A stretch of DNA of 64,000 nt from contig NZ_CP015101.1 in NCBI RefSeq assembly GCF_002214465.1, forward strand, positions 1,619,013 through 1,683,012. Direction: 5' to 3'. Both the position numbers and the translations under genes were made by a program. Below, one piece after another: positions 1 through 64,000 of the stretch. Numbering within the stretch: position 1 is the first letter of the stretch; every line of letters begins with the position of its first letter. The DNA comes from Thermococcus barossii. GTDB taxonomy: Archaea; Methanobacteriota_B; Thermococci; Thermococcales; Thermococcaceae. The notes beneath the pieces are model-generated. The model was not told the origin of the DNA. It saw nothing but the letters and a program-made list of their open reading frames with translations, and did no database searches.

Positions 1-533
1 CACTCACGATAGACGCAGGGCGTCACGATCTCCATGGCCTCCTTTTTGGGAGCACAAACTTCGCCGGAACATCCCCCAGTTGCGCAGTCGGCGTCGAAGG
101 TGCACTCGCCGCCTACGGGAACAAGTGCTATCGTGATCCCGTTCCTGGCAAACGTGGCATTGTCCAGGGTCTTCCATCCATCCGCCTTCAGGCGCTCAAT
201 GGCGTCCTTGGTAACGAGGAGCGAGGCGTTAAAGGCCGCCCGCGAGATACTGTATGTCCTCCACTCAATGGGAATTCCAACCCTCACGTGAAGGCCGTCG
301 CTTTCGTTCCAGACAATGACATAGAGCCTCCCGTCGTAGTGCGAGCGGAAGATAAAGGCCCCGTTTTTTGAAAGGACATTGTGTGCCGCATTAAAGCGCG
401 AGAGATCGTAAGATATCCCCGGTTTGTTCAGAACGACCTCAACGGCGTAGGAATCGGCGGGAGTTATGCAGGCTCTCACGAGGGGAGTCACCGTGAGCAT
501 CAGAAGTATCACGAACCCAAGAACCCTCTTCAT
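1..533 (-). CDS. Secreted eight-cysteine-cluster protein, C-terminus beyond window
   Basis: Reading the minus strand from ATG at 533 gives 177 residues that stay open to the window edge. The N-terminus ([21 protein letters not shown]) is a signal peptide. Near the edge is a cysteine-rich segment, [17 protein letters not shown] followed by TPCVYREW, which matches the eight-cysteine-cluster domain known mostly in Thermococcales exported proteins. The first part of the mature protein has no family I recognise. GGTGAG lies just before the ATG, and a TATA box at 562-570 faces it, divergent from the enolase promoter. The role is unknown; the cysteines probably form disulfides or bind metal outside the cell. 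Confidence 0.8.
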
Positions 534-561
534 TTTCTCACCGTATGGACTACGACGGCCA

Positions 562-570
562 GATATATAC
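562..570 (-). promoter_or_regulatory. TATA box of the eight-cysteine gene
   Basis: GTATATATC on the minus strand lies about 30 bp upstream of the ATG at 533, the normal archaeal spacing. It is back to back with the enolase TATA box at 609-616. Confidence 0.6.
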
Positions 571-608
571 GCCTATTCATCGCTTCGGCCCGGATTGAAG
601 CTAAAACC

Positions 609-616
609 TTTATATG
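609..616 (+). promoter_or_regulatory. TATA box of enolase
   Basis: TTTATATG lies about 33 bp upstream of the enolase ATG at 649, which places the transcription start within the glycolytic motif just downstream. Confidence 0.6.
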
Positions 617-628
617 CCCTGCAGGGAA

Positions 629-645
629 TATCACCCGAGGTGATT
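629..645 (+). promoter_or_regulatory. Glycolytic regulator motif (TGM-like) in the eno leader
   Basis: TATCAC-CCGAG-GTGATT matches the TATCAC-N5-GTGATA motif bound by the TrmB-type sugar regulator (TGR/TrmBL1) in all but the last base. It lies downstream of the TATA box, the arrangement linked in this family with repression of glycolytic genes when sugar is absent. It also overlaps the GAGGTGAT ribosome-binding site. Confidence 0.65.
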
Positions 646-648
646 GAG

Positions 649-1941
649 ATGGAGAACCCCTTTGAGATAACCGCGGTCGTTGCCAGGGAGATACTGGACA
701 GCAGGGGGAACCCGACGGTCGAGGTCGAGGTCTACACACCGATAAGCATGGGGCGCGCTGCCGTTCCGAGCGGCGCTTCAACGGGCACCCACGAGGCCCT
801 TGAGCTCCGTGACGGCGGGAAGCGCTACCTCGGCAAGGGCGTTAGAAGAGCTGTTGAGAACGTGAACAAGATAATCGCGCCCGAGATAGTTGGTATGGAC
901 GTCACCTGGCAGAGGGACATAGACAGCCTGCTCCTCGAGCTTGACGGCACGGAGAACAAGAGCAACCTCGGGGCCAACGCGATGCTCGGCGTTTCCCTCG
1001 CCGTCGCGAAGGCTGCCGCCAACGCGCTCGGCCTGCCCCTCTACCAGTACATAGGCGGGACCAACGCCTACGTCATGCCGGTCCCGATGAGCAACGTCAT
1101 CAACGGTGGCGTTCACGCCGGCAACGAGCTGGACTTCCAGGAGTTCATGATAATGCCCGTCGGAGCCGACTCCTTCAGAGAAGCCATAAGGTGGGTCAGC
1201 GAGACCTACCACGTCCTCAAGGGTGTCATTGCCGAGCGCTATGGTAAAAACGCCATCAACGTTGGCGACGAGGGCGGCTTCGCCCCGCCAATGAAAGAGG
1301 TCACCGAGCCGCTCGAGGTCCTCATCAAGGCCATCGAGGAGGCCGGCTACAGGCCGGGAGACGAGATAGCCTTCGCCCTCGACGCCGCCTCCAGTGAGTT
1401 CTTCCACCCGGACAAGGGCAAGTACGTCGTTGGCGGGAAGGAGTACGACAGGGGTGAGCTCCTCGAACTCTACCGCGAGCTGGTATCGAGCTACCCGATA
1501 GTCTCCATCGAGGACCCGTTCCACGAGGAGGACTGGGAAGGATTCGTTCTCATAACAAAGGAGCTGGGAAGCAAGATACAGATAGTCGGTGATGACCTCT
1601 TCGTCACCAACCCGAAGAGGATAAGGAAGGGCATCGAGATGGGCGCGGCCAACGCTCTGCTCCTCAAGGTGAACCAGATTGGAACGCTGAGCGAGGCGAT
1701 AGATGCCGCTTACACCGCTTTCAGGGCCGGCTACGGCGTCGTCGTCTCCCACCGCTCCGGCGAGACCGAGGATTCAACAATAGCGGACCTCGCAGTGGCA
1801 ATCAACGCCGGCCAGATAAAGACCGGTGCTCCAGCCAGGAGCGACAGAAATGCAAAGTACAACCAGCTCATCAGGATCGAAGAGGAGCTGGAGGGGATAG
1901 CGGTCTATCCGGGCAGGAAGTTCCGCAACCCCTTCCTCTGA
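649..1941 (+). CDS. eno: Enolase (phosphopyruvate hydratase)
   Basis: 430 residues, normal for the family. It interconverts 2-phosphoglycerate and phosphoenolpyruvate in glycolysis and gluconeogenesis, in the cytosol. Visible signatures are [16 protein letters not shown] at the N-terminus, [15 protein letters not shown], the catalytic [10 protein letters not shown] region, the metal-binding [11 protein letters not shown] and GDDLFVTN segments, and the C-terminal [19 protein letters not shown] signature. An upstream in-frame ATG at 466 would add unrelated sequence. The ATG at 649 is preferred because GAGGTGAT precedes it and the conserved N-terminus begins there. The TGM-like site at 629-645 suggests sugar-dependent regulation. 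Confidence 0.97.
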
Positions 1942-1969
1942 CCCCTTTCCTCAATTTTTGGTGGAGCAG

Positions 1970-2626
1970 ATGGGACTGGAGAAGCTCCTAAGGCCCCGAC
2001 CGCTACTGATTCTGGCGGAGCTGTTCCTCCTGCCCGCGGTACTCCTGGCTTCAAAGTCCTACAACGCCTCCATAGCCTGCCTCGGGGCCTCGACTATCCT
2101 CTATTACATCGGCATGACAGAGCTTGTGAGCAGGAGACTGGGACGGTGGGCTGTGAAAAGGTTCACCATCGCCTACCTCCTCAGGGCCCTCTCGTGGGTT
2201 CTAATGCTCGCCTCCGCCTTCTACACCTATTCCGCCGTCATAAAGAACATCTTCCCCTTCGGCCCGCAGGAGTTCGTGATAACCTCCGTGGTGGCGCTCG
2301 TTGGGGCCGGGATAAACTACATCGCGGTCGGGATAAGGAACAGCGTCCTCTGGAAGATCAAGGGGCTGAAGATGAGCCTCTGGATGTCGAGGCTTAACTC
2401 CATCGTGCTGTTCCTCATGGCGGCCGTGCCGTTTCTACCGGCCCTCGCAAACGCCGGGGAGCTAACGTGGCTTCTGGCAATTCTGGCCATGCCCATACTG
2501 GGTTCCTTCACGGCTCTCGCGATACTCGGAAAGCTGTTCTACCTCAGGTTCCTCCTGACCTTCGATGAAACAGAAACGTCCAGTCAGGGTTTTAAGAGGG
2601 AGGGCGGACTTCCAAGGCGGGAGTGA
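1970..2626 (+). CDS. Integral membrane protein of unknown function
   Basis: 218 residues from ATG 1970, preceded by GGTGG. TTG 1958 and GTG 1961 are alternative in-frame starts. Roughly six hydrophobic helices are visible (for example LLILAELFLLPAVLLA, LSWVLMLASAFYTYSAV, FVITSVVALVGAGINYIAVG and ILAMPILGSFTALAIL), ending in a short charged tail. I do not recognise the family. It follows enolase by 28 bp and may share its transcript. Its 3' end holds a TATA-like GTTTTAAG at about 2589-2596 that may drive the next gene. Confidence 0.7.
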   Translation: MGLEKLLRPRPLLILAELFLLPAVLLASKSYNASIACLGASTILYYIGMTELVSRRLGRWAVKRFTIAYLLRALSWVLMLASAFYTYSAVIKNIFPFGPQEFVITSVVALVGAGINYIAVGIRNSVLWKIKGLKMSLWMSRLNSIVLFLMAAVPFLPALANAGELTWLLAILAMPILGSFTALAILGKLFYLRFLLTFDETETSSQGFKREGGLPRRE

Positions 2627-2662
2627 GACTGAATGACAGAACGAAAAAAGCTCAAAATCTCG

Positions 2663-2739
2663 GCCCCCTGCAACCCCCTTTCTGAGGTGAGTTAAATGAA
2701 AAAGCTCAAAATCTACATCCCGGGCATCAAATTCCCCTC
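2663..2739 (+). repeat. First copy of a 77-bp direct repeat (duplicated 5' end of the radical SAM gene)
   Basis: This segment is identical to 2873-2949, at an offset of 210 bp. It contains a run of C-rich sequence, the ribosome-binding site GAGGTGA, the ATG and the first 14 codons (MKKLKIYIPGIKFP) of the radical SAM gene. From this copy the frame runs on as a 69-codon ORF (2696-2905) that ends immediately before the true start at 2906. A shorter third trace of the same gene start (AAAAAGCTCAAAATCT) is at about 2645-2660. Confidence 0.9.
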
Positions 2740-2742
2740 GCA

Positions 2743-2879
2743 GGACCGGGGGGTTTCACCCCCCACGTCCTTGCCAACCTCCTCCCCCCGAACGTGGGGC
2801 TTCGCCCCACATGAATCGGGAAACTACGTTTCCCGGTCCCTTCCTCATCTTTTAAACACCGGAGGGGGCTTCGCCCCCT
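2743..2879. repeat. Array of four short perfect hairpins
   Basis: Four inverted repeats follow one another. They are 2748-2764 (six G, TTTCA loop, six C, plus an outer GGAC/GTCC pair at 2743-2746 and 2767-2770), 2794-2810 (GTGGGGC-TTC-GCCCCAC), 2817-2835 (CGGGAAAC-TAC-GTTTCCCG) and 2863-2879 (AGGGGGC-TTC-GCCCCCT). The loops are nearly all three bases. They fill the space between the two 77-bp repeats. They resemble palindromic repetitive elements rather than a terminator, because no T-run follows. Confidence 0.8.
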
Positions 2880-2905
2880 GCAACCCCCTTTCTGAGGTGA
2901 GTTAA

Positions 2906-3733
2906 ATGAAAAAGCTCAAAATCTACATCCCGGGCATCAAATTCCCCTCTATCTCACTCACGGGCAACTACTGCGCGCTGAACTGCGCCCACTGCGGAAG
3001 ACACTACCTTGAGGGAATGAAAAAGCCAACCAGGAGGGAACTCCTGGATTTCTGCGTTAACCTGGAGCGCTCGGGTGGACTGGGATGTCTCCTCAGCGGA
3101 GGGATGGACTCCAGGCTCAAGGTTCCCATTGATAAGTACCTCGACGAACTGAGGGAGATAAAGAAACGGACGAACCTAAAGCTCAACGCCCACGTCGGCT
3201 TCATAGACGAGAGCGATTTAGAGTGGCTGAGATACGTTGACGTTGTTTCCCTCGACTTCGTGAGTGATGATGATGTGATAAGGCGCGTTTACAGGGTAGA
3301 CAGAACCGTCAGGGACTACCTCAGAATCCTCGACCTGCTCACAGAAACCGGGGTGAGGGTGGCGCCTCACATAACGATAGGCCTTGACTTCGGCAGAATC
3401 GGCTGGGAGTACAGGGCGATAGACCTGCTGGTGGAATACCCAATAGACGTCCTCGTGCTGGATGTACTCATCCCGACGAAGGGAACGGAGATGGAGAACG
3501 TCCCGAAGCCTTCAGTCGAGGAGAGCTGGGAGGTTGTCAGGTACGCGAGGGAGCGCTTTGAGGGGGAGCTGAGCATAGGCTGTATGAGGCCCATGGGGAA
3601 GTGGAGGCTTGACTTCGACAGGGGGGCAGTTCTGGCAGGTGTTGACAGGCTGACGAACCCTCCAAGAAAGGTTATCGAATGGGCGAAGACGGTGAGGGAA
3701 GTCGAGATAATCTACGAGTGCTGCGTGATGTAG
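2906..3733 (+). CDS. Radical SAM protein, possible LipS1-type lipoyl synthase subunit
   Basis: 275 residues with the 4Fe-4S/SAM-binding motif CALNCAHC (C-x3-C-x2-C) near residue 23, and C-terminal cysteines (ECCVM) that may bind a second cluster. LSGGMDS fits the SAM-binding GGE-like strand. The length, the biotin-synthase-like look and the position near enolase recall LipS1 of Thermococcus kodakarensis, which works with LipS2 in lipoate synthesis. That assignment is from memory and is not proven by sequence. ATG 2906 has GAGGTGA upstream. The 5' end has been rebuilt by duplication (2633-2949), but the coding body is intact. Confidence 0.75.
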   Translation: MKKLKIYIPGIKFPSISLTGNYCALNCAHCGRHYLEGMKKPTRRELLDFCVNLERSGGLGCLLSGGMDSRLKVPIDKYLDELREIKKRTNLKLNAHVGFIDESDLEWLRYVDVVSLDFVSDDDVIRRVYRVDRTVRDYLRILDLLTETGVRVAPHITIGLDFGRIGWEYRAIDLLVEYPIDVLVLDVLIPTKGTEMENVPKPSVEESWEVVRYARERFEGELSIGCMRPMGKWRLDFDRGAVLAGVDRLTNPPRKVIEWAKTVREVEIIYECCVM

Positions 3734-3792
3734 GGCTCACCTTTCCTCGCGTCATCATGAAAATCAGAAAGGAGAACGCCGATCATCGCCCC
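3733..3792 (-). ncRNA. Candidate C/D-box guide RNA between convergent genes
   Basis: On the minus strand this 60-nt stretch has a C-like box (GCGATGA, one mismatch), a perfect D' box CTGA, a perfect C' box ATGATGA and a D-like GTGA. Spacers are about 12-14 nt and the ends pair (GGGGC with GCCC). Archaeal methylation guides have this layout. Both terminal boxes carry a mismatch, so the call is tentative. Confidence 0.3.
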
Positions 3793-3797
3793 GGCCT

Positions 3798-4250
3798 TCA
3801 CAGCTCCTCCTTAACCGTAACGAAGGACACCATCGTAACAGTCTGTCCGACACCCTTTATCTCCCTGAGCCTGTCCACGACTATCTTTCCGACTTCCTCC
3901 GAGCTGGGGGCGCGGACCTTTATTAGCAGGTCCCATTCACCGGCTATTATGTGGACCTCATAGACGCCCTCGAGGGCCGCTATCCTCTCGGCCACTTCCC
4001 TCTGGCTTAAACCTGAATCCGGCTCGTACCGGGCGAGTATGAACGCGGTGGTTCCAAGGTTGAGCTTCTTGTAGTTTGGCTTAACCGTGAACTTCTCTAT
4101 CACGCCCTCCTCAACCAGCTTCTTGATGCGGTAGTGAACGGTAGTCCTGGGTATCCCCAGCTTTTTGCTCAGACTCGCTATGTTTTCCCTGGCGTTCTCC
4201 TTGAGTTCCCTCAACAACCTTAAATCTGTGCCATCCAGCGAGGCTACCAT
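3798..4250 (-). CDS. Lrp/AsnC-family transcriptional regulator
   Basis: 150 residues. An N-terminal winged-helix domain (LRELKENARENIASLSKKLG, then IPRTTVHYRIKKLVEEG) is followed by a C-terminal RAM-type ligand and oligomerisation domain (VYEVHIIAGEWDLLIKVRA, KGVGQTVTMVSFVTVKEEL). Proteins of this size act as dimers or octamers sensing amino acids or related metabolites. An upstream in-frame ATG at 4268 exists. ATG 4250 is chosen because GGGGGT precedes it and the family usually starts near the first helix. It converges on the radical SAM gene and lies downstream of the XTP pyrophosphatase. The target is not evident. Confidence 0.9.
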   Translation of the reverse strand: MVASLDGTDLRLLRELKENARENIASLSKKLGIPRTTVHYRIKKLVEEGVIEKFTVKPNYKKLNLGTTAFILARYEPDSGLSQREVAERIAALEGVYEVHIIAGEWDLLIKVRAPSSEEVGKIVVDRLREIKGVGQTVTMVSFVTVKEEL

Positions 4251-4305
4251 CGCGACCCCCTTCGTCATTCGTTCAACTATAACTGTTAACTTTGGAACGA
4301 TAGCC

Positions 4306-4860
4306 TTATTTAAGGTTTTCCTTTAGCCACTCAGCGAAAGCCCGGAGGGCACGTCCCCTGTGGGATACGAGGTTCTTCTCATCCGTTGTCATTTCGGCGA
4401 AAGTCTTCCCGAATCCCAGAGGTTTGAATATCGGATCAAAGCCGAAGCCGCCACTCCCCCTGGGAGAGGTCGTTATCTCACCATCGACCCTGCCCGTGAA
4501 GAGATGGGCATCTCCGTCCCAGTATGCGATGACGCTCCTAAAGTGGGCCCTCCTGTTCGCTACATCCCTCATCAGTTTGAGGATTCCCTCTATCCCGAGA
4601 GTTCTGTAGACGTAGGCGGAATAGACCCCGGGAAAGCCATCGAGGGCGTCTATGAACAGGCCCGAATCGTCGAGGAAAAAGGGCTCCTCAATCTTCCTGC
4701 TCAGCCATTCGACGCCGAAGATGGCGACATCCTCCAGCGCATCGGCCTGTATCTCCGGATACTCCATCCTGAGCTGATAAACCTCAACGCCGAGGGGTTC
4801 GAAGTATTTCCTCGCCTCCTCGACCTTCCCCGGGTTAGAAGTGATAAAAGCCAGCCTCAT
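4306..4860 (-). CDS. XTP/dITP pyrophosphatase (RdgB/HAM1 family)
   Basis: 184 residues, standard for the family. It hydrolyses deaminated purine triphosphates (XTP, ITP, dITP) to monophosphates and so keeps them out of nucleic acids. Hallmarks are the N-terminal [11 protein letters not shown], the metal-binding [22 protein letters not shown] and the C-terminal GFGFDPIF and [10 protein letters not shown] signatures. The start at 4860 gives the conserved [12 protein letters not shown]. It is likely important at high temperature, where deamination is fast. It is followed closely by the Lrp gene on the same strand. Confidence 0.95.
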
Positions 4861-4901
4861 CGCACCACCGGAGAGAAGTGGAAACGGGAAATAAAAAGGT
4901 T

Positions 4902-5390
4902 TCAGTCTATCCGATAACCAATCTTCTCGACCAGCTCCCTGCGCTCCTTCTTGAGCTCCTCGTCCTCGATCCTGTTGGCGGCCTTTCCGTCAACGACTCC
5001 GAGGACGCTTCTCCCGAGGTCGGTCTCTGCCACTATCACCTGGAACGGGTTTTCGCTGGCACCGTAGACCATCGCGACGGCCGGGTGGTTCTTGACGGCG
5101 TTGAGGACGTTTATCGGAAAGGCGTTCTTCATGAGTATCACGAAGACGTGGCCGGCACCAATCTTGAGGGCGTTTTTGGCGGCCAGCTTCTCAAGCTCCT
5201 CGTCGTTGCCGGTGAAGCGAGTCAGCTGTGGCTTGGCTTCGTTCATAGCCACACCGAACTTTATGCCTGGAACGGTCGTGAGAAGGGTCTTGGCGAGGTC
5301 GTCCACGGTGAATATGGAGAAGTTCCCCTGGCCGATTATCACTTCCACCCCTTCGGGCTTCTCTATGTCCACGACATCTATCTTTACCAT
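4902..5390 (-). CDS. Adenosine-specific kinase-like protein (PF04008 family)
   Basis: 162 residues from ATG 5390, which has GGTGGTGA directly upstream; GTG 5399 is the in-frame alternative. The sequence ([67 protein letters not shown]) matches a family annotated as adenosine-specific kinase, whose in vivo role is poorly defined. It is a soluble single-domain protein. It sits head to head with the double Lrp regulator at 5461 across a 70-bp region that also holds TATA-like sequences. Confidence 0.85.
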
Positions 5391-5460
5391 GTTCACCACC
5401 GGAAGGGTTTAATATCCAATGATGATATAACCTTTTCGTGCAGAGGCATGGTGAGGTGAA

Positions 5461-6378
5461 ATGGGCGAACCCATCATGGAAGAGCTCGAATTCCTCGTTG
5501 AAATCCTGGAGAAACACCCTCTCGACAGTCTCAAAAAAATAGCCGAGGAGGAAGGGATAGACTACTACAGGCTTAAAAGGCTGTACGACAAGTACTACGG
5601 AAAGTATCTCACCGTGAGTGCCTTTGTAAGTCTCAAGCGCCTTGGTCTGCGAACGTACGTTGCATTCCTTACCGTTCCTCCCGACAGGCTTCTGGAAGTC
5701 GGGATTCGAATGAGTCAGAACCCCTTCATAGGCTACATGAACCCGGGCTACGGATTCAAGAACGGTCTGTCTATAATCTTCTACACTCCCGACGACCAGC
5801 GGGATAAGATAGACGAGTTCCTCTCACAGTATGCGGACGATTATGAATACTACGAGGCCAGGGCTTATCCATACGACGGCGATGACAACTTTGGGAACTG
5901 GGATCTAAGCTACGATTACGCTCCTCTTCTCGACATACTCAAGTGGGACGCAAGAACACCCATAACGGAAATAGCCAGGGAGCTTGGAAAAAGCAGGCCC
6001 ACGGTTAGGTACATGATAAACCGGCTCAGGGAGGAAGACATACTCCTCGAATTCGTACCGATGATAGACATGAACGTCCACGACAGGGCAGTTATCGGGC
6101 TCACGAAGGAGCTCGACGAGAGTGTTCTTGAACGGTTTAAGGAGTATGAAATCATGGTCGGTGTTCTACCGGGTTACGGCTACATCTTCGAATGGTACTT
6201 CTCCTCCAAGGAAGACCTGGGGAGCAAAGTCCTTGAGTTCAGCGGGTACGTTGAGAAACTCCTGATAGAGTACTTTGAACCGACCTTTAAGGAGCTCAAC
6301 GATAAAAACGCCAGAACCCGGTACGCCAGAATGGTTAAAAAGGATGGAAGCGGCTATCGCTCCATTCTTGAATTCTAA
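5461..6378 (+). CDS. Two-module Lrp-like transcriptional regulator
   Basis: 305 residues, about twice the size of a normal Lrp protein. A first helix-turn-helix is seen near residues 15-45 (LKKIAEEEGIDYYRLKRLYD). A second, clearer winged helix lies near 150-190 (ITEIARELGKSRPTVRYMIN). Each is followed by a probable ligand-binding module. This looks like an internal duplication of the Lrp/AsnC architecture. TTTAATATCC and GATATAACC around 5409-5432 could be promoter elements. The ligand and targets are unknown. Confidence 0.8.
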   Translation: MGEPIMEELEFLVEILEKHPLDSLKKIAEEEGIDYYRLKRLYDKYYGKYLTVSAFVSLKRLGLRTYVAFLTVPPDRLLEVGIRMSQNPFIGYMNPGYGFKNGLSIIFYTPDDQRDKIDEFLSQYADDYEYYEARAYPYDGDDNFGNWDLSYDYAPLLDILKWDARTPITEIARELGKSRPTVRYMINRLREEDILLEFVPMIDMNVHDRAVIGLTKELDESVLERFKEYEIMVGVLPGYGYIFEWYFSSKEDLGSKVLEFSGYVEKLLIEYFEPTFKELNDKNARTRYARMVKKDGSGYRSILEF

Positions 6379-7307
6379 AAGGCTATCTGACAGTATTCGA
6401 GACCATCGATCTCACCAGTGGCCTGGTACTCCAGCGCCCTGCAGTCGTGGCATATGTACCTGAAAGGACAGGAGCTACAGGCCTCAATGCTGTCCTTTGT
6501 CATCTTCCAGAAGGCTTTGAGCCTCTTCTTCCTGAGCACTTTTTTTATGCCCAGTTCCTTCACGTCCCCGACCACGTAGTTCCTCAGGAGCGGGCAGGGA
6601 AGGGCGTAACCGTCGGCGGTTATTGCCAGCGTGCCGGCGAGACAGTCGTGGTACTTCTCAACGCTTGGATTGAGTATCCTCTTGACCTCGATGACGTTGA
6701 AGTCAAGCCTTCTCGCCGAGCCGGGGAAGAGCACGTCAACGTATATTTCCCCGGGAAAGGTGGTCTTGAGGCCCCTAAGCTCATCCAGGTGTGAGCCCTG
6801 CACCACCACTAGTGCACCATGGAGCCAGCTGTGGGCCTCAAGCCGGTGGAAGTTCTCGGGCGAGTACTCGAACTCGGCTATGAAGCGAACACCGTCAATG
6901 GGTTCGATTGAATCCACATCCTCAAGCCTAACGACGGCATAAACCTCAGGAACGCCTATTTCAACCGCGTACGAGGCAACGCTGGTCATGTATTCAACCC
7001 GGTCGTAGTTGGTCAGCCACAGCTCTTCACCGCCGAGCTCTTTAAACTCCCGTATCAGCTCCTTAACCCGCTCCGGACTCAGCGGCTCGCGGCGGAGTAT
7101 GAACGAGTTGTTTCCTATGCAGCCCACAGAACGGGGTATCCCAGTAACCTCCGAGAATCTTCCCATCCCTGCACCGAGCTGAACGATGAGACGCTCAAGC
7201 TTCCCGTTGTGGGCCCTGTGGCTCCAGGGGGGCTTTCCAATGGAAGCTATGTTGAGAGCGGTTCCCACCTCAACGGCATGAGATGCATCGTAAGCTACCT
7301 TCTCCAT
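6375..7307 (-). CDS. SPASM-domain protein lacking the radical SAM cysteine motif
   Basis: 310 residues. The C-terminal third has the cysteine spacing of a SPASM auxiliary Fe-S cluster domain (CLAGTLAITADGYALPC, then CSSCPFRYICHDC and a last LEYC). The N-terminal part has the look of a radical SAM barrel, but only one cysteine (SVGCIGNNSF) stands where the C-x3-C-x2-C motif should be. It may therefore be a degenerate relative with a non-radical or partner role. It overlaps the 3' end of the preceding plus-strand gene by 4 bp. TATA at 7340-7350 and a palindrome at 7364-7394 lie upstream. Confidence 0.75.
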   Translation of the reverse strand: MEKVAYDASHAVEVGTALNIASIGKPPWSHRAHNGKLERLIVQLGAGMGRFSEVTGIPRSVGCIGNNSFILRREPLSPERVKELIREFKELGGEELWLTNYDRVEYMTSVASYAVEIGVPEVYAVVRLEDVDSIEPIDGVRFIAEFEYSPENFHRLEAHSWLHGALVVVQGSHLDELRGLKTTFPGEIYVDVLFPGSARRLDFNVIEVKRILNPSVEKYHDCLAGTLAITADGYALPCPLLRNYVVGDVKELGIKKVLRKKRLKAFWKMTKDSIEACSSCPFRYICHDCRALEYQATGEIDGLEYCQIAF

Positions 7308-7339
7308 CGGCCCTCACCGTGGAAAGAAACGCCGAAATC

Positions 7340-7350
7340 GTATATATACT
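7340..7350 (-). promoter_or_regulatory. TATA box of the SPASM gene
   Basis: AGTATATATAC on the minus strand is about 35-40 bp upstream of the ATG at 7307. Confidence 0.6.
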
Positions 7351-7363
7351 TTTTCTATTCCGA

Positions 7364-7394
7364 TTTTGCACACTACTGGGAGTAGTCTGCAAAA
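7364..7394. promoter_or_regulatory. 31-bp interrupted palindrome upstream of the SPASM promoter
   Basis: TTTTGCA, C, ACTACT, GGG, AGTAGT, C, TGCAAAA gives a nearly perfect dyad with a single C/C mismatch. It sits about 15-45 bp upstream of the TATA box at 7340-7350, between moaE (ending at 7412) and the SPASM gene. It is a likely operator or activator site; a terminator for moaE is the other option. Confidence 0.55.
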
Positions 7395-7411
7395 AATGGA
7401 AAATTTCCGGG

Positions 7412-7840
7412 TTATCTCTCGGGCACCGACCTGTCCCCCTCTATCCAGAAGGTCCCCTCATCCGTAACCTCCCTCTTCCAGACGGGCACACGTTTCTTAA
7501 CCTCATCTATGGCCCAGATGCATGCCTCAAACGCCTCCTTCCTGTGCCTTCCGCTGGCGATGATGAGTATCGTGTCCTCACCGACCTCAAGCTCCCCGTG
7601 GCGATGCCATATCAGCATGTCCAGGATTGGGAACCTCTCAAGGGCCTCCCTCCTGATTCTTTCCATCTCGGCTTCCGCCATATCCTCGTAGGCTTCATAG
7701 ATGAGCTTCTTAACCCGCCGGCCATAGCTCTCGTTACGCACCTTACCCAGGAAGAAGACGTAGGCACCGGCCTCCGGGAGGGTGATGTATCCCAGCGCCT
7801 CGTTCAGGTCGAACGCCTCTTTGGTAATCCGGACCTTCAT
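7412..7840 (-). CDS. moaE: Molybdopterin synthase catalytic subunit MoaE
   Basis: 142 residues. With MoaD-thiocarboxylate it converts precursor Z (cPMP) to molybdopterin, needed here mainly for tungsten enzymes such as aldehyde:ferredoxin oxidoreductases. Typical motifs are GAYVFFLGKVRNES, LIYEAYEDMAEAEM, IWHRHGELEVGE and HRKEAFEACIWAIDEVKKR followed by VPVWKRE. ATG 7840 is chosen because GGGGATGGGA precedes it; ATG 7852 is the alternative. MoaD and the E1-like protein are about 1 kb away on the same strand, separated by a divergent lipoprotein gene. Confidence 0.95.
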   Translation of the reverse strand: MKVRITKEAFDLNEALGYITLPEAGAYVFFLGKVRNESYGRRVKKLIYEAYEDMAEAEMERIRREALERFPILDMLIWHRHGELEVGEDTILIIASGRHRKEAFEACIWAIDEVKKRVPVWKREVTDEGTFWIEGDRSVPER

Positions 7841-7938
7841 TCCCATCCCCATGAAAACTACGGCCTACCAAATTAAAAGATGCCGGGTTAACAAAAAGAT
7901 TTAAGTGATTTGGCCTCCAGAAACTGTGGGTGGTTGAA

Positions 7939-8805
7939 ATGAAAAAATATTCCGTAATTCTCATTCTAATCCTCGTCACTGGACTTATGGCCGGCTGTAT
8001 CGGGAGCAATGACTCGACGACGTCGAGCCAGACGACATCTCAGCAAACGGAGCACACCCCATCCACGACCACGACGGAAAGCATTTCCTCAACCACAACG
8101 GAGCAGTCTCCAACCGAAACACCCACCAAAATCACAACGGACGAGCTCCTCGCTGGAGTTTCGGGAATAGAGCAGTTCACCTACACGGCCAACGCTGAGA
8201 TTTCCATGCTCGTTGTTGTGAAGCAGGCAAACCTAACGCAAAGGGACAACGTAACGCTCGCAATAAGGGAAACTGGTTACATGGACTTCGAATCGTGGAG
8301 CGCCTGGATAAACACCACCACCATCAGCGTTCCGGACAACGCCTCCACCAACACCTCCCGCATCGTGGTCGGCAACGTGACGTACATCAAAACACCCCTG
8401 GGATGGATAAAGAGCAGCGATCCCGCAACGGCGGATTTCATGTGGAGGTACAACCTGGTGAGCCTGGCGAAGAAGTACCTCCGAAGAACCCCGGACGAGA
8501 GGGAGGAGGGCAAGACGCTCGTGCTCAGGTATTATCTGAGCGACCAGGAGGTTGTCCCCCTGGCCATGATGTACTTCGCCGCAACCCAGGATACCCAGGT
8601 GAGCGTAGAGAACGGTCTCCTTGAGCTGTACTTCGACGGTGGCAATCTAATCGGGGGGCGGATAAGCTTCTCTGTCAACACAGTGACCTCGATAGACGAC
8701 CCAACTATAGGGAAGATGACGATAACCCAGGACGGCTCGTGGAGCGAGACCATAGCCATAACCTCGGTGAACGAAAAGAGAAAGGTCACGGAGCCCTCTA
8801 CCTGA
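7939..8805 (+). CDS. Lipoprotein with Thr/Ser-rich linker, function unknown
   Basis: 288 residues from ATG 7939 (a TTG/GTG start a few codons upstream is possible). The N-terminus is a lipoprotein signal peptide ending in LMAGC. About 45 residues rich in Thr, Ser and Gln follow, a typical archaeal surface stalk. The globular remainder is beta-rich by eye, with possible N-glycosylation sequons (NLT, NVT, NAS, NTS), and recalls LolA/LppX-like lipoproteins only loosely. It converges with the E1-like gene and overlaps its 3' end by 8 bp. Confidence 0.75.
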   Translation: MKKYSVILILILVTGLMAGCIGSNDSTTSSQTTSQQTEHTPSTTTTESISSTTTEQSPTETPTKITTDELLAGVSGIEQFTYTANAEISMLVVVKQANLTQRDNVTLAIRETGYMDFESWSAWINTTTISVPDNASTNTSRIVVGNVTYIKTPLGWIKSSDPATADFMWRYNLVSLAKKYLRRTPDEREEGKTLVLRYYLSDQEVVPLAMMYFAATQDTQVSVENGLLELYFDGGNLIGGRISFSVNTVTSIDDPTIGKMTITQDGSWSETIAITSVNEKRKVTEPST

Positions 8806-9496
8806 GCTCAACGACGTCGAAGGTGTTGAAGGCAAGGTCGACTATGAGCAGCCTGTTGAGGAGCGGCTCGCCGATTCCTGTGAGGAGTTTCACGACCTCC
8901 ATCGCCTGAATCGCTCCGATGACCCCGGCGGTCGCCCCGAGTATCGGGAACTTTCCGCTTTTTCCCCTCACGTTTGGAAATATCTCCCTCAGGCTCTTTG
9001 TGAACCCCGGCACCACCGTGGTGACCTGTCCGAATGTTCCCTCGACCGCTCCGTGAACCAGGGGTACCCTGGCCTTTTGCGCGTAGTCATCGAGCAGAAA
9101 CCTCGTTTCAAAGTTGTCGAGGCAGTCCACGATTACATCAACACCCTCCAGAACCTCTTCGATGTTCTCCTCCGTCAGCCGCCCTACAAAGGTCTCTATC
9201 TTTATGTCAGGGTTGAAGCGCTCCAGCTTCCACTTCGCGGAGAGGGGCTTGGGGTTCTTTCCGATGTCCTCCTCCCAGTGAAGTATCTGCCTGTTGAGGT
9301 TGCTCAGCTCTGGCGTTTGTTCGTCCACAAGGAGGATGGTGCCTATCCCTGCCGCGGCCAGGTAATAGGCCACAGGGCTTCCGAGGCCGCCGACTCCAAC
9401 GACGGCCACTTTTGAGCTTTTAAGCTTCTCCTGCCCTTCCGTACCGAAGATCATTATCTGCCTATCGTAGCGCTCAAGCTCCCTATCGCTCAGCAT
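8798..9496 (-). CDS. E1-like adenylyltransferase (MoeB/ThiF/UbaA type)
   Basis: 232 residues. It adenylates the C-terminal glycine of a ubiquitin-like carrier, here almost certainly the MoaD-like protein encoded just upstream. Features are the N-terminal LERYDRQIMIFGTEGQEKL, the nucleotide-binding GVGGLGSPVAYYLAAAG, the catalytic DEQTPELSNLNRQ segment and DCLDNFETRFLLDD. The usual C-terminal zinc cysteine pairs are not visible, which is seen in some archaeal members. ATG 9496 follows the moaD stop by 1 bp with GGTGGT upstream, so the two are translationally coupled. Confidence 0.9.
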   Translation of the reverse strand: MLSDRELERYDRQIMIFGTEGQEKLKSSKVAVVGVGGLGSPVAYYLAAAGIGTILLVDEQTPELSNLNRQILHWEEDIGKNPKPLSAKWKLERFNPDIKIETFVGRLTEENIEEVLEGVDVIVDCLDNFETRFLLDDYAQKARVPLVHGAVEGTFGQVTTVVPGFTKSLREIFPNVRGKSGKFPILGATAGVIGAIQAMEVVKLLTGIGEPLLNRLLIVDLAFNTFDVVELR

Positions 9497-9497
9497 A

Positions 9498-9764
9498 TCA
9501 ACCACCACTCACCGGCGGGAACAGGGCCACCACGTCTCCATCCTGCAGCACGTCATCAAACCCCACGTAGCGGCCGTTTCTGGAGACGTTAACATCGGCC
9601 AGATCATCGTCCTCGGCGAAGACCTCAGTTTTCAGAACCGGATGCCTCTCCTTCAGCAGTTCTATGAGCTCCCTGACAGTTATGCCCTCGGGAACCTCCA
9701 GCTCCTCCTCGCCGGTACCAACGATGGAGCGGAACCTGGCGAAATAGCGAACCTTAATCCTCAT
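9498..9764 (-). CDS. moaD: MoaD/SAMP-like ubiquitin-fold sulfur carrier
   Basis: 88 residues with a beta-grasp fold and the C-terminal PPVSGG. The terminal Gly-Gly is the site of adenylation and thiocarboxylation for molybdopterin synthesis, and in archaea sometimes of protein conjugation (SAMP). Start ATG 9764 gives MRIKVRYFARFRSIVG, the normal N-terminus, with GGTGGTG upstream; a GTG at 9773 is the alternative. It is cotranscribed with the E1-like gene, whose start lies 1 bp beyond its stop. Confidence 0.92.
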   Translation of the reverse strand: MRIKVRYFARFRSIVGTGEEELEVPEGITVRELIELLKERHPVLKTEVFAEDDDLADVNVSRNGRYVGFDDVLQDGDVVALFPPVSGG

Positions 9765-9820
9765 GCCCACCACCGAAAAGAGTTGGAGAGGGAGTTAAAA
9801 AGGGTTGCTGGACGGTTCTG

Positions 9821-10339
9821 CTACCACGGTACGCTCTTCCAGCCCATCTTATAGGCGAAGTAGTTTGCCCCCCAGTGAATAAACGGCGAGACGATTAGAA
9901 GAAGGATTATCTGACCGGAGCTCAGGGTTTTGACGGGGTACGCCAGTGCGAGGGCGGCTATGAGGAAACCCAGCTGATCCAGGCCTATTGCCGGGGCCCC
10001 ACGCGGCAGGTTCGCGCGCCTCTTGAGGAAGCTCCCGATGAGGTCCCCGAGGAGGGCACCGAGAGACAGGAGAAACGCAAGAAGGGCCGCCGTCCTCAGG
10101 TCCCCGTAAAACCCCGGGGTGAGGAAGTACTGCACAATCCCCGTCAGCGTGCCAAAGGCAAGGCCTCCAAAGAAGCCCCTCCAGGTCTTTCCGTCTCCGA
10201 GAAGTCTACGCCCGTCTCTCCAGTTCCTGCCACCGTCTATGGGCCTCCCGCCACCGACCAAGACCGGCGAACCGTTGGCGACATAGGCTGGCAGTATGTA
10301 CCAGAAAGCCCACAGGAGAGATGAGAGTGACGCCATCAT
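9821..10339 (-). CDS. carS: CDP-archaeol synthase
   Basis: 172 residues, a multi-helix membrane enzyme. It activates digeranylgeranylglyceryl phosphate with CTP to give CDP-archaeol, the common precursor of archaeal phospholipid headgroups. Diagnostic are PAYVANGSPVL near the N-terminus, the cytoplasmic loop with GDGKTWRGFFGG, and the C-terminal LDQLGFLIAALA and HWGANYFAYKMGWK. GGTGAAATT precedes the paired ATGs at 10339/10336. It is on the same strand as the GbsR-like gene, 39 bp downstream of it. Confidence 0.95.
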   Translation of the reverse strand: MMASLSSLLWAFWYILPAYVANGSPVLVGGGRPIDGGRNWRDGRRLLGDGKTWRGFFGGLAFGTLTGIVQYFLTPGFYGDLRTAALLAFLLSLGALLGDLIGSFLKRRANLPRGAPAIGLDQLGFLIAALALAYPVKTLSSGQIILLLIVSPFIHWGANYFAYKMGWKSVPW

Positions 10340-10378
10340 AATTTCACCCGATTTGATTACCGAAGGACGGTTTTAAAG

Positions 10379-10900
10379 CTACCGCTTTCCGCCGGATTCA
10401 AGGCAATCGAGCAACCTCTCCATGACCTCCTCATCCTCGTGCTCGATAAGGAACCTCAGAATCCTCTCGGCGAGGGCATTTCTCTTCATTGCGAAGGTTA
10501 TACTCTCGCGTATTGACTCGGCCTCCTCGCCTTCCTCGCCTTCCAGCTCCCCCAAGGCCCTTTCAAGGTTGGCCCGCGTCTGCTGTATGTCCTCCATTAT
10601 CTTGCCGTAGTATGCCGCCTGGCGCCAGTCCTTGAGGAGCTTGGTGGCGCGGAAATACGCCTTCTTGTCGCCGGGCTTTTTAATTCTCATCACGAGCCCT
10701 ATGCGCTCCATGAATTTGAGTGCTGTGCTGACGTGGGAGAGAGAATAGCCTGTAGCCTCGGCAATTTCGGCCAGGCTCATCGGCTCCCTGGCAAGAAAGA
10801 GAACCCCGTAGATGTAGCCGTAGAGCTCGCTGAAGCCAAACCTTCTCGCGGCCTGGGCAAAGTGATTCATGATTATTCTCTTGGCTTCCTCTACACCCAT
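10379..10900 (-). CDS. GbsR/MarR-like winged-helix regulator
   Basis: 173 residues. The winged helix is at about residues 35-80 (EPMSLAEIAEATGYSLSHVS, TALKFMERIGLVMRIKKPGD, KKAYFRA). A long acidic helical C-terminal part, probably for dimerisation, follows. ATG 10900 is chosen with GAGGTG upstream; TTG 10909 is in frame. It is divergent from the transporter at 11020. The perfect palindrome at 10984-11007, next to the transporter promoter, is the obvious candidate operator, so the protein likely controls its own gene and the transporter operon. Confidence 0.85.
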   Translation of the reverse strand: MGVEEAKRIIMNHFAQAARRFGFSELYGYIYGVLFLAREPMSLAEIAEATGYSLSHVSTALKFMERIGLVMRIKKPGDKKAYFRATKLLKDWRQAAYYGKIMEDIQQTRANLERALGELEGEEGEEAESIRESITFAMKRNALAERILRFLIEHEDEEVMERLLDCLESGGKR

Positions 10901-10974
10901 AACCAACACCTCGATTTATACCATCGCCGAAGTGGGGTGTATCAATCAACTGACAAAAGGTTTTTAAGGTTTCG

Positions 10975-10985
10975 CATATTTAAAA
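10975..10985 (+). promoter_or_regulatory. TATA box of the RND transporter operon
   Basis: GCATATTTAAA lies about 35-45 bp upstream of the ATG at 11020 and immediately abuts the palindrome. Confidence 0.55.
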
Positions 10986-11007
10986 CTTTCGGAAGTTTCC
11001 GAAAGTT
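10984..11007. promoter_or_regulatory. Perfect 24-bp palindromic operator
   Basis: AACTTTCGG at 10984-10992 and CCGAAAGTT at 10999-11007 are exact inverse complements around AAGTTT. The site overlaps the end of the TATA box and the expected transcription start of the transporter, and lies between it and a divergent GbsR-like gene. A repressor dimer bound here would block transcription. Confidence 0.75.
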
Positions 11008-11019
11008 GGGGGAGAAAGC

Positions 11020-13287
11020 ATGAAGCTACTGAGGGGCGCCGCGAGGGTCATCGTGAGGTACAGGGTGGCCTTTGCCCTAATCGCCATATTCCTGTTAGTC
11101 GTTTCGATATACGGCATCCAGAACCTCCGCTTTGAGAGCGACCTCAGAACCATGCTGCCGGAGAACCATCCGGCCATAGCCGACTACACCACCCTTCAGA
11201 ATGAGTTTCAGAGCGGCGACAGCACGCTGATAGTTGTCAAGGTGGACTCGATAGAGCCAGGAGGAGTTTATGACATCCGCGATCCGAAGGTCATAGAGGC
11301 GGTTTACGAACTTGAACAGAGGCTCAGGCAGAGGGAGTACGTAACCGATACCATGAGCATCGCCGATATCTACATGCAGGTTCTCGGAAGGCTCCCCAAG
11401 AACGAGGAAGAGGCGAAGTTCGTCCTCGATATGCTCCCTCCAGAGGAGAGATACCAGCTCGTCAGCAGGGACTACACGACCACGATAATAGCCGTGACGA
11501 TAAGCCGGGAGAAGAAGACGGAGACCCTCGTGAGGGTCTACAAGGGCATAGAGGAGGACATAAACGACGTCAAGTTTCCGAAGAACGTCGAGGTCATCCA
11601 GACCGGGAACATTGGCATAACCTATCGCATACTCGAACTCCTCCAGAGCGACCTCAACAAGACGATGGCCATCTCCTTCATACTCGTCATAGCCCTGCTC
11701 CTGTACTTTTACCGCTCACCCGTTAAGGCCGCCATCCCGCTCATTCCCCTCATCTTCGGCGTCACGATGACGCTCGGCTTCATGGGGTTGATGAACATCC
11801 CCCTCGACCTGGCCACGACCACCATAGGCGCGATGCTCATCGGAATGGGGATAGACTACGGAATCCACGTGACAAACCGCTACTACGAGGAGCGCGGCAA
11901 GGGAAGAAGCATAGAGGAAGCCGCGGAAGAAGCTGTCGCTGAAACCGGAAAAGCCCTCCTCGGTGCGGCGCTCACCACCATAGCGGGATTCGCGGCGATG
12001 TACCTGTCAAGCCTGCCAATGCTCCACCACCTGGCGACAGCCCTCGTCCTCGGCCTAAGTCTCGCGGCCCTCAACGCCGTGGTGATAACTCCCGCCGTCA
12101 TAATCCTTGAGGAGGACATAATGAAACGGCTGAAGGGCCACTACGTGGTTCCGGAGGTTCGTTCACACTCCGGATTCGTGGGAAGGGCATTCCACAGCCT
12201 CGGAGAGGCCATCAGGAGAAAGCCCGTGGCGTTCCTGGCCGCTGTGTTCCTGATAACCCTTTTCTTCGGCTACGGTATAACGCAGGTAACCACGGAGGTC
12301 AGACTCGAAAAGTTTGTTCCCAAGGGGATGCCTGAAATAGAGGCCCTGATGGATATCAGGAGCGACTTCGGAGGCCAGGACGAGCTGTACGTCCTGATCA
12401 AAGCCGACGACGTCAGAAATCCTGCCATCGTCAGGGGCATCTACCGCTTCGAGAATCAGATAAAGGCGGACTCATACTACAACGGCGTCTTCGACTCGGA
12501 TAGCATCGCAGACATCGTCCATCGCGAGTACGGGTACATACCAAACGACGAGGGAAAGATAAAGGAGGCCCTCAACGACTATCGTGGGGCAAACATGGTC
12601 TCAAGTGACTACTCCATGACCATCCTCAAGTTCAAAGGCGACTTTGGAGGGGCCAGCATGGATGATTTCAGGCGGATAATGCATTATTTTGAGGAGGAAA
12701 CCGAGAGGGCACAGGATACCGAGTTCCCACCGGGTACGAGGCTGTCCCTCACGGGAGATATATACCTGAACTACGTTCTCGACCAGCTCACGAAGGTTGA
12801 GATAAACCGCATCTCGACCTACGGAACCGTCTTCGTGGTGTTGATAGTGCTCCTCCTCTTCAGGCGGCCAAAGGTTTCGATGGCGATGATAACACCGATG
12901 TTCCTGGGTGCCCTCTGGACGGTCGGCTTCATGGGATGGGCCGGGATACCTTTCACCCAGAGCTTAGCCGGAGTCATCTCGATGATAGTGGGCCTTGGCG
13001 TTGACTACGGCATGCACCTCACCCACCGCTTCCTGGAAGAGATGAACGAGGGCAATCCAAGGCCGATAGTCACGTCGGTTGAAAGTGTTGGCCCGGGCAT
13101 ACTCGCCGGTGCCCTCACAACGGCCGGCGGCTTTCTGGCGCTCCTTGCCGGCGAGTTGCCGACCATACACGACTTTGGAACGACCCTGGCCTTTGGAATA
13201 TTCGCCTCAATGTTTGCCGCTTACCTCGTAACCCCTGCACTGCTGCAGGTCTTTTACGGAAAGAATATTGGAGGTGATGGAGTATGA
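11020..13287 (+). CDS. RND-superfamily (MMPL/HAE3-type) membrane transporter
   Basis: 755 residues made of two homologous halves. Each half has one N-terminal helix, a large extracytoplasmic domain and five more helices, about 12 in all. Helix-bundle motifs with the expected GMGIDYGIH (about residue 273) and GLGVDYGMH (about residue 660) occur in matching positions of the two halves. Members export lipids, hopanoids or hydrophobic compounds, driven by ion gradients; the substrate here is unknown. It overlaps the next gene by 4 bp (ATGA) and is controlled from the promoter and palindrome at 10975-11007. Confidence 0.92.
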   Translation: MKLLRGAARVIVRYRVAFALIAIFLLVVSIYGIQNLRFESDLRTMLPENHPAIADYTTLQNEFQSGDSTLIVVKVDSIEPGGVYDIRDPKVIEAVYELEQRLRQREYVTDTMSIADIYMQVLGRLPKNEEEAKFVLDMLPPEERYQLVSRDYTTTIIAVTISREKKTETLVRVYKGIEEDINDVKFPKNVEVIQTGNIGITYRILELLQSDLNKTMAISFILVIALLLYFYRSPVKAAIPLIPLIFGVTMTLGFMGLMNIPLDLATTTIGAMLIGMGIDYGIHVTNRYYEERGKGRSIEEAAEEAVAETGKALLGAALTTIAGFAAMYLSSLPMLHHLATALVLGLSLAALNAVVITPAVIILEEDIMKRLKGHYVVPEVRSHSGFVGRAFHSLGEAIRRKPVAFLAAVFLITLFFGYGITQVTTEVRLEKFVPKGMPEIEALMDIRSDFGGQDELYVLIKADDVRNPAIVRGIYRFENQIKADSYYNGVFDSDSIADIVHREYGYIPNDEGKIKEALNDYRGANMVSSDYSMTILKFKGDFGGASMDDFRRIMHYFEEETERAQDTEFPPGTRLSLTGDIYLNYVLDQLTKVEINRISTYGTVFVVLIVLLLFRRPKVSMAMITPMFLGALWTVGFMGWAGIPFTQSLAGVISMIVGLGVDYGMHLTHRFLEEMNEGNPRPIVTSVESVGPGILAGALTTAGGFLALLAGELPTIHDFGTTLAFGIFASMFAAYLVTPALLQVFYGKNIGGDGV

Positions 13288-15653
13288 AAAAGATTGGATT
13301 GATCCTCGGTCTAATGCTCATCACAGCAATGCTCCCCTGGGGCGTGGGTGCATCAACCGGAAGCCCTCTCTTTGAGGGCTACTTGAGCAAGGGCGAGGCG
13401 ATTCTCGTCGGCCCCCTCATAGTGACCCTCACGGACACCCAGAAGGACTACGGAAGCGGAGACTACTACGCCTTTCTTCTGATAATGAAGGACGGAAAAA
13501 TACTCAACGCCGAGTACAAGACAATACTCGTGCCCGATCCTCAGAAGATAAGAACGCTCCTCCTTGACCCGGAGTTCCTGATGGCGATGGCTGAGACCCA
13601 AGGCTACGACGTGACACAGTGCGAGCAGTACGTAAACAACAGCGCCGAGTTCAACGCCTGCCTTATTGCCAACGCCTACGGATTCTACCAGTGGCTTAAC
13701 TCGGCATCACCGGAAGAGATAGGAGAGGCTGTCGTAAAGACAATAGAAGAGCACCCTGAACTCGGGATAAGTAAAGAGGACATCCTGATGGAGATAACAT
13801 ACCCCGACATAACACCAGTACGGGAAGGAGAAACCGTGGAGGTCAGCGTTGACAACCGGACTGTCTACGTGACAGTCAACGAAGTCTACCCGAACGGTGT
13901 CAGGATAAGCATAAGCGGGCCCCCCGAGTGGAGGGCCGCAACAGCCCCTGGGATGATAATATCAAACGTCGAGATGCCTGACACGGTTCAGGCGGGAGAC
14001 ACCGTTACGGTCAGGGTTCACCTGAGAAACGAGGGGGCACTGAAGGTGCGCTACATCAACGTCTTCGTCACGCCCACGCCTATGAGCTTCAACGACAGCT
14101 CCTCGATAGCGAGTGCGGTTTCAATGGCCCTCAGCCAGAGCGGGGTGTCGCAGAGCGTTTTCTATCCCGAGGGAAGCGCCGTGCAGTATATCGAGTATCT
14201 GGAGGGTAAAGAGAACGCAACACTGACATTCAGGGTGAGGATAAACCCAAACGCCGACGTTGGAACGTATCCCCTCTACGTTGGGGTCGTTTACTTCACC
14301 GGACTTGGAGCGAACATGCGCATGGTTCAGAGCTACAACTTCGTGGCGCTCACGGTCAAGAAGCCCAGGGAAGCCTTTGTCGAGATAACCAAGGTAGAGA
14401 CCGAACCGATGGAGATAAGTCCCGGGGACACCTTTAGAGTCCGCTTCACGCTGGAAAATACGGGGGCTGAGCCGGTCAAGGCTCTCAGCCTCAAGATAAG
14501 CTCCTACAGGGTGCCGGTCCAGGGAGAAATAAAGAACGTTGACCTCTCCGCACTCTCGCAGCTCCCTATCCAGGGAAGCGAACAGCTCAGCGGGAGCCTC
14601 CAGGATGCCCTCAACCAGATAATGGCACAGCTCGCCAAGCAGAACATAGAGGCCTTCCTGCCGGTCGGGGAGGACAACGTGAAGTACGTTGCCGAGCTCA
14701 AGCCGGGAGAAAAGACCACCCTTGAGTTCAGGATCAAAGCAAACGAGAGGCTGGAGAACGGCATATATCCCCTCAGGATAGAGCTCAAGTACCTCACGGA
14801 GCCGAACGAAAAGGAGATAACCGACGAGAGGCTCGTGGGGATAGACGTGACCGGAAAGGCCCAGCTGATACTTTCGAAGGTCTCAACGTCGCCCGGCAAG
14901 ATAATCCCGGGAACGGACAACGTGGAGGTTGACTTCCAGGTGGACAACGTCGGAACCGGCACGGCGAGGACGGTTATCGTCAAACCCATGCCGGAGTGGC
15001 CCTTCTCCCTCAGCGAGAGCAGCGAGCAAATCATAGGTCTGGGAAGCCTTGGGAAGGGAGACTCCGCGCAGTCATCGTTCAAGATAAACGTTGCCGAGAA
15101 CGCCAGTTCCGGGACCTACGAGATACCCCTGCTCGTAACCTACACCAACGACCTCGGCATGCAGAAAAACGTCACCCTTAAGGTTCCTGTCATAATAGGA
15201 TCCAAGCCGAACATCGAGGTAGTCAGCGTGCGCTTTGACCCCGAACCCCTTCAGGGGGAGACCGTCAACGTCTACGTCAAGCTGAAGAACACCGGGGGCG
15301 AGAAGGCCACCAGCGTGCTCATCGAGGGCGTTGTAAAGGCAGACCAGCCCTTCACACTGGACAAGAGAACCGACTACGTTGGGGATCTCGCCCCAGGGGC
15401 AACCGGTGAGGGTGTAATCGTCCTGAGGATAGACGGAAACGCCATCCCAAAGGACTACAACATCCAGCTGCGCATAAGGGCCGTGGGAGACCCCAGCCAG
15501 GGCGATGACAACGTCTACGTCTTCGAGAGAACCGTTACAGTCACGGTGGAGAAGAACACAAAGACGAGAACGAACCTCCGGAACCTCGCGATAGTCATTG
15601 GCGTGCTGGTCGTCATAGCTGTGGTTTACACCTACAGGAAGAGGTCGGGATGA
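13284..15653 (+). CDS. Membrane-anchored surface protein with CARDB/NEW3-like repeats
   Basis: 789 residues. A signal peptide (MKKIGLILGLMLITAMLPWG) is followed by a unique domain of about 220 residues. Then come several beta-sandwich modules (around 225-350, 360-510, 530-640 and 650-760), each with phrases such as GDTVTVRVHLRNEG and GDTFRVRFTLENTG, typical of S-layer-like COG1361 proteins. A C-terminal helix (NLAIVIGVLVVIAVVYTY) and basic tail anchor it. The 4-bp overlap with the RND gene points to an extracytoplasmic partner of that transporter, comparable to an adaptor. Confidence 0.85.
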   Translation: MKKIGLILGLMLITAMLPWGVGASTGSPLFEGYLSKGEAILVGPLIVTLTDTQKDYGSGDYYAFLLIMKDGKILNAEYKTILVPDPQKIRTLLLDPEFLMAMAETQGYDVTQCEQYVNNSAEFNACLIANAYGFYQWLNSASPEEIGEAVVKTIEEHPELGISKEDILMEITYPDITPVREGETVEVSVDNRTVYVTVNEVYPNGVRISISGPPEWRAATAPGMIISNVEMPDTVQAGDTVTVRVHLRNEGALKVRYINVFVTPTPMSFNDSSSIASAVSMALSQSGVSQSVFYPEGSAVQYIEYLEGKENATLTFRVRINPNADVGTYPLYVGVVYFTGLGANMRMVQSYNFVALTVKKPREAFVEITKVETEPMEISPGDTFRVRFTLENTGAEPVKALSLKISSYRVPVQGEIKNVDLSALSQLPIQGSEQLSGSLQDALNQIMAQLAKQNIEAFLPVGEDNVKYVAELKPGEKTTLEFRIKANERLENGIYPLRIELKYLTEPNEKEITDERLVGIDVTGKAQLILSKVSTSPGKIIPGTDNVEVDFQVDNVGTGTARTVIVKPMPEWPFSLSESSEQIIGLGSLGKGDSAQSSFKINVAENASSGTYEIPLLVTYTNDLGMQKNVTLKVPVIIGSKPNIEVVSVRFDPEPLQGETVNVYVKLKNTGGEKATSVLIEGVVKADQPFTLDKRTDYVGDLAPGATGEGVIVLRIDGNAIPKDYNIQLRIRAVGDPSQGDDNVYVFERTVTVTVEKNTKTRTNLRNLAIVIGVLVVIAVVYTYRKRSG

Positions 15654-15715
15654 CTTCATCGGACTTTGGAAACCTTTAAACGCACTTCGAAGAATGAAAC
15701 GTTATGGTGGAAAGA

Positions 15716-16624
15716 ATGAACTGGAAGCTGGTAATACTCGGGATCGTGCTGATACTTATCGTCTGGGTTGGGTACGTGGTCTATGCCGCCGTGACGGCGA
15801 GTCCCACGGTACACGCCAGCTGGGGCTATGTGGACGAAAAGAGCACTGAGATATGGGTGGACGCAAAGCTCAGCAAACCCCTGCTCGTTCCGGCAGAGAT
15901 AGAGAACCTGAGCCTGAGCTTCATGGGAATCCCCATAGCGAGGGTCGCGAGGTTCGACTATGGAGCAACGAAAACGGACGTGAGTATGGCGATAGTCATC
16001 GACAACCACAACCTCATACGCTCCCTCGTGGCATACCTTGACAACGGACAGACCGGAGAAGCCGAGTTCCACCTCAAGGGAAGCCTCCTCAAAGTCATTC
16101 CCATCAACGCCGACATAAAGCAGGTCATCAGCGAGGACATCCTCGCGTACCTCAACTTCACCGCCGAGAGCAAGGAACTGGCGGGCGGACTCGTTAAGAG
16201 CCCGGCGCTGGTCGAGACCACCTTTGACTGGGCCGGGGAGCAGGACGGAAAGGCCGTTCTCATAGCCCACATGAAGTTCTACAACCCCAACTCCTACAGG
16301 ATTCCGATAGGAAACGTGAGCTTCGACATGTACGCCAACGACGTGAAAATCGGCTACGGAAAAACCGTCGAGACTGTAATCCTTCCGCCCAAGGGTTATG
16401 CAACGCTGGACGTTGAGACCTTCATAGAGGAGGACGCCCTTCCTGAGGTCTGGGCAACCCATGTGAAGAACGGCGAGGTGAGCAAGGTCAGGGCGGACAT
16501 ATACCTGGATATAACGGTCCTTGGAAGGGAGTACAGCATCAAGCTGGCGAGCTACGAGGAAACAGTAAAGACAGACATAATGGGCGGCCTCAACGAGATG
16601 CTGGATGGCCTTCTCTCCGGATGA
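15716..16624 (+). CDS. LEA14/WHy-domain membrane-anchored protein
   Basis: 302 residues with one N-terminal helix (LVILGIVLILIVWVGYVVYAA) and an exterior beta-rich region. The pattern of MKFYNPNSYRIPIGNVSFDM and KPLLVPAEIENLSLSF fits two late-embryogenesis-abundant type 2 (WHy) domains. ATG 15716 is used because GGTGG lies 5 bp upstream; ATG 15704 is in frame. It is probably part of the cell-surface group with the two preceding genes, but CTTTAAACG at about 15675 may give it its own promoter. Confidence 0.75.
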   Translation: MNWKLVILGIVLILIVWVGYVVYAAVTASPTVHASWGYVDEKSTEIWVDAKLSKPLLVPAEIENLSLSFMGIPIARVARFDYGATKTDVSMAIVIDNHNLIRSLVAYLDNGQTGEAEFHLKGSLLKVIPINADIKQVISEDILAYLNFTAESKELAGGLVKSPALVETTFDWAGEQDGKAVLIAHMKFYNPNSYRIPIGNVSFDMYANDVKIGYGKTVETVILPPKGYATLDVETFIEEDALPEVWATHVKNGEVSKVRADIYLDITVLGREYSIKLASYEETVKTDIMGGLNEMLDGLLSG

Positions 16625-16666
16625 AGGTTTTTAAGGCCCCCATCTTTTCCATTTCTGGTGAGAGAG

Positions 16667-17185
16667 ATGAACGTGAGAGAGATTCACGAGTTCCTCAACG
16701 AAATGTGGGAGGGCATCTTCAGGCTCAACGAGGAGCTAAAGCGCGAGCTGCCGGAGAAGGGATTCAAGGTAGAGGACGTGGAGGAGGTCTTCGGGGCCTA
16801 CGTATTCCTCGACGGCGAGTGGAGGCTCATGAACTACCCCCACCCCGCTTTTGAGATAAAGCCCCAGATAGAGGTGGGCGCGACGCCGGAGAGCCACTAC
16901 TTCGTCGTGGCAGTTCCCAGGGAGAGGATAAGCGAGAACTTCGTCGGCCTCTTCGTTGAACTCTTCCCGAGGAGCTTCATCTACGGGAGCGAGGACTTCC
17001 TGAGCGACGTCTACAACTGGAGGCGCGACGGGAGGGTTTCCCCGACCGAGATACTTGAGAGGATCGAGAAGAGCGACGAGAAGGTGTTCCAGTTCGAGGC
17101 GAACTTCGGAAGCGTCGGGGCGCTGAAGAAGGGCCTCCTGAGGCTCATAGACATCGGGAAGCGCTTCGAAATCTTCGACCTCTGA
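16667..17185 (+). CDS. Conserved hypothetical protein
   Basis: 172 residues from ATG 16667, with GGTGAG 4-10 bp upstream; ATG 16658 is in frame. It is acidic and soluble, without signal peptide or helices. Recurrent features are a helical N-terminus, a central beta segment (EVGATPESHYFVVAVPRERI) and the C-terminal FEANFGSVGALKKGLLRLID. I do not recognise the family. A TTTTTAAGG promoter element at about 16627-16635 precedes it. It is followed after 9 bp by the RNA methyltransferase gene, so the two are probably cotranscribed. Confidence 0.7.
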   Translation: MNVREIHEFLNEMWEGIFRLNEELKRELPEKGFKVEDVEEVFGAYVFLDGEWRLMNYPHPAFEIKPQIEVGATPESHYFVVAVPRERISENFVGLFVELFPRSFIYGSEDFLSDVYNWRRDGRVSPTEILERIEKSDEKVFQFEANFGSVGALKKGLLRLIDIGKRFEIFDL

Positions 17186-17194
17186 GGTGTCCCC

Positions 17195-18352
17195 ATGGTC
17201 AGTGGCTACGAGGAGGCCTTCCCGGCGGAGCTGAGGGAGTACTACAGGAAGCTCTTTGGAGGCGAGGCGGAGGAGATAATGGCCTCGCTCAGGACGCCGG
17301 TGGAGAAGTACTACATCCGCGTTAACACCCTCAAGACGAGCCGGGAGAAGCTCATGCGAATCCTCCGGAGGGAGGGGCTAAAGCCGAAGAGAAGTCCCTA
17401 TCTCAAGGAGGGAATATACTTCGAGCGCGAAGGCCCCAACTTCCCCGATGACCACGAGCCGGGCCTTCCCGTGGTGAGGGCCAACAAGTTCGCGGCCGAG
17501 AGCGTCTACCAGGGGGCGATGCTCTATGCACCCGGCGTCCTCCAAGCAGACAAGAAAATCAAGCCGGGCGACGAGGTCGAGATAAGGGACCCAAAGGGAC
17601 TGCTCGTGGGGATAGGCATCGCCAGAATGAGCGCCAAGGAGATGGTGGTCTCGACGAGGGGCTTGGCCGTTGAGGTGACGCTGCCGAAGTTCAGGCTTCC
17701 GAGCCTCAGCGAGCTTGAGAGCTTTAAGGAGGGCCTCTTCTACGCCCAGAGCCTGCCCTCGATGGTTGTCGCGCACGTTCTGGAGCCGAGCGAAGAGGAG
17801 CTGATAATCGACATGGCGGCCGCTCCCGGTGGAAAGACCAGCCACATAGCCCAGCTCATGCAGAACCGGGGCGAGATAATAGCCATCGACAAGTCGCGCA
17901 ACAGGCTGAAAAAGATGGAAGGGGAGCTGGAGAGGCTTGGAGTTAAAAACGTCAAGCCGATACACATGGACTCCAGGAGGCTCCCCGAGCTGGGAATCGA
18001 GGCTGACAAGATACTGCTCGATGCCCCCTGCACCGCCCTGGGTATAAGGCCGAAGCTGTGGGAGAGCAGAACCCCGAGGGACATCGAGGCCACCGCCCGC
18101 TACCAGAGGCACTTCATAAACGCCGCCATAAAGTCCCTCCGGAGGGGCGGCGTTCTGGTCTACTCGACCTGCACGCTCAGCTACGAGGAGAATGAGGCCA
18201 ACGTGAGGTACATGCTCGGCAAAGGTTTAAAGCTCGAAGAGCAGAGCCTATTCATAGGTTCGAGCGGTATGGGGATGGATGAGGTTCAGAGGTTCTACCC
18301 GAACAGGCATCTGACCCAGGGCTTCTTCATAGCCAAGCTCAGGAAGGTGTAG
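17195..18352 (+). CDS. RNA 5-methylcytosine methyltransferase, NSUN6-like with PUA domain
   Basis: 385 residues. An N-terminal RNA-binding region with an embedded PUA domain (about residues 95-170, GVLQADKKIKPGDEVEIRDP) precedes a Rossmann-fold SAM domain. This has DMAAAPGGKTSHIAQL, the general-base and cysteine motif LLDAPCTALG, and the second catalytic cysteine in VYSTCTLSYEENE. Two conserved cysteines in these positions define the RsmB/Nop2/Sun family. The architecture is closest to tRNA-specific NSUN6-type enzymes. The target base cannot be read from sequence. The flippase-like gene follows after 2 bp. Confidence 0.9.
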   Translation: MVSGYEEAFPAELREYYRKLFGGEAEEIMASLRTPVEKYYIRVNTLKTSREKLMRILRREGLKPKRSPYLKEGIYFEREGPNFPDDHEPGLPVVRANKFAAESVYQGAMLYAPGVLQADKKIKPGDEVEIRDPKGLLVGIGIARMSAKEMVVSTRGLAVEVTLPKFRLPSLSELESFKEGLFYAQSLPSMVVAHVLEPSEEELIIDMAAAPGGKTSHIAQLMQNRGEIIAIDKSRNRLKKMEGELERLGVKNVKPIHMDSRRLPELGIEADKILLDAPCTALGIRPKLWESRTPRDIEATARYQRHFINAAIKSLRRGGVLVYSTCTLSYEENEANVRYMLGKGLKLEEQSLFIGSSGMGMDEVQRFYPNRHLTQGFFIAKLRKV

Positions 18353-18354
18353 CG

Positions 18355-19380
18355 ATGGACTGGAAGAAGTACTCCCTCCTCGGGCTTGGACTGCTCATAA
18401 TAATCCTCCTGGTCTGGTGGGCAGGCCTAGAGGACGTCATTGAGATACTCAAGACGGCCAGGCTGGACTACTTCCTCCTGGCGGTTCTGGCCTACATAGC
18501 CGCCGTCATAATGTGGGCCCTGCGCTGGCGCGTCCTGCTCAAGAGCCTCGGCATTAACGCCCCATTCAGAACGATAGTCGCGGGTCTCTTCGTGGGCGTC
18601 TTCATAAACAACGTGACGCCGGGGGCAAGGGGGGGCGGCGAGCCCGTCAGGATGTATTACATATCCAAGCACACGAAGCAGCCCTACGGCCACGTCTTTG
18701 CAACGATAATGATGGACAGGATTATGGACGTCATCCCGGTCGTGGTGATGCTCCTCCTCGCCACGGTCTACGTCTACAACCTCGGCTCCTTCTCGCTTAC
18801 CCTGACCCTGCTCCTCTTGGACATCTTCTTCGCCATAATAACCCTGGCCACCGTCGGGATACTCCTAAGCGAGAAGAAGACAAAAGGAATACTCTACTGG
18901 TTCTACCGTCTCTTCGGAAGAATAATGCCCAAGAAGGCCAAGAAGTACGAGGAGAAGTTCGTCCACACGGTGGAGGTGAGCGTTCCGCAGTTCCAGGAGA
19001 ACTTCAAAATTCTGATGAGGCACAAGGTGGCCTTCACGCTGTCCCTGATTTACTCCTTCGCCTTCTGGTTCCTCGTCCTGCTCCGCTCCTACTTCATCTT
19101 TATCAGCATAAACAGCCCGATAAGGCTCCTCGACGTCATGGTCGTCCAGATGATAGGCATCGTCGTCGGGATGTTTATGATAATCCCGGGCGGGGCGGGG
19201 GTGATAGAGGCCATAAACTCGGCCGTTTACGTTCTCCTGGGCATAGACAAAGAGATAGCGGTGACGGCGACGCTCCTTGAGAGGCTCATCTCCTACTGGG
19301 CTCCAACCGCCATAGGGGCAGGGATAATGACTCACTTCGGCATAAAGGTAAGCGGTGAGAAAAAGAAGGAAAAGGTATAA
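18355..19380 (+). CDS. Flippase-like multi-pass membrane protein (UPF0104/LPG synthase TM family)
   Basis: 341 residues with about eight helices. Family marks are WALRWRVLLKSLGI, FINNVTPGARGGGEPVRMYY and the late GMFMIIPGGAGVIEA plus LLERLISYW segments. Related proteins are proposed to move lipids or lipid-linked sugars across the membrane; the archaeal substrate is unknown. Codon spacing shows tight coupling to the RNA methyltransferase, 2 bp upstream. A close paralogue follows after 39 bp, so the two form a tandem duplicate or heteromer. Confidence 0.88.
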   Translation: MDWKKYSLLGLGLLIIILLVWWAGLEDVIEILKTARLDYFLLAVLAYIAAVIMWALRWRVLLKSLGINAPFRTIVAGLFVGVFINNVTPGARGGGEPVRMYYISKHTKQPYGHVFATIMMDRIMDVIPVVVMLLLATVYVYNLGSFSLTLTLLLLDIFFAIITLATVGILLSEKKTKGILYWFYRLFGRIMPKKAKKYEEKFVHTVEVSVPQFQENFKILMRHKVAFTLSLIYSFAFWFLVLLRSYFIFISINSPIRLLDVMVVQMIGIVVGMFMIIPGGAGVIEAINSAVYVLLGIDKEIAVTATLLERLISYWAPTAIGAGIMTHFGIKVSGEKKKEKV

Positions 19381-19419
19381 ATCCAATGCCCGAGTAGTTC
19401 AATGTTAGCGGTGTTGGGA

Positions 19420-20505
19420 ATGGACAAAAAGAGGATCGCCTTCTTCGCCGGTGCGCTCATAGTCATCGGTGCCCTGATAAACTGGGCAGGGGCACAGGGG
19501 ATAGCTGATATACTCAGGAATTCCGACATAGAATACTTCCTCCTCGCCGTGGCGGTCTACGTGGCCACCCTCCTGGCCTGGGCGATGAGGTGGAAGGTCC
19601 TCCTGAAGGGGCTGGGCATAAACGCTCCCCTCGTCAAGGTCTTCAAGGCGATATTCGTGGGGATGTTCTTCAACAACATAAGCCCGGGAGCCAAGGGGCT
19701 GGGCGAGTTCATAAGGGTCTATTATCTGGCCCGGGAGACCAAGGAGCCCTATGGCCCCATGACTGCGAGTGTTATGATGGACCGAATGCTCGACCTCGTC
19801 CCGATAGGCGTGATGATGCTCCTCGCGACGCTCTACGTTTACAGTCTGGGTGAAACCGGCCTGACGGTCCTGATTATAATCCTAGACGTCATTATGATAG
19901 GCTTCTCCGCTCTCGTCATCGGACTTTTGATGAGCGAGAAAAAAGCCCACTCGGCCGTCTGGTGGATATACCGCCAGTACGCCAGGATTTCCTCCAAGGG
20001 TGCCGAGAAGCGCCGGGATGGCTTCAGAAAAATAGACGAGGTCACCATACCCCGGTTCCAGCGGGACTTCAAGGTACTCGCAAAGAGCAAGTCCGCAACG
20101 ATTATGGCACTCATTTATTCCTTCCTCTACTGGGCGCTCACGATACTCCGCTACTACCTCATTTTCTTGGCCATAAAGCATCCGATAGAGCCGATAGCCA
20201 TAACCGTTGTCCTGGTAGTCTCAATGGTCGTTGGGATGTTCGCAATAGTGCCCGGTGGGGCCGGAATAATAGAAGCCGTCAACACGGCGGTGTTTGTGGC
20301 CCTTGGAATGGACCCGCAATACTCCGTCACGGGAGTCCTCCTTGAGAGGCTCATCTCCTATTGGGGTCCAACGGTCATAGGCTCCTTTGTCACCGCAGGC
20401 TTTAAACCGGAGGAAGAAGAAGAGATACCCCTCTCCGCACCTGACAGACGGGTCTTGGATGAGGAGGAAGGTCTCAAAAAGTCCTCCGAGAGTGAGGAAC
20501 CATGA
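19420..20505 (+). CDS. Second flippase-like membrane protein, tandem paralogue
   Basis: 361 residues. It shares with its upstream neighbour [38 protein letters not shown], the [15 protein letters not shown] region and [12 protein letters not shown]. It differs by a charged C-terminal tail of about 30 residues after the last helix. ATG 19420 is preferred (GGTG upstream); ATG 19402 is in frame. The stop overlaps the start of NAD kinase by 4 bp, so all genes from 17195 to 21338 could be one transcript. Confidence 0.87.
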
Positions 20506-21321
20506 AGTTCGGGATAGTGGCCAGAAGGGACAAGAAAGCGGCTCTCAAGCTCGCCTACCGCGTCTACGATTTCCTCAAGGTTAGCGGATACGATGTCTGC
20601 GTGGACAGCGAGACCCACAGGCATCTGCCGGAGTTCCAGGAGGAGGACGTCTGTCCCCTCGAGGAATTTGACGTTGACTTCATAATTGTCATAGGCGGCG
20701 ATGGAACGATACTAAGGGTGGAGCACAGAACCAGAAAGGACATACCCATCCTTGGAATCAACATGGGTACTCTCGGCTTCCTCACCGAGGTCGAGCCTCA
20801 CGAGGCGTTCTTTGCCCTCAGCAAACTCCTCGAAGGGGACTATCACCTGGACGAGCGCATAAAGCTGAGGACGTACCTGAACGGCAGAAACATCGTTCCA
20901 GATGCCCTCAACGAGGTTGCGGTTCTGACCGGAATACCTGGCAAGATAATCCACCTCAAGTACTACATTGACGGGGGTCTTGCCGACGAGATAAGGGCCG
21001 ACGGACTTATAGTCTCGACACCGACAGGTTCAACAGGCTATGCCATGAGCGTTGGCGGGCCCTTCGTCGACCCTCGGCTGGACGTGATGGTTATTGCCCC
21101 GATAGCACCGATAGCCCTCAGCTCCCGCCCGATGATAGTGCCGTCCTACAGCGAGATAGAGATTAAGAACATAGCCCTGACCAGGGAGATAATCCTTGCC
21201 ATAGATGGGCAGTTTTACACCTACTTAGAGCCTGGAACAAAGATAACAGTGAAGCTCTCCCCGAGGAGGGCCAAGTTCGTGAGGTTCACCCGAGAGGTGT
21301 ACCCCAAGTACACGATGAAAA

Positions 21322-21338
<17 letters not shown>
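20502..21338 (+). CDS. nadK: NAD kinase
   Basis: 278 residues. It phosphorylates NAD(H) to NADP(H), in Thermococcales using ATP or polyphosphate. Motifs are the GGDGTILR phosphate-binding loop, [21 protein letters not shown], and [16 protein letters not shown] with the conserved acidic and glycine residues. It overlaps the upstream flippase-like gene by 4 bp. Its last 17 bp overlap, on the opposite strand, the end of the DUF835 gene. The length is full for the archaeal family, and no domain is missing. Confidence 0.96.
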
Positions 21339-23657
<2,319 letters not shown>

Positions 23658-23686
23658 TCAGACTTCAGGTTATAAAAGTGTAGAGT

Positions 23687-25003
23687 TCAGCGCCTTGCGA
23701 GCCAGGCAATGGCTTTGGCCGCGCGCTCTGGCGTGGGGAAGTTCTTTACGCCGTGCTCCTCAAGGAGCTTTACGCCTTCCCTGACCAGCTCGCCGGCCAT
23801 GAAGTTGACCACAACAGGCTTGTTGCACTCGGCGTCGATGACGGCTTTGGCTATCTCCTCGCTCGGTATGAAAATCGGCGGTACACAGATGACGAGGATG
23901 GAATCGACGTTCTTGTCTTTGCAGGCGATCTCGATGGTTCTCTTGTAGCGCTCGTAGTCGGCGTCGGCTATGAGGTCTATCGGGTTCCTCACGGAGCACT
24001 GGGGCGGGAGGAAGGAGCGAAGCTCCTCGACGGTCTCATCGCTCAGCTCTGCAATCTGGAGGCCAAGCCTCTCAAGCTTGTCCGTTGCCAGAACGCCCGG
24101 TCCGCCGGAGTTGGTTATAACGGCCACCCGCTTTCCGGCCGTTGAATACATCTCGAAGGCCTTTGCGGCGTCGAAGAGTTCCTCCATCTCCTCGACCTCT
24201 ATGGCTCCCGCCTGCTTGAAGGCCGCGCGGTAGATTTCATAGGAGCCGGCCAGAGAGCCGGTGTGGGAAGCGGCCGCCCTGGCACCGCCAGCGCTCTTCC
24301 CTGCCTTGAGGATTATCACCGGCTTTTTGGATGCAGCGTAGCGGAGGGCTTTGAGGAAGCGCCTCCCGTCCTTAACCCCCTCGATGTAAAGAGCGATGAC
24401 CTTCGTGTTCTCATCGTCGGCGAAGTACTCCAGGAAGTCGCTCTCGTTTAAATCGGTGGCGTTTCCGTAGGAAACGAAGGCAGAGAAGCCTATCCCCTCG
24501 TCGTTGCCCATAGCTAAAGCTGCCCCCCCAAAGGCCCCACTCTGGCTGATGAGAGCCAATCCCCCCAACTTGACCCGAACCTCGAAGGAGCCGAAGAACT
24601 TCCCGTGGACGCCGAAGATCCCGGCGCAGTTTGGACCTATCAGGCGAACGCCGTGCTTCCGGGCTTTCTCAACCAGCCTGCGTTCCAGCTCTTCGTTCCC
24701 AACCTCGGAGAAGCCGGCGCTTATCACCACAGCGCCCTTGATGAGGGGCCCAATCTCGTCGATGAGATCCGGCACTATCTTGGCCGGAACCACAATTATG
24801 GCGGTATCAACCGGCTCATCGAGCCTCTCACGGATCTGGAAGGTTCTCCCTGCGACCTCAACGGTTCCACCCTTCGGGTTGACAGGTACTATCCTCCCTT
24901 CAAAGCCACCCTCAACGATGTTCCTCAGGATTTCGTAGGCTATGGCCCCCTTCCTGAAAGAGCCGAACACCGCAACGCTGGATGGATAAAAGAAAAAATC
25001 CAT
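23687..25003 (-). CDS. ADP-forming acyl-CoA synthetase alpha-subunit paralogue
   Basis: 438 residues. A CoA-binding Rossmann domain (FFYPSSVAVFGSF, ISAGFSEVGNEELE, GVRLIGPNCAGIFG) is followed by two ligase-CoA domains with SQSGAFGGAALAM and the ASHTGSLAGSYEIY segment, where the family carries its phosphorylated histidine. Members convert acyl-CoA, ADP and phosphate into acid, CoA and ATP. No beta subunit lies nearby, so it must pair with one encoded elsewhere. It differs clearly from the second alpha gene at 62246, for example in its acceptor-side loops. Its ATG immediately follows the stop of the upstream surface protein. Confidence 0.88.
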   Translation of the reverse strand: MDFFFYPSSVAVFGSFRKGAIAYEILRNIVEGGFEGRIVPVNPKGGTVEVAGRTFQIRERLDEPVDTAIIVVPAKIVPDLIDEIGPLIKGAVVISAGFSEVGNEELERRLVEKARKHGVRLIGPNCAGIFGVHGKFFGSFEVRVKLGGLALISQSGAFGGAALAMGNDEGIGFSAFVSYGNATDLNESDFLEYFADDENTKVIALYIEGVKDGRRFLKALRYAASKKPVIILKAGKSAGGARAAASHTGSLAGSYEIYRAAFKQAGAIEVEEMEELFDAAKAFEMYSTAGKRVAVITNSGGPGVLATDKLERLGLQIAELSDETVEELRSFLPPQCSVRNPIDLIADADYERYKRTIEIACKDKNVDSILVICVPPIFIPSEEIAKAVIDAECNKPVVVNFMAGELVREGVKLLEEHGVKNFPTPERAAKAIAWLARR

Positions 25004-26203
25004 TCACTCACCTCCGTTCTCCGCCTCCTTGAGGGATTCTTCTCCTTCAGATTCAGCGGGATGTTTCTCCTCGGATCCTTCAGGGCCAACCTCGGTTTCT
25101 TTTGTTTCCTCTCCGGCCTTCTTTCTTCTCATCAACATGAAGACCGCCATCACGACAAGAACGGCCGCGATTCCGTAGGCGTATAGCCTGTAGGTTGACT
25201 TCTTCTCAGTCACCGTAATTATGAGGGTGTAGTCAGGGGCAACAACGTAGCTACCACCCTGAACCGAGATGCTGTCAAAGGCACCGGGAAGCTTTACCAT
25301 GGCCTTCCATATCCTCTCGGAGGACGTCTCCTTGTAGGCGACCTCTGGCCTGGCCACGCCTATAACCACCAAGGAGCCATTTTCCTGACGGGTATCGATG
25401 CTCATTATGTTCATCGTTGCCCTGAAGCTCTTGAGGAGTTGGCTGATTATTACAGGGGTTGCGTTGGCTCCGGTGAAGGTTGCGTTGAACTGGACGTAGC
25501 CCTCGTGGGGATCGTACCGGAGGGATATCTCCTTTCTAGTGGCGTTGAGAAATCTCACATAGGAGTACAGCTGAGTGTAGAGCTCTATCAGGGGTATAAA
25601 GTCCCCGTTGTTCCACACGGCAACGTTCTCGCTCAGGTCATCGGGGACCGGTGCCAGATTGGCTATTTCATAATCCTTCGGAAGGATCAAAGTGAGCCTG
25701 TCCCAGGTGTAGTCAAAGACGTGTCCTCTGTATACGAAGTCCAGAGAACCGGCCACGGGACATCTAAGCTTTTTCCCGTCGCTGACCAAGAAGTTCGTAA
25801 CCGCAAAAGTCACAACGGCAGACCAGTTATCGAGGACCTTAACCGGCCCCCCCGACGGGAGGTATATGGTGCTGCTTATGTTGGCCCCTTCGTACCTCCT
25901 TTCGAGGTTGTTCTTCATGTTGTCGTAGATAAGCTCCTTCACAAAGCTCTTAAACTCATCGTTGGCGGCTGTTGTGTTGTTGGAGGCCAGATAGTCAAAG
26001 TACGCCCTTTGGTGTGGATCCGTGAGAACAACGTATATCTTAAAAGTCCCAAGCCACGTTGATGTATTCTCTATGACCACGGGGGCAACTTTGATCGTCA
26101 TGTCTATCTTGAAGACCGGCTGGGCGTTATTGGCAGCTCCGACCTCCCCAAGGAGAGGAGTGATGAGGATAACTATGAGCATAAGCGTCACGAATCGCCT
26201 CAT
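25004..26203 (-). CDS. Signal-peptide surface protein with C-terminal anchor, function unknown
   Basis: 399 residues from ATG 26203, which has a strong GGAGGTGAT; ATG 26230 is in frame. It has a signal peptide (MRRFVTLMLIVILITPLLG), an exterior region of about 320 residues with many N-glycosylation sequons (NTS, NTT, NAT), one helix (YAYGIAAVLVVMAVFMLM) and a highly acidic cytoplasmic tail rich in Glu. I do not recognise the fold. Its stop abuts the ATG of the acyl-CoA synthetase alpha paralogue, so the two are cotranscribed, an odd pairing of surface protein and energy enzyme. Confidence 0.75.
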   Translation of the reverse strand: MRRFVTLMLIVILITPLLGEVGAANNAQPVFKIDMTIKVAPVVIENTSTWLGTFKIYVVLTDPHQRAYFDYLASNNTTAANDEFKSFVKELIYDNMKNNLERRYEGANISSTIYLPSGGPVKVLDNWSAVVTFAVTNFLVSDGKKLRCPVAGSLDFVYRGHVFDYTWDRLTLILPKDYEIANLAPVPDDLSENVAVWNNGDFIPLIELYTQLYSYVRFLNATRKEISLRYDPHEGYVQFNATFTGANATPVIISQLLKSFRATMNIMSIDTRQENGSLVVIGVARPEVAYKETSSERIWKAMVKLPGAFDSISVQGGSYVVAPDYTLIITVTEKKSTYRLYAYGIAAVLVVMAVFMLMRRKKAGEETKETEVGPEGSEEKHPAESEGEESLKEAENGGE

Positions 26204-26274
26204 TAAATCACCTCCACGGAAATCTTCCATCGGCGATAAAAAAGCTTATTGGTTCGGCCGCCTAAGTTCCCGCC

Positions 26275-27490
<1,216 letters not shown>

Positions 27491-27582
27491 GCCTTCCCCT
27501 TTAGTTCTTAAGTACCCCATTGAAACACTCAGTTGATATTTCATTGTTTAGATGTCCTCTAACTATGTGTAAGAATCAAGCG

Positions 27583-28845
27583 TTATTGCTTGGATTTTAA
27601 GATAATAAGGCTCTCAGTTTCGATTCCATTAGGAACTAAGTTATTACGGTTCTTAAAGAGCTTTCTAGCTTTAATAGTATCCACATAAGTTATTTCATGT
27701 CTGAAACCGAGATTCTCAAGATGTTCAATGAATATTTCATCATAAGGAGGTTTTATTCCAGCAAAGCTTGCATTACCAACAAAAATTCCCATGTAATCAC
27801 TTACGTTATCCCCAAGTCTCTCAAAAACACCAAGAACTGATGCAAAATACTTGTCATATACCTTAACAAGATCGGGCCTTATTCTTTCGATATGTTCCCG
27901 ATATAGTTCATACGTCTCGGATTGGATATCGATAGGAGGAATAGTATTTTCAGGCCGATATGGTATTTCGAGTTTACTAAGCTGTCTAATCTGTTCGTCA
28001 TCATACCCTAGCCATGCAAGCTCTAACTTAAATGAGCGAATATATTCATGAGCCATCCCATAGGGAGGTGATGTTAATATCGAGCTAACTTGCTCTTTAA
28101 GCTTATAATTTACAACATCCACATAGTCGCGTCCATCATTTATCTTACACTGTCCCCCACTATAAAGATCCATAAAATCAATGCTTGCTTTGTGAATATT
28201 CATGAGGGTTTTCTTAAAGAAGTCCAGAATAAACTGCTCGTAATTCGTAGTTCTTTCGAGAATTTTGTTAATCCAAGCTCTCTTTATCTTTGAGCGGAAA
28301 GTCTTTGGAATTTGATCGTCGGTTAAAGAAAACTTCCTCGATGTCTTAAAAAGCGCGATAAGAACTAATGGATGTGGATTCTCATTATATATCCACCACA
28401 TTTTCCTGAGTATCCCAAGAAATTCTTGGGGGTACCACTCATCTATACGACTCCACCGTGGCTGAAATTCTTCTGCATTATCCAACTCCTCGTAGATGCG
28501 TATATTAGGGAATTCATCCTCGAAACGTTCTTTAGGGAGATAAATCTTTGCCTTTATTATATGAGGGGATACTGGGTTTATATCAAGACATATCGCATTC
28601 CTGTTTGTCATAAGGGCTTCGACACATACAGTCCCAGAGCCTCCAAAAGGATCTAATATCCAATCACCCTCTTTTGTATATTCGTCGATAAAAAATCGAA
28701 CAACATGAGGAATAAATCTTGACGGGTAATAGTATATGCCATGTGAAGCATAAGTTGTTTTCCACGGATACTTATCTCTAAAGCTAATTGGGACTTTTTT
28801 GATAGTATGGATTCGAGCTAGAGTTTCTTTTAGGGTCTGAACGAT
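27583..28845 (-). CDS. Site-specific DNA methyltransferase without a standard start codon
   Basis: About 420 residues if read from ATC at 28845. No in-frame ATG, GTG or TTG occurs before ATG 28611, but that start would cut off the SAM-binding motif I, DPFGGSGTVCVEA (about residues 65-77), and the YYYPSRFIPHVVRFF segment typical of these enzymes. The catalytic motif TSPPYG follows near residue 257. The N4-cytosine/N6-adenine type is likely. TATA at 28881-28893 and GGGGGGAG at 28850-28857 place initiation at 28845 or nearby, so the ATC looks like a mutated ATG or a rare start. The gene is visibly much more AT-rich than the chromosome around it, suggesting transfer. It is divergent from the helicase at 28978. 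Confidence 0.75.
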   Translation of the reverse strand: MVQTLKETLARIHTIKKVPISFRDKYPWKTTYASHGIYYYPSRFIPHVVRFFIDEYTKEGDWILDPFGGSGTVCVEALMTNRNAICLDINPVSPHIIKAKIYLPKERFEDEFPNIRIYEELDNAEEFQPRWSRIDEWYPQEFLGILRKMWWIYNENPHPLVLIALFKTSRKFSLTDDQIPKTFRSKIKRAWINKILERTTNYEQFILDFFKKTLMNIHKASIDFMDLYSGGQCKINDGRDYVDVVNYKLKEQVSSILTSPPYGMAHEYIRSFKLELAWLGYDDEQIRQLSKLEIPYRPENTIPPIDIQSETYELYREHIERIRPDLVKVYDKYFASVLGVFERLGDNVSDYMGIFVGNASFAGIKPPYDEIFIEHLENLGFRHEITYVDTIKARKLFKNRNNLVPNGIETESLIILKSKQ

Positions 28846-28880
28846 AGTACTCCCCCCTAATTTAGGTTCGATTGTTGAGG

Positions 28881-28893
28881 TTTTTAAATCTTT
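28881..28893 (-). promoter_or_regulatory. Promoter of the DNA methyltransferase gene
   Basis: AAAGATTTAAAAA on the minus strand forms a BRE/TATA unit. The predicted transcription start about 25 bp downstream falls near 28857, directly before the GGGGGGAG ribosome-binding site. Confidence 0.5.
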
Positions 28894-28977
28894 TAGTCAA
28901 GAGTTGTCCTTAAGAGCTTAGAGAGGCAGTAACTCTTTAATAGTCATTAGTAAGTAATATGTCAAAGGTGATAAAAG

Positions 28978-31900
28978 ATGACCGATACTCACTCACAACT
29001 AAGAACAGTTTATCACAAAATTATAAAGGCCGAAGTCGATAAGTACAACAACATCAAGAGCCTCAAGAACCTCTTCCTTGAAAGAGAGGAAATCGAAAAT
29101 GTCGCTGGCAATCAGGATATTCTAAATGAGCTTATAAAAAGAGGTTATATTCTAGAGTTCACAGTCGATGGCCGGAAACTCTACCGCTCACTCCACATGG
29201 ACATAGCCTCAAGGGCAGCCTACGGTGTTAAGCCCTACCGGGGTGCGAGCGGAAGGGTAATGGAAAAAGACATTATGTACAAAGAAGAACCTATACTACC
29301 AAGAGATTACGTGAAGTTTCTAGACAATGCCAATGAACAATACAAAGAGTTAAGGAAGAAAGTTAAGGATATCCTGAAGGAAGAGAAGCTCGTTGAAGCC
29401 TTTTTCAAAGGACTCCACGATTCTGGCATAAGAGGTCTCACCGCCTACCAATTCGAGAGCATAATGAAAATACTAACGTCAGATAAAAGGTTCTTCCTCG
29501 TCTCAGCACCCACTGGTTTCGGCAAGACCTATGTCTACCTCCTTGTCGTCCTAATAGACGTACTAAAGCAGGTTTCGGGGAACAAGAAAGGTGTCAAGGC
29601 AGTTCTCTTTTATCCCAGAAAGTCCCTAGAAGCAGACCAGATGTCAGACATTATCAAAGTTCTCGACAACGTGAACAGATATCTCGACAAGAAGATAAGG
29701 GTTGGGATATATGATGGGAGCACACCAGAAGACACAAAAGATATCACTGAAAGACAGGAATTCCGGGGAATTGCTCTTAACATCCCTGGAAAACTCGAAA
29801 GGCTCTACCTCAGCTCAGAGGGCGGAAAAGTCATCGTTGAGTCTGATTCAGGTAGAAAGTTTGATTGGATACTATCTACAAAAAAGGATATGCGGGAGAA
29901 CCCACCCGATGTACTTATCACCAACCTCTGGAGCTATGCCCACGCCCTCACAAACCCAAAAAGGTGGGAAAAGAAGTACATAAACCCTGAAACCGCTTGG
30001 TTCGTCTTCGACGAGGTTCACGTTTATCGGGAGAATATGGCTGGCGTCCTGCGCTACCTGCTCAAGATGCTCTCGACTGACGTGAGCCAAAACGCAAAGT
30101 TCATACTTTCCTCGGCTACTATACCAAAGAGCAGAGAGTTCCTAAGGGATCTTGGAGTAAACGGTTATTTGGACTTAACTTTCAGGAAGGAAGAATACAA
30201 CAAGTACGCGAACGGCACTAAGCTCAACCTCTATCTCATGCTAGCCCTGAGACCAGACTCCTCTTGGGAAACCTTTGCTCACGAGCTAGGCCTCTTCCTA
30301 GGAGCGATAGGGACACTAAGAGGCAACTCACCTCAGTCGATAATCTTCGTTGATTCGATCAGGGAGATAGAGCGCATAAGAAACCAGCTCGAAGTCGCAT
30401 CGAGAAGGGGAAAGATAAGGAGTCACTTCTTTAACAATAATGGTACGCAGGTTGAAGAGATCGATCCATACAGCCTGGTTCCCTATGCAAAGGGCGCTTT
30501 ATCACCTTCGAACATCGATATCCTCGAGAATAAAGTCCTTGAAAACATTGACTACCACTACGCGGACAGAGCTGACAGACACAGGGTAGAAGAAAGGCTC
30601 AAGAACGGGAATGTTAGTGTCGTCTATGCGACTTCAACTCTCGAGCTCGGTGTCAACTACAATAAGGTCTCAGTTGTCGTTAACCTTGGAATCCCCCGCT
30701 CTGTGGAAAGCATCGTTCAGAGAATGGGCAGGGCGGGGAGAGATTTAGAAAGCACTCTCAATACCGCCCTCGGCATAGTGATTGTCCGGCCAACACCTAT
30801 GGAGTACTACTACGCCTACAAAGGACTTGACTATATCATAAACTTCGAAAATAGCAAAGGCATTCCCATCTCCTATAACAATCATTTTGCCATCCTCTTT
30901 TCAGCCCTGCTGCGCACCATGCTCCTTGGAGCCAAAAGCGGCAGAGGATACTATGTCAGGAACCCAAAATTCGAGGAAGTTCTTGAGCTCGCAATGAGGA
31001 TATGGGAAGAATATATCCAAAACAGAGACGAGATACTCAAGGGACTTGAGCTACCTGTTGACTCCAAAATGCAGATAGAAGAACTTATAGGAAACCTTAT
31101 GGAGACTCTCAACAAACTTCCAGTCAAAAGTGTGGAGTCAAGGTGCCTAGCTAGCAAGAGACTCTCAGAGCTCTTGGAGGGAATTTCCCGTACCCATGAA
31201 AAGATTGAAAACTTAGAAGAGCTCCTTGATGAGTTGGAGAGACTCATCTGGAGAGTAATAGAAGAAAACCCGGAGTTAGATAACAGTAAGGTCTACAAAG
31301 AAACTATCGATAAGTTCTGGAGGACCCTTGAAGAAGCAAGAAAAACTATCAATGAGTGGAAGAAACTCCAAAAGGAAATAGACGAGGAGAGGGTTGACCT
31401 CATAAGGGCGTCGGAAAAGGCGAACGAGCTGCTAACGGAACGTCTTGAACATCTCCTCATCAAGCTAAGAAACCGTGCCAACGAATTACGCAAAGCCGCA
31501 GAGAATCTAAAAGGAAGAAACTATGAGAGAGTTAAGAAACTCAAAGAGCGGAGATCTGAACTGGACGAACTAAAGGAGTATCTCAACAAGCTCAGACGAG
31601 AACGGATAGAAAAGGTTCTCGATGAACTGAGCGGAACTCAGGAGCAGCCCATAGCACCATTTGTCTGCGAGACAATAAAGTATCTACGAGATCTCGCCGC
31701 AGATTCAGACGTCGTTAATGGCCTCAATGTTGTAGAGGTTCTTCTGGGCATAAAGTTCCTTGGGAATGAGTTCCTTGATAAGAAGGTCAATACCGGAATC
31801 TGGATTCCAGAAGAGCTTAGAACAGGCCACGACGGGAGGCTTAAGTACAAGTACAAGAACCTGAAGGAATACTCGTTTTCTTCGGTGGTTTATAGGGTAC

Positions 31901-34026
31901 CCCCCTTCGAGCTAGGTACAATACCCTGGGAATCCCCAGAACAGAAGGAAATAACCGACATTATCGGCGGAAGATATGCGTGGCTACTCTATCCTGAGGA
32001 TGGTATCAGAATAATCAGCAGCAAGAGGGACAAATACCTTGAGAGTATAATGAAAACATACCGCTTAGGAGCAGGAACCTCAGAGCACTTCGGCAGCTTT
32101 TACGACGTGAGCAGGATAGACTTCATAGACTTGCTCACCTTAAGTTCCCCAGTACTCATCAAGATTACTATCCCGGACGAGAGAAAGGAGCTATACATAA
32201 AGTACGGCTCGTGGAAAGTAAGGGATGTCAAGTCCATAAACGAGCTCGTCAGGTCACTCCACAGAGAGGAGAACAACACTAAGAAACAAGGCCTCAAGAA
32301 GAGAGTGATAACGGGGCTAAACAACCTCAAGACTCTTTATTCTCAGAAACAACCAAATGATGGTGCCGGAATAAAGTTCAACTATATTCGCTACTGCGAG
32401 TTGGGGAGAGTCATTTCGACCGATCCCTTCGACTTTGACTGTCCGGTAAGAAGGCTAAAAAAGTATGAGGAGAGGTGTCCCTACGAGAGTGTAGACAATA
32501 ATGGCAAGTGCCGCTACTGGATAACCAACAAGAGAAGAACTTTCCCGAAGGTCTATCTTAAAAGGCACGTAAAGCTTCCGAAGACGCTTGAGAACCGGAT
32601 CAGCTCAATGCTAAGTGGAGTTGTCTCAATGATCCCAGTACCATACTACGAGCTCTCAGAGACTCCAGCACACTTTATCTACGACACTGTCTCCATCTAC
32701 GTACCGATCAGTCCAATTGAGTCCGTAGAGAGAAGTTTTAGGGTGTATCCAATAGGCTACGACGCTATCACCTCAATGATAGCCCTTAGCTTTAACCCCA
32801 AGTTCTTAGAGACTATAATTCGCTGGATCTACGCGAACGACCAAGAGACACTGGAAGTTATGGCCTACAAGTACTACATCTATAGGGTCGTCAAGCAAAA
32901 AGGCCTATTCGGCATCGACGTATCATCTCTTGGAGACATCAAAGACATGAAGGAGAAACTCAAAAAGGTTAAGTGGTGGGACTTCAATGAAAACAGGGAA
33001 GAAATCGGGAAGTTCCTCCAGTTCTCACTTAAAGTCCTACTCCACTCGCTCGCCCACAGGTTCATCGTTTATCTCACCAACACATACGGCTTCGACGAGA
33101 GTAAACTTACTTACTCAATAAATGAGAACGAGGGAAGGGTCTACATCGTCGAGAACTCAAAGAATGATGGTATCGGCATAGTAGAGACCTTCTCAAGCGA
33201 GATAAGGACACGTGGCGAAGCCATAGTCTTCGTTGAATTCCTACGGGACATGGTCAAGTTCTTCAAGAGACACGACGAGAGAGTTAGGAGAGAGATGCTG
33301 ACTTTCTCAATCGAAGCAGAGAAAGAGATACTCAGTAGTCCAGAGAGTCAGGAGCTCTTGAGAAAAGTCGAAGAAAAGCTCAACAAGGAACTGAAAGATA
33401 ACGAGATAGACCCCAAGAAGATGGACTACATAACATATAGGTTCCTGCTCAAGGATGTCCTCAACGAGCGAGAAGGGGAGCTCATAGGGAACGTGCTCGA
33501 TTACACCCAAACTCCCCACATATGCTACGATGGATGCAACCTCTGTCTCTACTTCGGCAGGGACTGTACTGAGGCGACCACGCAGCAGTATACCCTCTCC
33601 AAGCGCCTTCTCGTTAGGTTTGCCGAGGCTATCCTTGGAGGATGCATAACGTTTGACACCATAAGGGGATTCGAACATCTCCTGAAGGGTTTCACCGAAG
33701 GGGCGAAGACTGTCTACATGAACGTCGCCTTTGTGGATGATGAAGGAATCAGGCTCCTGAAGGAAATCCAGTCAAGCGGCGCCAAGGTTAGGATAAACAC
33801 CAGAGGTAATGATAGGAAACCACAGATAATCAAGGAGCTGAAGAAAGAGCTCGGAAGTGAGAACGTGAAGAAAATCGAAGTGCCTGACCACAAGAAGGTT
33901 TATCAGATTGAATATAAAGGGGGCATAATACAGAGCCTAATAATATCCGGCTCACCAAACCTCCTACGGAGCAGCCTCAGGGAGAACAGGGAGAACGTGA
34001 CAATAGTATTCCACGTAGGGGGATGA
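28978..34026 (+). CDS. Giant DEAD/DEAH helicase with DUF1998-like and PLD-like C-terminal regions
   Basis: 1682 residues. Superfamily 2 helicase motifs are APTGFGKT (about 177), FDEVH (about 344), SSATIP (about 378), STLELGVNY (about 553) and QRMGRAGR (about 581). Residues 690-890 are long charged coiled coil. A cysteine cluster lies at about 1140-1175. Residues 1350-1530 (LLHSLAHRF, VYIVENSKNDGIGIVE, CYDGCNLCLYFGRDC) have the pattern of a DUF1998 region with its zinc cysteines. The last 140 residues end in DHKKVYQIE and ISGSPNL, a degenerate HxK...GSxN phospholipase D motif. DruE (Druantia) and the DrmA/DrmB/DrmC set (DISARM) are the nearest known models. GGTGAT precedes the ATG. Domain names beyond the helicase are inference. 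Confidence 0.8.
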   Translation: MTDTHSQLRTVYHKIIKAEVDKYNNIKSLKNLFLEREEIENVAGNQDILNELIKRGYILEFTVDGRKLYRSLHMDIASRAAYGVKPYRGASGRVMEKDIMYKEEPILPRDYVKFLDNANEQYKELRKKVKDILKEEKLVEAFFKGLHDSGIRGLTAYQFESIMKILTSDKRFFLVSAPTGFGKTYVYLLVVLIDVLKQVSGNKKGVKAVLFYPRKSLEADQMSDIIKVLDNVNRYLDKKIRVGIYDGSTPEDTKDITERQEFRGIALNIPGKLERLYLSSEGGKVIVESDSGRKFDWILSTKKDMRENPPDVLITNLWSYAHALTNPKRWEKKYINPETAWFVFDEVHVYRENMAGVLRYLLKMLSTDVSQNAKFILSSATIPKSREFLRDLGVNGYLDLTFRKEEYNKYANGTKLNLYLMLALRPDSSWETFAHELGLFLGAIGTLRGNSPQSIIFVDSIREIERIRNQLEVASRRGKIRSHFFNNNGTQVEEIDPYSLVPYAKGALSPSNIDILENKVLENIDYHYADRADRHRVEERLKNGNVSVVYATSTLELGVNYNKVSVVVNLGIPRSVESIVQRMGRAGRDLESTLNTALGIVIVRPTPMEYYYAYKGLDYIINFENSKGIPISYNNHFAILFSALLRTMLLGAKSGRGYYVRNPKFEEVLELAMRIWEEYIQNRDEILKGLELPVDSKMQIEELIGNLMETLNKLPVKSVESRCLASKRLSELLEGISRTHEKIENLEELLDELERLIWRVIEENPELDNSKVYKETIDKFWRTLEEARKTINEWKKLQKEIDEERVDLIRASEKANELLTERLEHLLIKLRNRANELRKAAENLKGRNYERVKKLKERRSELDELKEYLNKLRRERIEKVLDELSGTQEQPIAPFVCETIKYLRDLAADSDVVNGLNVVEVLLGIKFLGNEFLDKKVNTGIWIPEELRTGHDGRLKYKYKNLKEYSFSSVVYRVPPFELGTIPWESPEQKEITDIIGGRYAWLLYPEDGIRIISSKRDKYLESIMKTYRLGAGTSEHFGSFYDVSRIDFIDLLTLSSPVLIKITIPDERKELYIKYGSWKVRDVKSINELVRSLHREENNTKKQGLKKRVITGLNNLKTLYSQKQPNDGAGIKFNYIRYCELGRVISTDPFDFDCPVRRLKKYEERCPYESVDNNGKCRYWITNKRRTFPKVYLKRHVKLPKTLENRISSMLSGVVSMIPVPYYELSETPAHFIYDTVSIYVPISPIESVERSFRVYPIGYDAITSMIALSFNPKFLETIIRWIYANDQETLEVMAYKYYIYRVVKQKGLFGIDVSSLGDIKDMKEKLKKVKWWDFNENREEIGKFLQFSLKVLLHSLAHRFIVYLTNTYGFDESKLTYSINENEGRVYIVENSKNDGIGIVETFSSEIRTRGEAIVFVEFLRDMVKFFKRHDERVRREMLTFSIEAEKEILSSPESQELLRKVEEKLNKELKDNEIDPKKMDYITYRFLLKDVLNEREGELIGNVLDYTQTPHICYDGCNLCLYFGRDCTEATTQQYTLSKRLLVRFAEAILGGCITFDTIRGFEHLLKGFTEGAKTVYMNVAFVDDEGIRLLKEIQSSGAKVRINTRGNDRKPQIIKELKKELGSENVKKIEVPDHKKVYQIEYKGGIIQSLIISGSPNLLRSSLRENRENVTIVFHVGG

Positions 34027-34032
34027 AAAGGA

Positions 34033-35247
34033 ATGAAATTGCCAAAGGCCCAGCTCTTGACTGTTCCGCTCGTTTTTCCATTTACACTCTTTGAGAAGCT
34101 TAAGACAGTGGTTTTAAGGAAGGGCAAGATTCCAAAGCCCATAGTTACTGGACTGAACTCCTACTTCGTCTATCTGCCAGAAATAAGCGTCGGACTCGCT
34201 CTTGACGTCAAGTCAGAGAATCTAAACAGAAAACTGTTCAATTATTTTGTCAACTACTCTGGACTAAGGTACGCTAGAGATTCCGAAAACATCTCCCTTA
34301 TGAAGATGATTCCTCACCATTATAACCAGAACGAACACAGGATAGTCAGCTACGGTGTGCTTGACTTTGTTAACATCCCAAGAAAGGAGTATATTCGCTT
34401 CTTTAATGTCCTCTACGAAGACATGGCAATGTCCCCATCACACATAGTAGGGGATAGAATCGACCATCCCACGAGGTGGGCAAGGTTTGAGATCAATGTT
34501 CCCGGGATGCATCTTGAGTACAAATTTGTTATGAATTCTGGGATTGTGTACATCGATGATATCAACGAAGAACTCCAGTATGAGCCATTGACAAGAAGAG
34601 AGTTATACAGATTCAAGGCTACGTTTGTAAGTCCTATGCCAACTGGAAAGGTCTGGGTGAATGAAGTCAACCTGTACACCAAAAACGAGCCGGAGAAAGT
34701 CATCGGCGATATGATTCCAGGCTACCTGAACGCAGTAATCCTCAGTTTTACTGAGATAAACTACAAGGGAAGAAAGAGACACAACGTCAATCTCTTGGAC
34801 GAATCTATGGTGACTCCCTTAGAGACCTCGGATGTCTTACGGCAACTCGTACATTACTATACCGAGAATGTCAGGGCACCTATAATGAGAGCCAAAATAC
34901 CTAATCAAGTCGTAGAAAGGATTCTCGAAAAGTTCAGCAGATACATGGGTAGAAGGTTTACCGTTGAGACTCCAGCTTTTTCGGAGCTTGGAATGAGGGT
35001 AACAAAGACAAGTCGAGATGTCCTTGTGGAGCTGCTGAACCCAACCTATTACTATCTCCTTATCAAAGAGATCCCCAAGACTGTGATAAGTCTAGATGAC
35101 CTCTATCTCACAGTTGAGGAAGTGGCCTCAAACCCATCCCATCATATTGAGATAACACAGGCCATTGCGAAGAACAGCACTGTGACTCATGCCAAAGAGG
35201 TCAATGTCAAATGGGCCCTCAAAGCACACATGCCACAAAAATTGTAG
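34033..35247 (+). CDS. Unknown protein partner of the giant helicase
   Basis: 404 residues beginning 6 bp after the helicase stop, so surely cotranscribed. It has no signal peptide, membrane helix, cysteine cluster or nucleotide-binding motif that I can see. It is basic, rich in aromatic residues and beta-strand-like segments (FVYLPEISVGLALDV, RWARFEINVPGMHLEYKF, YLNAVILSFTEINY). A helical stretch near residue 270 (SDVLRQLVHYYTENVRAP) follows. I do not recognise a family. Its position makes it the second effector or specificity component of the putative defence system. Confidence 0.75.
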   Translation: MKLPKAQLLTVPLVFPFTLFEKLKTVVLRKGKIPKPIVTGLNSYFVYLPEISVGLALDVKSENLNRKLFNYFVNYSGLRYARDSENISLMKMIPHHYNQNEHRIVSYGVLDFVNIPRKEYIRFFNVLYEDMAMSPSHIVGDRIDHPTRWARFEINVPGMHLEYKFVMNSGIVYIDDINEELQYEPLTRRELYRFKATFVSPMPTGKVWVNEVNLYTKNEPEKVIGDMIPGYLNAVILSFTEINYKGRKRHNVNLLDESMVTPLETSDVLRQLVHYYTENVRAPIMRAKIPNQVVERILEKFSRYMGRRFTVETPAFSELGMRVTKTSRDVLVELLNPTYYYLLIKEIPKTVISLDDLYLTVEEVASNPSHHIEITQAIAKNSTVTHAKEVNVKWALKAHMPQKL

Positions 35248-35569
35248 GCCTTATGGAATCCCAAAGGTGAGACCCACAGTTGAACACTCCCATTCTTCAC
35301 TCACCGGTAGTAATCAACTTTCCCATCAAAAAAGACTTCCAAAGAGCCTGTAAAGTGTCCTTGTCACCACGCTGCCTTTGATGTAGCATGAGAACGTTCC
35401 ATTAAAATGATCGAAGAGGCTATCACTCAAAGAATCCATGCAACATTGACTTTATAGTGTGTAGTTTACCTAATCTCGCTCAAGGTTTGAAAGTCAAAGA
35501 CAAGTTCACAAGATCCACATGCATATTCGAAGAAATCAAGGACTCTCAAGCGAGAAGCAAGGAATTGAA
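35248..35569. other. Intergenic stretch between the island and tRNA-Gln
   Basis: About 320 bp with no convincing ORF, RNA or repeat. It is AT-rich like the island, and short TTTATAG-like elements occur. It probably marks the right edge of the inserted segment. Confidence 0.5.
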
Positions 35570-35645
35570 TGGTAGCCCCGCCGGGATTCGAACCCGGGTC
35601 GCGGGATCCAAAGTCCCGCATGCTTGGCCGCTACACCACGGGGCT
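35570..35645 (-). tRNA. trnQ: tRNA-Gln (anticodon TTG)
   Basis: On the minus strand, acceptor AGCCCCG (starting 35645) pairs with CGGGGCT, followed by discriminator A and an encoded CCA ending at 35570. The T-arm is CCGGG-TTCGAAT-CCCGG. The anticodon stem CGGGA/TCCCG encloses CTTTGGA, which gives anticodon TTG for the codon CAA. A TATA box (GGTTTATAAGC, 35667-35677) lies about 25 bp upstream. The tRNA borders the accessory island at 27.5-35.3 kb. Confidence 0.95.
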
Positions 35646-35666
35646 GCCTGATAGGAAAAGCTAAGA

Positions 35667-35677
35667 AGGAGCTTATA
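35667..35677 (-). promoter_or_regulatory. TATA box of tRNA-Gln
   Basis: GGTTTATAAGC on the minus strand, about 22-32 bp upstream of the tRNA 5' end. Confidence 0.6.
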
Positions 35678-35717
35678 AACCTTAAGTCCACAGGTAGATC
35701 AACACCCCCATTCCAAT

Positions 35718-35842
35718 CTATGCTTCCCACGCTTTGATTGGCGTACAATTGTACTCTGTCCCTTCCAAGATTGCACACTCCTGTTTCTCACCGTTGGAAT
35801 AGAGGCAAACTTCTTGATCAAGCTTTGCTTGCGCAAAGCTTG
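35718..35842 (-). pseudogene. Possible C-terminal gene fragment
   Basis: An open frame on the minus strand reads SFAQAKLDQEVCLYSNGEKQ, then ECAILEGTEYNCTPIKAWEA and a stop at 35718. It looks protein-like, with three cysteines, but has no start of its own: the frame upstream runs antiparallel to nothing sensible and out of phase with the adjacent gene. It may be the tail of a lost gene. I do not recognise the family. Confidence 0.3.
35820..35841. repeat. Perfect 9-bp hairpin after the 35843 gene
   Basis: AAGCTTTGC, loop TTGC, GCAAAGCTT. It lies directly behind the stop codon of the minus-strand zinc-ribbon gene. A U-tract does not follow on that strand, so a terminator role is uncertain. Confidence 0.5.
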
Positions 35843-36529
35843 CTAAAACGCGAACTCCTCCACGCTGAACTCCTCGATGACCCTCTCGAAGTCGTGCTCC
35901 GGCGCGTAGGTGAACCCGCAGGAGGAACACTTCAGGACGCCGTTCTCCTCATGGAGCGGGGAAAAGCAGACCGGACAGCGGTACTCCTCGCGGCTCAGCC
36001 CCTCGTACACCTCGTCCTTCATGACGAGCAGGTTCAGCTCGCTCTCCCAGTCCTCGTGGAGCATGCCCCAGTAAGGAACCTCGACCGGGTAAAAGTCCTC
36101 AAGGATGAGCGCTTTAATCCCGATGCCCTTAACACCCGGCGGGAGCTTCCCAGTGGGCTCGATGCTGACAACGTACTGGTCGTAGAATTCTATGTGTTCC
36201 GTTCTAACCGTCAAGCCCCGTGAAAGCCTCGAACGCAAGGGGATTATCTGAAGGAATAGGTTCTCCCTCTCCATATCCCAGCTCGCGCTTATTGAGACGC
36301 TCCCCTTGGTAAAGAACTGGGTGATATAGCGGTCGTCACGCTCTTCCCCGGCGAGAGAAAAGCCGAGCTTACCCATGGCCCTGCTCAGGAAGTTGGGCCG
36401 CGGAAGCCTGCGGTAGTTGATCAAATACTCCCCTATCCATCCGGCCAAAGGCATGGAGTAGCCGATGAAGACCTGCCTTTGAACCCTGAGGTACGCGACG
36501 CTGGGGAGCAGTTTAAATTGATTCAACAT
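35843..36529 (-). CDS. Zinc-ribbon protein of unknown function
   Basis: 228 residues from ATG 36529. Residues 1-175 form a globular domain with no family I can name (MLNQFKLLPSVAYLRVQRQV, AGWIGEYLINYRRLPRP). The C-terminus has a rubredoxin-like zinc ribbon, CPVCFSPLHEENGVLKCSSC, then an acidic end. TATA-like ATCATATATATC at about 36555-36566 places the transcript start almost at the ATG, so translation is probably leaderless and the in-frame extension to 36583 is rejected. It follows the DNA polymerase D large-subunit gene. Confidence 0.75.
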   Translation of the reverse strand: MLNQFKLLPSVAYLRVQRQVFIGYSMPLAGWIGEYLINYRRLPRPNFLSRAMGKLGFSLAGEERDDRYITQFFTKGSVSISASWDMERENLFLQIIPLRSRLSRGLTVRTEHIEFYDQYVVSIEPTGKLPPGVKGIGIKALILEDFYPVEVPYWGMLHEDWESELNLLVMKDEVYEGLSREEYRCPVCFSPLHEENGVLKCSSCGFTYAPEHDFERVIEEFSVEEFAF

Positions 36530-36572
36530 CAAAGAAAGAGGGGCATAATGATATATATGATTAACGGAAAAG

Positions 36573-39500
36573 CTAGGAGCCAAAGAACTCGTCGAGGCTG
36601 ATGCCCTTCTTGGGCTTCTTCATCTTTGACTTCTCCTTCCTGACTGCCTTTTCTAGACCCTCGGAGGGTTTTGCTTTCTTATCGGCTTTTTTGGACTTCT
36701 TTTCAGTTTTCGTCCCGGCCTTTGACTTTTCGGCCTTTTTCTTGAGCTTCCCATTGGCCTTCAGCTCGTCCAGGTAGCCATTCCTGCCGTTAGATTTGCC
36801 CGTCCGCTCCTTTATCATCTTCTCGCATACGTCGGCGGAGAATCCCATGAGCGTCCTCTGCCTCTCCGGGAAGACGTTCTCGAAGAGGCTCTTGATGTCC
36901 TTCTCGGTCAGACATATCCTCTGCCTCGTGTAGTCGAGGACGCTGTACTTCGTAACGAGCATCTTCGCGGTTGGCAGGTACTTCTCTATGGCGCCCTTGC
37001 TGACGGTGAGGACTATCTTACCGCCGCACTTCGGGCATTTGCCGGTGAGGGGCGGTCTGCGGTACTTCGTGTTGCACTTGACGCAGCGGAACTCCTGACG
37101 GGTGAAGCTCCTCAGGTTGCCCCTCAGGTCGGGGACGAGGTGGGAGTTGATTATCGTTTCGGCAACGTGGTGCTCGTCCACCGCGCGGATGCGCTCAGCG
37201 AGGGCGAGCTGGCGCTCCACCTTCTCGACCATATCGCCGAGCTGTTTGTACAGGCTCATCTTCGGGCCGAGGCCGATGTCGTCGGTGTCGTGGGTGAACT
37301 TCAGGCCTTCGTACATCTCCGGTTTGCCCAGCCTGTCCTCAACGCGCTCGATGAACTTTATCTCCTTGGGCGATTTCATCTCGTAGGTGGCGCTGTAGAA
37401 TTCAAGGGGATAGTAGCGGACCACGTCCATGTTGTGGACCTCGCTGTCCACCTCGCGCGGGTCGAGGCGCGTGGTAACGACGAGCGGAGCGTCCATCTTG
37501 CCGCCGCGCTTCTCGGGCAGGTAGTACTTGCTGAAGTTGAGCAGTGCATCGAGGAGGAGCATGACAGCGTCCTCATCCCCGTCGCAGTTGCGTCTTTTAG
37601 CTGCATGATAGTACGGGTGAGCGTAGCCCACCAGAACGTCCGAAAAGCCGATTATCCTGCCGATGATTCCGGCCGAGGTGTGCGGGGCCAAACCTATAAC
37701 GAGGTGCCCGACGAGGTCCTCCATCTTCTCGGCGTTGTAGAACCTCGGCAGGCCGTAGAACTTCTCAAGGAGGTCGTCTATGAAGCGAGCCACCTTGAGG
37801 AGATATTTTCCTGCCTCGTAGGGCAGTATGACGTCCTGGACTTTAAGCTCGAGTATCTGGTCGTCCCTCTCTAAGGGCTTGCCCTCGAAGTCGTGGGTGT
37901 AGCCGAGCTCCCTCAATTTTTCAACGCTCGTTCCAATCTCCCTCGGCTTGAAGTGGGTTATGGGTGCATCGGTGGCGTCGAAGCGAATGGTACCATCTTT
38001 AAAGACGTAGACGTCGTTTTTGGCCCTCAGCAGGCCCTTCTCAAGCGGTTCTGCCATCTTAAAGCCGGAGGTCATACCCTGGACGCCCTTGAGCCTGTCG
38101 ATGCCGTAGACCTTGACGTTCTCCATCGCGGCGCGGAGAAGCTCGGAGGGCTTTATGGTTCTCCTCGCGTAGGGCTTAAGCTCGGTTCCGCACTTCGGAC
38201 AGTGGAAGTCAAAGTTCTCGGCCTCGCTCTGCGAGTAATCAACGTTGCACTTGGCGCAGTGCCAGAGGAGCTCCTTCCGTGTCCCACAGCGCGGGCAGAT
38301 GTGCTCAGGCCCGGTGTGGCCGCACTCCGGGCACTTGAAGAAGGCTATCTCCACGCTGGTGACCTTTCCCTCCTCGGCGGCCTTCTTTATGTCGCGCGAG
38401 CTTCCACCGGCGAGGCCTATGGGGAAGAGAACCTGTACCGGCGGCTTCATCTTCCTCTCCTTGGCCTTCTCCGGCCTGCCCATACGAGCGCCGATCCAGC
38501 TGATTCCCCTGTCGCGGAGCTTTATCCCATTGTTCTCGTTGATGATGTCGATGACCGTGAAGAGGGGCTTGGCTTTGAACTCCCACTCGAGGTTGCCCAG
38601 GGGTGTGAGCAGAGCTGCACTCCAGGGGTAGTCTATCACGATGACCTTTTTCCTGTCCTCGGTTCGCTCAAGCCTGTGGGGGAGGCCGAGCAGTTCAAGG
38701 TGGCGCTTTATCTTTGGATCGCTGTCGAGAACTACCTTCCTCGCGAACTTGAGCTTTCTGAACTCGTCCCACTCGATTTGAGCACCCACAAGGGCCCTCT
38801 GGAGCTCCTCAACCTCTTCCGGCTCCAGCGTGTTCCAGTAGAGGGTGTAGTACGGGTGAAGGGGAACGTCGAGAACCTTTGAGATGTGCACCGCCTCCTC
38901 GACGCTCGGCCTCACGCGGAGGGGGTCCTTAAGGAGCTTCTCCAGAAAATCGGGGTCGAGCTCAATGTATTCCGCCGCCTCTTCGATCGCCTCGCGCGGG
39001 TTGTCGGAGAAGGGTTCGAGCTCGACCTCGTAGGTCTCCACCATGGCCTTGACGAACTCCTGAACCCACCATTCCTCGGCGTAGTTGGCAGGCAGGAGCG
39101 TCTGGTTGTTCTCGACGAAGTCGCCGAAGTTCACCAGAGCGTCCCCGACATATAAGATTTCCTCGATTTTGTCCCTGATTCTGAGGGCCGTTTGGTAGTC
39201 CTCTACCCTCACCACGCTCCCGTCCTTGAGCTTGACTATCGGCCCCTCGACGGTGGTGGCGGGGGTTACGATGCAGCCCTTGCCAGGCCTCTCCGTCTTC
39301 ATCTGGGTCCCAATCGCTATGAACTCGTCGAGGATGAGCATCGTCGCTGGGTTCACGCTCCAGGTGGCGAACCCGCTGACGCGGGAGCGACCGTAGCGGA
39401 GCCTGAACCCGCCGTTGGTTGATGGCTCGGCGAAGAGGGGCCTTCCACCGATTATCTCCTTCGTGTACTTCTTGTTGGGGGCTACATTGGCCCTAAAGCG

Positions 39501-40472
39501 CTCGTAAAGCCCGTAGTAGAAGCCCTTCTCGACCTTTTCCTTTACCTCGTCTTTCGGAACCTCCTCGGCCCTGGACTCGTCTGAGGCTTTCTTTTCATCT
39601 CCGGATTTTCCCTTCTCCTTGGCCTCGACGAACTCCTTTATCCAGTCCCAGCCGTCCACACCCATCTTGTCTATGTACTTGACGAGCTTCTTCGCCTTCT
39701 GGAGGACGCCCTCGGCCAGGACGAGAATAGCTCCACCGCGCAGGTGGTTGGTTTCAACGCCGGGAACGTCGCGGTGGGAAACCTCGACCTTGTCGGTTTC
39801 TTCGCCGGTTATCTCAATGGGGATGTTCCTCATGGCCAGCCTTACCTCGTCGGCCTCGGGGTGATACTGCAGGCGCGTGACGGCGCGGTGGTAGAGGTCT
39901 ACCTCCTCGACCATTCTCTCAATGTGCTTCTCGCTGGGCTTGAAGCGGTCGAGACCGAGCTTTTTACGGACGTAATCCCCGACGAGGACGCTCAGAGCCT
40001 GGGCCGTTCCACCGGAGCTCCTTATCGGTCCCGCGTAGTAGAGCGCCAGGTACTCGCTGTTGTCGGCCCACTCGTTGCGCTTGATCTTAACGTCGGCTAT
40101 TCCCTCAAGGGGAGCCGAGACGATGCCCTCTGTGAGGATCGCCAGGGCAGTTCTGACGGCCTGCTCAGCGTACTTCTCCTTGCTCCCAAGGTCACCGAAC
40201 CTGCCCTCGATGATTTCATCCACCACTTTAAGCGCGGCCAGCTCCTTTCCGTACTCCTTGACGAGAACGCGTATCCTCTCTGCCACACCCTTCGGCCCGA
40301 CGAGGCTCTCCACACGGCCGGCCATGTCCGTGGCCTGCGGCACCTCCACTTCAAGGCTCGGGTCCTTGCCCTGAGCGCGGGCCTTTCTCGCAACCTCATA
40401 GGCCCTGTCAATCTCGCGCTGGAGGGATTCAAAGTAAGCTTTCATCCCGGGCGAGTAGAGCTCCTCCCCCAT
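36573..40472 (-). CDS. polC: DNA polymerase D (Pol II) large subunit DP2
   Basis: 1299 residues, the catalytic polymerase subunit of the euryarchaeal replicative enzyme. Conserved features include RSSGGTAQALSVLVGDYVRK, PGVETNHLRGGA, zinc motifs CPECGHTGPEHICPRCG and CVKCNTKYRRPPLTGKCPKC, and the catalytic aspartates in NCDGDEDAVMLLLD. No intein interrupts the gene, although many Thermococcales homologues carry one. The C-terminal 80 residues are lysine-rich and end in ISLDEFFGS, a likely PCNA-binding peptide. The ATG follows the DP1 stop directly (TGAATG), so translation is coupled. Confidence 0.97.
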   Translation of the reverse strand: MGEELYSPGMKAYFESLQREIDRAYEVARKARAQGKDPSLEVEVPQATDMAGRVESLVGPKGVAERIRVLVKEYGKELAALKVVDEIIEGRFGDLGSKEKYAEQAVRTALAILTEGIVSAPLEGIADVKIKRNEWADNSEYLALYYAGPIRSSGGTAQALSVLVGDYVRKKLGLDRFKPSEKHIERMVEEVDLYHRAVTRLQYHPEADEVRLAMRNIPIEITGEETDKVEVSHRDVPGVETNHLRGGAILVLAEGVLQKAKKLVKYIDKMGVDGWDWIKEFVEAKEKGKSGDEKKASDESRAEEVPKDEVKEKVEKGFYYGLYERFRANVAPNKKYTKEIIGGRPLFAEPSTNGGFRLRYGRSRVSGFATWSVNPATMLILDEFIAIGTQMKTERPGKGCIVTPATTVEGPIVKLKDGSVVRVEDYQTALRIRDKIEEILYVGDALVNFGDFVENNQTLLPANYAEEWWVQEFVKAMVETYEVELEPFSDNPREAIEEAAEYIELDPDFLEKLLKDPLRVRPSVEEAVHISKVLDVPLHPYYTLYWNTLEPEEVEELQRALVGAQIEWDEFRKLKFARKVVLDSDPKIKRHLELLGLPHRLERTEDRKKVIVIDYPWSAALLTPLGNLEWEFKAKPLFTVIDIINENNGIKLRDRGISWIGARMGRPEKAKERKMKPPVQVLFPIGLAGGSSRDIKKAAEEGKVTSVEIAFFKCPECGHTGPEHICPRCGTRKELLWHCAKCNVDYSQSEAENFDFHCPKCGTELKPYARRTIKPSELLRAAMENVKVYGIDRLKGVQGMTSGFKMAEPLEKGLLRAKNDVYVFKDGTIRFDATDAPITHFKPREIGTSVEKLRELGYTHDFEGKPLERDDQILELKVQDVILPYEAGKYLLKVARFIDDLLEKFYGLPRFYNAEKMEDLVGHLVIGLAPHTSAGIIGRIIGFSDVLVGYAHPYYHAAKRRNCDGDEDAVMLLLDALLNFSKYYLPEKRGGKMDAPLVVTTRLDPREVDSEVHNMDVVRYYPLEFYSATYEMKSPKEIKFIERVEDRLGKPEMYEGLKFTHDTDDIGLGPKMSLYKQLGDMVEKVERQLALAERIRAVDEHHVAETIINSHLVPDLRGNLRSFTRQEFRCVKCNTKYRRPPLTGKCPKCGGKIVLTVSKGAIEKYLPTAKMLVTKYSVLDYTRQRICLTEKDIKSLFENVFPERQRTLMGFSADVCEKMIKERTGKSNGRNGYLDELKANGKLKKKAEKSKAGTKTEKKSKKADKKAKPSEGLEKAVRKEKSKMKKPKKGISLDEFFGS

Positions 40473-42581
40473 TCAAACCCCCTCGCAGAACTGGTCGAAC
40501 CTCACGACGGCGCGGAGACGAGCGGTCTCAACGTCTATTATCGGGACCCTCGCGGGGGTCGGCACGATGTTCACCATCTTCTGGAACTCCGTCTGAGCCT
40601 GCCAGGTACCGGTGTTTATCAGGAAAACGCCGTTATACATCTTGTACTGCATAACGTGGACGTGGCCGGCCTGGAAGAGGTCGGGAACCGACTCTATGAC
40701 GAGAGTATCCTCGGGGTCGGGAGCTATGGGAACCTTCTCGCCAAATGTCGGTGCAAGGTGGCGGAGCTTCAGCAGGTCGAGCATAGCCTCGGCCGGCCTG
40801 TGGTGGCTCCTGTTCGGGATGAAGTTGACCACGTCCTCGATTCCCCTGCCGTGGGCTATGAGAAAGTCCCTGCCGTGGAGCCTTATCACCGCGGGGTTGC
40901 TTATTATAACGGCGTTCTTGAGCTTGAGAAGGGGCCTGGCGTATTCTTCGTAGAAGCCCGGCTGGGGAATGGCGGTTCTCGCGGCATCGTGGTTGCCGGG
41001 GCCGATGAACATGGTTATATGGTCGGGTACATTGCTCAGCAGGTTTGCGAGCGCCTCGTACTGGTCGAATATGTCCGGAATGGCCAGCTCGTTGTACTGG
41101 CCAGGGTAGATGCCTATACCGTCAACGACGTCACCGGCGATCACCATGTACTTGATCCTGCTGACGAACTCCTCCTCAGCCTTGTTGTTCACCTCACCGT
41201 TGAGCCACTCCAGGAAGCGCATGAAGGCCTTCTCGCAGAACTTGTTTGAGCCGACGTGGATGTCACTGAGAAGAACGGCGTAGACCTTTTCCTCCAGGGG
41301 AGGCTTCTCGCGCTTGAACTTGGGAACATCGGGGAGGAATATCTTGTTGGCGAAGAATATGCCCCTGCCAGAGTACCTTCCACGGAAGGCTATGACCGAA
41401 TCGGGCATTATCTGGAAGAACTTTTTGCTCTCCTCGTTGTTCCGGTTTATGAATACCTTAATAACGCCCGTGTTGTCCTCGACCTCGAACATGTAACCCT
41501 TTGCGGTCTCGCGCTTGCTGTTAACGAGGCCAATGATGGTCACCTCATCCTCGTCCCTGACGTAGCCCAGCTTGGCTATGTCTATCACACCGCCTATCTC
41601 CGGGTTCTCGCGGAGGATTCTGCGCATCTTCTTGAGCCGGCTCCTGAAGTAGTCGGAGTACACCTTGATTATAACGTCACCCTCTTTACCAGCGGCATTC
41701 TTGGCCTTGGGTAGGGTGAACTTGACGTTCTTCACGTCGAATGTTATCTCGTAGTCGTCGGGGATCTCTTTGGCCCTGTAGTGGAAGTCCTCCCTTGGAG
41801 AGAGCCTAAAATCAGCGTAAACAGAGTAGCTCTTCTCCTCTTCGGGAATTTCCTCACCCACGTACGCTATGGGAACACCGTAATCCCCGTACACAATCTT
41901 GGGCTTGACCCCGTTTCCGTTCTCCTCCCCGTTTGCATAGCCATTATCGTAGCCGTTACCGTTTTCAGCCGATGTTTCTTCAACGATGGTCTCACCTTCC
42001 ACGGGAAGAACTTCCTCAGGAACCTCCGAAGAAGTACCCTCCCCCACTGCCGTTTTGGATTCAAAGCTCCCGCTGGCCCCTACATCACCCACATTTCCAG
42101 TGGAAATATAACTCCCCTCCTCAGACAAACTGCTTTCTTCTTCCTCCGATGATGCTATTTCAGGAGTTTCCTCACCTCTTTCAAGGAGAGTTCCAGTGGA
42201 AATATATGTTTGAGGGGCATCATATGAAGAAGCCGTATCCTCCTCAATTTCTGACATTGATGCAACCGAACCGCCGGATTCCGCAGAATTAGATATTTCC
42301 ATTGGGATTTCATCACCAGAAGGCGTTTCCACGTGAATCTGCTCCCCGGCGGTGGACCCTTCCACGGCTGAAGAGGAAGCGGGGCTTTCCATTGGAGAGG
42401 CACCCTTCTGGGACAGGAAGTCCTTCGCAAGTGAGGAGTCTATCACGAACGTCCCCCGTGCCTTGGCGAACTTTATGAGCTCCGCGAGGGTGAAGTCCTT
42501 CTTATAGCCGTCAACGAGAAGGTAATAGGCGGATGGAGTGATTAGATATTTGTTGGCCATCAAATCCTCGATCAGACCCAT
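40473..42581 (-). CDS. polB: DNA polymerase D small subunit DP1 (3'-5' exonuclease)
   Basis: 702 residues. An N-terminal domain of about 55 residues is followed by a low-complexity Ser/Glu/Thr linker (about 60-230), an OB-fold, and a calcineurin-like phosphodiesterase domain. The metal-binding motifs are DIHVGSNKF, GDVVDG, GPGNHDAAR, AHGRG and GHVHVM, giving the proofreading nuclease. The linker contains two copies of YISTG (around residues 130 and 160) whose codons form mini origin boxes at 42094-42106 and 42190-42202. The ATG overlaps the cdc6 stop (TGATG) with AGGAGG upstream. Confidence 0.96.
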   Translation of the reverse strand: MGLIEDLMANKYLITPSAYYLLVDGYKKDFTLAELIKFAKARGTFVIDSSLAKDFLSQKGASPMESPASSSAVEGSTAGEQIHVETPSGDEIPMEISNSAESGGSVASMSEIEEDTASSYDAPQTYISTGTLLERGEETPEIASSEEEESSLSEEGSYISTGNVGDVGASGSFESKTAVGEGTSSEVPEEVLPVEGETIVEETSAENGNGYDNGYANGEENGNGVKPKIVYGDYGVPIAYVGEEIPEEEKSYSVYADFRLSPREDFHYRAKEIPDDYEITFDVKNVKFTLPKAKNAAGKEGDVIIKVYSDYFRSRLKKMRRILRENPEIGGVIDIAKLGYVRDEDEVTIIGLVNSKRETAKGYMFEVEDNTGVIKVFINRNNEESKKFFQIMPDSVIAFRGRYSGRGIFFANKIFLPDVPKFKREKPPLEEKVYAVLLSDIHVGSNKFCEKAFMRFLEWLNGEVNNKAEEEFVSRIKYMVIAGDVVDGIGIYPGQYNELAIPDIFDQYEALANLLSNVPDHITMFIGPGNHDAARTAIPQPGFYEEYARPLLKLKNAVIISNPAVIRLHGRDFLIAHGRGIEDVVNFIPNRSHHRPAEAMLDLLKLRHLAPTFGEKVPIAPDPEDTLVIESVPDLFQAGHVHVMQYKMYNGVFLINTGTWQAQTEFQKMVNIVPTPARVPIIDVETARLRAVVRFDQFCEGV
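42094..42106. repeat. Mini origin recognition box in polB
   Basis: TTTCCAGTGGAAA, a perfect palindrome around the central G. On the coding strand it specifies part of Ile-Ser-Thr-Gly. Confidence 0.65.
42190..42202. repeat. Second mini origin recognition box in polB
   Basis: GTTCCAGTGGAAA, 96 bp from the first copy (a multiple of three, so both encode Ile-Ser-Thr-Gly in the DP1 linker). Confidence 0.65.
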
Positions 42582-43828
42582 CAGAGCAGCCTCCTCTGGC
42601 GGGACATGCTTATGGTCAGCACCGTCTGGAGCTGGTGGTCATGACGGTATATGTTCTTGACCTTATAAGGGGTTACGTTGAGCCTTATCTCCTTGGTCCG
42701 CCCGTAGCGGCCCTTGCTGACCACTTTGGCGTTGATGATACCGAGCATATCAAGCTCGTTTATCAGGTCGCTCACACGCCGCTGGGTGAGGGGTTCGAGG
42801 TCGATGTGGTCGCAGAGAGACTTGTAAACGGAGTAAACGTCGCCGGTGTTGGCCGGGAGCTCACCGTTCTCATCCAAGAGAACTATCGCGTAGAGCAGAA
42901 CCTTTGAATGGAGCGGAAGGGTCTTTATGACCTCCTCCATGGTATCCTGTTCGATTTTTTCCTGCGCCTTCCAGACGTGCCTTTCGGTAACTTTACTGGC
43001 ACCCTCGCGCTCGGCTATCTCACCCGCAACGCGGAGCAAGTCGAGGGCACGTCTCGCGTCACCGTGCTCGCGGGCAGCGAGTGCGGCACAGAGGGGAACG
43101 ACACCATCGTCCAGAACGCCTTCGTTGAATGCATCCTTGGCACGCTGCATGAGTATGTCCCTGAGCTGATTGGCGTCGTACGGCGGAAAGACCACCTCTT
43201 CCTCGCTCAGGCTGGAGAGGACACGCGCATCGAGGTACTCCTTAAACTTGAGGTCGTTGGATATTCCGATTATGCTCACCTTGGCCAAGGAAAGCTCGGT
43301 ATTTATCCTTGTGAGGGAATACAGGATATCATCGCCACTTTTCTTGATTAGCTTGTCTATCTCGTCCAAAACTATTATGACGAAGCGCTCCTTGGCGTCT
43401 ATTACCTCCTTGAGCTTGGCGTAGACCTCATCGGTCGGCCAGCCGACGAGAGGGACCTCAATGCCGCTCTCAAGCTTGAAATGGTTCACGATGTTGGCCA
43501 AGACGCGGTACTGCGTGTCCACTATCTCACAGTTAACGTAGATGACATCCACCGGGACGTTGTACTTCTGGGATATCTTCTTGAGTTCCTCCGTAACGAA
43601 CTTTATCGTGACGGTCTTACCGGTACCAGTCTTGCCGTAGACAAAAACATTGGAGGGAGTCTCACCACGGAGAACAGGAACCAAAATGTGGGCGAGGTTC
43701 TCAATCTGTTCACGCCTGTGCGGTAGCTCCTTGGGCGTGTAGCTGTGCCTGAGAACCTCCTTATTCTTAAAGATTTTCTTGGCGTGAAGGTACTTCTCAA
43801 AGATTGAATCGAGGTAATTGTCGTCCAT
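42581..43828 (-). CDS. cdc6: Origin recognition protein Orc1/Cdc6
   Basis: 415 residues from ATG 43828, with GGGTGGTG upstream. An in-frame ATG at 43876 would add 16 residues without ribosome-binding site. It is an AAA+ ATPase: Walker A VYGKTGTGKT, Walker B VIIVLDEIDKL, sensor 1 IGISNDLKF, and sensor 2 in AAREHGDARRALDLLR. A C-terminal winged helix (about residues 320-400, LTQRRVSDLINELDMLGI) binds origin boxes. It heads the polB-polC operon. The origin is 2 kb away, separated by two genes. A mini origin box at 43841-43853 sits just before the start and could allow autoregulation. Confidence 0.96.
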   Translation of the reverse strand: MDDNYLDSIFEKYLHAKKIFKNKEVLRHSYTPKELPHRREQIENLAHILVPVLRGETPSNVFVYGKTGTGKTVTIKFVTEELKKISQKYNVPVDVIYVNCEIVDTQYRVLANIVNHFKLESGIEVPLVGWPTDEVYAKLKEVIDAKERFVIIVLDEIDKLIKKSGDDILYSLTRINTELSLAKVSIIGISNDLKFKEYLDARVLSSLSEEEVVFPPYDANQLRDILMQRAKDAFNEGVLDDGVVPLCAALAAREHGDARRALDLLRVAGEIAEREGASKVTERHVWKAQEKIEQDTMEEVIKTLPLHSKVLLYAIVLLDENGELPANTGDVYSVYKSLCDHIDLEPLTQRRVSDLINELDMLGIINAKVVSKGRYGRTKEIRLNVTPYKVKNIYRHDHQLQTVLTISMSRQRRLL

Positions 43829-43840
43829 CGACACCACCCA

Positions 43841-43853
43841 CTCCACTGGAAAT
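43841..43853. repeat. Mini origin box in the cdc6 leader
   Basis: CTCCACTGGAAAT, 13 bp upstream of the preferred cdc6 start, between its TATA box (about 43908-43920) and the ATG. Confidence 0.65.
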
Positions 43854-43907
43854 CCAGCCCTGTCGCTGATTTTCATTCAATAAATTTCTAATTTGCCGAA
43901 CATGTGA

Positions 43908-43920
43908 TAATTTTAAAGTT
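43908..43920 (-). promoter_or_regulatory. TATA box of the cdc6-polB-polC operon
   Basis: AACTTTAAAATTA on the minus strand. Predicted transcript start is near 43889, leaving a leader that spans the mini origin box. Confidence 0.5.
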
Positions 43921-44106
43921 TACAGTTGCCAATTGACCAATTTAATCGAAGAGGTTTTGAACATCAAACATGTGCTCCAGAGGAAGCACCGGATGCAGAG
44001 GAAAGCATAGATAATCGAGCTGAGGGGTTTATATGCCTTATTGAACAGGAGGATGTAAAAAGCCAAGCAGAAAATGGAAGGGATAATCAAAGAAAAGAAG
44101 GCGAAA

Positions 44107-44718
44107 TCAGCCCTCTTCATCCGTAGGCTCTTCTTCCACAGCTTCAAGGACAGCGTCGAGAAGCTCTTTGGCGTCCTTCTCTTCAAGCCCGACCTTGATG
44201 GTGAGGAACTCAATGAGCTGCTCGTAGGTGTAGCCCTTCTGAATCCTCTCAAGGAGCATGACGACGATGCGGTCAAATATTCTCTCAACGAACTCCTCCT
44301 CGAGACCGAGGGCAGAAACTCCCGAGAGAAGGCCAACTGCCAGAGCGGTCAGGGCGTCGTTGAATTCCTCCTTGCCGAGAGTCTTCTTGTCGAGGTCAAC
44401 ACGGATGTTAACGACGTCGTTGGGCCTCCCAAGGCTGAACTTCATCATGTATATCCTATCGTTTAGCTCAAGAAGGGTGTGGTAAACGTAGAGCCTGTCC
44501 TCATCGCTCATGCCGTAGGTTTCAAGGCTCGTGGGAATCACAAGATGAACAAACTCGTCGGAGAACATGACCACAAGGGTGAAAGGCATCTTCGGATGCT
44601 CAGCAACGTACATGGACTCATCAACCGCCTTAACCTCCCACGGAAGGTCAACTATGTCGGCGGCATCCTCTCTGCCAGTCCTAAGCCACTCAAGAACCTG
44701 CGTTTCAATATCAGTCAC
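44107..44718 (-). CDS. YbjN-like protein of unknown function, copy A
   Basis: 203 residues from GTG 44718 (GAGGTGAT upstream). It is acidic and soluble. The order DIETQVLEWLRTG, MYVAEHPKMPFTLVVMFSDE, VYHTLLELNDRIYMMKFSLG, then VDLDKKTLGKEEFNDALTAL resembles the YbjN/type III chaperone-like fold (a leucine- and asparagine-rich helix, then a strand, then D-L...F..AL). This is inference. A C-terminal helical tail (QKGYTYEQLIEFLTIKVGLE) follows. A paralogue is directly upstream at 44865. Both lie between cdc6 and the origin and are transcribed away from it; TATA at about 44752-44762. Confidence 0.7.
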   Translation of the reverse strand: MTDIETQVLEWLRTGREDAADIVDLPWEVKAVDESMYVAEHPKMPFTLVVMFSDEFVHLVIPTSLETYGMSDEDRLYVYHTLLELNDRIYMMKFSLGRPNDVVNIRVDLDKKTLGKEEFNDALTALAVGLLSGVSALGLEEEFVERIFDRIVVMLLERIQKGYTYEQLIEFLTIKVGLEEKDAKELLDAVLEAVEEEPTDEEG

Positions 44719-44864
44719 AAAAATCACCTCAAGGTTCTAAATGAGAAAGAGTTTATAAACATGCCGGTAGTAAGAGATTCTAATCTCGGACTACAAGGTT
44801 CTAAAAACGTATACATTAACACCGATACATCGACTGGAAGGCTGAAAAGAAAAACATGAGTACA

Positions 44865-45488
44865 TCAGAAGTACCCAACGTCTTCCCCCTGCCCATCAAT
44901 TTCTTTCTTGGCCGCGAACACCTCGTTGAGCAGGTTTTTTGCGTCCTCAACGCTCATGCCAACCTTGACGGTCAGGAACCTCATAAGTTCGTCCCTGCTG
45001 GCGCCGCGCTCAACCCTCTCCAGAACCATTCCAACGATGCGGTCAAAGATTTCCTTCGCAAAAGCCTCCTCCAGCCCCAGGGCTGAAACCGCAGACATAA
45101 GGCCTATTAGCAATGCCGTCAGCGCATCGTTAAACTCGTCCTTGCCCAGAGTCTTCTTGTCAAGATCCACGCGAAGGTAGACGTCATCGTCCATTCCTGA
45201 GAGGGTGAATTTCATCAGGTTCACCTGGTCGTTGAGACGAAGGAGGGTATGATACACCCTGAGTTTCTCGTCCTTTGTCATAGAGAATGTTTCCAGCCCC
45301 AGCGGGACAAGCAAATGGATAAAATCCTCAGAAAAAGCCACCAGCAACGAGAAAGGCATTCTCGGATGTTCTGCCACGTACATACCCGGCCTCATCTCCC
45401 GCACGGACCAGGGAAGGTCAACTATATCCTCGGCAGTATCATTGCCTGCCCTAAGCCACTCAAGAACCTGCGTTTCGATACCCTCCAT
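44865..45488 (-). CDS. YbjN-like protein of unknown function, copy B
   Basis: 207 residues from ATG 45488 (GGTGGTTAAC upstream); a longer frame to 45590 has no ribosome-binding site and reads origin DNA. It parallels copy A throughout: ETQVLEWLRAGNDTAEDIVD, MYVAEHPRMPFSLLVAFSED, VDLDKKTLGKDEFNDALTAL and a similar C-terminal helix. The tandem pair is thus a local duplication. TATA-like CGTTATTAACC lies at about 45519-45531. The fixed place beside the origin suggests a link to replication or simply strong synteny. Confidence 0.7.
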   Translation of the reverse strand: MEGIETQVLEWLRAGNDTAEDIVDLPWSVREMRPGMYVAEHPRMPFSLLVAFSEDFIHLLVPLGLETFSMTKDEKLRVYHTLLRLNDQVNLMKFTLSGMDDDVYLRVDLDKKTLGKDEFNDALTALLIGLMSAVSALGLEEAFAKEIFDRIVGMVLERVERGASRDELMRFLTVKVGMSVEDAKNLLNEVFAAKKEIDGQGEDVGYF

Positions 45489-45542
45489 GTTAACCACCAC
45501 TAAAAATTGGACAAAGGGGTTAATAACGTTACACCCAAAACA

Positions 45543-45567
45543 AACTTCCACAGGAAACCAGGGAGTT
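45543..45567 (+). repeat. Degenerate origin recognition box
   Basis: AACTTCCACAGGAAACC is followed by AGGGAGTT. The dyad and part of the downstream G-containing segment are recognisable, but the G-run is broken. Confidence 0.45.
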
Positions 45568-45749
45568 CTTAGAACACTTGTGTACACCAAAAATTGCTGT
45601 TTGTAAACGGACAGAGAAAGTCATCGACCGGCTTCCACTGAAAGGAGAATGAACAGGAGCGAACATCAAAAGAGATACATTGGAGCACGAGAATACACAT
45701 TTTGAGAAAACAGTTGCATTAACGTGTTAGAGAAAACGTTAACAAAATT

Positions 45750-45779
45750 GACCCCCAGGGAGTTTTGTTTCCTGTGGAG
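45750..45779 (-). repeat. Long origin recognition box, inverted
   Basis: Read on the minus strand, CTCCACAGGAAAC is followed by AAAACTCCCTGGGGGTC. This is the ORB form: an imperfect dyad plus a G-string. The dyad faces the AT-rich core and the G-string points outward to lower coordinates. Confidence 0.8.
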
Positions 45780-45862
45780 CGGGGTTTTGGGCTACTCCCA
45801 TGTTTGGACTGATCTCCTGGTGAAACTCTCCCATCCTTTTTTCAACTTTTGGTATTTATATG

Positions 45863-45887
45863 TTTTTATGAACAATGTTCATAAAAA
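45863..45887. repeat. Perfect 11-bp inverted repeat in the AT-rich core of oriC
   Basis: TTTTTATGAAC, spacer AAT, GTTCATAAAAA. It lies in the AT-rich core between the two long boxes. A second shorter dyad, GTTCAC-CGTATC-GTGAAC, is at 45918-45935. Confidence 0.75.
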
Positions 45888-46030
45888 GGATGTAATTTGG
45901 AATAGTGATGAATGATAGTTCACCGTATCGTGAACCTTGTTTAAAAGTAGTCTCATTGCTCTTTGTAATCTGTATTATAAACCCTTCTTTTCATATTCAC
46001 AGACTATAGCTCCGTCCATCGTCAAAACTG

Positions 46031-46060
46031 GGTTCCAGTGGAAATGAAACTCTGGGGGGT
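46031..46060 (+). repeat. Long origin recognition box, direct
   Basis: GGTTCCAGTGGAAAT is followed by GAAACTCTGGGGGGT. It matches the euryarchaeal ORB pattern closely and mirrors the box at 45750-45779, with the dyad facing the AT-rich core and the G-string outward. Confidence 0.85.
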
Positions 46061-46090
46061 CTTTTAGATGGACATCGAAAAAGACCTTTG

Positions 46091-46103
46091 TTTCCACTGG
46101 AAA
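46091..46103. repeat. Mini origin recognition box
   Basis: TTTCCACTGGAAA, perfect palindrome around the central C, 31 bp beyond the direct long box. Confidence 0.75.
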
Positions 46104-46174
46104 AATGAGTCCATCCGTGAATGGGCCTGGGCATGGGTGATAATTTTATTAAGGCAGGGGTCATAGTGCACATC

Positions 46175-47191
46175 ATGATCCCGGTACCCGTGGTTAGAAG
46201 ACTTCTCAGGATGAAAGTTAAGGTCAGCAGGAACCGGCTACTTCAAATAGCCACGCTTGTCCTCCTGCTCGCGGTCATTTTTGCATTTCTGTTTATGTAT
46301 TTCGAGAACGTGAGCTTCTACACGGCTTTTTACTGGGCGGTCATAACGATGGCCACAATCGGATACGGCGACATAGCCCCTCAGACTGAGGCCGGCCGTG
46401 CCGTGGCTATGGTTGCCGCCGTTGCCGGAATCTCAACTTTCACTGCCCTCGTTTCGATTCTGGCTGAATACTTCATTTCATCGTCTCTGAGGAGGATGAT
46501 GGGCATGCACAGGGTTAGGTATTCTGGACACTACGTGATAATCGGTCGCGGGAGCAGCATTCCAAGCTGCGTGGATGAGCTCATGGCCGCGATTTCCAGT
46601 GGAGAGGTGGAGATGCGGCCCATAGTTGTGGTCTTCCCCGACGAAGGGGAGCGGAAGAAGGTCGAGCTTCCAGAGGAAGTGGAGGTCCTCATTGGCGACC
46701 CAACCAACCCCGAGACACTTGAACGCGCCCACGTACGGGAGGCGTCCTACGTTATCCTCGCCCTTGAGGACGACTCGAAGTCCGTCTTCACTACCCTAAT
46801 GGTGAAGCGCATGTCCGGAGCGAAGGTCTTCGTCGAGGCCCTTCGCGGGGAGAGCCTTGAGCTGCTGAGGCAGGCCGGAGCTGACCGGGTGATACTCAGC
46901 AGGAGCCTGGCTGGAAGGCTTCTCGCGAGCTCCGTTTTTGAGCCCGAGGTGGTGGATGTCATAGATGACCTGACAACCGCCACCGGCGGCTACGATATCT
47001 CCGTTCTGGAGCGCAGGGATTTATGGGGCATCCCGTACGTGGAGGCCATGAAACGCCTCCGCAGTGATGGCTACTTCCTCTTGGGGTACTATCTGGAGAA
47101 GCCGGTTCTCAATCCTGCGCTGGATGAGGAGATTCCCGAAGGCTCCAAACTGATCGTCATAAAGCCCGGCTCTTCCAGTGGGAAAAGGTGA
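46175..47191 (+). CDS. Potassium channel with RCK/TrkA-N domain
   Basis: 338 residues from ATG 46175. The in-frame ATG at 46121 lies upstream of a TATA box (about 46141-46152) and is rejected; translation is probably nearly leaderless. Two helices flank a pore loop with the selectivity filter TIGYGD (about residue 68). A cytoplasmic Rossmann RCK domain (SGHYVIIGRGSSIPS) and an RCK-C domain follow. This MthK-like layout gates K+ flow by ligand binding, which matters in a cell that holds high K+. The codons contain mini origin boxes at 46593-46605 and 47173-47185. Confidence 0.88.
   Translation: MIPVPVVRRLLRMKVKVSRNRLLQIATLVLLLAVIFAFLFMYFENVSFYTAFYWAVITMATIGYGDIAPQTEAGRAVAMVAAVAGISTFTALVSILAEYFISSSLRRMMGMHRVRYSGHYVIIGRGSSIPSCVDELMAAISSGEVEMRPIVVVFPDEGERKKVELPEEVEVLIGDPTNPETLERAHVREASYVILALEDDSKSVFTTLMVKRMSGAKVFVEALRGESLELLRQAGADRVILSRSLAGRLLASSVFEPEVVDVIDDLTTATGGYDISVLERRDLWGIPYVEAMKRLRSDGYFLLGYYLEKPVLNPALDEEIPEGSKLIVIKPGSSSGKR
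46593..46605. repeat. Mini origin box in the channel gene
   Basis: TTTCCAGTGGAGA, one mismatch. Encodes Ile-Ser-Ser-Gly-Glu. Confidence 0.5.
47173..47185. repeat. Mini origin box at the end of the channel gene
   Basis: TTCCAGTGGGAAA, one inserted G relative to the core. Encodes Ser-Ser-Gly-Lys near the stop. Confidence 0.4.
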
Positions 47192-47321
47192 GGGGGTTGC
47201 TCCATTATCCTTACCGCCGGATTGTGTATTCAATCCCTACTAAAACGGTCCAGCAAGGGCGTGAATTCCTGGTATCTCTGGATATCCGGCACTTTTATCT
47301 TGCGCTCCATCGGAAAGAAAA

Positions 47322-47330
47322 GTATATAAC
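47322..47330 (+). promoter_or_regulatory. TATA box of radA
   Basis: GTATATAAC lies about 50-57 bp upstream of ATG 47379, implying a leader of about 25 nt that contains GGTGAG before the start. Confidence 0.6.
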
Positions 47331-47378
47331 CCTTCGGCTTTTTACCCCTATGAAAGGTAGCCGTAGCGGGTGAGTGAG

Positions 47379-48443
47379 ATGCCGAGGAAAAAGAAGGCTG
47401 AGGATGAAATAAAAGAGCTCGAAGAGTTTGAGGAGCTCGATGTCGTTGAGGAGTCCCCATCAAGCTCAACCAAGAAAACTAAGGAAAAGGGGATAAAGAC
47501 CCTTGAGGATCTGCCGGGTGTTGGTCCTGCCACCGCAGAAAAGCTCCGTGAGGCAGGTTATGACAGCATAGAGGCCATAGCCGTCGCCTCTCCAATGGAA
47601 CTCAAGGAGATTGCCGGGATAAGCGAGGGTGCGGCGCTCAAGATAATCCAGGCCGCGAGGGAGGCCGCAAACATAGGAACCTTTATGCGTGCCGACGAGT
47701 ACATGGAGAAGCGCAGAACCATCGGCAGGATTTCCACTGGAAGCAAGAGCCTGGACAAGCTCGTCGGTGGTGGGGTTGAGACGCAGGCGATAACCGAGGT
47801 CTTCGGTGAGTTTGGATCCGGAAAGACCCAGCTGGCCCACACGCTGGCGGTAATGGTTCAGCTCCCCGAGGAGGAGGGCGGCCTTCACGGTTCCGTCATA
47901 TGGATAGACACGGAGAACACCTTCCGACCTGAGAGGATACGGCAGATTGCAGAAAACCGCGGCCTTGATCCGGATGAGACACTTAAGAACATCTACGTGG
48001 CCCGGGCCTTCAACAGCAACCACCAGATGCTTCTCATTGAGAAGGCGGAGGAGATAATCAAGGAAAAGGCCGAGACGGACCGGCCGGTGAAGCTGCTGGT
48101 TGTCGATTCCCTCATGGCTCACTTCAGGAGCGAGTACGTTGGGAGGGGAACGCTGGCAGAGAGGCAGCAGAAGCTCGCCAAGCACCTCTCGGACCTCCAC
48201 AGGATAGCGGATCTCTACGACATAGCGGTCTTCGTCACCAATCAGGTTCAGGCCAAACCCGATGCCTTTTTCGGTGACCCCACGAGGCCGGTTGGTGGCC
48301 ACATACTGGCCCACAGCGCAACGCTCAGGATTTACCTCCGGAAGGGCAAGGCCGGAAAGAGGGTTGCCCGGCTCATAGACAGCCCGCACCTCCCGGAGGG
48401 TGAGGCGATCTTCAGGATAACCGACAAGGGCGTTGAGGACTGA
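47379..48443 (+). CDS. radA: DNA repair and recombination protein RadA
   Basis: 354 residues, the archaeal RecA/Rad51 recombinase. An acidic N-terminal tail, a helix-hairpin-helix DNA-binding domain ([15 protein letters not shown]), the polymerisation segment and the ATPase core follow, with Walker [10 protein letters not shown] and Walker [12 protein letters not shown]. There is no intein. ATG 47379 (GGTGAG upstream) is preferred over GTG 47370. The conserved [10 protein letters not shown] is encoded by a mini origin box (47731-47743). The short gap to nucS, 35 bp, suggests a shared repair unit. Confidence 0.97.
47731..47743. repeat. Mini origin box in radA
   Basis: TTTCCACTGGAAG, one mismatch at the last base. 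Encodes Ile-Ser-Thr-Gly, a peptide conserved in RadA regardless of DNA binding. Confidence 0.45.
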
Positions 48444-48478
48444 GTTAGCTTTTTAACCCCTCTTCTTTACCCCATTTC

Positions 48479-49231
48479 ATGTCGAAAATTGAAGCCGTTC
48501 AGAGTCCCTCCCGCGATGAGCTTCTGAGGATAGTCGACTCCGCCCTCTCGTCGGAGGCGATGCTGACCATATTCGCCCGCTGTAAAGTTCACTACGACGG
48601 CCGGGCGAAGAGCGAGCTCGGCTCCGGGGACAGGGTTATAATAATCAAGCCCGACGGTGCCTTTCTCATTCACCAGAGCAGGAAGAGGGAGCCCGTGAAC
48701 TGGCAGCCGCCGGGGAGCTTCGTGACCGTCGAAGAAAGGGATGGGGTGGTAATTCTCCGTTCCGTGAGGAGGAAGCCGAAGGAGGTACTTGAGGTCGAGC
48801 TTGAGGAGGTTTACCTCGTTTCAATGTTCCGGGCGGAGGACTACGAGGAGCTTGCTTTAACCGGCAGTGAGGCCGAGATGGCGGAGATGATATTCAATAA
48901 TCCCGAGCTGATCGAACCCGGCTTCAAGCCCCTTTTCCGGGAGAAGCAGATTGGCCACGGCATAGTTGACATTCTCGGCCGCGACAGGGATGGTAACCTC
49001 GTCGTCCTTGAGCTGAAGCGCAGGAAGGCCGACCTTCACGCCGTGAGCCAGCTGAAGCGCTACGTTGAAGCCTTGACCAGGGAGCACGGAGACGTGAGGG
49101 GAATACTCGTTGCCCCGTCCCTGACCTCTGGTGCCAAAAAACTCCTTGAAAAGGAGGGCCTTGAGTTCAGGAAGGTTCAGCCACCGAAGAGGGAAAAGCC
49201 AGGGAAGGGCAGACAGAAAACGCTGTTTTAG
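48479..49231 (+). CDS. nucS: Mismatch/flap endonuclease NucS (EndoMS)
   Basis: 250 residues. The N-terminal domain binds DNA and dimerises. The C-terminal RecB-like nuclease domain has the G-x-x-D...ExK active site (GHGIVDILGRD, then LVVLELKRR). Archaeal NucS/EndoMS cuts both strands at mismatches and works with PCNA; the C-terminal QKTLF is a PCNA-binding peptide. It lies downstream of radA. Its last 4 bp overlap the convergent DUF473-like gene. Confidence 0.95.
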   Translation: MSKIEAVQSPSRDELLRIVDSALSSEAMLTIFARCKVHYDGRAKSELGSGDRVIIIKPDGAFLIHQSRKREPVNWQPPGSFVTVEERDGVVILRSVRRKPKEVLEVELEEVYLVSMFRAEDYEELALTGSEAEMAEMIFNNPELIEPGFKPLFREKQIGHGIVDILGRDRDGNLVVLELKRRKADLHAVSQLKRYVEALTREHGDVRGILVAPSLTSGAKKLLEKEGLEFRKVQPPKREKPGKGRQKTLF

Positions 49232-49608
49232 CCTATGTCCATCTCCTGTGGAAGCATCTCCCTGACCCTGACGACCAGCACCGTGTTCCTCTTCTTCACT
49301 TCAACTATTCTGCCGAGGCCGAGGAGCCTCACCTGTGCCCTGCACACAGTCATCTCCCTCTCGTCGCTCTCCTCCCATGGAATCCTCTGCTCCATGCTCT
49401 CAAGCCTCAGTATCTCCGCGAGCAGGCCCTCTGTGCCGATGGTAACATCCTGATAGGTTTCGTAGGTTAGGAAGACCCTTCCGAGCTCGCGCGCCCTTTC
49501 CAGGGCGATGACGTTTCTCGCGCTCCTTAGCTCCAGAGTCTTGTAGGGGCTCCTTAAAAGCTCGTCAAGAACCCGTCTCGCGATTCCGGCGAGGGTTATC
49601 GCCTCCAT
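49228..49608 (-). CDS. DUF473-like small protein
   Basis: 126 residues, soluble. The pattern LAGIARRVLDELLRSPYKTL, ELRSARNVIALERA, GRVFLTYETYQDVTIGTEGL fits archaeal DUF473 proteins as I remember them; the function is unknown. It may bind RNA or nucleotides, but nothing in the sequence proves it. TGATAACATG spacing puts it 9 bp downstream of the PAC2 gene with GAGGTGATAAC upstream, so both form an operon. Confidence 0.7.
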   Translation of the reverse strand: MEAITLAGIARRVLDELLRSPYKTLELRSARNVIALERARELGRVFLTYETYQDVTIGTEGLLAEILRLESMEQRIPWEESDEREMTVCRAQVRLLGLGRIVEVKKRNTVLVVRVREMLPQEMDIG

Positions 49609-49617
49609 GTTATCACC

Positions 49618-50346
49618 TCACAGGTATATGCTCTCGTACTGCTTCTCTGCCTTTCTCCTTGCCTGCTCCATCTGCTCATGCATCTTCCTCAGCTGGGCCT
49701 CTATCATCTCCGCCTCCTTGAGCAGGGGCTCCGTTGAGACCTCTATCGGTGTCAGCTTCTTCAGAACCTCTATGACGTTTGCAGCAGCCCTCGGATCCGG
49801 CCTGTCCCCGAAGGTCTCTCCAAGGAGAACGTAGGCGTCCAGCCCTTCCCTGCTGGCCTCCCAGAGGAGCTTTCCGCTCATCCCCATTATCGAGCCGTAC
49901 TGGAGGATTTTCACTCCCAGGTTTTCAAGCTCCCTGTTCAGCTCGTCCCTGGCTCCGACCCCCCAGACGTCCATCTTCTCCTTGAAGAGGCCTATGCCTA
50001 TGCCGCCGAGGGATACCACCTTGCCGGCACCCATCTCCTTGAGGTACCTCACGAGTTCCTTTGCTATCTCGCTTACCAGCGTTGGGGGCACGTATATGTC
50101 TGCCACGGCCAGTATAATGTTGTCCTTTCCGTAGAAGCGCAGTGGCGGGTTGGGCTTTCCTTCGAGAATGAGTGCCATCGGCGGGATGAAGGGGCTCTCC
50201 ACGTAGCCTATCATCTCCATTTCAAGCTCTTTGGCCAGAAAGTTCGCCGCTATGTGACCTACCAGGCCTATCCCCGGGTAGCCCTCGATGAATATGGGAT
50301 TCTTTATCTCCGGTAAGACCAGCTTGACAGGCTTTCCGTTCTCCAT
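49618..50346 (-). CDS. PAC2-family proteasome-assembly chaperone (PbaB-like)
   Basis: 242 residues from ATG 50346 (GGGGGTGTG upstream; a longer frame to 50403 is rejected). Motifs are NPIFIEGYPGIGLVGHIAAN, VVSLGGIGIGLF, GSIMGMSGKLLWEASREGLD and YVLLGETFGDRPDPRAAANV, then a C-terminal coiled coil. In Pyrococcus, PbaA/PbaB are chaperone-like proteins of this fold. PbaB binds proteasome alpha subunits through a C-terminal HbYX-type motif. The end here (QYESIYL) contains an aromatic but not a full HbYX, so the partner is unclear. Confidence 0.82.
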   Translation of the reverse strand: MENGKPVKLVLPEIKNPIFIEGYPGIGLVGHIAANFLAKELEMEMIGYVESPFIPPMALILEGKPNPPLRFYGKDNIILAVADIYVPPTLVSEIAKELVRYLKEMGAGKVVSLGGIGIGLFKEKMDVWGVGARDELNRELENLGVKILQYGSIMGMSGKLLWEASREGLDAYVLLGETFGDRPDPRAAANVIEVLKKLTPIEVSTEPLLKEAEMIEAQLRKMHEQMEQARRKAEKQYESIYL

Positions 50347-50590
50347 CACACCACCCCCCGAAATATTTAGTTCCCAAAGGTTATTAAAGTTTTGCCCGTT
50401 CATCTAGAGTGGCTATTGAAATCAGAGCCGATGCTACTCCTCCTGAAAAGGCCGTTATACTCTTTCATGGAGATCCTTAATTTGTGGGGGACTTACACAC
50501 CCTCTTCTTCGAAGTTTGACTTTTTCTCTCCTCAAGCCTTGCCCTTCAGGGCGGGAAGATGTCAGTACGCCTATATCCCATATCAGAAGA

Positions 50591-50600
50591 GCTTTTATCC
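50591..50600 (+). promoter_or_regulatory. TATA box of the 50631-51091 genes
   Basis: GCTTTTATCC, with the predicted start near 50625, just ahead of the small ORF at 50631. Confidence 0.45.
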
Positions 50601-50630
50601 CAAGAACTCAAAAACTCTCGTGGTGAAACC

Positions 50631-50726
50631 ATGGAGCGCCCGACCCTTCCCTTCATGCCGTGTGATGTTATTCGTCGTGCCTTTACCAACTGGGGGCACT
50701 GTTATTCTGGGGGTGGTGAGATATGA
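50631..50726 (+). CDS. Possible 31-residue leader or small protein
   Basis: ATG at 50631 is preceded by GGTGAAACC and a TATA box 30-40 bp upstream. It encodes MERPTLPFMPCDVIRRAFTN followed by WGHCYSGGGEI. Its stop overlaps the ATG of the membrane protein at 50723 by 3 bp (ATATGA). It could be a coupled small protein. No family is recognised. Confidence 0.4.
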   Translation: MERPTLPFMPCDVIRRAFTNWGHCYSGGGEI

Positions 50727-51091
50727 GGTACTCTATTCGCCTTCTCTTCCTTTTGAGACTTTTCCTTAGGGTCTTTGCCTTCGCTTACCCGCTCTTTCTG
50801 ACGGTTATGTACAACTTCTGGATCTTTGAAAAACTGCCGGCCGTCGCGTGGTGGGGGTACATAGTCCTTATGGCCCTTTGGGAAATTACCACCGGCGTTG
50901 CCGGCAATCGCCTACCTCTAAAGCCCCTCCTAACGGCCTACGTTGTCATTGCCCTTTTCCTTGAGTTCCCAAGCGTTTTCCTGGGTGGGGTTTACCTTTC
51001 CACGGCGCTCGTTTTCATGCCGTGGCTTGTTCTCTGGTACGGGTCACTGCTGCTGTTAAGCCTGCTCTTGATCTCCCGCAGGCATGGATAG
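50723..51091 (+). CDS. Small membrane protein, unknown function
   Basis: 122 residues, almost entirely hydrophobic with about four helices (LLFLLRLFLRVFAFAYPLFL, WWGYIVLMALWEITTGVAG, LLTAYVVIALFLEFPSVFL, LVLWYGSLLLLSLLLI). GGGGGTGGTGA precedes ATG 50723, though part of this may also serve the small ORF that ends here. No family recognised. Isolated between the PAC2 operon and the MTA phosphorylase gene. Confidence 0.65.
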   Translation: MRYSIRLLFLLRLFLRVFAFAYPLFLTVMYNFWIFEKLPAVAWWGYIVLMALWEITTGVAGNRLPLKPLLTAYVVIALFLEFPSVFLGGVYLSTALVFMPWLVLWYGSLLLLSLLLISRRHG

Positions 51092-51100
51092 GTGGCTCCA

Positions 51101-51113
51101 TTTCCACTGGAAC
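51101..51113. repeat. Mini origin box upstream of mtnP
   Basis: TTTCCACTGGAAC, one mismatch, in the mtnP promoter just before the TATA-like CTTATATGAG at 51120-51129. Confidence 0.6.
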
Positions 51114-51159
51114 GGCAACCCTTATATGAGTGGAGCGAGCATTTAACACGGTGATGACC

Positions 51160-51933
51160 ATGCCGAGGATTGGGATAATAGGCGGTTCTGGAGTCTACGG
51201 AGTCTTCGAGCCGAAGGAGACGGTCAAGGTTCACACCCCCTACGGCAGGCCTTCGGCTCCAGTGGAAATCGGGGAGATAGGGGGCGTTGAGGTAGCTTTC
51301 ATACCGCGCCACGGCAAGCACCACGAGTTTCCACCCCACGAGGTTCCCTACAGGGCCAACATCTGGGCGCTCAAGGAGCTCGGTGTTGAAAGGATTATAG
51401 GCGTTACCGCCGTCGGCTCGCTCCGCGAGGAATACAGGCCGGGCGACATCGTCATAACCGACCAGTTCATAGACTTCACCAAGAAGAGGGACTACACCTT
51501 CTACAACGGCCCGAGGGTTGCCCACGTGAGCATGGCCGACCCCTTCTGCCCGGAGATGAGGAAGATTTTCTACGAGACGGCCAAGGAGCTCGGCTTCCCG
51601 GTTCACGAGAAGGGTACCTACGTCTGCATCGAGGGCCCGAGGTTCTCAACGAGGGCCGAGAGCTTCATGTTCAGGCAGTACGCCCACATAATAGGAATGA
51701 CCCTCGTCCCCGAGATAAACCTCGCGCGCGAGCTGGGCATGTGCTACGCCAACATAGCGACCGTCACCGACTACGACGTCTGGGCCGACAAGCCGGTTGA
51801 TGCGCAGGAAGTCCTCCGCGTTATGGCCGAGAACAACTACAAAGTCCAGGAGCTCCTCAGAAAGGCCATCCCGAGGATTCCAGAGGAGAGGAAGTGCGGC
51901 TGCGCCGACGTGCTGAAGAGCATGTTCGTCTGA
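51160..51933 (+). CDS. mtnP: S-methyl-5'-thioadenosine phosphorylase
   Basis: 257 residues. It cleaves methylthioadenosine to adenine and methylthioribose 1-phosphate, salvaging the by-product of polyamine synthesis. Signatures: [12 protein letters not shown] (phosphate loop), [43 protein letters not shown], and TDYDVWAD. The C-terminal KCGCADVL carries the CxC pair known to form disulfides in hyperthermophilic homologues. ATG 51160 is preceded by GGTGATGACC; ATG 51130 and 51154 are in frame. A T-rich tract after the stop (about 51948-51990) is a likely terminator. Confidence 0.94.
51257..51269. repeat. Mini origin box in mtnP
   Basis: CTCCAGTGGAAAT. Encodes Ala-Pro-Val-Glu-Ile, a different frame from the Ser-Thr-Gly copies. 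Confidence 0.45.
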
Positions 51934-51947
51934 GTGACGTAGAAATG

Positions 51948-51990
51948 TTATTTTTGTTTTCTGTTTCCTATGCTTTTGACTTCTTTTAGT
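51948..51990 (+). terminator. T-rich terminator after mtnP
   Basis: Several runs of four or five T within 45 bp following the stop codon, without a hairpin. This is the usual form of Thermococcales intrinsic terminators. Confidence 0.5.
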
Positions 51991-52032
51991 AAATTTTAAA
52001 AGTCCCACTACCTACCGTCTTTGGTGAGTGCC

Positions 52033-52491
52033 GTGACCCGAAGGATGCTCTTTGTTCTCGCCATGCTATCTGCCCTCCTGTTACCCGTTGCCAGCGCCTA
52101 CGAGTTCCAGGCCTACGGATACGTTACCAAGGTGGTCGATGGCGACACCGTGTGGTTCCACTCCTACTACGGCTACAAAGCTGGAGAAACTTTCAAGGTC
52201 CGCTTCGCCGACATAAACGCGCCCGAGATATACACCGATGAGGGCAAGGAATCGAAGGCAGCTTTGGAGTGGCTCCTCGATACGTACGGCCGCTACGTCT
52301 ACCTCGACGTCGATGACATCTATGAAACCGACCGCTACGGCCGCGTGGTCGCGGTGGTTTACCTTCCATTCTGGTACTATGGCTACGCCCTGAATGTCAA
52401 TGAGTGGCTCGTCGAGAGCGGCTACGCGAGCATCTGGGACCACTACAACGAGTTCGACCCATACTCCTGGAGCCTCTGGGTTCTCATTTGA
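52033..52491 (+). CDS. Secreted staphylococcal-nuclease-like (thermonuclease) protein
   Basis: 152 residues from GTG 52033 (GGTGAG upstream; TTG 52021 in frame). A signal peptide (MLFVLAMLSALLLPVASA) is followed by a compact SNase domain. Its active-site equivalents are visible: VVDGDTVWF, the arginine in FKVRFADINAPEIY, a nearby acidic group, and the second arginine in YETDRYGRVVAVV. The expected activity is calcium-dependent cleavage of DNA and RNA outside the cell, for nutrition or defence. Unusually rich in Tyr and Trp. It is monocistronic, with TATA-like AAATTTTAAAAG at about 51992-52003. Confidence 0.88.
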   Translation: MTRRMLFVLAMLSALLLPVASAYEFQAYGYVTKVVDGDTVWFHSYYGYKAGETFKVRFADINAPEIYTDEGKESKAALEWLLDTYGRYVYLDVDDIYETDRYGRVVAVVYLPFWYYGYALNVNEWLVESGYASIWDHYNEFDPYSWSLWVLI

Positions 52492-52520
52492 GGCTTTTCT
52501 CTTCTCCGACACCTTTTTAA

Positions 52521-52533
52521 CTTCCACCGGAAA
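52521..52533. repeat. Weak mini origin box before mtaD
   Basis: CTTCCACCGGAAA, one mismatch, between the nuclease gene and mtaD. Confidence 0.3.
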
Positions 52534-52561
52534 CACAACCCTTTAAAATGGGGTGATGCTC

Positions 52562-53836
52562 ATGAGCATTCTCATCAAGAACGGTCACGTTATCTACGGC
52601 GAGAACTTTGAAGTGGTAAAGGCTGATGTCCTCATCGAGGGAAACCGCGTTGTCAAGGTTGCTAAGGAAATAAACGAGGCCGCTGACACGGTCATCGACG
52701 CCAAGGGAAAAGTCGTTTCTCCCGGCTTCGTGAACCTCCACACACACTCTCCGATGGGCCTCTTCCGCGGTCTGGCCGACGATTTACCCCTCATGGACTG
52801 GCTCCAGAACCACATCTGGCCGAGGGAGGCGAAGCTAACTCGCGAGTACACCAAGGTTGGGGCCTACCTCGGAGCGCTGGAGATGATAAAGACCGGGACA
52901 ACGGCCTTCCTCGACATGTACTTCTTCATGGACGCGGTTGCCGAGGTCGTCGAGGAGTCGGGGCTGAGGGGCTACCTTTCCTATGGAATGATAGACCTTG
53001 GCGACCCCGAGAAGACTGGGAAGGAAATAAAGGAAGCCCTCCACACAATGGAGTTCATCGAGAAGCTCAACTCGGAGCGCGTTCACTTCGTCTTTGGCCC
53101 CCACGCTCCCTACACCTGCTCGATTGCTCTGCTGAAGGAAGTAAGGAAGCTGGCAAACGAGCACGGGAAGCTGATAACGATTCACGTCAGCGAGACGATG
53201 GCTGAGATAGGCCAGATAACCGAGCGCTACGGCAAGAGCCCCGTCGTTCTGCTCGATGAGGTCGGCTTCCTTGGAAACGACGTGATAATAGCGCACGGCG
53301 TCTGGCTCGACAGCAGGGACATTCAGATTCTCGCAAGGAACGGGGTTACAGTGGCTCATAACCCGGCCAGCAACATGAAGCTCGCGAGCGGTGTTATGCC
53401 CCTCCAGAGGCTCCTCAATGCGGGCGTAAACGTCGGCCTCGGCACCGATGGGAGTGCAAGCAACAACAACCTCGACATGCTCGACGAGATGAAGCTGGCG
53501 GCTTTACTCCACAAGGTTCACAACCTCGACCCGACGGTTGCCGATTCAAAGACGGTATTCAGGATGGCAACCCTCAACGGTGCAAAGGCACTACGCCTCA
53601 AGGCCGGTGTGATAAAGGAGGGCTATCTGGCTGATATAGTCATTGTGGACTTCAACCGGCCCCACCTGAGGCCTATCAACAATGTAATCAGTCACCTCGT
53701 TTACTCGGCCAGCGGCAGTGACGTGGAGACGACAATAGTCGACGGAAAGATTCTGATGCTGGATCGTGAAGTTCTCACCCTTGACGAGGAGAAGATAATT
53801 GATGCGGCTGAAAAAACGATAGAAAAGCTGGCTTAG
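52562..53836 (+). CDS. mtaD: 5-methylthioadenosine/S-adenosylhomocysteine deaminase
   Basis: 424 residues, amidohydrolase superfamily. It deaminates MTA and SAH to inosine derivatives, complementing MTA phosphorylase encoded 1 kb upstream. Metal ligands are seen in FVNLHTHSPMGLFRG, ITIHVSETMAEI, the histidine in VIIAHGVWLD, and the aspartate in GLGTDGSASNNN. ATG 52562 has GGGGTGATG upstream; ATG 52556 and GTG 52553 are alternatives. The protein is full length, with the small beta-sandwich domain at both ends (SILIKNGHVIYG; ADIVIVDFNRP). Confidence 0.93.
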   Translation: MSILIKNGHVIYGENFEVVKADVLIEGNRVVKVAKEINEAADTVIDAKGKVVSPGFVNLHTHSPMGLFRGLADDLPLMDWLQNHIWPREAKLTREYTKVGAYLGALEMIKTGTTAFLDMYFFMDAVAEVVEESGLRGYLSYGMIDLGDPEKTGKEIKEALHTMEFIEKLNSERVHFVFGPHAPYTCSIALLKEVRKLANEHGKLITIHVSETMAEIGQITERYGKSPVVLLDEVGFLGNDVIIAHGVWLDSRDIQILARNGVTVAHNPASNMKLASGVMPLQRLLNAGVNVGLGTDGSASNNNLDMLDEMKLAALLHKVHNLDPTVADSKTVFRMATLNGAKALRLKAGVIKEGYLADIVIVDFNRPHLRPINNVISHLVYSASGSDVETTIVDGKILMLDREVLTLDEEKIIDAAEKTIEKLA

Positions 53837-53837
53837 C

Positions 53838-54629
53838 TCAGAGGCTCGCCAGCCAGTCGGGATCGACCCGGACAGGTCTTTCCTTTTCCACCCATACCCT
53901 GAGCTTCCGGTACATGGCCGCCCCGGCGACACCGGAGATTACGCTTGACAGGCCCGTTATTAATCCGTCGAGCAGACCCGCGAGCAGGGCTCCGGTGATG
54001 CCCTCTGCAACGAGAGATGCGATGAAAACAAGCCCTTGTGCTGCTCCCCAGAGGCCAACACTCACCGCTGCCATTAGGGCTCCAAAGACGAAGACCTCTT
54101 TGGCGTTGTCCAGCGCGACACCTATAACCCCCAACCCCTCTCCGAAATCCCTGGTCCATACGTACGCAGGAATCATCATGGCGATTACTCCCATAAGGAG
54201 GATCGCCGGGGGCAGGCCAAGGAGTCCCGCCAGGACATACCTCGCCGTTCCTGAGAGGATGTAGTACGCCAGTATCGCTGGAAGGAGGAAGAGCCCGCCG
54301 ACTATGAGGACTACAAGTCCGTAAACAATGCTCACCAGGAGAACCTTTATTCCCCCGGTTATCGATTCCATCACGAGGGCCGACTCCTCGAAGGGTGTCT
54401 TCTTTTGGTGGTAGTAGAAGGCCCTGGTGGGATAGTACACCACCGTGAGCTGGAGCAGGAGACTCGGCAGGGCGATGAGAATTGCGATCCAGATGTTCCG
54501 GTTGAGAACGTGGTCGGATAGGGCAATAAGTACCCCTGCCATCCCTGATGCTATGACTGGATACCTCCACAGCTTTCTGTCTTTTGATATCGCCGTAAGG
54601 GTTTCCCCCAATGCCTCAAAAGCCCTCAT
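53838..54629 (-). CDS. Multi-pass membrane protein, unknown function
   Basis: 263 residues from ATG 54629 (GGTGGT upstream; ATG 54647 in frame). About six helices, several with small-residue packing (VSIVYGLVVLIVGGLFLLPA, ITGALLAGLLDGLITGLSSV). The N-terminus ALGETLTAISKDRKLWRYPV and PTRAFYYHQKKTPFEESALV recall a family of DUF-type archaeal and bacterial membrane proteins with glycine-zipper helices, not firmly identified. Converges on mtaD, with one base between the stops. Confidence 0.7.
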   Translation of the reverse strand: MRAFEALGETLTAISKDRKLWRYPVIASGMAGVLIALSDHVLNRNIWIAILIALPSLLLQLTVVYYPTRAFYYHQKKTPFEESALVMESITGGIKVLLVSIVYGLVVLIVGGLFLLPAILAYYILSGTARYVLAGLLGLPPAILLMGVIAMMIPAYVWTRDFGEGLGVIGVALDNAKEVFVFGALMAAVSVGLWGAAQGLVFIASLVAEGITGALLAGLLDGLITGLSSVISGVAGAAMYRKLRVWVEKERPVRVDPDWLASL

Positions 54630-54766
54630 TCTACCACCATCGTTCATGGGTTTTGCCCATATTTAACTGTTACTGTTTTAAGTTGTACGTCATAAAAAGT
54701 TTCCAGAGTAATAACTCGCGCAACCGTTAAAATCTGTCGTGAGTAATCGGTTGGATGGTGATTGGG

Positions 54767-55318
54767 ATGTTATCCTTCGAGATCGTCCGTGGGGACATCA
54801 CCCGCTTCCCTGTCGAGGCCATAGTCAACGCCGCCAACAAATATCTTGAGCACGGTGGTGGTGTCGCCTACGCGATAGCCAGGGCCGCCGCTGGAAACGT
54901 TGCAGAGTACATCAGGATAAGCAAGGAGGCCATGCGCGAGCAGCTCGGAAAAAGCTCGATTGAGCACGGTGAGGTCGTTGTAACACCGGCGTTGAGGCTG
55001 GAGCAATACGGAATCAGGTACGTCATCCATACCGTTGGTCCCTACTGCGGCGGAGTCTGGGACGGCGAGAGGAAAGAGAAGCTCAGGAAAGCCATCCTCG
55101 GCGCACTGAGAAAGGCCGACGAGCTCGGTGTCAAAACCATAGCTTTCCCCGCTATAAGCGCCGGCATCTACGGCTGTCCGCTTGAGGAGGTCGTGAGGAC
55201 GTTCAAGGAGACTGTGGAGGAGTTTTTGAAGGAAGCGAGGAGCATCGAGAAAGTTTACCTCGTGCTGTACTCGGAAGAAACCTATAGGATGGCCCTTGAA
55301 GTCCTGGGATTACGGTAG
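54767..55318 (+). CDS. Macro-domain ADP-ribose-binding protein
   Basis: 183 residues forming a single macro domain. Diagnostic residues are FEIVRGDITRFPVEAIVNAA (catalytic-loop Asn-Ala-Ala-Asn), LEHGGGVAYAIARAAG-like loop 1, and the phosphate loop AISAGIYGCP. Such proteins bind or hydrolyse ADP-ribose derivatives, including O-acetyl-ADP-ribose and ADP-ribosyl groups on proteins. ATG 54767 is chosen with GGTGATTGG upstream; GTG 54758 or ATG 54755 would add four residues. It is monocistronic and divergent from the membrane protein at 54629. Confidence 0.92.
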   Translation: MLSFEIVRGDITRFPVEAIVNAANKYLEHGGGVAYAIARAAAGNVAEYIRISKEAMREQLGKSSIEHGEVVVTPALRLEQYGIRYVIHTVGPYCGGVWDGERKEKLRKAILGALRKADELGVKTIAFPAISAGIYGCPLEEVVRTFKETVEEFLKEARSIEKVYLVLYSEETYRMALEVLGLR

Positions 55319-55347
55319 GCATCATACCCACGTTCTGCGATGGGAAA

Positions 55348-55356
55348 GTATATAAC
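55348..55356 (+). promoter_or_regulatory. TATA box of the 55387-56329 pair
   Basis: GTATATAAC, with the predicted transcript start near 55379, which favours ATG 55387 with almost no leader. Confidence 0.55.
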
Positions 55357-55386
55357 TTCACAAGGTTAAAGTTGATGGGATCCTCC

Positions 55387-55638
55387 ATGGCATGTGAAGA
55401 ACTCATCAGGAAGCTCGCGCTTGGGTTTGCGTTGATGTTCGTTTCGGGTTTTCTAATCCTCTACTATGCCATTAGAAAACTGGCCTGTGCCTCAACCAAT
55501 CTCTGTTCTGTAAGTCACTGGCCGGAGACCCCGGCTATAAATAGTGTTGACATGCTTGTGGTGGCTTTCGTGGTCACAGTGTTGTTCATATCCTTTGTAT
55601 GGTATTCCTCTTACGGTGGGAAAAGAAATGAAAGCTAA
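55387..55638 (+). CDS. Small two-helix membrane protein
   Basis: 83 residues from ATG 55387 (ATG 55375 and TTG 55372 in frame). Helices: LALGFALMFVSGFLILYYAI and MLVVAFVVTVLFISFVWYSS, separated by a short outside loop with two cysteines (LACASTNLC). This layout resembles small thiol proteins, but no family is identified. It overlaps the next gene by 11 bp, so the two are probably a unit. Confidence 0.65.
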   Translation: MACEELIRKLALGFALMFVSGFLILYYAIRKLACASTNLCSVSHWPETPAINSVDMLVVAFVVTVLFISFVWYSSYGGKRNES

Positions 55639-56329
55639 AGGCCTGAGGTTCCTGCCATTCCTGCTTCTTCTTTACTTCGAAGTTGGCTACTTTGCGAATT
55701 ATGGCATGGGCGAGTGTCCGTTCTTTGGAACGGTTTTCTACGGTACTCCTTGCAGGGTTTTCTCCCTTGGAATGTTCTTCCTCGGGACTGTGGCTTTGGC
55801 CCTTTCAAAGGCCGGGAGGGTGAGAACATCCCTTCTCATTGCCTCGCTGTATTTTGGAATCACCCTCTTTGCCTCGTGGAGCTGGGTTCTGAGTGCCAAA
55901 GCCCTGGCGCTGGTGGGTCTGCTTTCCTCCGGTCTGTTATCCTTCGTATGCGCTGACGAAGTTTCCCCTTCTGGATCAATATGGAATTCATTCGTCCTCG
56001 TTTTCTATTCCATCGTTCTCTTGATTTTTCTTGTTTCTGCCGTTAGTTACCTCCTTTACTTCCGCTGGATATGTGGGGCAGCCTACGCTGGAGCCTTCCT
56101 CTCCTTCTGCCTTGTTCTCTCCTACGCTCTCCTCGGCCTGGGATTACTCTCGCCTCTCCTGTGGCTGAGGGGGTACGGTGCCTACGCCGTATTGGTTCTT
56201 CTTCCGGATTTGCTCTTTGCCAGGTTCATCCTTGGACTCCCGCTTAGAGAGGAGCTAAACGTGGCGATCTTCCTTTCCTTCCTGGCTCTGTCTTTAGTGC
56301 GCCTCTCACGAAAACCCCTTAACCATTAA
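55628..56329 (+). CDS. Polytopic membrane protein, unknown function
   Basis: 233 residues from ATG 55628, with GGTGGG upstream. The longer frame beginning at 55544 lies within the preceding gene and is rejected. About seven helices; two cysteines near the N-terminus on the predicted outside (GECPFFGTVFYGTPCRVF) match the two-cysteine loop of the small protein just upstream, suggesting a shared surface or disulfide pairing. I do not recognise the family. Confidence 0.7.
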   Translation: MKAKGLRFLPFLLLLYFEVGYFANYGMGECPFFGTVFYGTPCRVFSLGMFFLGTVALALSKAGRVRTSLLIASLYFGITLFASWSWVLSAKALALVGLLSSGLLSFVCADEVSPSGSIWNSFVLVFYSIVLLIFLVSAVSYLLYFRWICGAAYAGAFLSFCLVLSYALLGLGLLSPLLWLRGYGAYAVLVLLPDLLFARFILGLPLREELNVAIFLSFLALSLVRLSRKPLNH

Positions 56330-56354
56330 ACCCGAAGTCTTTCCGGTGGTGCCC

Positions 56355-57797
56355 GTGAGAATCGAGGACGTTTACATCTGGGATATCAACGCCAAGTGGC
56401 TCGGCATAACTCCTCACCAGCTCATGGAGAACGCAGGGGCTGGCGTTGCAAGGGTGATTGAGGAGAGGTTTGGGAAAGGACTCAAGATAGCCATTTTTTC
56501 TGGAACCGGCAACAACGGCGGCGATGGCTTCGTTGCTGCCCGGCATCTCAGCTTCGACAACGACGTTACCCTCTTCCTGGTTGGGGACGAAGTCAAGATA
56601 AGGAGCGAGGAGGCGAGGCACAACTGGGAGATACTCAAAGGCCTGGACTTCGTGAAAATCCGGGTTCTCAAGGACTCTACATACATCAGGAGCCTTGACC
56701 TCAGCGGTTTTGACGTCATCGTTGATGCCCTCCTCGGAGCCGGCACAAAGGGTGAGCCGCGAGAGCCAATCCGCTCCGCTATAGAAAAGATAAACGAGTA
56801 CGCCGGAAGGGCCAAGATAGTCAGCGTTGACCTTCCGAGCGGCTATCCATCAAAGGTTCAAGTTAAGGCCGACTTCGCGGTGACCTTCCAGTGGGACAAG
56901 GAGGAATATGAGGGCTTCGAGCGCGTTGTGGTTAAGATAGGCTATCCGAAGGAGCTCTACCACATCGTCGGGCCCGGTGATGCGAAGTTCGCTTTAAGGA
57001 AGAAGGGCGAGCACAAGGGTCAGAACGGCAAACTGCTCATCATCGGTGGGAGCGGGGACTACTACGGCGCGCCCTATTTGGCGGCAAAGGCGGCATCTTA
57101 TCTCGTGGACCTGGTTTACTTGGTCATGCCCGAATATCCGGCGAGGCGGGTAAGCGACCCCGACTTAATCCTCAGGCCGATCGAAGGGAGGAATTTCTCG
57201 CCGGGGCACGTTGAAGAACTCCTGAGCATAGCCGAAAAGGTTGACGCCGTCGTCATCGGCCCGGGAATCGGTCTCGCGGAGGAGACGAAGGAGTTCGTGA
57301 GAGAATTTGTAAGGCGCTGCGAAAAGCCGATGGTGATTGATGCGGACGGCCTGAAGGCCATAGCCGGGGACTTGAGCGTTCTCAAGGGCAAGACCTTCAT
57401 TCTCACACCTCACACCGGTGAGTTCAAGGTTCTCTTTGGGGTGAAGCCTGAGGGTTCCTTCCAGGAAAAGGCAGAGCTCGTGAGGGAGAAGGCAAGGGAA
57501 ATTGGCGGCGTTATCCTGCTCAAAGGTGCTTACGACATTATTAGCGATGGAGAGGCATGGAAGTACAACAGAACTGGGAACAGGGGCATGACCACCGGCG
57601 GGACCGGAGACGTTTTGGCAGGCCTCGTCGGCGCTCTGCTCGCGCTCGGCAACGAACCGTTAAGGGCGGCTTCCGCTGGAGCCTTCATCAACGGCCTCGC
57701 CGGGGATATGGTGAAGGAAGGGCTCGGCGAGAACTTCACCGCTTTGGAGGTTGCGAAAAAGGTTCCGTATGCCGTGAAGTGGGTGGTGGAGTTCTGA
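56355..57797 (+). CDS. nnr: Bifunctional NAD(P)HX repair enzyme (epimerase plus ADP-dependent dehydratase)
   Basis: 480 residues. The N-terminal half (about 1-200) is the NAD(P)HX epimerase, with FSGTGNNGGDGFVAARHL and VDALLGAGTKGEPREP. The C-terminal half is the ribokinase-like dehydratase, with IIGGSGDYYGAPYLA, VVIGPGIGLAEET, LTPHTGEF and MTTGGTGDVLAGLVGA. It repairs NADH and NADPH hydrated by heat, a real need in hyperthermophiles. GTG 56355 is preferred over GTG 56346 and 56349, with GGTGG upstream. Starts soon after the membrane protein gene ends. Confidence 0.94.
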   Translation: MRIEDVYIWDINAKWLGITPHQLMENAGAGVARVIEERFGKGLKIAIFSGTGNNGGDGFVAARHLSFDNDVTLFLVGDEVKIRSEEARHNWEILKGLDFVKIRVLKDSTYIRSLDLSGFDVIVDALLGAGTKGEPREPIRSAIEKINEYAGRAKIVSVDLPSGYPSKVQVKADFAVTFQWDKEEYEGFERVVVKIGYPKELYHIVGPGDAKFALRKKGEHKGQNGKLLIIGGSGDYYGAPYLAAKAASYLVDLVYLVMPEYPARRVSDPDLILRPIEGRNFSPGHVEELLSIAEKVDAVVIGPGIGLAEETKEFVREFVRRCEKPMVIDADGLKAIAGDLSVLKGKTFILTPHTGEFKVLFGVKPEGSFQEKAELVREKAREIGGVILLKGAYDIISDGEAWKYNRTGNRGMTTGGTGDVLAGLVGALLALGNEPLRAASAGAFINGLAGDMVKEGLGENFTALEVAKKVPYAVKWVVEF

Positions 57798-57806
57798 GGT
57801 GGTACG

Positions 57807-58445
57807 ATGGCGGGCCGCCTTTTGAAGGCCTTCCTTTTTCTTGCCGTTGCCTCCCTGGTTCTGGTTTCCCTTCTTATCCTCTTTTCAGGGGAGAAGTACC
57901 AGTTGAAGGTCGAGGCCCACTTCAGCTCTCCCCTTGAGTTTGAGGGTGCGGAGCTTATGGCAGGCTATCCCAACGAGGTTACCCACCTGGCGCTCTTCAA
58001 GTTCAGGCGCTCCAGCGGGGGTGGAAGGGACTTTCGGTTCGTGAAGGCCTTTGACCTTCCCGTCGATTACGTGGTGGCGGAGATACGCGACGGGGAGGCC
58101 GTTTACTGCAGGGCGGTCTTTGAGGACGGACGCTTCGTCCTAGACGACGAGCACTGCTTCCCGACCCTTGAAGACGCTCTGCGGCGAAGGATAACCCTGA
58201 GTTCCTGCATCAACGGCACTTACCTCGGCTACAAAATTGAAAGGAACTCCATCGTTTACTTTCTCTTCCAGGCTTCAAACGAGACGACCTGCGTGAACGA
58301 GAGTGTTGAAGTCCTTGGAAGAACGTGGGGGGTTTTCGCGGAGATAACCGGGACGAACGGGACCCTCCTTTGCCCTGTGGAGGTCATTAACGGGACGTAT
58401 CTCACCGACGAGGTCGTTGTTGTAAACGAAGGGCGGTGCGGGTGA
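57807..58445 (+). CDS. Membrane-anchored exported protein, unknown function
   Basis: 212 residues. One N-terminal helix (FLFLAVASLVLVSLLILF) and an exported domain with six or so cysteines and NGT/NET/NES sequons follow. No known family. It begins 9 bp after the NAD(P)HX repair gene and its stop overlaps the ATG of a 51-residue membrane protein (TGATG). The group probably forms one transcript with a surface role unrelated to cofactor repair. Confidence 0.65.
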   Translation: MAGRLLKAFLFLAVASLVLVSLLILFSGEKYQLKVEAHFSSPLEFEGAELMAGYPNEVTHLALFKFRRSSGGGRDFRFVKAFDLPVDYVVAEIRDGEAVYCRAVFEDGRFVLDDEHCFPTLEDALRRRITLSSCINGTYLGYKIERNSIVYFLFQASNETTCVNESVEVLGRTWGVFAEITGTNGTLLCPVEVINGTYLTDEVVVVNEGRCG

Positions 58446-58600
58446 TGAAAATGAAGCTCTACGGGACTGAGGTTCCTTCCATCTTATTTTTCCGCTGGTG
58501 GATTGCCGAGCTGGCCCTGGCAGTCCTTGGTGGGTACTTTGGACTTGAGGCCCTTCTTGTCACGGGTGTTTACTGGCTGGGCTTTCCGAGGAGGGGCTAA
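58445..58600 (+). CDS. 51-residue membrane protein
   Basis: ATG 58445 overlaps the preceding stop (TGATG) with GGGTG upstream. The peptide starts MKMKLYGTEVPSILFFRWW and has one or two hydrophobic segments (WIAELALAVLGGYFGLEALL, VTGVYWLGFP). Below usual size cut-offs, but coupling and codon use resemble its neighbours. No family recognised. Confidence 0.6.
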   Translation: MKMKLYGTEVPSILFFRWWIAELALAVLGGYFGLEALLVTGVYWLGFPRRG

Positions 58601-58645
58601 ACCTCTTTATCAATACTTTAACGTCTCGAAACAGGGGTGATGAAA

Positions 58646-59020
58646 ATGGTCTCCGAAAACGCGGTTCGAGTTGTCATGTCGGTCCCGGTCGTTGTCCTTG
58701 CACTCGCTGTCCTCGCGGTCGGGGGATTCTCCCCTGAGGCAATGCTCGTTCTGGTCCTTCTCTGGGTTGTGGGTGCCCTCCTCCCCCGCACCTGGGAGTT
58801 CCGGAACGGGAAACTGGAGCTGGCCTTTTTACTCCGGAACGTCCTTCTGTATACTGCTTTGGTGGTTCTCGTTGGGGCGGAGTTCCTGCTCCTGGGGGGG
58901 AGCGTCCATGGGGTCTCCAAGGAGGCGGTAATGTTCTTCACGGCCTGGCTTCTCAGCGGGATTTTTGAGTTCCTATGGCCAGGATTCGCGAGAAAGGGGA
59001 CCACTCGGGTGTCGCCGTAA
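58646..59020 (+). CDS. Small polytopic membrane protein
   Basis: 124 residues with about four helices (VVMSVPVVVLALAVLAVGG, AMLVLVLLWVVGALLPRTWE, LLYTALVVLVGAEFLLLGG, AVMFFTAWLLSGIFEFLWPG). ATG 58646 is favoured by GGGGTGAT upstream; ATG 58640 is in frame. A TATA-like CTCTTTATC at about 58604-58612 suggests its own promoter. It converges on the amylase gene, with 36 bp between their stops. No family recognised. Confidence 0.6.
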   Translation: MVSENAVRVVMSVPVVVLALAVLAVGGFSPEAMLVLVLLWVVGALLPRTWEFRNGKLELAFLLRNVLLYTALVVLVGAEFLLLGGSVHGVSKEAVMFFTAWLLSGIFEFLWPGFARKGTTRVSP

Positions 59021-59056
59021 ACAGGAAGCTGGAAGAATGGAAACGGGTGGAGGAGC

Positions 59057-60430
59057 TCAGCCCACCCCACAGTAGCTCCAGACGGAGTAGCCGTAGTAGC
59101 CGTTGGCCGGGTCATGGGCCGGGGCCTCGAGGTAGACCCAGCCGCTGGAGGAGACGTACTTGTCAACCCAGCCCCCGAGGTTGCCGGTGTACTCGTGTAT
59201 GCAGGAGCCGGCGAACTTCGGAACGTAGACCCACCTTCCGGCTTTGCTTGAGCCGAGGTTGATGTAGGTTATCAGTCCTGGCTTGTCCCCGTAGCCGTTT
59301 CTGACAAAGATCAGCTCGTCGCTGTCGTAGTAGACTATGTCGGTGCTCCCTCCCGCGAGGTGGTCGTGTATCCAGATGAGGTTCTTGAGCCTGTCCTTGT
59401 TGAGCCACTCTTCATAATCGCGGTAGAATATTGTCGGCTGTCCCTCGTAGGTGAGGATGAAGGCGTAGGCAGGATACTTGTTCCAGATTATGTCGGTGTC
59501 GTGGTTGGCGACGAAGGTAACGGCCTTGAATGGGTCGCGGCTCACAACCGTTCCACCGTTCCTGAGGGCATCTACCAGCGCGGGAATGTTCTGATTGTCG
59601 AAGGCCTCGTCCATCTTGTAGTAGAGCGGGAAGTCGAAGACCTTGGCGCCGCTGTCGTAGGCCCAGCTCAGGAGGGCATCGACGTTGGTGTCCCAGTACT
59701 CTCCTACCGCCCAGCCGCCCCACCAGCTGAGCCAGTCCTTGACCACCCAAGCGCCGTAGCCCTTCACGTAGTCGAAGCGCCAGGCATCAACGCCGATGCT
59801 CCTGAGGTAGGCGGCGTAGCTCTCCTGGCTGGCCCAGAGCCAGTACTGGTCCCAGCTCTTCTCGTGGGCGATGTCCGGATAGTCCCCGAAGGTCCCCTCG
59901 TCGCAGCACTTGACCTCGTTCGGGTGGAAGTCGAGGTAGTTGGCGGTGTACTTGCCGGAGGCGACCTTGGAGAAGTCGGTCCAGGTGTAGTCGTTCACGA
60001 AGGGGTTCCACTCGAGGTCTCCACCGGCGCGGTGGTTGATGACTATGTCGGCTATGACCTTCATGTTGTATGCGTGGGCCGTGTTTATCATGTTCACCAG
60101 CTCGGCCTTGGAGCCGAAGCGGGTCTCGACGGTTCCTTTTTGGTCGTACTCGCCGAGGTCGAAGAAATCATAGGGGTCGTACCCCATGGAGTAGCCGCCG
60201 CTCATGCCCTTGCTCGCGGGGGGAATCCATATTGCCGAAATCCCGGCACTCGCCCAGTCGGGTATCTTCTGCGCTATCGTGTCCCACCATACCCCTCCCC
60301 CGGGGACGTCCCAGTAGAAGGCCTGCATTATGACGCCGCCGTTTTCGAGGGTCTCTGCTTTGACTGGAACCGCGGAGACACTGACGAGAACCAGCAGTAC
60401 TAGGATGGCAACCAACCCTTTCCTAGCCAT
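59057..60430 (-). CDS. Secreted alpha-amylase, glycoside hydrolase family 13
   Basis: 457 residues with a signal peptide ([20 protein letters not shown]). An endo-acting starch hydrolase of the thermostable archaeal group. The (beta/alpha)8 barrel has catalytic Asp in [10 protein letters not shown], Glu in VGEYWDTN and Asp in [19 protein letters not shown] is conserved region [12 protein letters not shown] matches the calcium-zinc site of Pyrococcus enzymes. ATG 60430 has GGTGGTGAT upstream; the track to 60463 reads promoter DNA. A TGM-like operator (60458-60474) and TATA (60471-60482) lie upstream. Two cysteines near the C-terminus may form a disulfide. Confidence 0.96.
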
Positions 60431-60457
60431 GGCAATCACCACCGGATGGCCATAATA

Positions 60458-60474
60458 TATCACCGGTGGTGAAA
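60458..60474. promoter_or_regulatory. Glycolytic regulator motif (TGM-like) at the amylase promoter
   Basis: TATCAC-CGGTG-GTGAAA matches TATCAC-N5-GTGATA in all but one base. On the minus strand it overlaps and follows the TATA-like TTAAATATTTC (60471-60481), as in repressed sugar genes. Confidence 0.65.
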
Positions 60475-60579
60475 TATTTAAGCTTTGTCGTTAATGTACA
60501 TTGGAGTCCGTAATTGTTCACTGTAACCTGGGCTAAAAATGAAACGTCATGTTTCATATCTGGGAAGTAAAAGAATAGC

Positions 60580-61137
60580 CTAAAACTCAATCAGCCTCTT
60601 TGCAATCTCTGCCTTCTCACACAGCTCGCAGCTCTGGAGGAAGACCAGCATGTTGAGGAGGTGAAAGAGCTCTATCTCGGTCAGGTCTATGTTTGCCTGA
60701 GATATTCTCTTGATTATTGGCTGGGAGTTTAGCTCTATCTCGTTCAGGACTTCTTTGGCCAGCTTTTTGAGCTTATCCCTGTCTCCTATCTTGAACCCTG
60801 CCTTTTCCAGGACATGGACGAGCTTTTCAGCCTCCACCTGTAGGTAGGCCTGCCGGAACTCCTCGATGCTTTCATCCGGGTCTGCCTTTATGAGGAACAG
60901 TCTGGCACTTCTCGCGTAAACTCGCTCGTTCCCGTGAACTTCAAGCTCTTCCACGAGGCCAGCGTTCTCCAGAATCTTTACGTGCCTGTATATCGTTGTT
61001 CTGTCCTTCCCGATGGCGTCGCTGAGTTCATTGACTGTCATGGGGTGCTCCCTAAGCAGTTGGAGAATTTTAAAGCGGGTTTCATCGGAGAGTACTCTAA
61101 CTCTTTCCGGCTCGGTTATTATTAAGACTTCCTTCAC
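60580..61137 (-). CDS. ArsR-type winged-helix regulator
   Basis: 185 residues beginning with GTG 61137 immediately after the stop of the DUF211 gene. N-terminal winged helix: RVRVLSDETRFKILQLLREH, PMTVNELSDAIGKDRTTIYR, HVKILENAGLVEE. A helical C-terminal half with CELCEKAEIAKR may bind metal. This type (with 61468) is common in Thermococcales. It could control the DUF211 gene and itself; the amylase promoter is some distance downstream and probably separate. Confidence 0.85.
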   Translation of the reverse strand: MKEVLIITEPERVRVLSDETRFKILQLLREHPMTVNELSDAIGKDRTTIYRHVKILENAGLVEELEVHGNERVYARSARLFLIKADPDESIEEFRQAYLQVEAEKLVHVLEKAGFKIGDRDKLKKLAKEVLNEIELNSQPIIKRISQANIDLTEIELFHLLNMLVFLQSCELCEKAEIAKRLIEF

Positions 61138-61443
61138 TCAGTACTCCTCCAGCTTGTCCTGGGGAGTCTCGCCCTCTTCGACAATCTTCTTTCCGGCCGC
61201 GACCATGTCTATGCTGTGCACCACGCCCCCGAACTCCTCTATCGTCCTGACTATCTCGTCGTAGTCGAGGTTGTCGCCCACCATGGTTATCTTGACGTTC
61301 TCTGTCTCCTTGTCTATCTCCACGAGGGTTATGTTGACCCCATCAACGCCCTCAAGCTCGCTGAGTCCGAGCGCCAGCTCCGTTACCATCGGCTGGTGCG
61401 GCTTGAGCACGTCCAGCACTAGAAGTCGTATACCCTTCGCCAT
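61138..61443 (-). CDS. DUF211 protein
   Basis: 101 residues with a ferredoxin-like fold expected from family structures. IRLLVLDVLKPHQPMVTELA, VDGVNITLVEIDKETENVKI and IEEFGGVVHSIDMVAAGKKI are the DUF211 pattern, an archaeal family of unknown role that may bind metal or nucleotides. ATG 61443 follows the ArsR gene at 61468 by 24 bp; the next ArsR gene starts one base after its stop. This gives an ArsR-DUF211-ArsR group. Confidence 0.88.
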   Translation of the reverse strand: MAKGIRLLVLDVLKPHQPMVTELALGLSELEGVDGVNITLVEIDKETENVKITMVGDNLDYDEIVRTIEEFGGVVHSIDMVAAGKKIVEEGETPQDKLEEY

Positions 61444-61467
61444 GTCTCATCGCTTCTCCTTTCGGCG

Positions 61468-62043
61468 TCATTTTTTAAGTATTTCTCCCAGCTTCTTCAG
61501 GAGCTTTATGGTCTCCTCGTCGCGGCCCATCCTTGCCATGGCCAGCCACTCGATGGCGTGAATTATGTCCTCGTTGGAGAAGTCCTTGAGGGCCTCCTCG
61601 TTGGCCTCTATTTCCTTCGATATCTCGGTTTTGTACTCGTGCTCCTTTGCCAGAAGGCTGTCCATGACGTCGAGGAGTTCCTCACCATCGAACTCGTAGC
61701 CAAGGGCCTTGAATATCTCCAGCTTTATCTTGAGCCTTGAACGGGCGAAGTAGCGGAGCTCCTCGTCCCCGAGGTACATGTTGATGTAGAATGCATCGGC
61801 CGTTCTTCCGTAGTACTTCTCCACCAGGTTGCCCTTCATCTCCGTTCTCTTGACCTCTACCAGACCAGCTTCCTTGAGCTTCTCTATGTGGTGGTATATC
61901 GTTTGGGGCGTCTTTCCAAGTATCTCGCTCAGCTGAGATATGGTCATCTCCTTGTTGCGGAGCAGTCCGAGTATCTTCCTCCTCGTGTCCTCAAGCATCA
62001 GCTTTATAACTTCCGGATCTGTTATGACCTTGACCTTCGCCAT
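61468..62043 (-). CDS. ArsR-like winged-helix regulator with helical extension
   Basis: 191 residues from ATG 62043 (GGTGGTGG upstream; the frame runs on to 62139 but into promoter DNA). Winged helix near residues 15-75: VIKLMLEDTRRKILGLLRNK, EMTISQLSEILGKTPQTIYH, HIEKLKEAGLVEV. A helical dimer domain follows. It closely resembles PH1932 of Pyrococcus horikoshii, of known structure, as far as I recall. The promoter TATA (ACATATATAA, about 62120-62129) lies opposite the acyl-CoA synthetase promoter. Confidence 0.87.
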   Translation of the reverse strand: MAKVKVITDPEVIKLMLEDTRRKILGLLRNKEMTISQLSEILGKTPQTIYHHIEKLKEAGLVEVKRTEMKGNLVEKYYGRTADAFYINMYLGDEELRYFARSRLKIKLEIFKALGYEFDGEELLDVMDSLLAKEHEYKTEISKEIEANEEALKDFSNEDIIHAIEWLAMARMGRDEETIKLLKKLGEILKK

Positions 62044-62203
62044 TTCCACCACCCAATTTAAACGTTCTAACGCTTCTTTTAACGTTATGGCATATAACCC
62101 TTTTGCTTTCTTCGGTAGGTTTATATATGTAAAGGCCATGGTTCATTGGAGCCGTTGCTGGACAAAATATCCAGTTACTGGATGTACCCATCTGTGGAGG
62201 AAG

Positions 62204-62211
62204 GCTTAAAT
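62204..62211 (+). promoter_or_regulatory. TATA box of the acyl-CoA synthetase alpha gene
   Basis: GCTTAAATA at about 62204-62212, 35-40 bp before ATG 62246, ahead of the GGAGGTG ribosome-binding site. Confidence 0.55.
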
Positions 62212-62245
62212 ATGGGCTCCCGAAAAACCTTCGGAGGTGGACAAG

Positions 62246-63655
62246 ATGGAGGCTCCAAGGCTCGATTTCCTGTTTTACCCGAGGAGTGTCGCTGTCATCG
62301 GGGCATCGAACGTTCCCGGAAAGGTTGGAAACGCCATAATGCGTTCCATAACCCTCAACTTCAGCGGAAAGGTCTACGCAGTCAACGTCAAGGGCGGCGA
62401 GATAGAGGTCAACGGAAGGAAGTTCCCAGTTTACAGGAGCATCAAGGACGTTCCGGACGAGGTCGATGTTGCGGTAATAGCTGTCCCTGCCAAGTTTGTC
62501 CCTGACGTCATTGATGAGTGCGGCGAGAAGGGCGTTAAGGGTGCCGTCGTCATCTCCGCCGGCTTCAAGGAGGCCGGAAGGGCCGAGCTTGAAGAGGAAC
62601 TCGTGAAGCGCGCAAGGAAATGGGGTATAAGGGTTGTTGGCCCCAACTGTCTCGGCGTCACCAACCTTGAGAACGGCTTTGACTGCAACTTCAACCCGCC
62701 GGAGAGACAGGCCAGGCCGCCCTTTGGAAAGGTTGCCTTCATGAGCCAGAGCGGTGCCTTCGGCGCGGCAATCCTCGACTGGGCGGCCAGCCACAAGATA
62801 GGCATGAGCAAGTTCATCAGCCTCGGCAACATGGCCGACCTCGATGAGAGCGACTTCATAGCGTACCTCGGCGAGGACGAGAAGACAGGAGTTATCACCG
62901 GCTACATCGAGGGCGTCAAGGACGGGAGGAAGTTCTTCAATGTTGCTAAGGAGGTCACGCTCAAGAAGCCCATCATAATCCTCAAGGCCGGCAGGACCGA
63001 GGCCGGAGCGAAGGCCGCCGCTTCCCACACTGGTTCCCTCGCGGGGTCATACAAGATATACGAGGCCGCCTTCGAGCAGACCGGTGTTCTCTCGGCCAAG
63101 AGCATGCGCCAGCTCTTCAACTACGCCAAAGCCTTGGCGATGCAGAAGCCGGCCAAAGGGAACCGCGTGGCGATAGTCACCAACGGCGGTGGAGCGGGAG
63201 TTATGATGAGCGACGGTCTGCTTGAGAGGGGAATGAAGCTTGCCGAGCTGAGCGAAGAAACCAACGAGCGCTTTAGGAAAGACATCGAGGAAGGCAAGCT
63301 CCCGCACCACATGAGCTACAGAAACCCGATAGACGTCATAGGCGACGCCCCGTCGAGCCGTTATGAGATAGCCATGCGCTATGCCCTCGAAGACCCGAAC
63401 GTCGACGTCCTCGTGGTCATAGCGCTCTTCCAGAGCCCCGCTTTGGACGAGGGGATCGTCGAGGCCATGGAGAGAATGCAAGCTTACGGCAAGCCGATAG
63501 TATTCGTGGCCCCTGGTGGAGCTTACCCGCACAAAATGGCCAGGAACATCGAGCTCAAGGGCGTTCCCGTCTACGAGACAGTCGAGGACGGCGTCGATGC
63601 GGTCTATGCCCTCGTCAAGTACGGCGAGTGGCTGAGGGAGAACGGGAAGCTTTGA
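62246..63655 (+). CDS. ADP-forming acetyl/acyl-CoA synthetase alpha subunit
   Basis: 469 residues from ATG 62246 (GGAGGTG upstream), in line with the ACS alpha subunits of Pyrococcus and Thermococcus. CoA-binding domain (LDFLFYPRSVAVIGASNVPG, VVISAGFKEAGRAELEEEL, GIRVVGPNCLGVTNL), then ligase domains with MSQSGAFGAAILDW and ASHTGSLAGSYKIYEAAF, holding the histidine that carries phosphate. It makes ATP from acyl-CoA at the end of peptide and sugar fermentation. The beta subunit is not in the window. A T-rich terminator follows at 63656-63710. Confidence 0.94.
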   Translation: MEAPRLDFLFYPRSVAVIGASNVPGKVGNAIMRSITLNFSGKVYAVNVKGGEIEVNGRKFPVYRSIKDVPDEVDVAVIAVPAKFVPDVIDECGEKGVKGAVVISAGFKEAGRAELEEELVKRARKWGIRVVGPNCLGVTNLENGFDCNFNPPERQARPPFGKVAFMSQSGAFGAAILDWAASHKIGMSKFISLGNMADLDESDFIAYLGEDEKTGVITGYIEGVKDGRKFFNVAKEVTLKKPIIILKAGRTEAGAKAAASHTGSLAGSYKIYEAAFEQTGVLSAKSMRQLFNYAKALAMQKPAKGNRVAIVTNGGGAGVMMSDGLLERGMKLAELSEETNERFRKDIEEGKLPHHMSYRNPIDVIGDAPSSRYEIAMRYALEDPNVDVLVVIALFQSPALDEGIVEAMERMQAYGKPIVFVAPGGAYPHKMARNIELKGVPVYETVEDGVDAVYALVKYGEWLRENGKL

Positions 63656-63710
63656 TTTTATGCTCTTTCTACAATTTTCAGGATCTTTATCCGTTTAATA
63701 TTCTCGTCAA
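63656..63710 (+). terminator. T-rich terminator after the acyl-CoA synthetase gene
   Basis: Several T-runs (TTTTA, TTTC, TTTATCCGTTT) directly after the stop codon. No hairpin. Confidence 0.4.
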
Positions 63711-63807
63711 ACGTTCTCGTTCTTGGTGCGTGTGCTTTTGTGTCTTTTTATCTTGCCCATTGTAGTTGATAGGTCACTTATTACGTCCTTTCAGTATATT
63801 ACCCTTC

Positions 63808-63849
63808 GGGAGAAGGGAAAGATATAAATACCCGGAGGGAGAAGGGAAA
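63808..63849 (+). repeat. Direct repeats of GGGAGAAGGGAAA around a TATA box
   Basis: Identical 13-bp copies at 63808-63820 and 63837-63849, 29 bp apart, flank GATATAAATA (63821-63830). The second copy serves as leader and start context of the small ORF at 63849. Confidence 0.7.
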
Positions 63850-63920
63850 TGAAAGTCCGGGAATTGTTGATTATGGTTTTTGTTGTATTGATGATACTGC
63901 CTGTGTTGTTTAGGAGGTGA
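63849..63920 (+). CDS. 23-residue hydrophobic peptide
   Basis: ATG 63849 is about 20-28 bp downstream of a strong TATA box, so leaderless or nearly so. It encodes MKVRELLIMVFVVLMILPVL then FRR, one transmembrane helix with positive ends. Its last codons overlap the AGGAGGTGA ribosome-binding site of the following gene, so its translation may control that gene. Confidence 0.5.
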   Translation: MKVRELLIMVFVVLMILPVLFRR

Positions 63921-63925
63921 TGTCC

Positions 63926-64000
63926 TTGGCCGAAGAGGTTATTGGTGCGTTAATTACACTTTTGTTTTTTGGATGGTTTTTTAAGACAGAAGTCGAGAGT
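63926..64000 (+). CDS. Start of a membrane protein, truncated by window
   Basis: TTG 63926 lies 5 bp after GGAGGTGA; ATG 63920 overlaps that site and is the alternative. The 25 visible codons begin (M)AEEVIGALITLLFFGWFFKT, an acidic N-terminus and one hydrophobic segment. Identity cannot be judged from so little. Confidence 0.5.
   Translation, partial: MAEEVIGALITLLFFGWFFKTEVES

Follow-up and report, generated by a model that had tools for sequence, protein, structure and literature searches.

A palindromic array within the start of lipS1 in Thermococcus: probably one founding insertion, later spread and re-started by homologous recombination

Palindromic elements such as the Rickettsia palindromic elements (RPEs) and prokaryotic MITEs have been described previously (PMC10969869). 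The array at the start of the lipS1 gene of Thermococcus resembles the RPEs in that a palindromic element of approximately 150 bp is lodged in a protein-coding gene and is readable in frame; set against the 100-150 bp palindromic unit inside genes that typifies RPEs, it agrees in size, structure and place (149 nt, four hairpins, the lipS1 start). However, RPEs remain in the finished protein, occupy many genes and carry a conserved peptide, whereas here the functional protein begins after the array and only a leader open reading frame (ORF) reads through it, the full-type array is found at one gene site, and the leader peptide bears no sign of selection. Like MITEs, the array and its relatives are short stretches of non-coding palindromic DNA scattered through archaeal genomes, but terminal inverted repeats are absent (the left end, GCAGGACC, is not complementary to the right end, TACAACCCCC), there is no short target-site duplication (the repeats at lipS1 measure 41-77 bp), and a search of this genome for Y1 revealed no matching transposase. 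Hairpin clusters in intergenic DNA, their loops constrained to GNA on one strand, recall REP/RAYT systems, from which the array differs in its few copies; the Y1-type transposase sought in this genome, and not found, is that of the RAYT type. In fungal mitochondria, insertions that replace one end of a host gene, for example Allomyces atp6, carry a homing endonuclease. Similarly to these, the lipS1 insertion provides its gene with a new end while a fragment of the old one stays behind, but the array lacks an ORF of its own, and it is the 5' rather than the 3' end that is replaced here; like homing elements in general, it occupies one conserved target site, of which both filled and empty alleles exist, although its 149 nt encode no endonuclease. 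Among open-access papers, we found no described Thermococcus element of such a kind.

The lipS1 gene lies on the plus strand, as do all features of the locus given below, at 2906-3733 of the window, i.e., the whole 64-kb stretch of DNA that was analysed. The host genome is archaeal, a single contig of 1.92 Mb that is 99.97% complete, and in it lipS1 is preceded by an enolase gene and a gene for a 222-aa membrane protein. NCBIfam (346 bits against NF053742) and Pfam (a Radical_SAM domain) identify the 275-aa product as a LipS1-family lipoyl synthase of the radical SAM type. An earlier note on this sequence had described nested traces of the gene start at 2633, 2696 and 2906, and both the ORFs and a 16-mer present three times (AAAAAGCTCAAAATCT at 2645, 2699 and 2909) agree with it: an ORF of 20 codons (2633-2695, MTERKKLKISAPCNPLSEVS by reading) and one of 69 aa (2696-2905) precede the gene, each stopping with a TAA that abuts the next ATG. 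The note's view of the traces as copies holds for the second and third, which belong to a 100% identical direct repeat of 77 bp (2663-2739 and 2873-2949, spacing 210) comprising a hairpin tail, a C-rich block, GAGGTGA, the ATG and the first lipS1 codons. No other close direct repeat in the window approaches this pair in length, the second longest measuring 27 bp; two others noticed lie at 44680-44706 (27 bp, spacing 770) and 19273-19295 (23 bp, spacing 1065). The trace at 2633, which shares with the other two only the 16-mer and the C-rich block with the ribosome-binding site (RBS), is not the same copy but an older, differently spelled start of the resident lipS1 type (MTERKKLKI), and a deletion has joined it to the 3' arm of the last hairpin of a former array; the same fused trace is found in G004 (L025). 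The tail of that older array, i.e., the 3' arm of hairpin 4 with its C-rich tail (GCCCCCTGCAACCCCC), is still present at 2663-2678, identical to 2873-2888, and the remainder of the older array is deleted.

The left copy (2679-2739) contains the RBS GAGGTGA, the ATG at 2696 and the first 14 lipS1 codons followed by TC, and ends abruptly at the array junction 2739/2740. In the right copy (2889-2949; RBS, ATG at 2906 and the opening codons of functional lipS1), the counterpart of this insertion point is the junction 2949/2950. The array itself spans 149 nt (2740-2888, that is, the 133 bp between the repeat copies plus the tail), from the left end GCAGGACC to the right end TGCAACCCCC, and contains the four perfect hairpins which had been noted in the spacer. 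Hairpin 1 (2740-2774) has the outer arms GCAGGAC/GTCCTTGC and the core GGGGGGT-TTC-ACCCCCC at 2748-2764; it is followed by hairpin 2 (2794-2810, GTGGGGC-TTC-GCCCCAC), hairpin 3 (2817-2835, CGGGAAAC-TAC-GTTTCCCG) and hairpin 4 (2863-2879, AGGGGGC-TTC-GCCCCCT), the top-strand loops thus being TTC, TTC, TAC and TTC. Only seven perfect triloop hairpins with a stem of at least 7 occur in the 64-kb window, four of them within the array, and the stretch folds better than shuffled versions, with a z of -4.5 for RNA and of -3.3 for bottom-strand DNA. The leader ORF (2696-2905) runs from the left start through the entire array up to the real ATG and, as had been claimed, stays open across the hairpins. 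An assembly artefact hiding a single-copy start, the outcome that would have undone the earlier reading, is a negligible possibility, given that the genome is a nearly complete single contig, that the same layout is found in many independent assemblies, and that 33 genomes share the junction.

Of 61 Thermococcus genomes, 59 yielded the lipS1 gene, and 59 start regions from 58 genomes were read. The left junction KFP-TC/GCAGGACC is shared by 34 start regions in 33 of these 58 genomes, and 26 of the 33 contain a full array of approximately 149 nt (mostly exactly 149 nt); eroded remnants, consisting of the last hairpin or its tail, are present in nine of the 58 genomes and empty sites in 16, the last two classes being assigned by our reading of the start-region sequences. 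The filled sites reveal the polarity of the insertion: a truncated resident start serves as leader, behind which come the array, a fresh RBS with its ATG, and the intact gene. Among other genera of the family, 22 of 23 starts were read (G072 was left out), and the site is empty in 21 of them, with a remnant in G061, which indicates that the insertion is the derived state. When the filled and empty sites of G057 and G029 are compared, the flanks and the old start align, and one long insert is seen within the KFPS codons. Both filled and empty sites are found with several different upstream genes (enolase, enolase with the membrane protein, a transporter and HicAB-like genes for the filled ones), and in each upstream context the left copy resembles the resident start; rearrangement subsequent to insertion may have altered some of these contexts. 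The presumed starting state, an array 5' of lipS1 with no left copy, was seen in no genome. In G046, a MAG, two forms of the lipS1 start lie on different contigs (L121 and L098), one with a full array and one with an array in which hairpins 2 and 4 (H2/H4) are fused, suggesting either within-population variation or a split assembly, and in G038 (L107) the right lipS1 start has ACG in place of ATG.

Local slippage or tandem duplication at the hairpins, restricted to this one genome, would fit the perfect identity of its two copies over 77 bp; moreover, hairpins favour slippage, and H2/H4 fusion deletions recur (G005, G009 and G046). Yet the layout is common to 33 genomes in several contexts, and the left copy can be spelled unlike the right one (they are 78% identical in G059), so that repeated slippage alone, which the earlier note had offered as an explanation, fails to account for insertion in several different upstream contexts. 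We consider it highly improbable as the origin of the locus; slippage may explain the last, local step only.

The site has gone through more than one round. About 13 genomes, this one among them, have the tail of an older array 5' of their left copy (14 were listed, and G046 was discounted as a contig-edge artefact), compared with a background of 8/1180, and the start types swap roles, i.e., the left-copy type of one genome is the working (right) start of another. Segments of the locus are mosaic. Left of the array, G004 is the same as this genome, with a left flank nearest to G000 (94%), while its array is nearest to that of G027 (99%), as are the first gene segments (96-99%), and a later gene segment is nearest to G049; the array and the early gene of G004 thus appear to come from a G027-like source. 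The lipS1 tree disagrees at many points with that of cdc6, a gene located ~40 kb from lipS1 in this genome, and neither tree separates filled from empty genomes. Nevertheless, the array is correlated with the lipS1 tree (Mantel r about 0.43) as well as with the cdc6 tree (about 0.42), indicating that much of its history is vertical.

Beyond lipS1, pattern and similarity searches, on which our genome-wide counts rest, revealed relatives of hairpin 2 in 44 of the 61 genomes, with the reversed control pattern in none. Many of them continue into look-alikes of hairpins 3 and 4, and substitutions in hairpin 2 are paired (C-G to T-A), no C-A mispair having been seen. Judging from flanking genes identified by eye, the relatives often follow tRNAs directly, come behind a presumed C/D RNA, or occupy the interval between hsp20-like and AAA genes. 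On contig C1 of G000, arrays of the same family are found at 829775-829831, 1570143-1570242 and 1918781-1918820 (L010, L011 and L014), one immediately following a tRNA gene and another following a C/D-like RNA. Longer inverted repeats (AACTTTGATGAAACTTTGC...GCAAAGTTTCATCAAAGTT) border arrays of this type in other genomes, and a three-hairpin array (L123-L130) is kept between hsp20-like and AAA-ATPase-like genes in many Thermococcus genomes. Flanking direct repeats were sought at the dispersed relatives and none was convincing; hence, the duplication of the start is peculiar to lipS1. The sister-genus genome G062 contains, away from lipS1, a shortened element which has the same left end GCAGGACC, no start and no flanking repeats of at least 9 bp, and the stem of its hairpin 1 is kept through double, compensating changes. 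This H1-H2-H4 element (L264 1550-1670) is located between ribosomal S6e-like and FBPase-like genes; the regulator that comes after lipS1 in Thermococcus has its orthologue ~2 kb away. The G062 copy without a start, along with the conserved 149 nt, indicates that the array alone is the unit and that the starts belong to lipS1. Thus, the mobile palindromic element carrying its own RBS and start that the earlier note proposed stands in part: an element was inserted at one point of the gene and is followed by an RBS and start codon that are new, more than one round took place, and empty sites exist, but the starts would be lipS1 alleles that travel with the array by recombination.

On the sequence comparisons at hand, we consider it probable that there was one founding insertion of a dispersed palindromic element, which was later spread, nested, eroded and re-started by homologous recombination. 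The array would be a member of a dispersed palindromic family of Thermococcaceae, one copy of which, in an ancestor, came to separate KFP-TC from the remainder of lipS1 within the 5' end of that gene. With a complete RBS and start behind the inserted array, the gene would have stayed intact, the old start being left upstream as a leader. After DNA uptake, the direct repeats (41-77 bp) and the array itself could then have served as sites of homologous recombination that carried the array into empty lipS1 alleles, exchanged starts, produced tandem copies and removed copies, and deletions between look-alike hairpins would have eroded old arrays. Nested copies and clean losses are as expected from unequal exchange between repeats of 41-77 bp, and natural competence is known from Pyrococcus furiosus COM1, in which 40 nt of homologous flank can already suffice for recombination (PMC3462420). 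In this genome, the unit of array and start was probably either duplicated in tandem or homogenised by conversion, with most of the older array being deleted afterwards. lipS1 would still be translated via the leader stop at or near the real ATG, by coupling or re-initiation; alternatively, transcription may begin further down. We infer transfer and recombination from one genome per species.

The single exact target position in 33 genomes with several upstream contexts, the clean empty sites such as that of the G057/G029 pair, the defined left end that recurs at an unrelated place in G062, and the repeated rounds would also suit a process resembling homing or transposition, in which an enzyme acting in trans inserts the array repeatedly at an exact codon. 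An element devoid of ORFs would thereby home to one lipS1 codon across species, round after round, displacing the resident start and supplying a replacement, and the regenerated start would make the invasion of a metabolic gene harmless, so that the host gene would never be lost. We find this doubtful, since the 149-nt unit is too small to hold an enzyme, the Y1 transposase is absent from this genome, the array was not found in the viral contigs and plasmids searched, and each genome has only one full-type copy; homologous recombination, moreover, accounts for both the shared junction and the mosaicism.

Homologous recombination after a single insertion, the explanation we prefer, also has to be weighed against the marked conservation of the array. 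Its identity between species is 0.90, compared with 0.80 for the lipS1 gene and 0.48 for four-fold sites of the gene on a codon alignment, it exceeds the identity of the gene in 99% of pairs, and paired sites are more conserved than unpaired ones (0.97 vs. 0.90). In most genomes, the leader ORF reads through the array and ends at, or no more than ~30 nt from, the real ATG; in the 26 full arrays (gap-free columns) no stop occurs in the leader frame, while about 3 would be expected from 96 variants, which makes the open frame weakly unusual. Together with the constant length and the paired double changes in relatives, these observations might speak for a conserved regulatory leader, in which RNA hairpins or translation of the leader ORF control lipS1 and selection keeps the array. 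On the other hand, the array is absent in 16 genomes and eroded in nine, its relatives lie after tRNAs and other genes, and the loops vary freely. Coding constraint on the leader peptide was rejected: minor-allele cells at codon positions 1, 2 and 3 number 81, 97 and 49, and with position 3 varying least, selection on the peptide is unsupported. Rfam matched the array to no known RNA family (best score 26.9 bits, compared with a required gathering threshold of 58.6). We therefore deem such a regulatory leader improbable. The near-constant length and the 97% conservation at paired sites could nonetheless also reflect selection for function, and the leader may be translated or the array may regulate lipS1.

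Read in this manner, the locus is a fossil record of repeated allele replacement in naturally competent archaea, in which each round leaves the old start behind, and it shows how a palindromic element can settle within a metabolic gene without destroying it. It also serves as a warning that automatic annotation may misplace the lipS1 start. The array is carried by G011, which we take from its lipS1 coordinates to be T. kodakarensis KOD1 (lipS1 being TK2109), so that function and movement are testable in a genetic model. A 61-nt circular RNA was reported at the end of TK2109 (coordinates 1894519-1894579; PMC9014305), and its counterpart in the window lies just 3' of lipS1, at ~3733-3795. This stretch resembles a C/D box RNA, although an Rfam search of the region 3' of lipS1 yielded nothing at threshold. 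Elsewhere in the window, at 28978-34026, a protein of 1682 aa is encoded that combines DEAD helicase domains with a C-terminal PLD-like domain and shows weak likeness to the defence helicases DpdJ/DrmA.

Follow-up and report, generated by a model that had tools for sequence, protein, structure and literature searches.

A Thermococcales-type replication origin in Thermococcus barossii and the origin-type boxes that lie beyond it

The intergenic region at 45489-46174 of a 64,000-nucleotide stretch of the Thermococcus barossii chromosome (this whole stretch is called the window here) raises two questions: whether it is the replication origin of the chromosome, and what the copies of its boxes at other genes may do. 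The original prediction, made from the window alone, described an origin with two long boxes (ORBs) in mirror-image arrangement around an AT-rich core, flanked by mini boxes and surrounded by replication genes that are all transcribed away from it.

Architecture of the origin region

The region and the genes around it contain the following features, in window coordinates.

36573-40472, - strand: DP2, large subunit of DNA polymerase D
40473-42581, - strand: DP1, small subunit of DNA polymerase D
42581-43876, - strand: orc1/cdc6, presumed initiator with AAA+, lid and winged-helix domains
45546-45556, + strand: mini-ORB dyad TTCCACAGGAA, conserved in the alignment
45633-45643, + strand: mini-ORB dyad TTCCACTGAAA, 1 mismatch, conserved in the alignment
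45752-45779, - strand: left long ORB CTCCACAGGAAACAAAACTCCCTGGGGG, with dyad at 45769-45779 and G-run at 45752-45756, conserved in the 21-genome alignment
45780-46030: AT-rich core between the ORBs, presumed unwinding element
45816-45834, + strand: inner element CCTGGTGAAACTCTCCCAT, in conserved columns of 15 genomes of the genus
46033-46060, + strand: right long ORB TTCCAGTGGAAATGAAACTCTGGGGGGT, with dyad at 46033-46043 and G-run at 46054-46059
46092-46102, - strand: mini-ORB dyad, TTCCAGTGGAA as read on that strand, facing the right ORB, conserved in the alignment
47370-48443, + strand: radA recombinase

The two long ORBs are mirror images, with inward-facing dyads 254 bp apart and G-runs that point outward, as had been predicted. 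Either 28-bp box differs from TTCCANNGGAAANNAAACTCNNNGGGGG by 1 mismatch. Shuffling of the window gave an expectation of 0.01 matches to the long-box pattern, and 0 of 100 shuffles contained two. In the T. barossii genome (a single contig of 1,922,421 bases), the two ORBs were the sole matches at three mismatches or fewer; the pattern read backward, used as a control, gave 1 match. The shuffles and the uniqueness in the genome rule out a chance origin of the two boxes. The predicted mini boxes were found as well, three in number (at 45546, 45633, and 46092), and the AT-rich core was evident as a dip to 31.5% G+C at 45800-45999, compared with 45 to 60% across most of the flanking DNA.

Alignment of the origin regions of 21 genomes showed that the conserved parts are the ORBs, the three mini boxes, and the inner element, which resembles the TGAAACTCT half of an ORB but has no dyad. 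In the right ORB, the dyad and the AAACTC next to it were nearly invariant. A 12-bp perfect palindrome (TTTTTATGAACA/TGTTCATAAAAA, an inverted repeat at 45863-45887) also lies within the core and is partly conserved in the genus. A structured RNA was considered as a reading of the region and was ruled out, because a search of 44000-48000 found no structured RNA family of Rfam.

Leftward from oriC, on the - strand, lie two YbjN-like genes followed by orc1/cdc6, DP1, and DP2; rightward, on the + strand, lie an RCK potassium-channel gene and radA. The genes are transcribed away from the region on both sides, as stated in the prediction, which was correct in all its details; radA is a recombinase gene and not a replication gene in the strict sense. 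Orc1/Cdc6 aligned over residues 34-403 with S. solfataricus Cdc6-1 (2qby_A) and over residues 33-413, nearly its whole length, with the solved Cdc6 homologue 2v1u_A, which we take to be the A. pernix protein. The two YbjN-like genes (44110-45488; PF10722, a weak match) separate oriC from orc1. Across genomes, the distance from the orc1 start to oriC ranged from 0.6 to 2.1 kb, with clusters at about 0.6, 1.2 to 1.5, and 2.0 kb; judging by this distance, other genomes may carry none, one, or two YbjN-like genes.

Identity and use of the origin

The long-box pattern was matched in 89 of 94 Thermococcaceae genomes, compared with 6 matches of the reversed control over all 94, and in every one of the 74 genomes with at least 90% completeness and at most 5% contamination. 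All 21 joined origin regions contained the inverted ORB pair. Dyad spacings were 252 to 271 bp, which correspond to no single helical phase, and helical phasing of the pair was thus ruled out. In two of the 21 regions, boxes of this type also form a second pairing over a longer distance.

PMC11005403 defines the Thermococcales oriC as an ORB-bearing intergenic region in the vicinity of radA and cdc6 and reports a stationary-phase marker-frequency peak at oriC in T. kodakarensis, P. furiosus, and T. barophilus. The T. barossii locus has the inverted ORBs and the AT-rich core, has orc1/cdc6, radA, and the PolD genes nearby, occupies the same place family-wide, and is accompanied by the cluster of boxes in DP1. 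Because of its conservation across the family and its fit to the published definition, the locus is a canonical oriC of an already known kind, and for Thermococcales it adds one further well-formed example. That it is the single Orc1/Cdc6-dependent chromosomal origin of the Thermococcus type we regard as almost certain. The prediction of a replication origin is therefore supported by sequence, position, uniqueness in the genome, family-wide presence, and match to the published definition, with its activity presumed.

Since dyads of the same type also precede genes elsewhere, the boxes might instead be mainly operators for divergent promoters of the two flanking genes, with no origin at this place. 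This is highly improbable: paired long boxes with G-runs exist nowhere else in the genome, and the ORB pair persists although the flanking genes vary (orc1 starts 0.6 to 2.1 kb away). We therefore retain the assignment as oriC. By analogy with relatives, Orc1/Cdc6, encoded 2 kb to the left, would bind each long ORB through its winged helix and the initiator-specific motif of its AAA+ domain, in opposite orientations on the two sides. This assembly and the mini-ORBs would together make up a nucleoprotein complex, distorting and opening the 250 bp of AT-rich core; MCM could then be loaded at the opened core, and firing would send two forks in opposite directions.

Like T. barossii, Pyrococcus (P. 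abyssi and P. furiosus) has a single ORB-bearing intergenic region beside cdc6 and DP1/DP2, with ORB repeats in oriC and with an ORB and mini-ORBs within DP1. Unlike Pyrococcus, T. barossii has two YbjN-like genes between oriC and orc1, and its dyads extend further along the chromosome. The other side of oriC is occupied by the potassium-channel gene and radA in T. barossii but by MTAP in genomes of a Pyrococcus-like genus (g3). The presumptive ori of T. kodakarensis has the same locus and elements; PMC5663688 gives it one full ORB and three mini-ORBs, versus the two clear full ORBs of T. barossii. Haloarchaeal oriC1 likewise has inverted ORBs with G-strings beside cdc6 (review PMC4010727), but its gene neighborhood differs, and homology is not claimed. 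Although the review describes the G-string as specific to halophiles, each T. barossii long box ends in a G-run.

The original prediction had cautioned that some strains replicate without this origin, and the caution was fair. T. kodakarensis grows normally after the loss of cdc6 and ori (PMC5663688), and deletion of oriC is viable in T. barophilus (PMC11005403). Because of these two cases, the origin is probably used part-time in the genus, with recombination-dependent initiation as the alternative. Strand skew was sampled in 25 stretches of the T. barossii genome. GC skew did not differ between the left and right sides (p 0.98) and is uninformative as proof of an origin in this species, while GGGT skew differed weakly (permutation p 0.046); the cumulative skew minimum within 103 kb lay away from oriC. 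In a g3 genome (G012; 22 stretches), the corresponding values were p 0.05 for GC skew and p 0.003 for GGGT skew. The skew at oriC is weaker in T. barossii than in this one g3 genome, which would fit either a reduced or irregular use of the origin or frequent rearrangement.

Weak skew, the T. kodakarensis deletion without a growth defect, and the viable T. barophilus deletion could also mean that the origin is conserved but mostly idle, with initiation mostly recombination-dependent and the region kept for some other Orc1/Cdc6 function or for use under rare conditions. We doubt this reading, because 21 of 21 regions conserve the two long boxes as well as the spacing between them and because PMC11005403 places stationary-phase marker-frequency peaks at oriC in three species. 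Part-time use remains our preferred interpretation.

Mini-ORBs beyond the origin

Exact TTCCASTGGAA dyads occur nine times in the T. barossii genome, and eight of the nine lie at 1,661,107-1,690,663, within 26 kb of oriC. Away from oriC, sites of the ORB type in the window are as follows.

26739-26756, + strand: degenerate ORB half CTCCAGTGGAAACGGGAC, upstream of the triosephosphate isomerase gene
42095-42105, + strand: mini-ORB inside DP1, TTCCAGTGGAA on that strand
42191-42201, + strand: second mini-ORB inside DP1, 96 bp from the first
47732-47742, - strand: mini-ORB inside radA, at codons 119-123 (I-S-T-G-S)
51102-51112, - strand: mini-ORB in the MTAP promoter, 9 bp before a TATA-like block; the gene is at 51160-51933, + strand

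Across genomes, DP1 contains two or three intragenic sites, mostly 96 bp apart. A genome-wide binding study reportedly covers Orc1/Cdc6 binding at the dp1 repeats. These ORB/mini-ORB repeats have already been published (PMC2643942), and the two known sites served as a positive control in a test of synonymous conservation, in which they ranked 1 and 2 of 55 windows of the gene. In the same test with 34 radA sequences, codons 119-123 ranked first among 51 windows of the gene for synonymous conservation (0.91; median, 0.52), and the dyad was exact in 19 of the 34, had one mismatch in 7, and was absent from 8. A different dyad occurs near radA, about 2.05 kb to the right of oriC (loci L060, L068, L081, and L112) or 1.1 kb (G073); no counterpart of it was placed in T. 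barossii radA. The sequence around this extra dyad presumably resembles the Pyrococcus RadA intein. An exact dyad in a gene for a Trm14-type tRNA methyltransferase (L056:7651-7661) recurs in several genomes and may reflect coding or DNA constraint.

At MTAP, an exact dyad was present in 40 of 60 promoters examined (35 of 40 in the genus of T. barossii, 5 of 8 in g3, and 0 of 12 elsewhere). All 40 dyad-bearing promoters have exactly 9 nt between the dyad and a TTA[AT]AT block, with variable sequence upstream. In two g3 genomes (G005 and G012), the MTAP gene is reversed beside oriC, and the dyad is reversed along with it. The trpS leader, just past the window end, has an exact dyad in 43 of 52 cases in the genus, a dyad with one mismatch in 7, and none in 2; outside the genus, it was found in 1 of 3 cases in g2 and 0 of 22 in g3-g6. 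Nine genomes of the genus have their trpS gene at a distance of over 30 kb from oriC. Seven of them keep the dyad, at 32 to 133 kb (one with the central base changed), and two, at 78 and 649 kb, are without it. Because the dyad is retained in seven of these nine, the outlying boxes appear to belong to genes.

The ninth exact dyad of T. barossii, in the leader of the malic enzyme gene, is 178 kb from oriC and is the only one outside the oriC neighborhood. Among 30 genomes searched, 23 have the malic enzyme gene; its dyad is also exact in G030 and, by coordinates, in G016 and G029, and has one mismatch in G013 (where the central base is changed too), G026, and G071. The triosephosphate isomerase site was found in 9 of 21 genomes, at the same place and nearer the consensus in relatives, in opposite orientation to the gene. 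Three genomes (G018, G020, and G029) have a dyad just upstream of orc1, where T. barossii has none.

The strict dyad was then counted by distance from oriC in 28 genomes (for one batch, 7 of 10 were used). Within the genus (15 genomes), 28 dyads lay 5 to 30 kb from oriC, a density 20 to 32 times that beyond 60 kb, and 26 of the 28 pointed toward oriC; beyond 60 kb, the two directions were equal (23 versus 23). The 13 genomes of four other genera had 4 dyads in total at 5 to 30 kb. With the extended motif TTCCASTGGAAAYDAAAC and one mismatch allowed, 21 genomes gave 122 matches (control, 1), of which 104 lay within 35 kb of oriC, that is, in 3.6% of the sequence. Because many sites are inherited copies of one another, these counts are not independent events.

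The bias of 26 of 28 toward oriC suggested a replication-polarity motif of the KOPS or Chi kind. Such a motif was ruled out by the shared inheritance of many of the sites, by the 23:23 balance beyond 60 kb, and by the MTAP dyad, whose direction is reversed along with the gene in Pyrococcus-like genomes. The best explanation of the polar halo is that each box is linked to a particular gene and that most of these genes are near oriC and transcribed away from it. The density near oriC and the 104 of 122 extended matches within 35 kb would also be expected if the mini-ORBs formed a titration or loading zone that works by nearness to oriC and not by gene control. This is unlikely in our view, given the trpS dyad retained 32 to 133 kb away in seven of nine displaced cases, the malic enzyme dyad 156 to 200 kb away in four genomes, and the dyad-TATA spacing at MTAP, which is fixed in two genera whose MTAP genes are oppositely oriented with respect to oriC. 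The displaced trpS and malic enzyme dyads rule out a strict dependence on distance. Some effect of distance may nevertheless exist, because two of the nine displaced trpS genes are without the dyad and none was wholly lost among the cases listed for the genus at less than 30 kb.

A possible regulatory role for Orc1/Cdc6 and the trpS leader frame

Fixed promoter spacing and synonymous conservation argue that the DNA itself is selected at the gene-linked boxes. With mini-ORBs at MTAP, trpS, triosephosphate isomerase, and, in some species, malic enzyme and orc1, together with the conserved radA box, it is conceivable, though we hold it only tentatively, that Orc1/Cdc6 doubles as a transcription regulator. 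From the identity of the sites with ORB halves, we infer that Orc1/Cdc6 would be their reader. Two properties may be looked for in a regulon. One, a constant spacing between the site and core promoter elements across several species, was found at MTAP. The other, uniform orientation, was not: the site has the same orientation at MTAP, trpS, and malic enzyme and the opposite one at triosephosphate isomerase. Because the dyad is near-symmetric, orientation is a weak guide here.

Away from oriC, the dyad often persists while the AAACTC extension decays, as in the T. barossii MTAP promoter (GGTGGCTCCAT), and the outlying boxes could therefore be read by another transcription factor that shares the dyad. 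This seems to us rather unlikely and somewhat less so than the titration zone: many trpS leaders and MTAP promoters have GAGTTT(C/T)(G/A)T, identical to the ORB half, in front of the dyad, malic enzyme has a near form, and the dp1 copies of the same element are published as ORB/mini-ORB repeats in PMC2643942. For Orc1/Cdc6 as regulator, Saccharolobus Orc1-2, a DNA-damage regulator of the Orc1 family, is a precedent in archaea (PMC9738581). Orc1-2 is, however, a separate non-initiator, whereas the origin-linked Orc1/Cdc6 of T. barossii would need to do both jobs. Our literature search, which took in few subscription journals, found no ORB regulon or regulatory role of ORBs in Thermococcales. 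If Orc1/Cdc6 does regulate these genes, the state of the origin would be coupled both to metabolism and to radA, whose product serves the alternative initiation by recombination; this would offer a reason why Thermococcus retains a deletable cdc6 and ori. With conserved Orc1-type promoter boxes and the radA box as targets, such a second role is directly testable in existing deletion strains.

The trpS leader also contains a short open frame. About 0.5 kb past the window end (L056:504-533; genome 1683516-1683545), nine codons encode MPGDCFWPW, followed by a stop, upstream of trpS. No Rfam family reached the cutoff in this leader region, and a literature search of the same coverage found no paper on a trpS leader peptide. 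The sequence pattern makes a Trp-sensing leader peptide possible in this archaeon. By a strict pattern, a nine-codon frame with M-x-G-(D/G)-(C/R/G)-(F/L)-W was present in 76 of 77 Thermococcaceae leaders, and the 77th has one extra codon; the frame mostly ends in x-W-stop, that is, with a second Trp before the stop. Codons 2, 5, and 8 vary at the third position in the manner of coding DNA, and codon 3 is invariably GGT.
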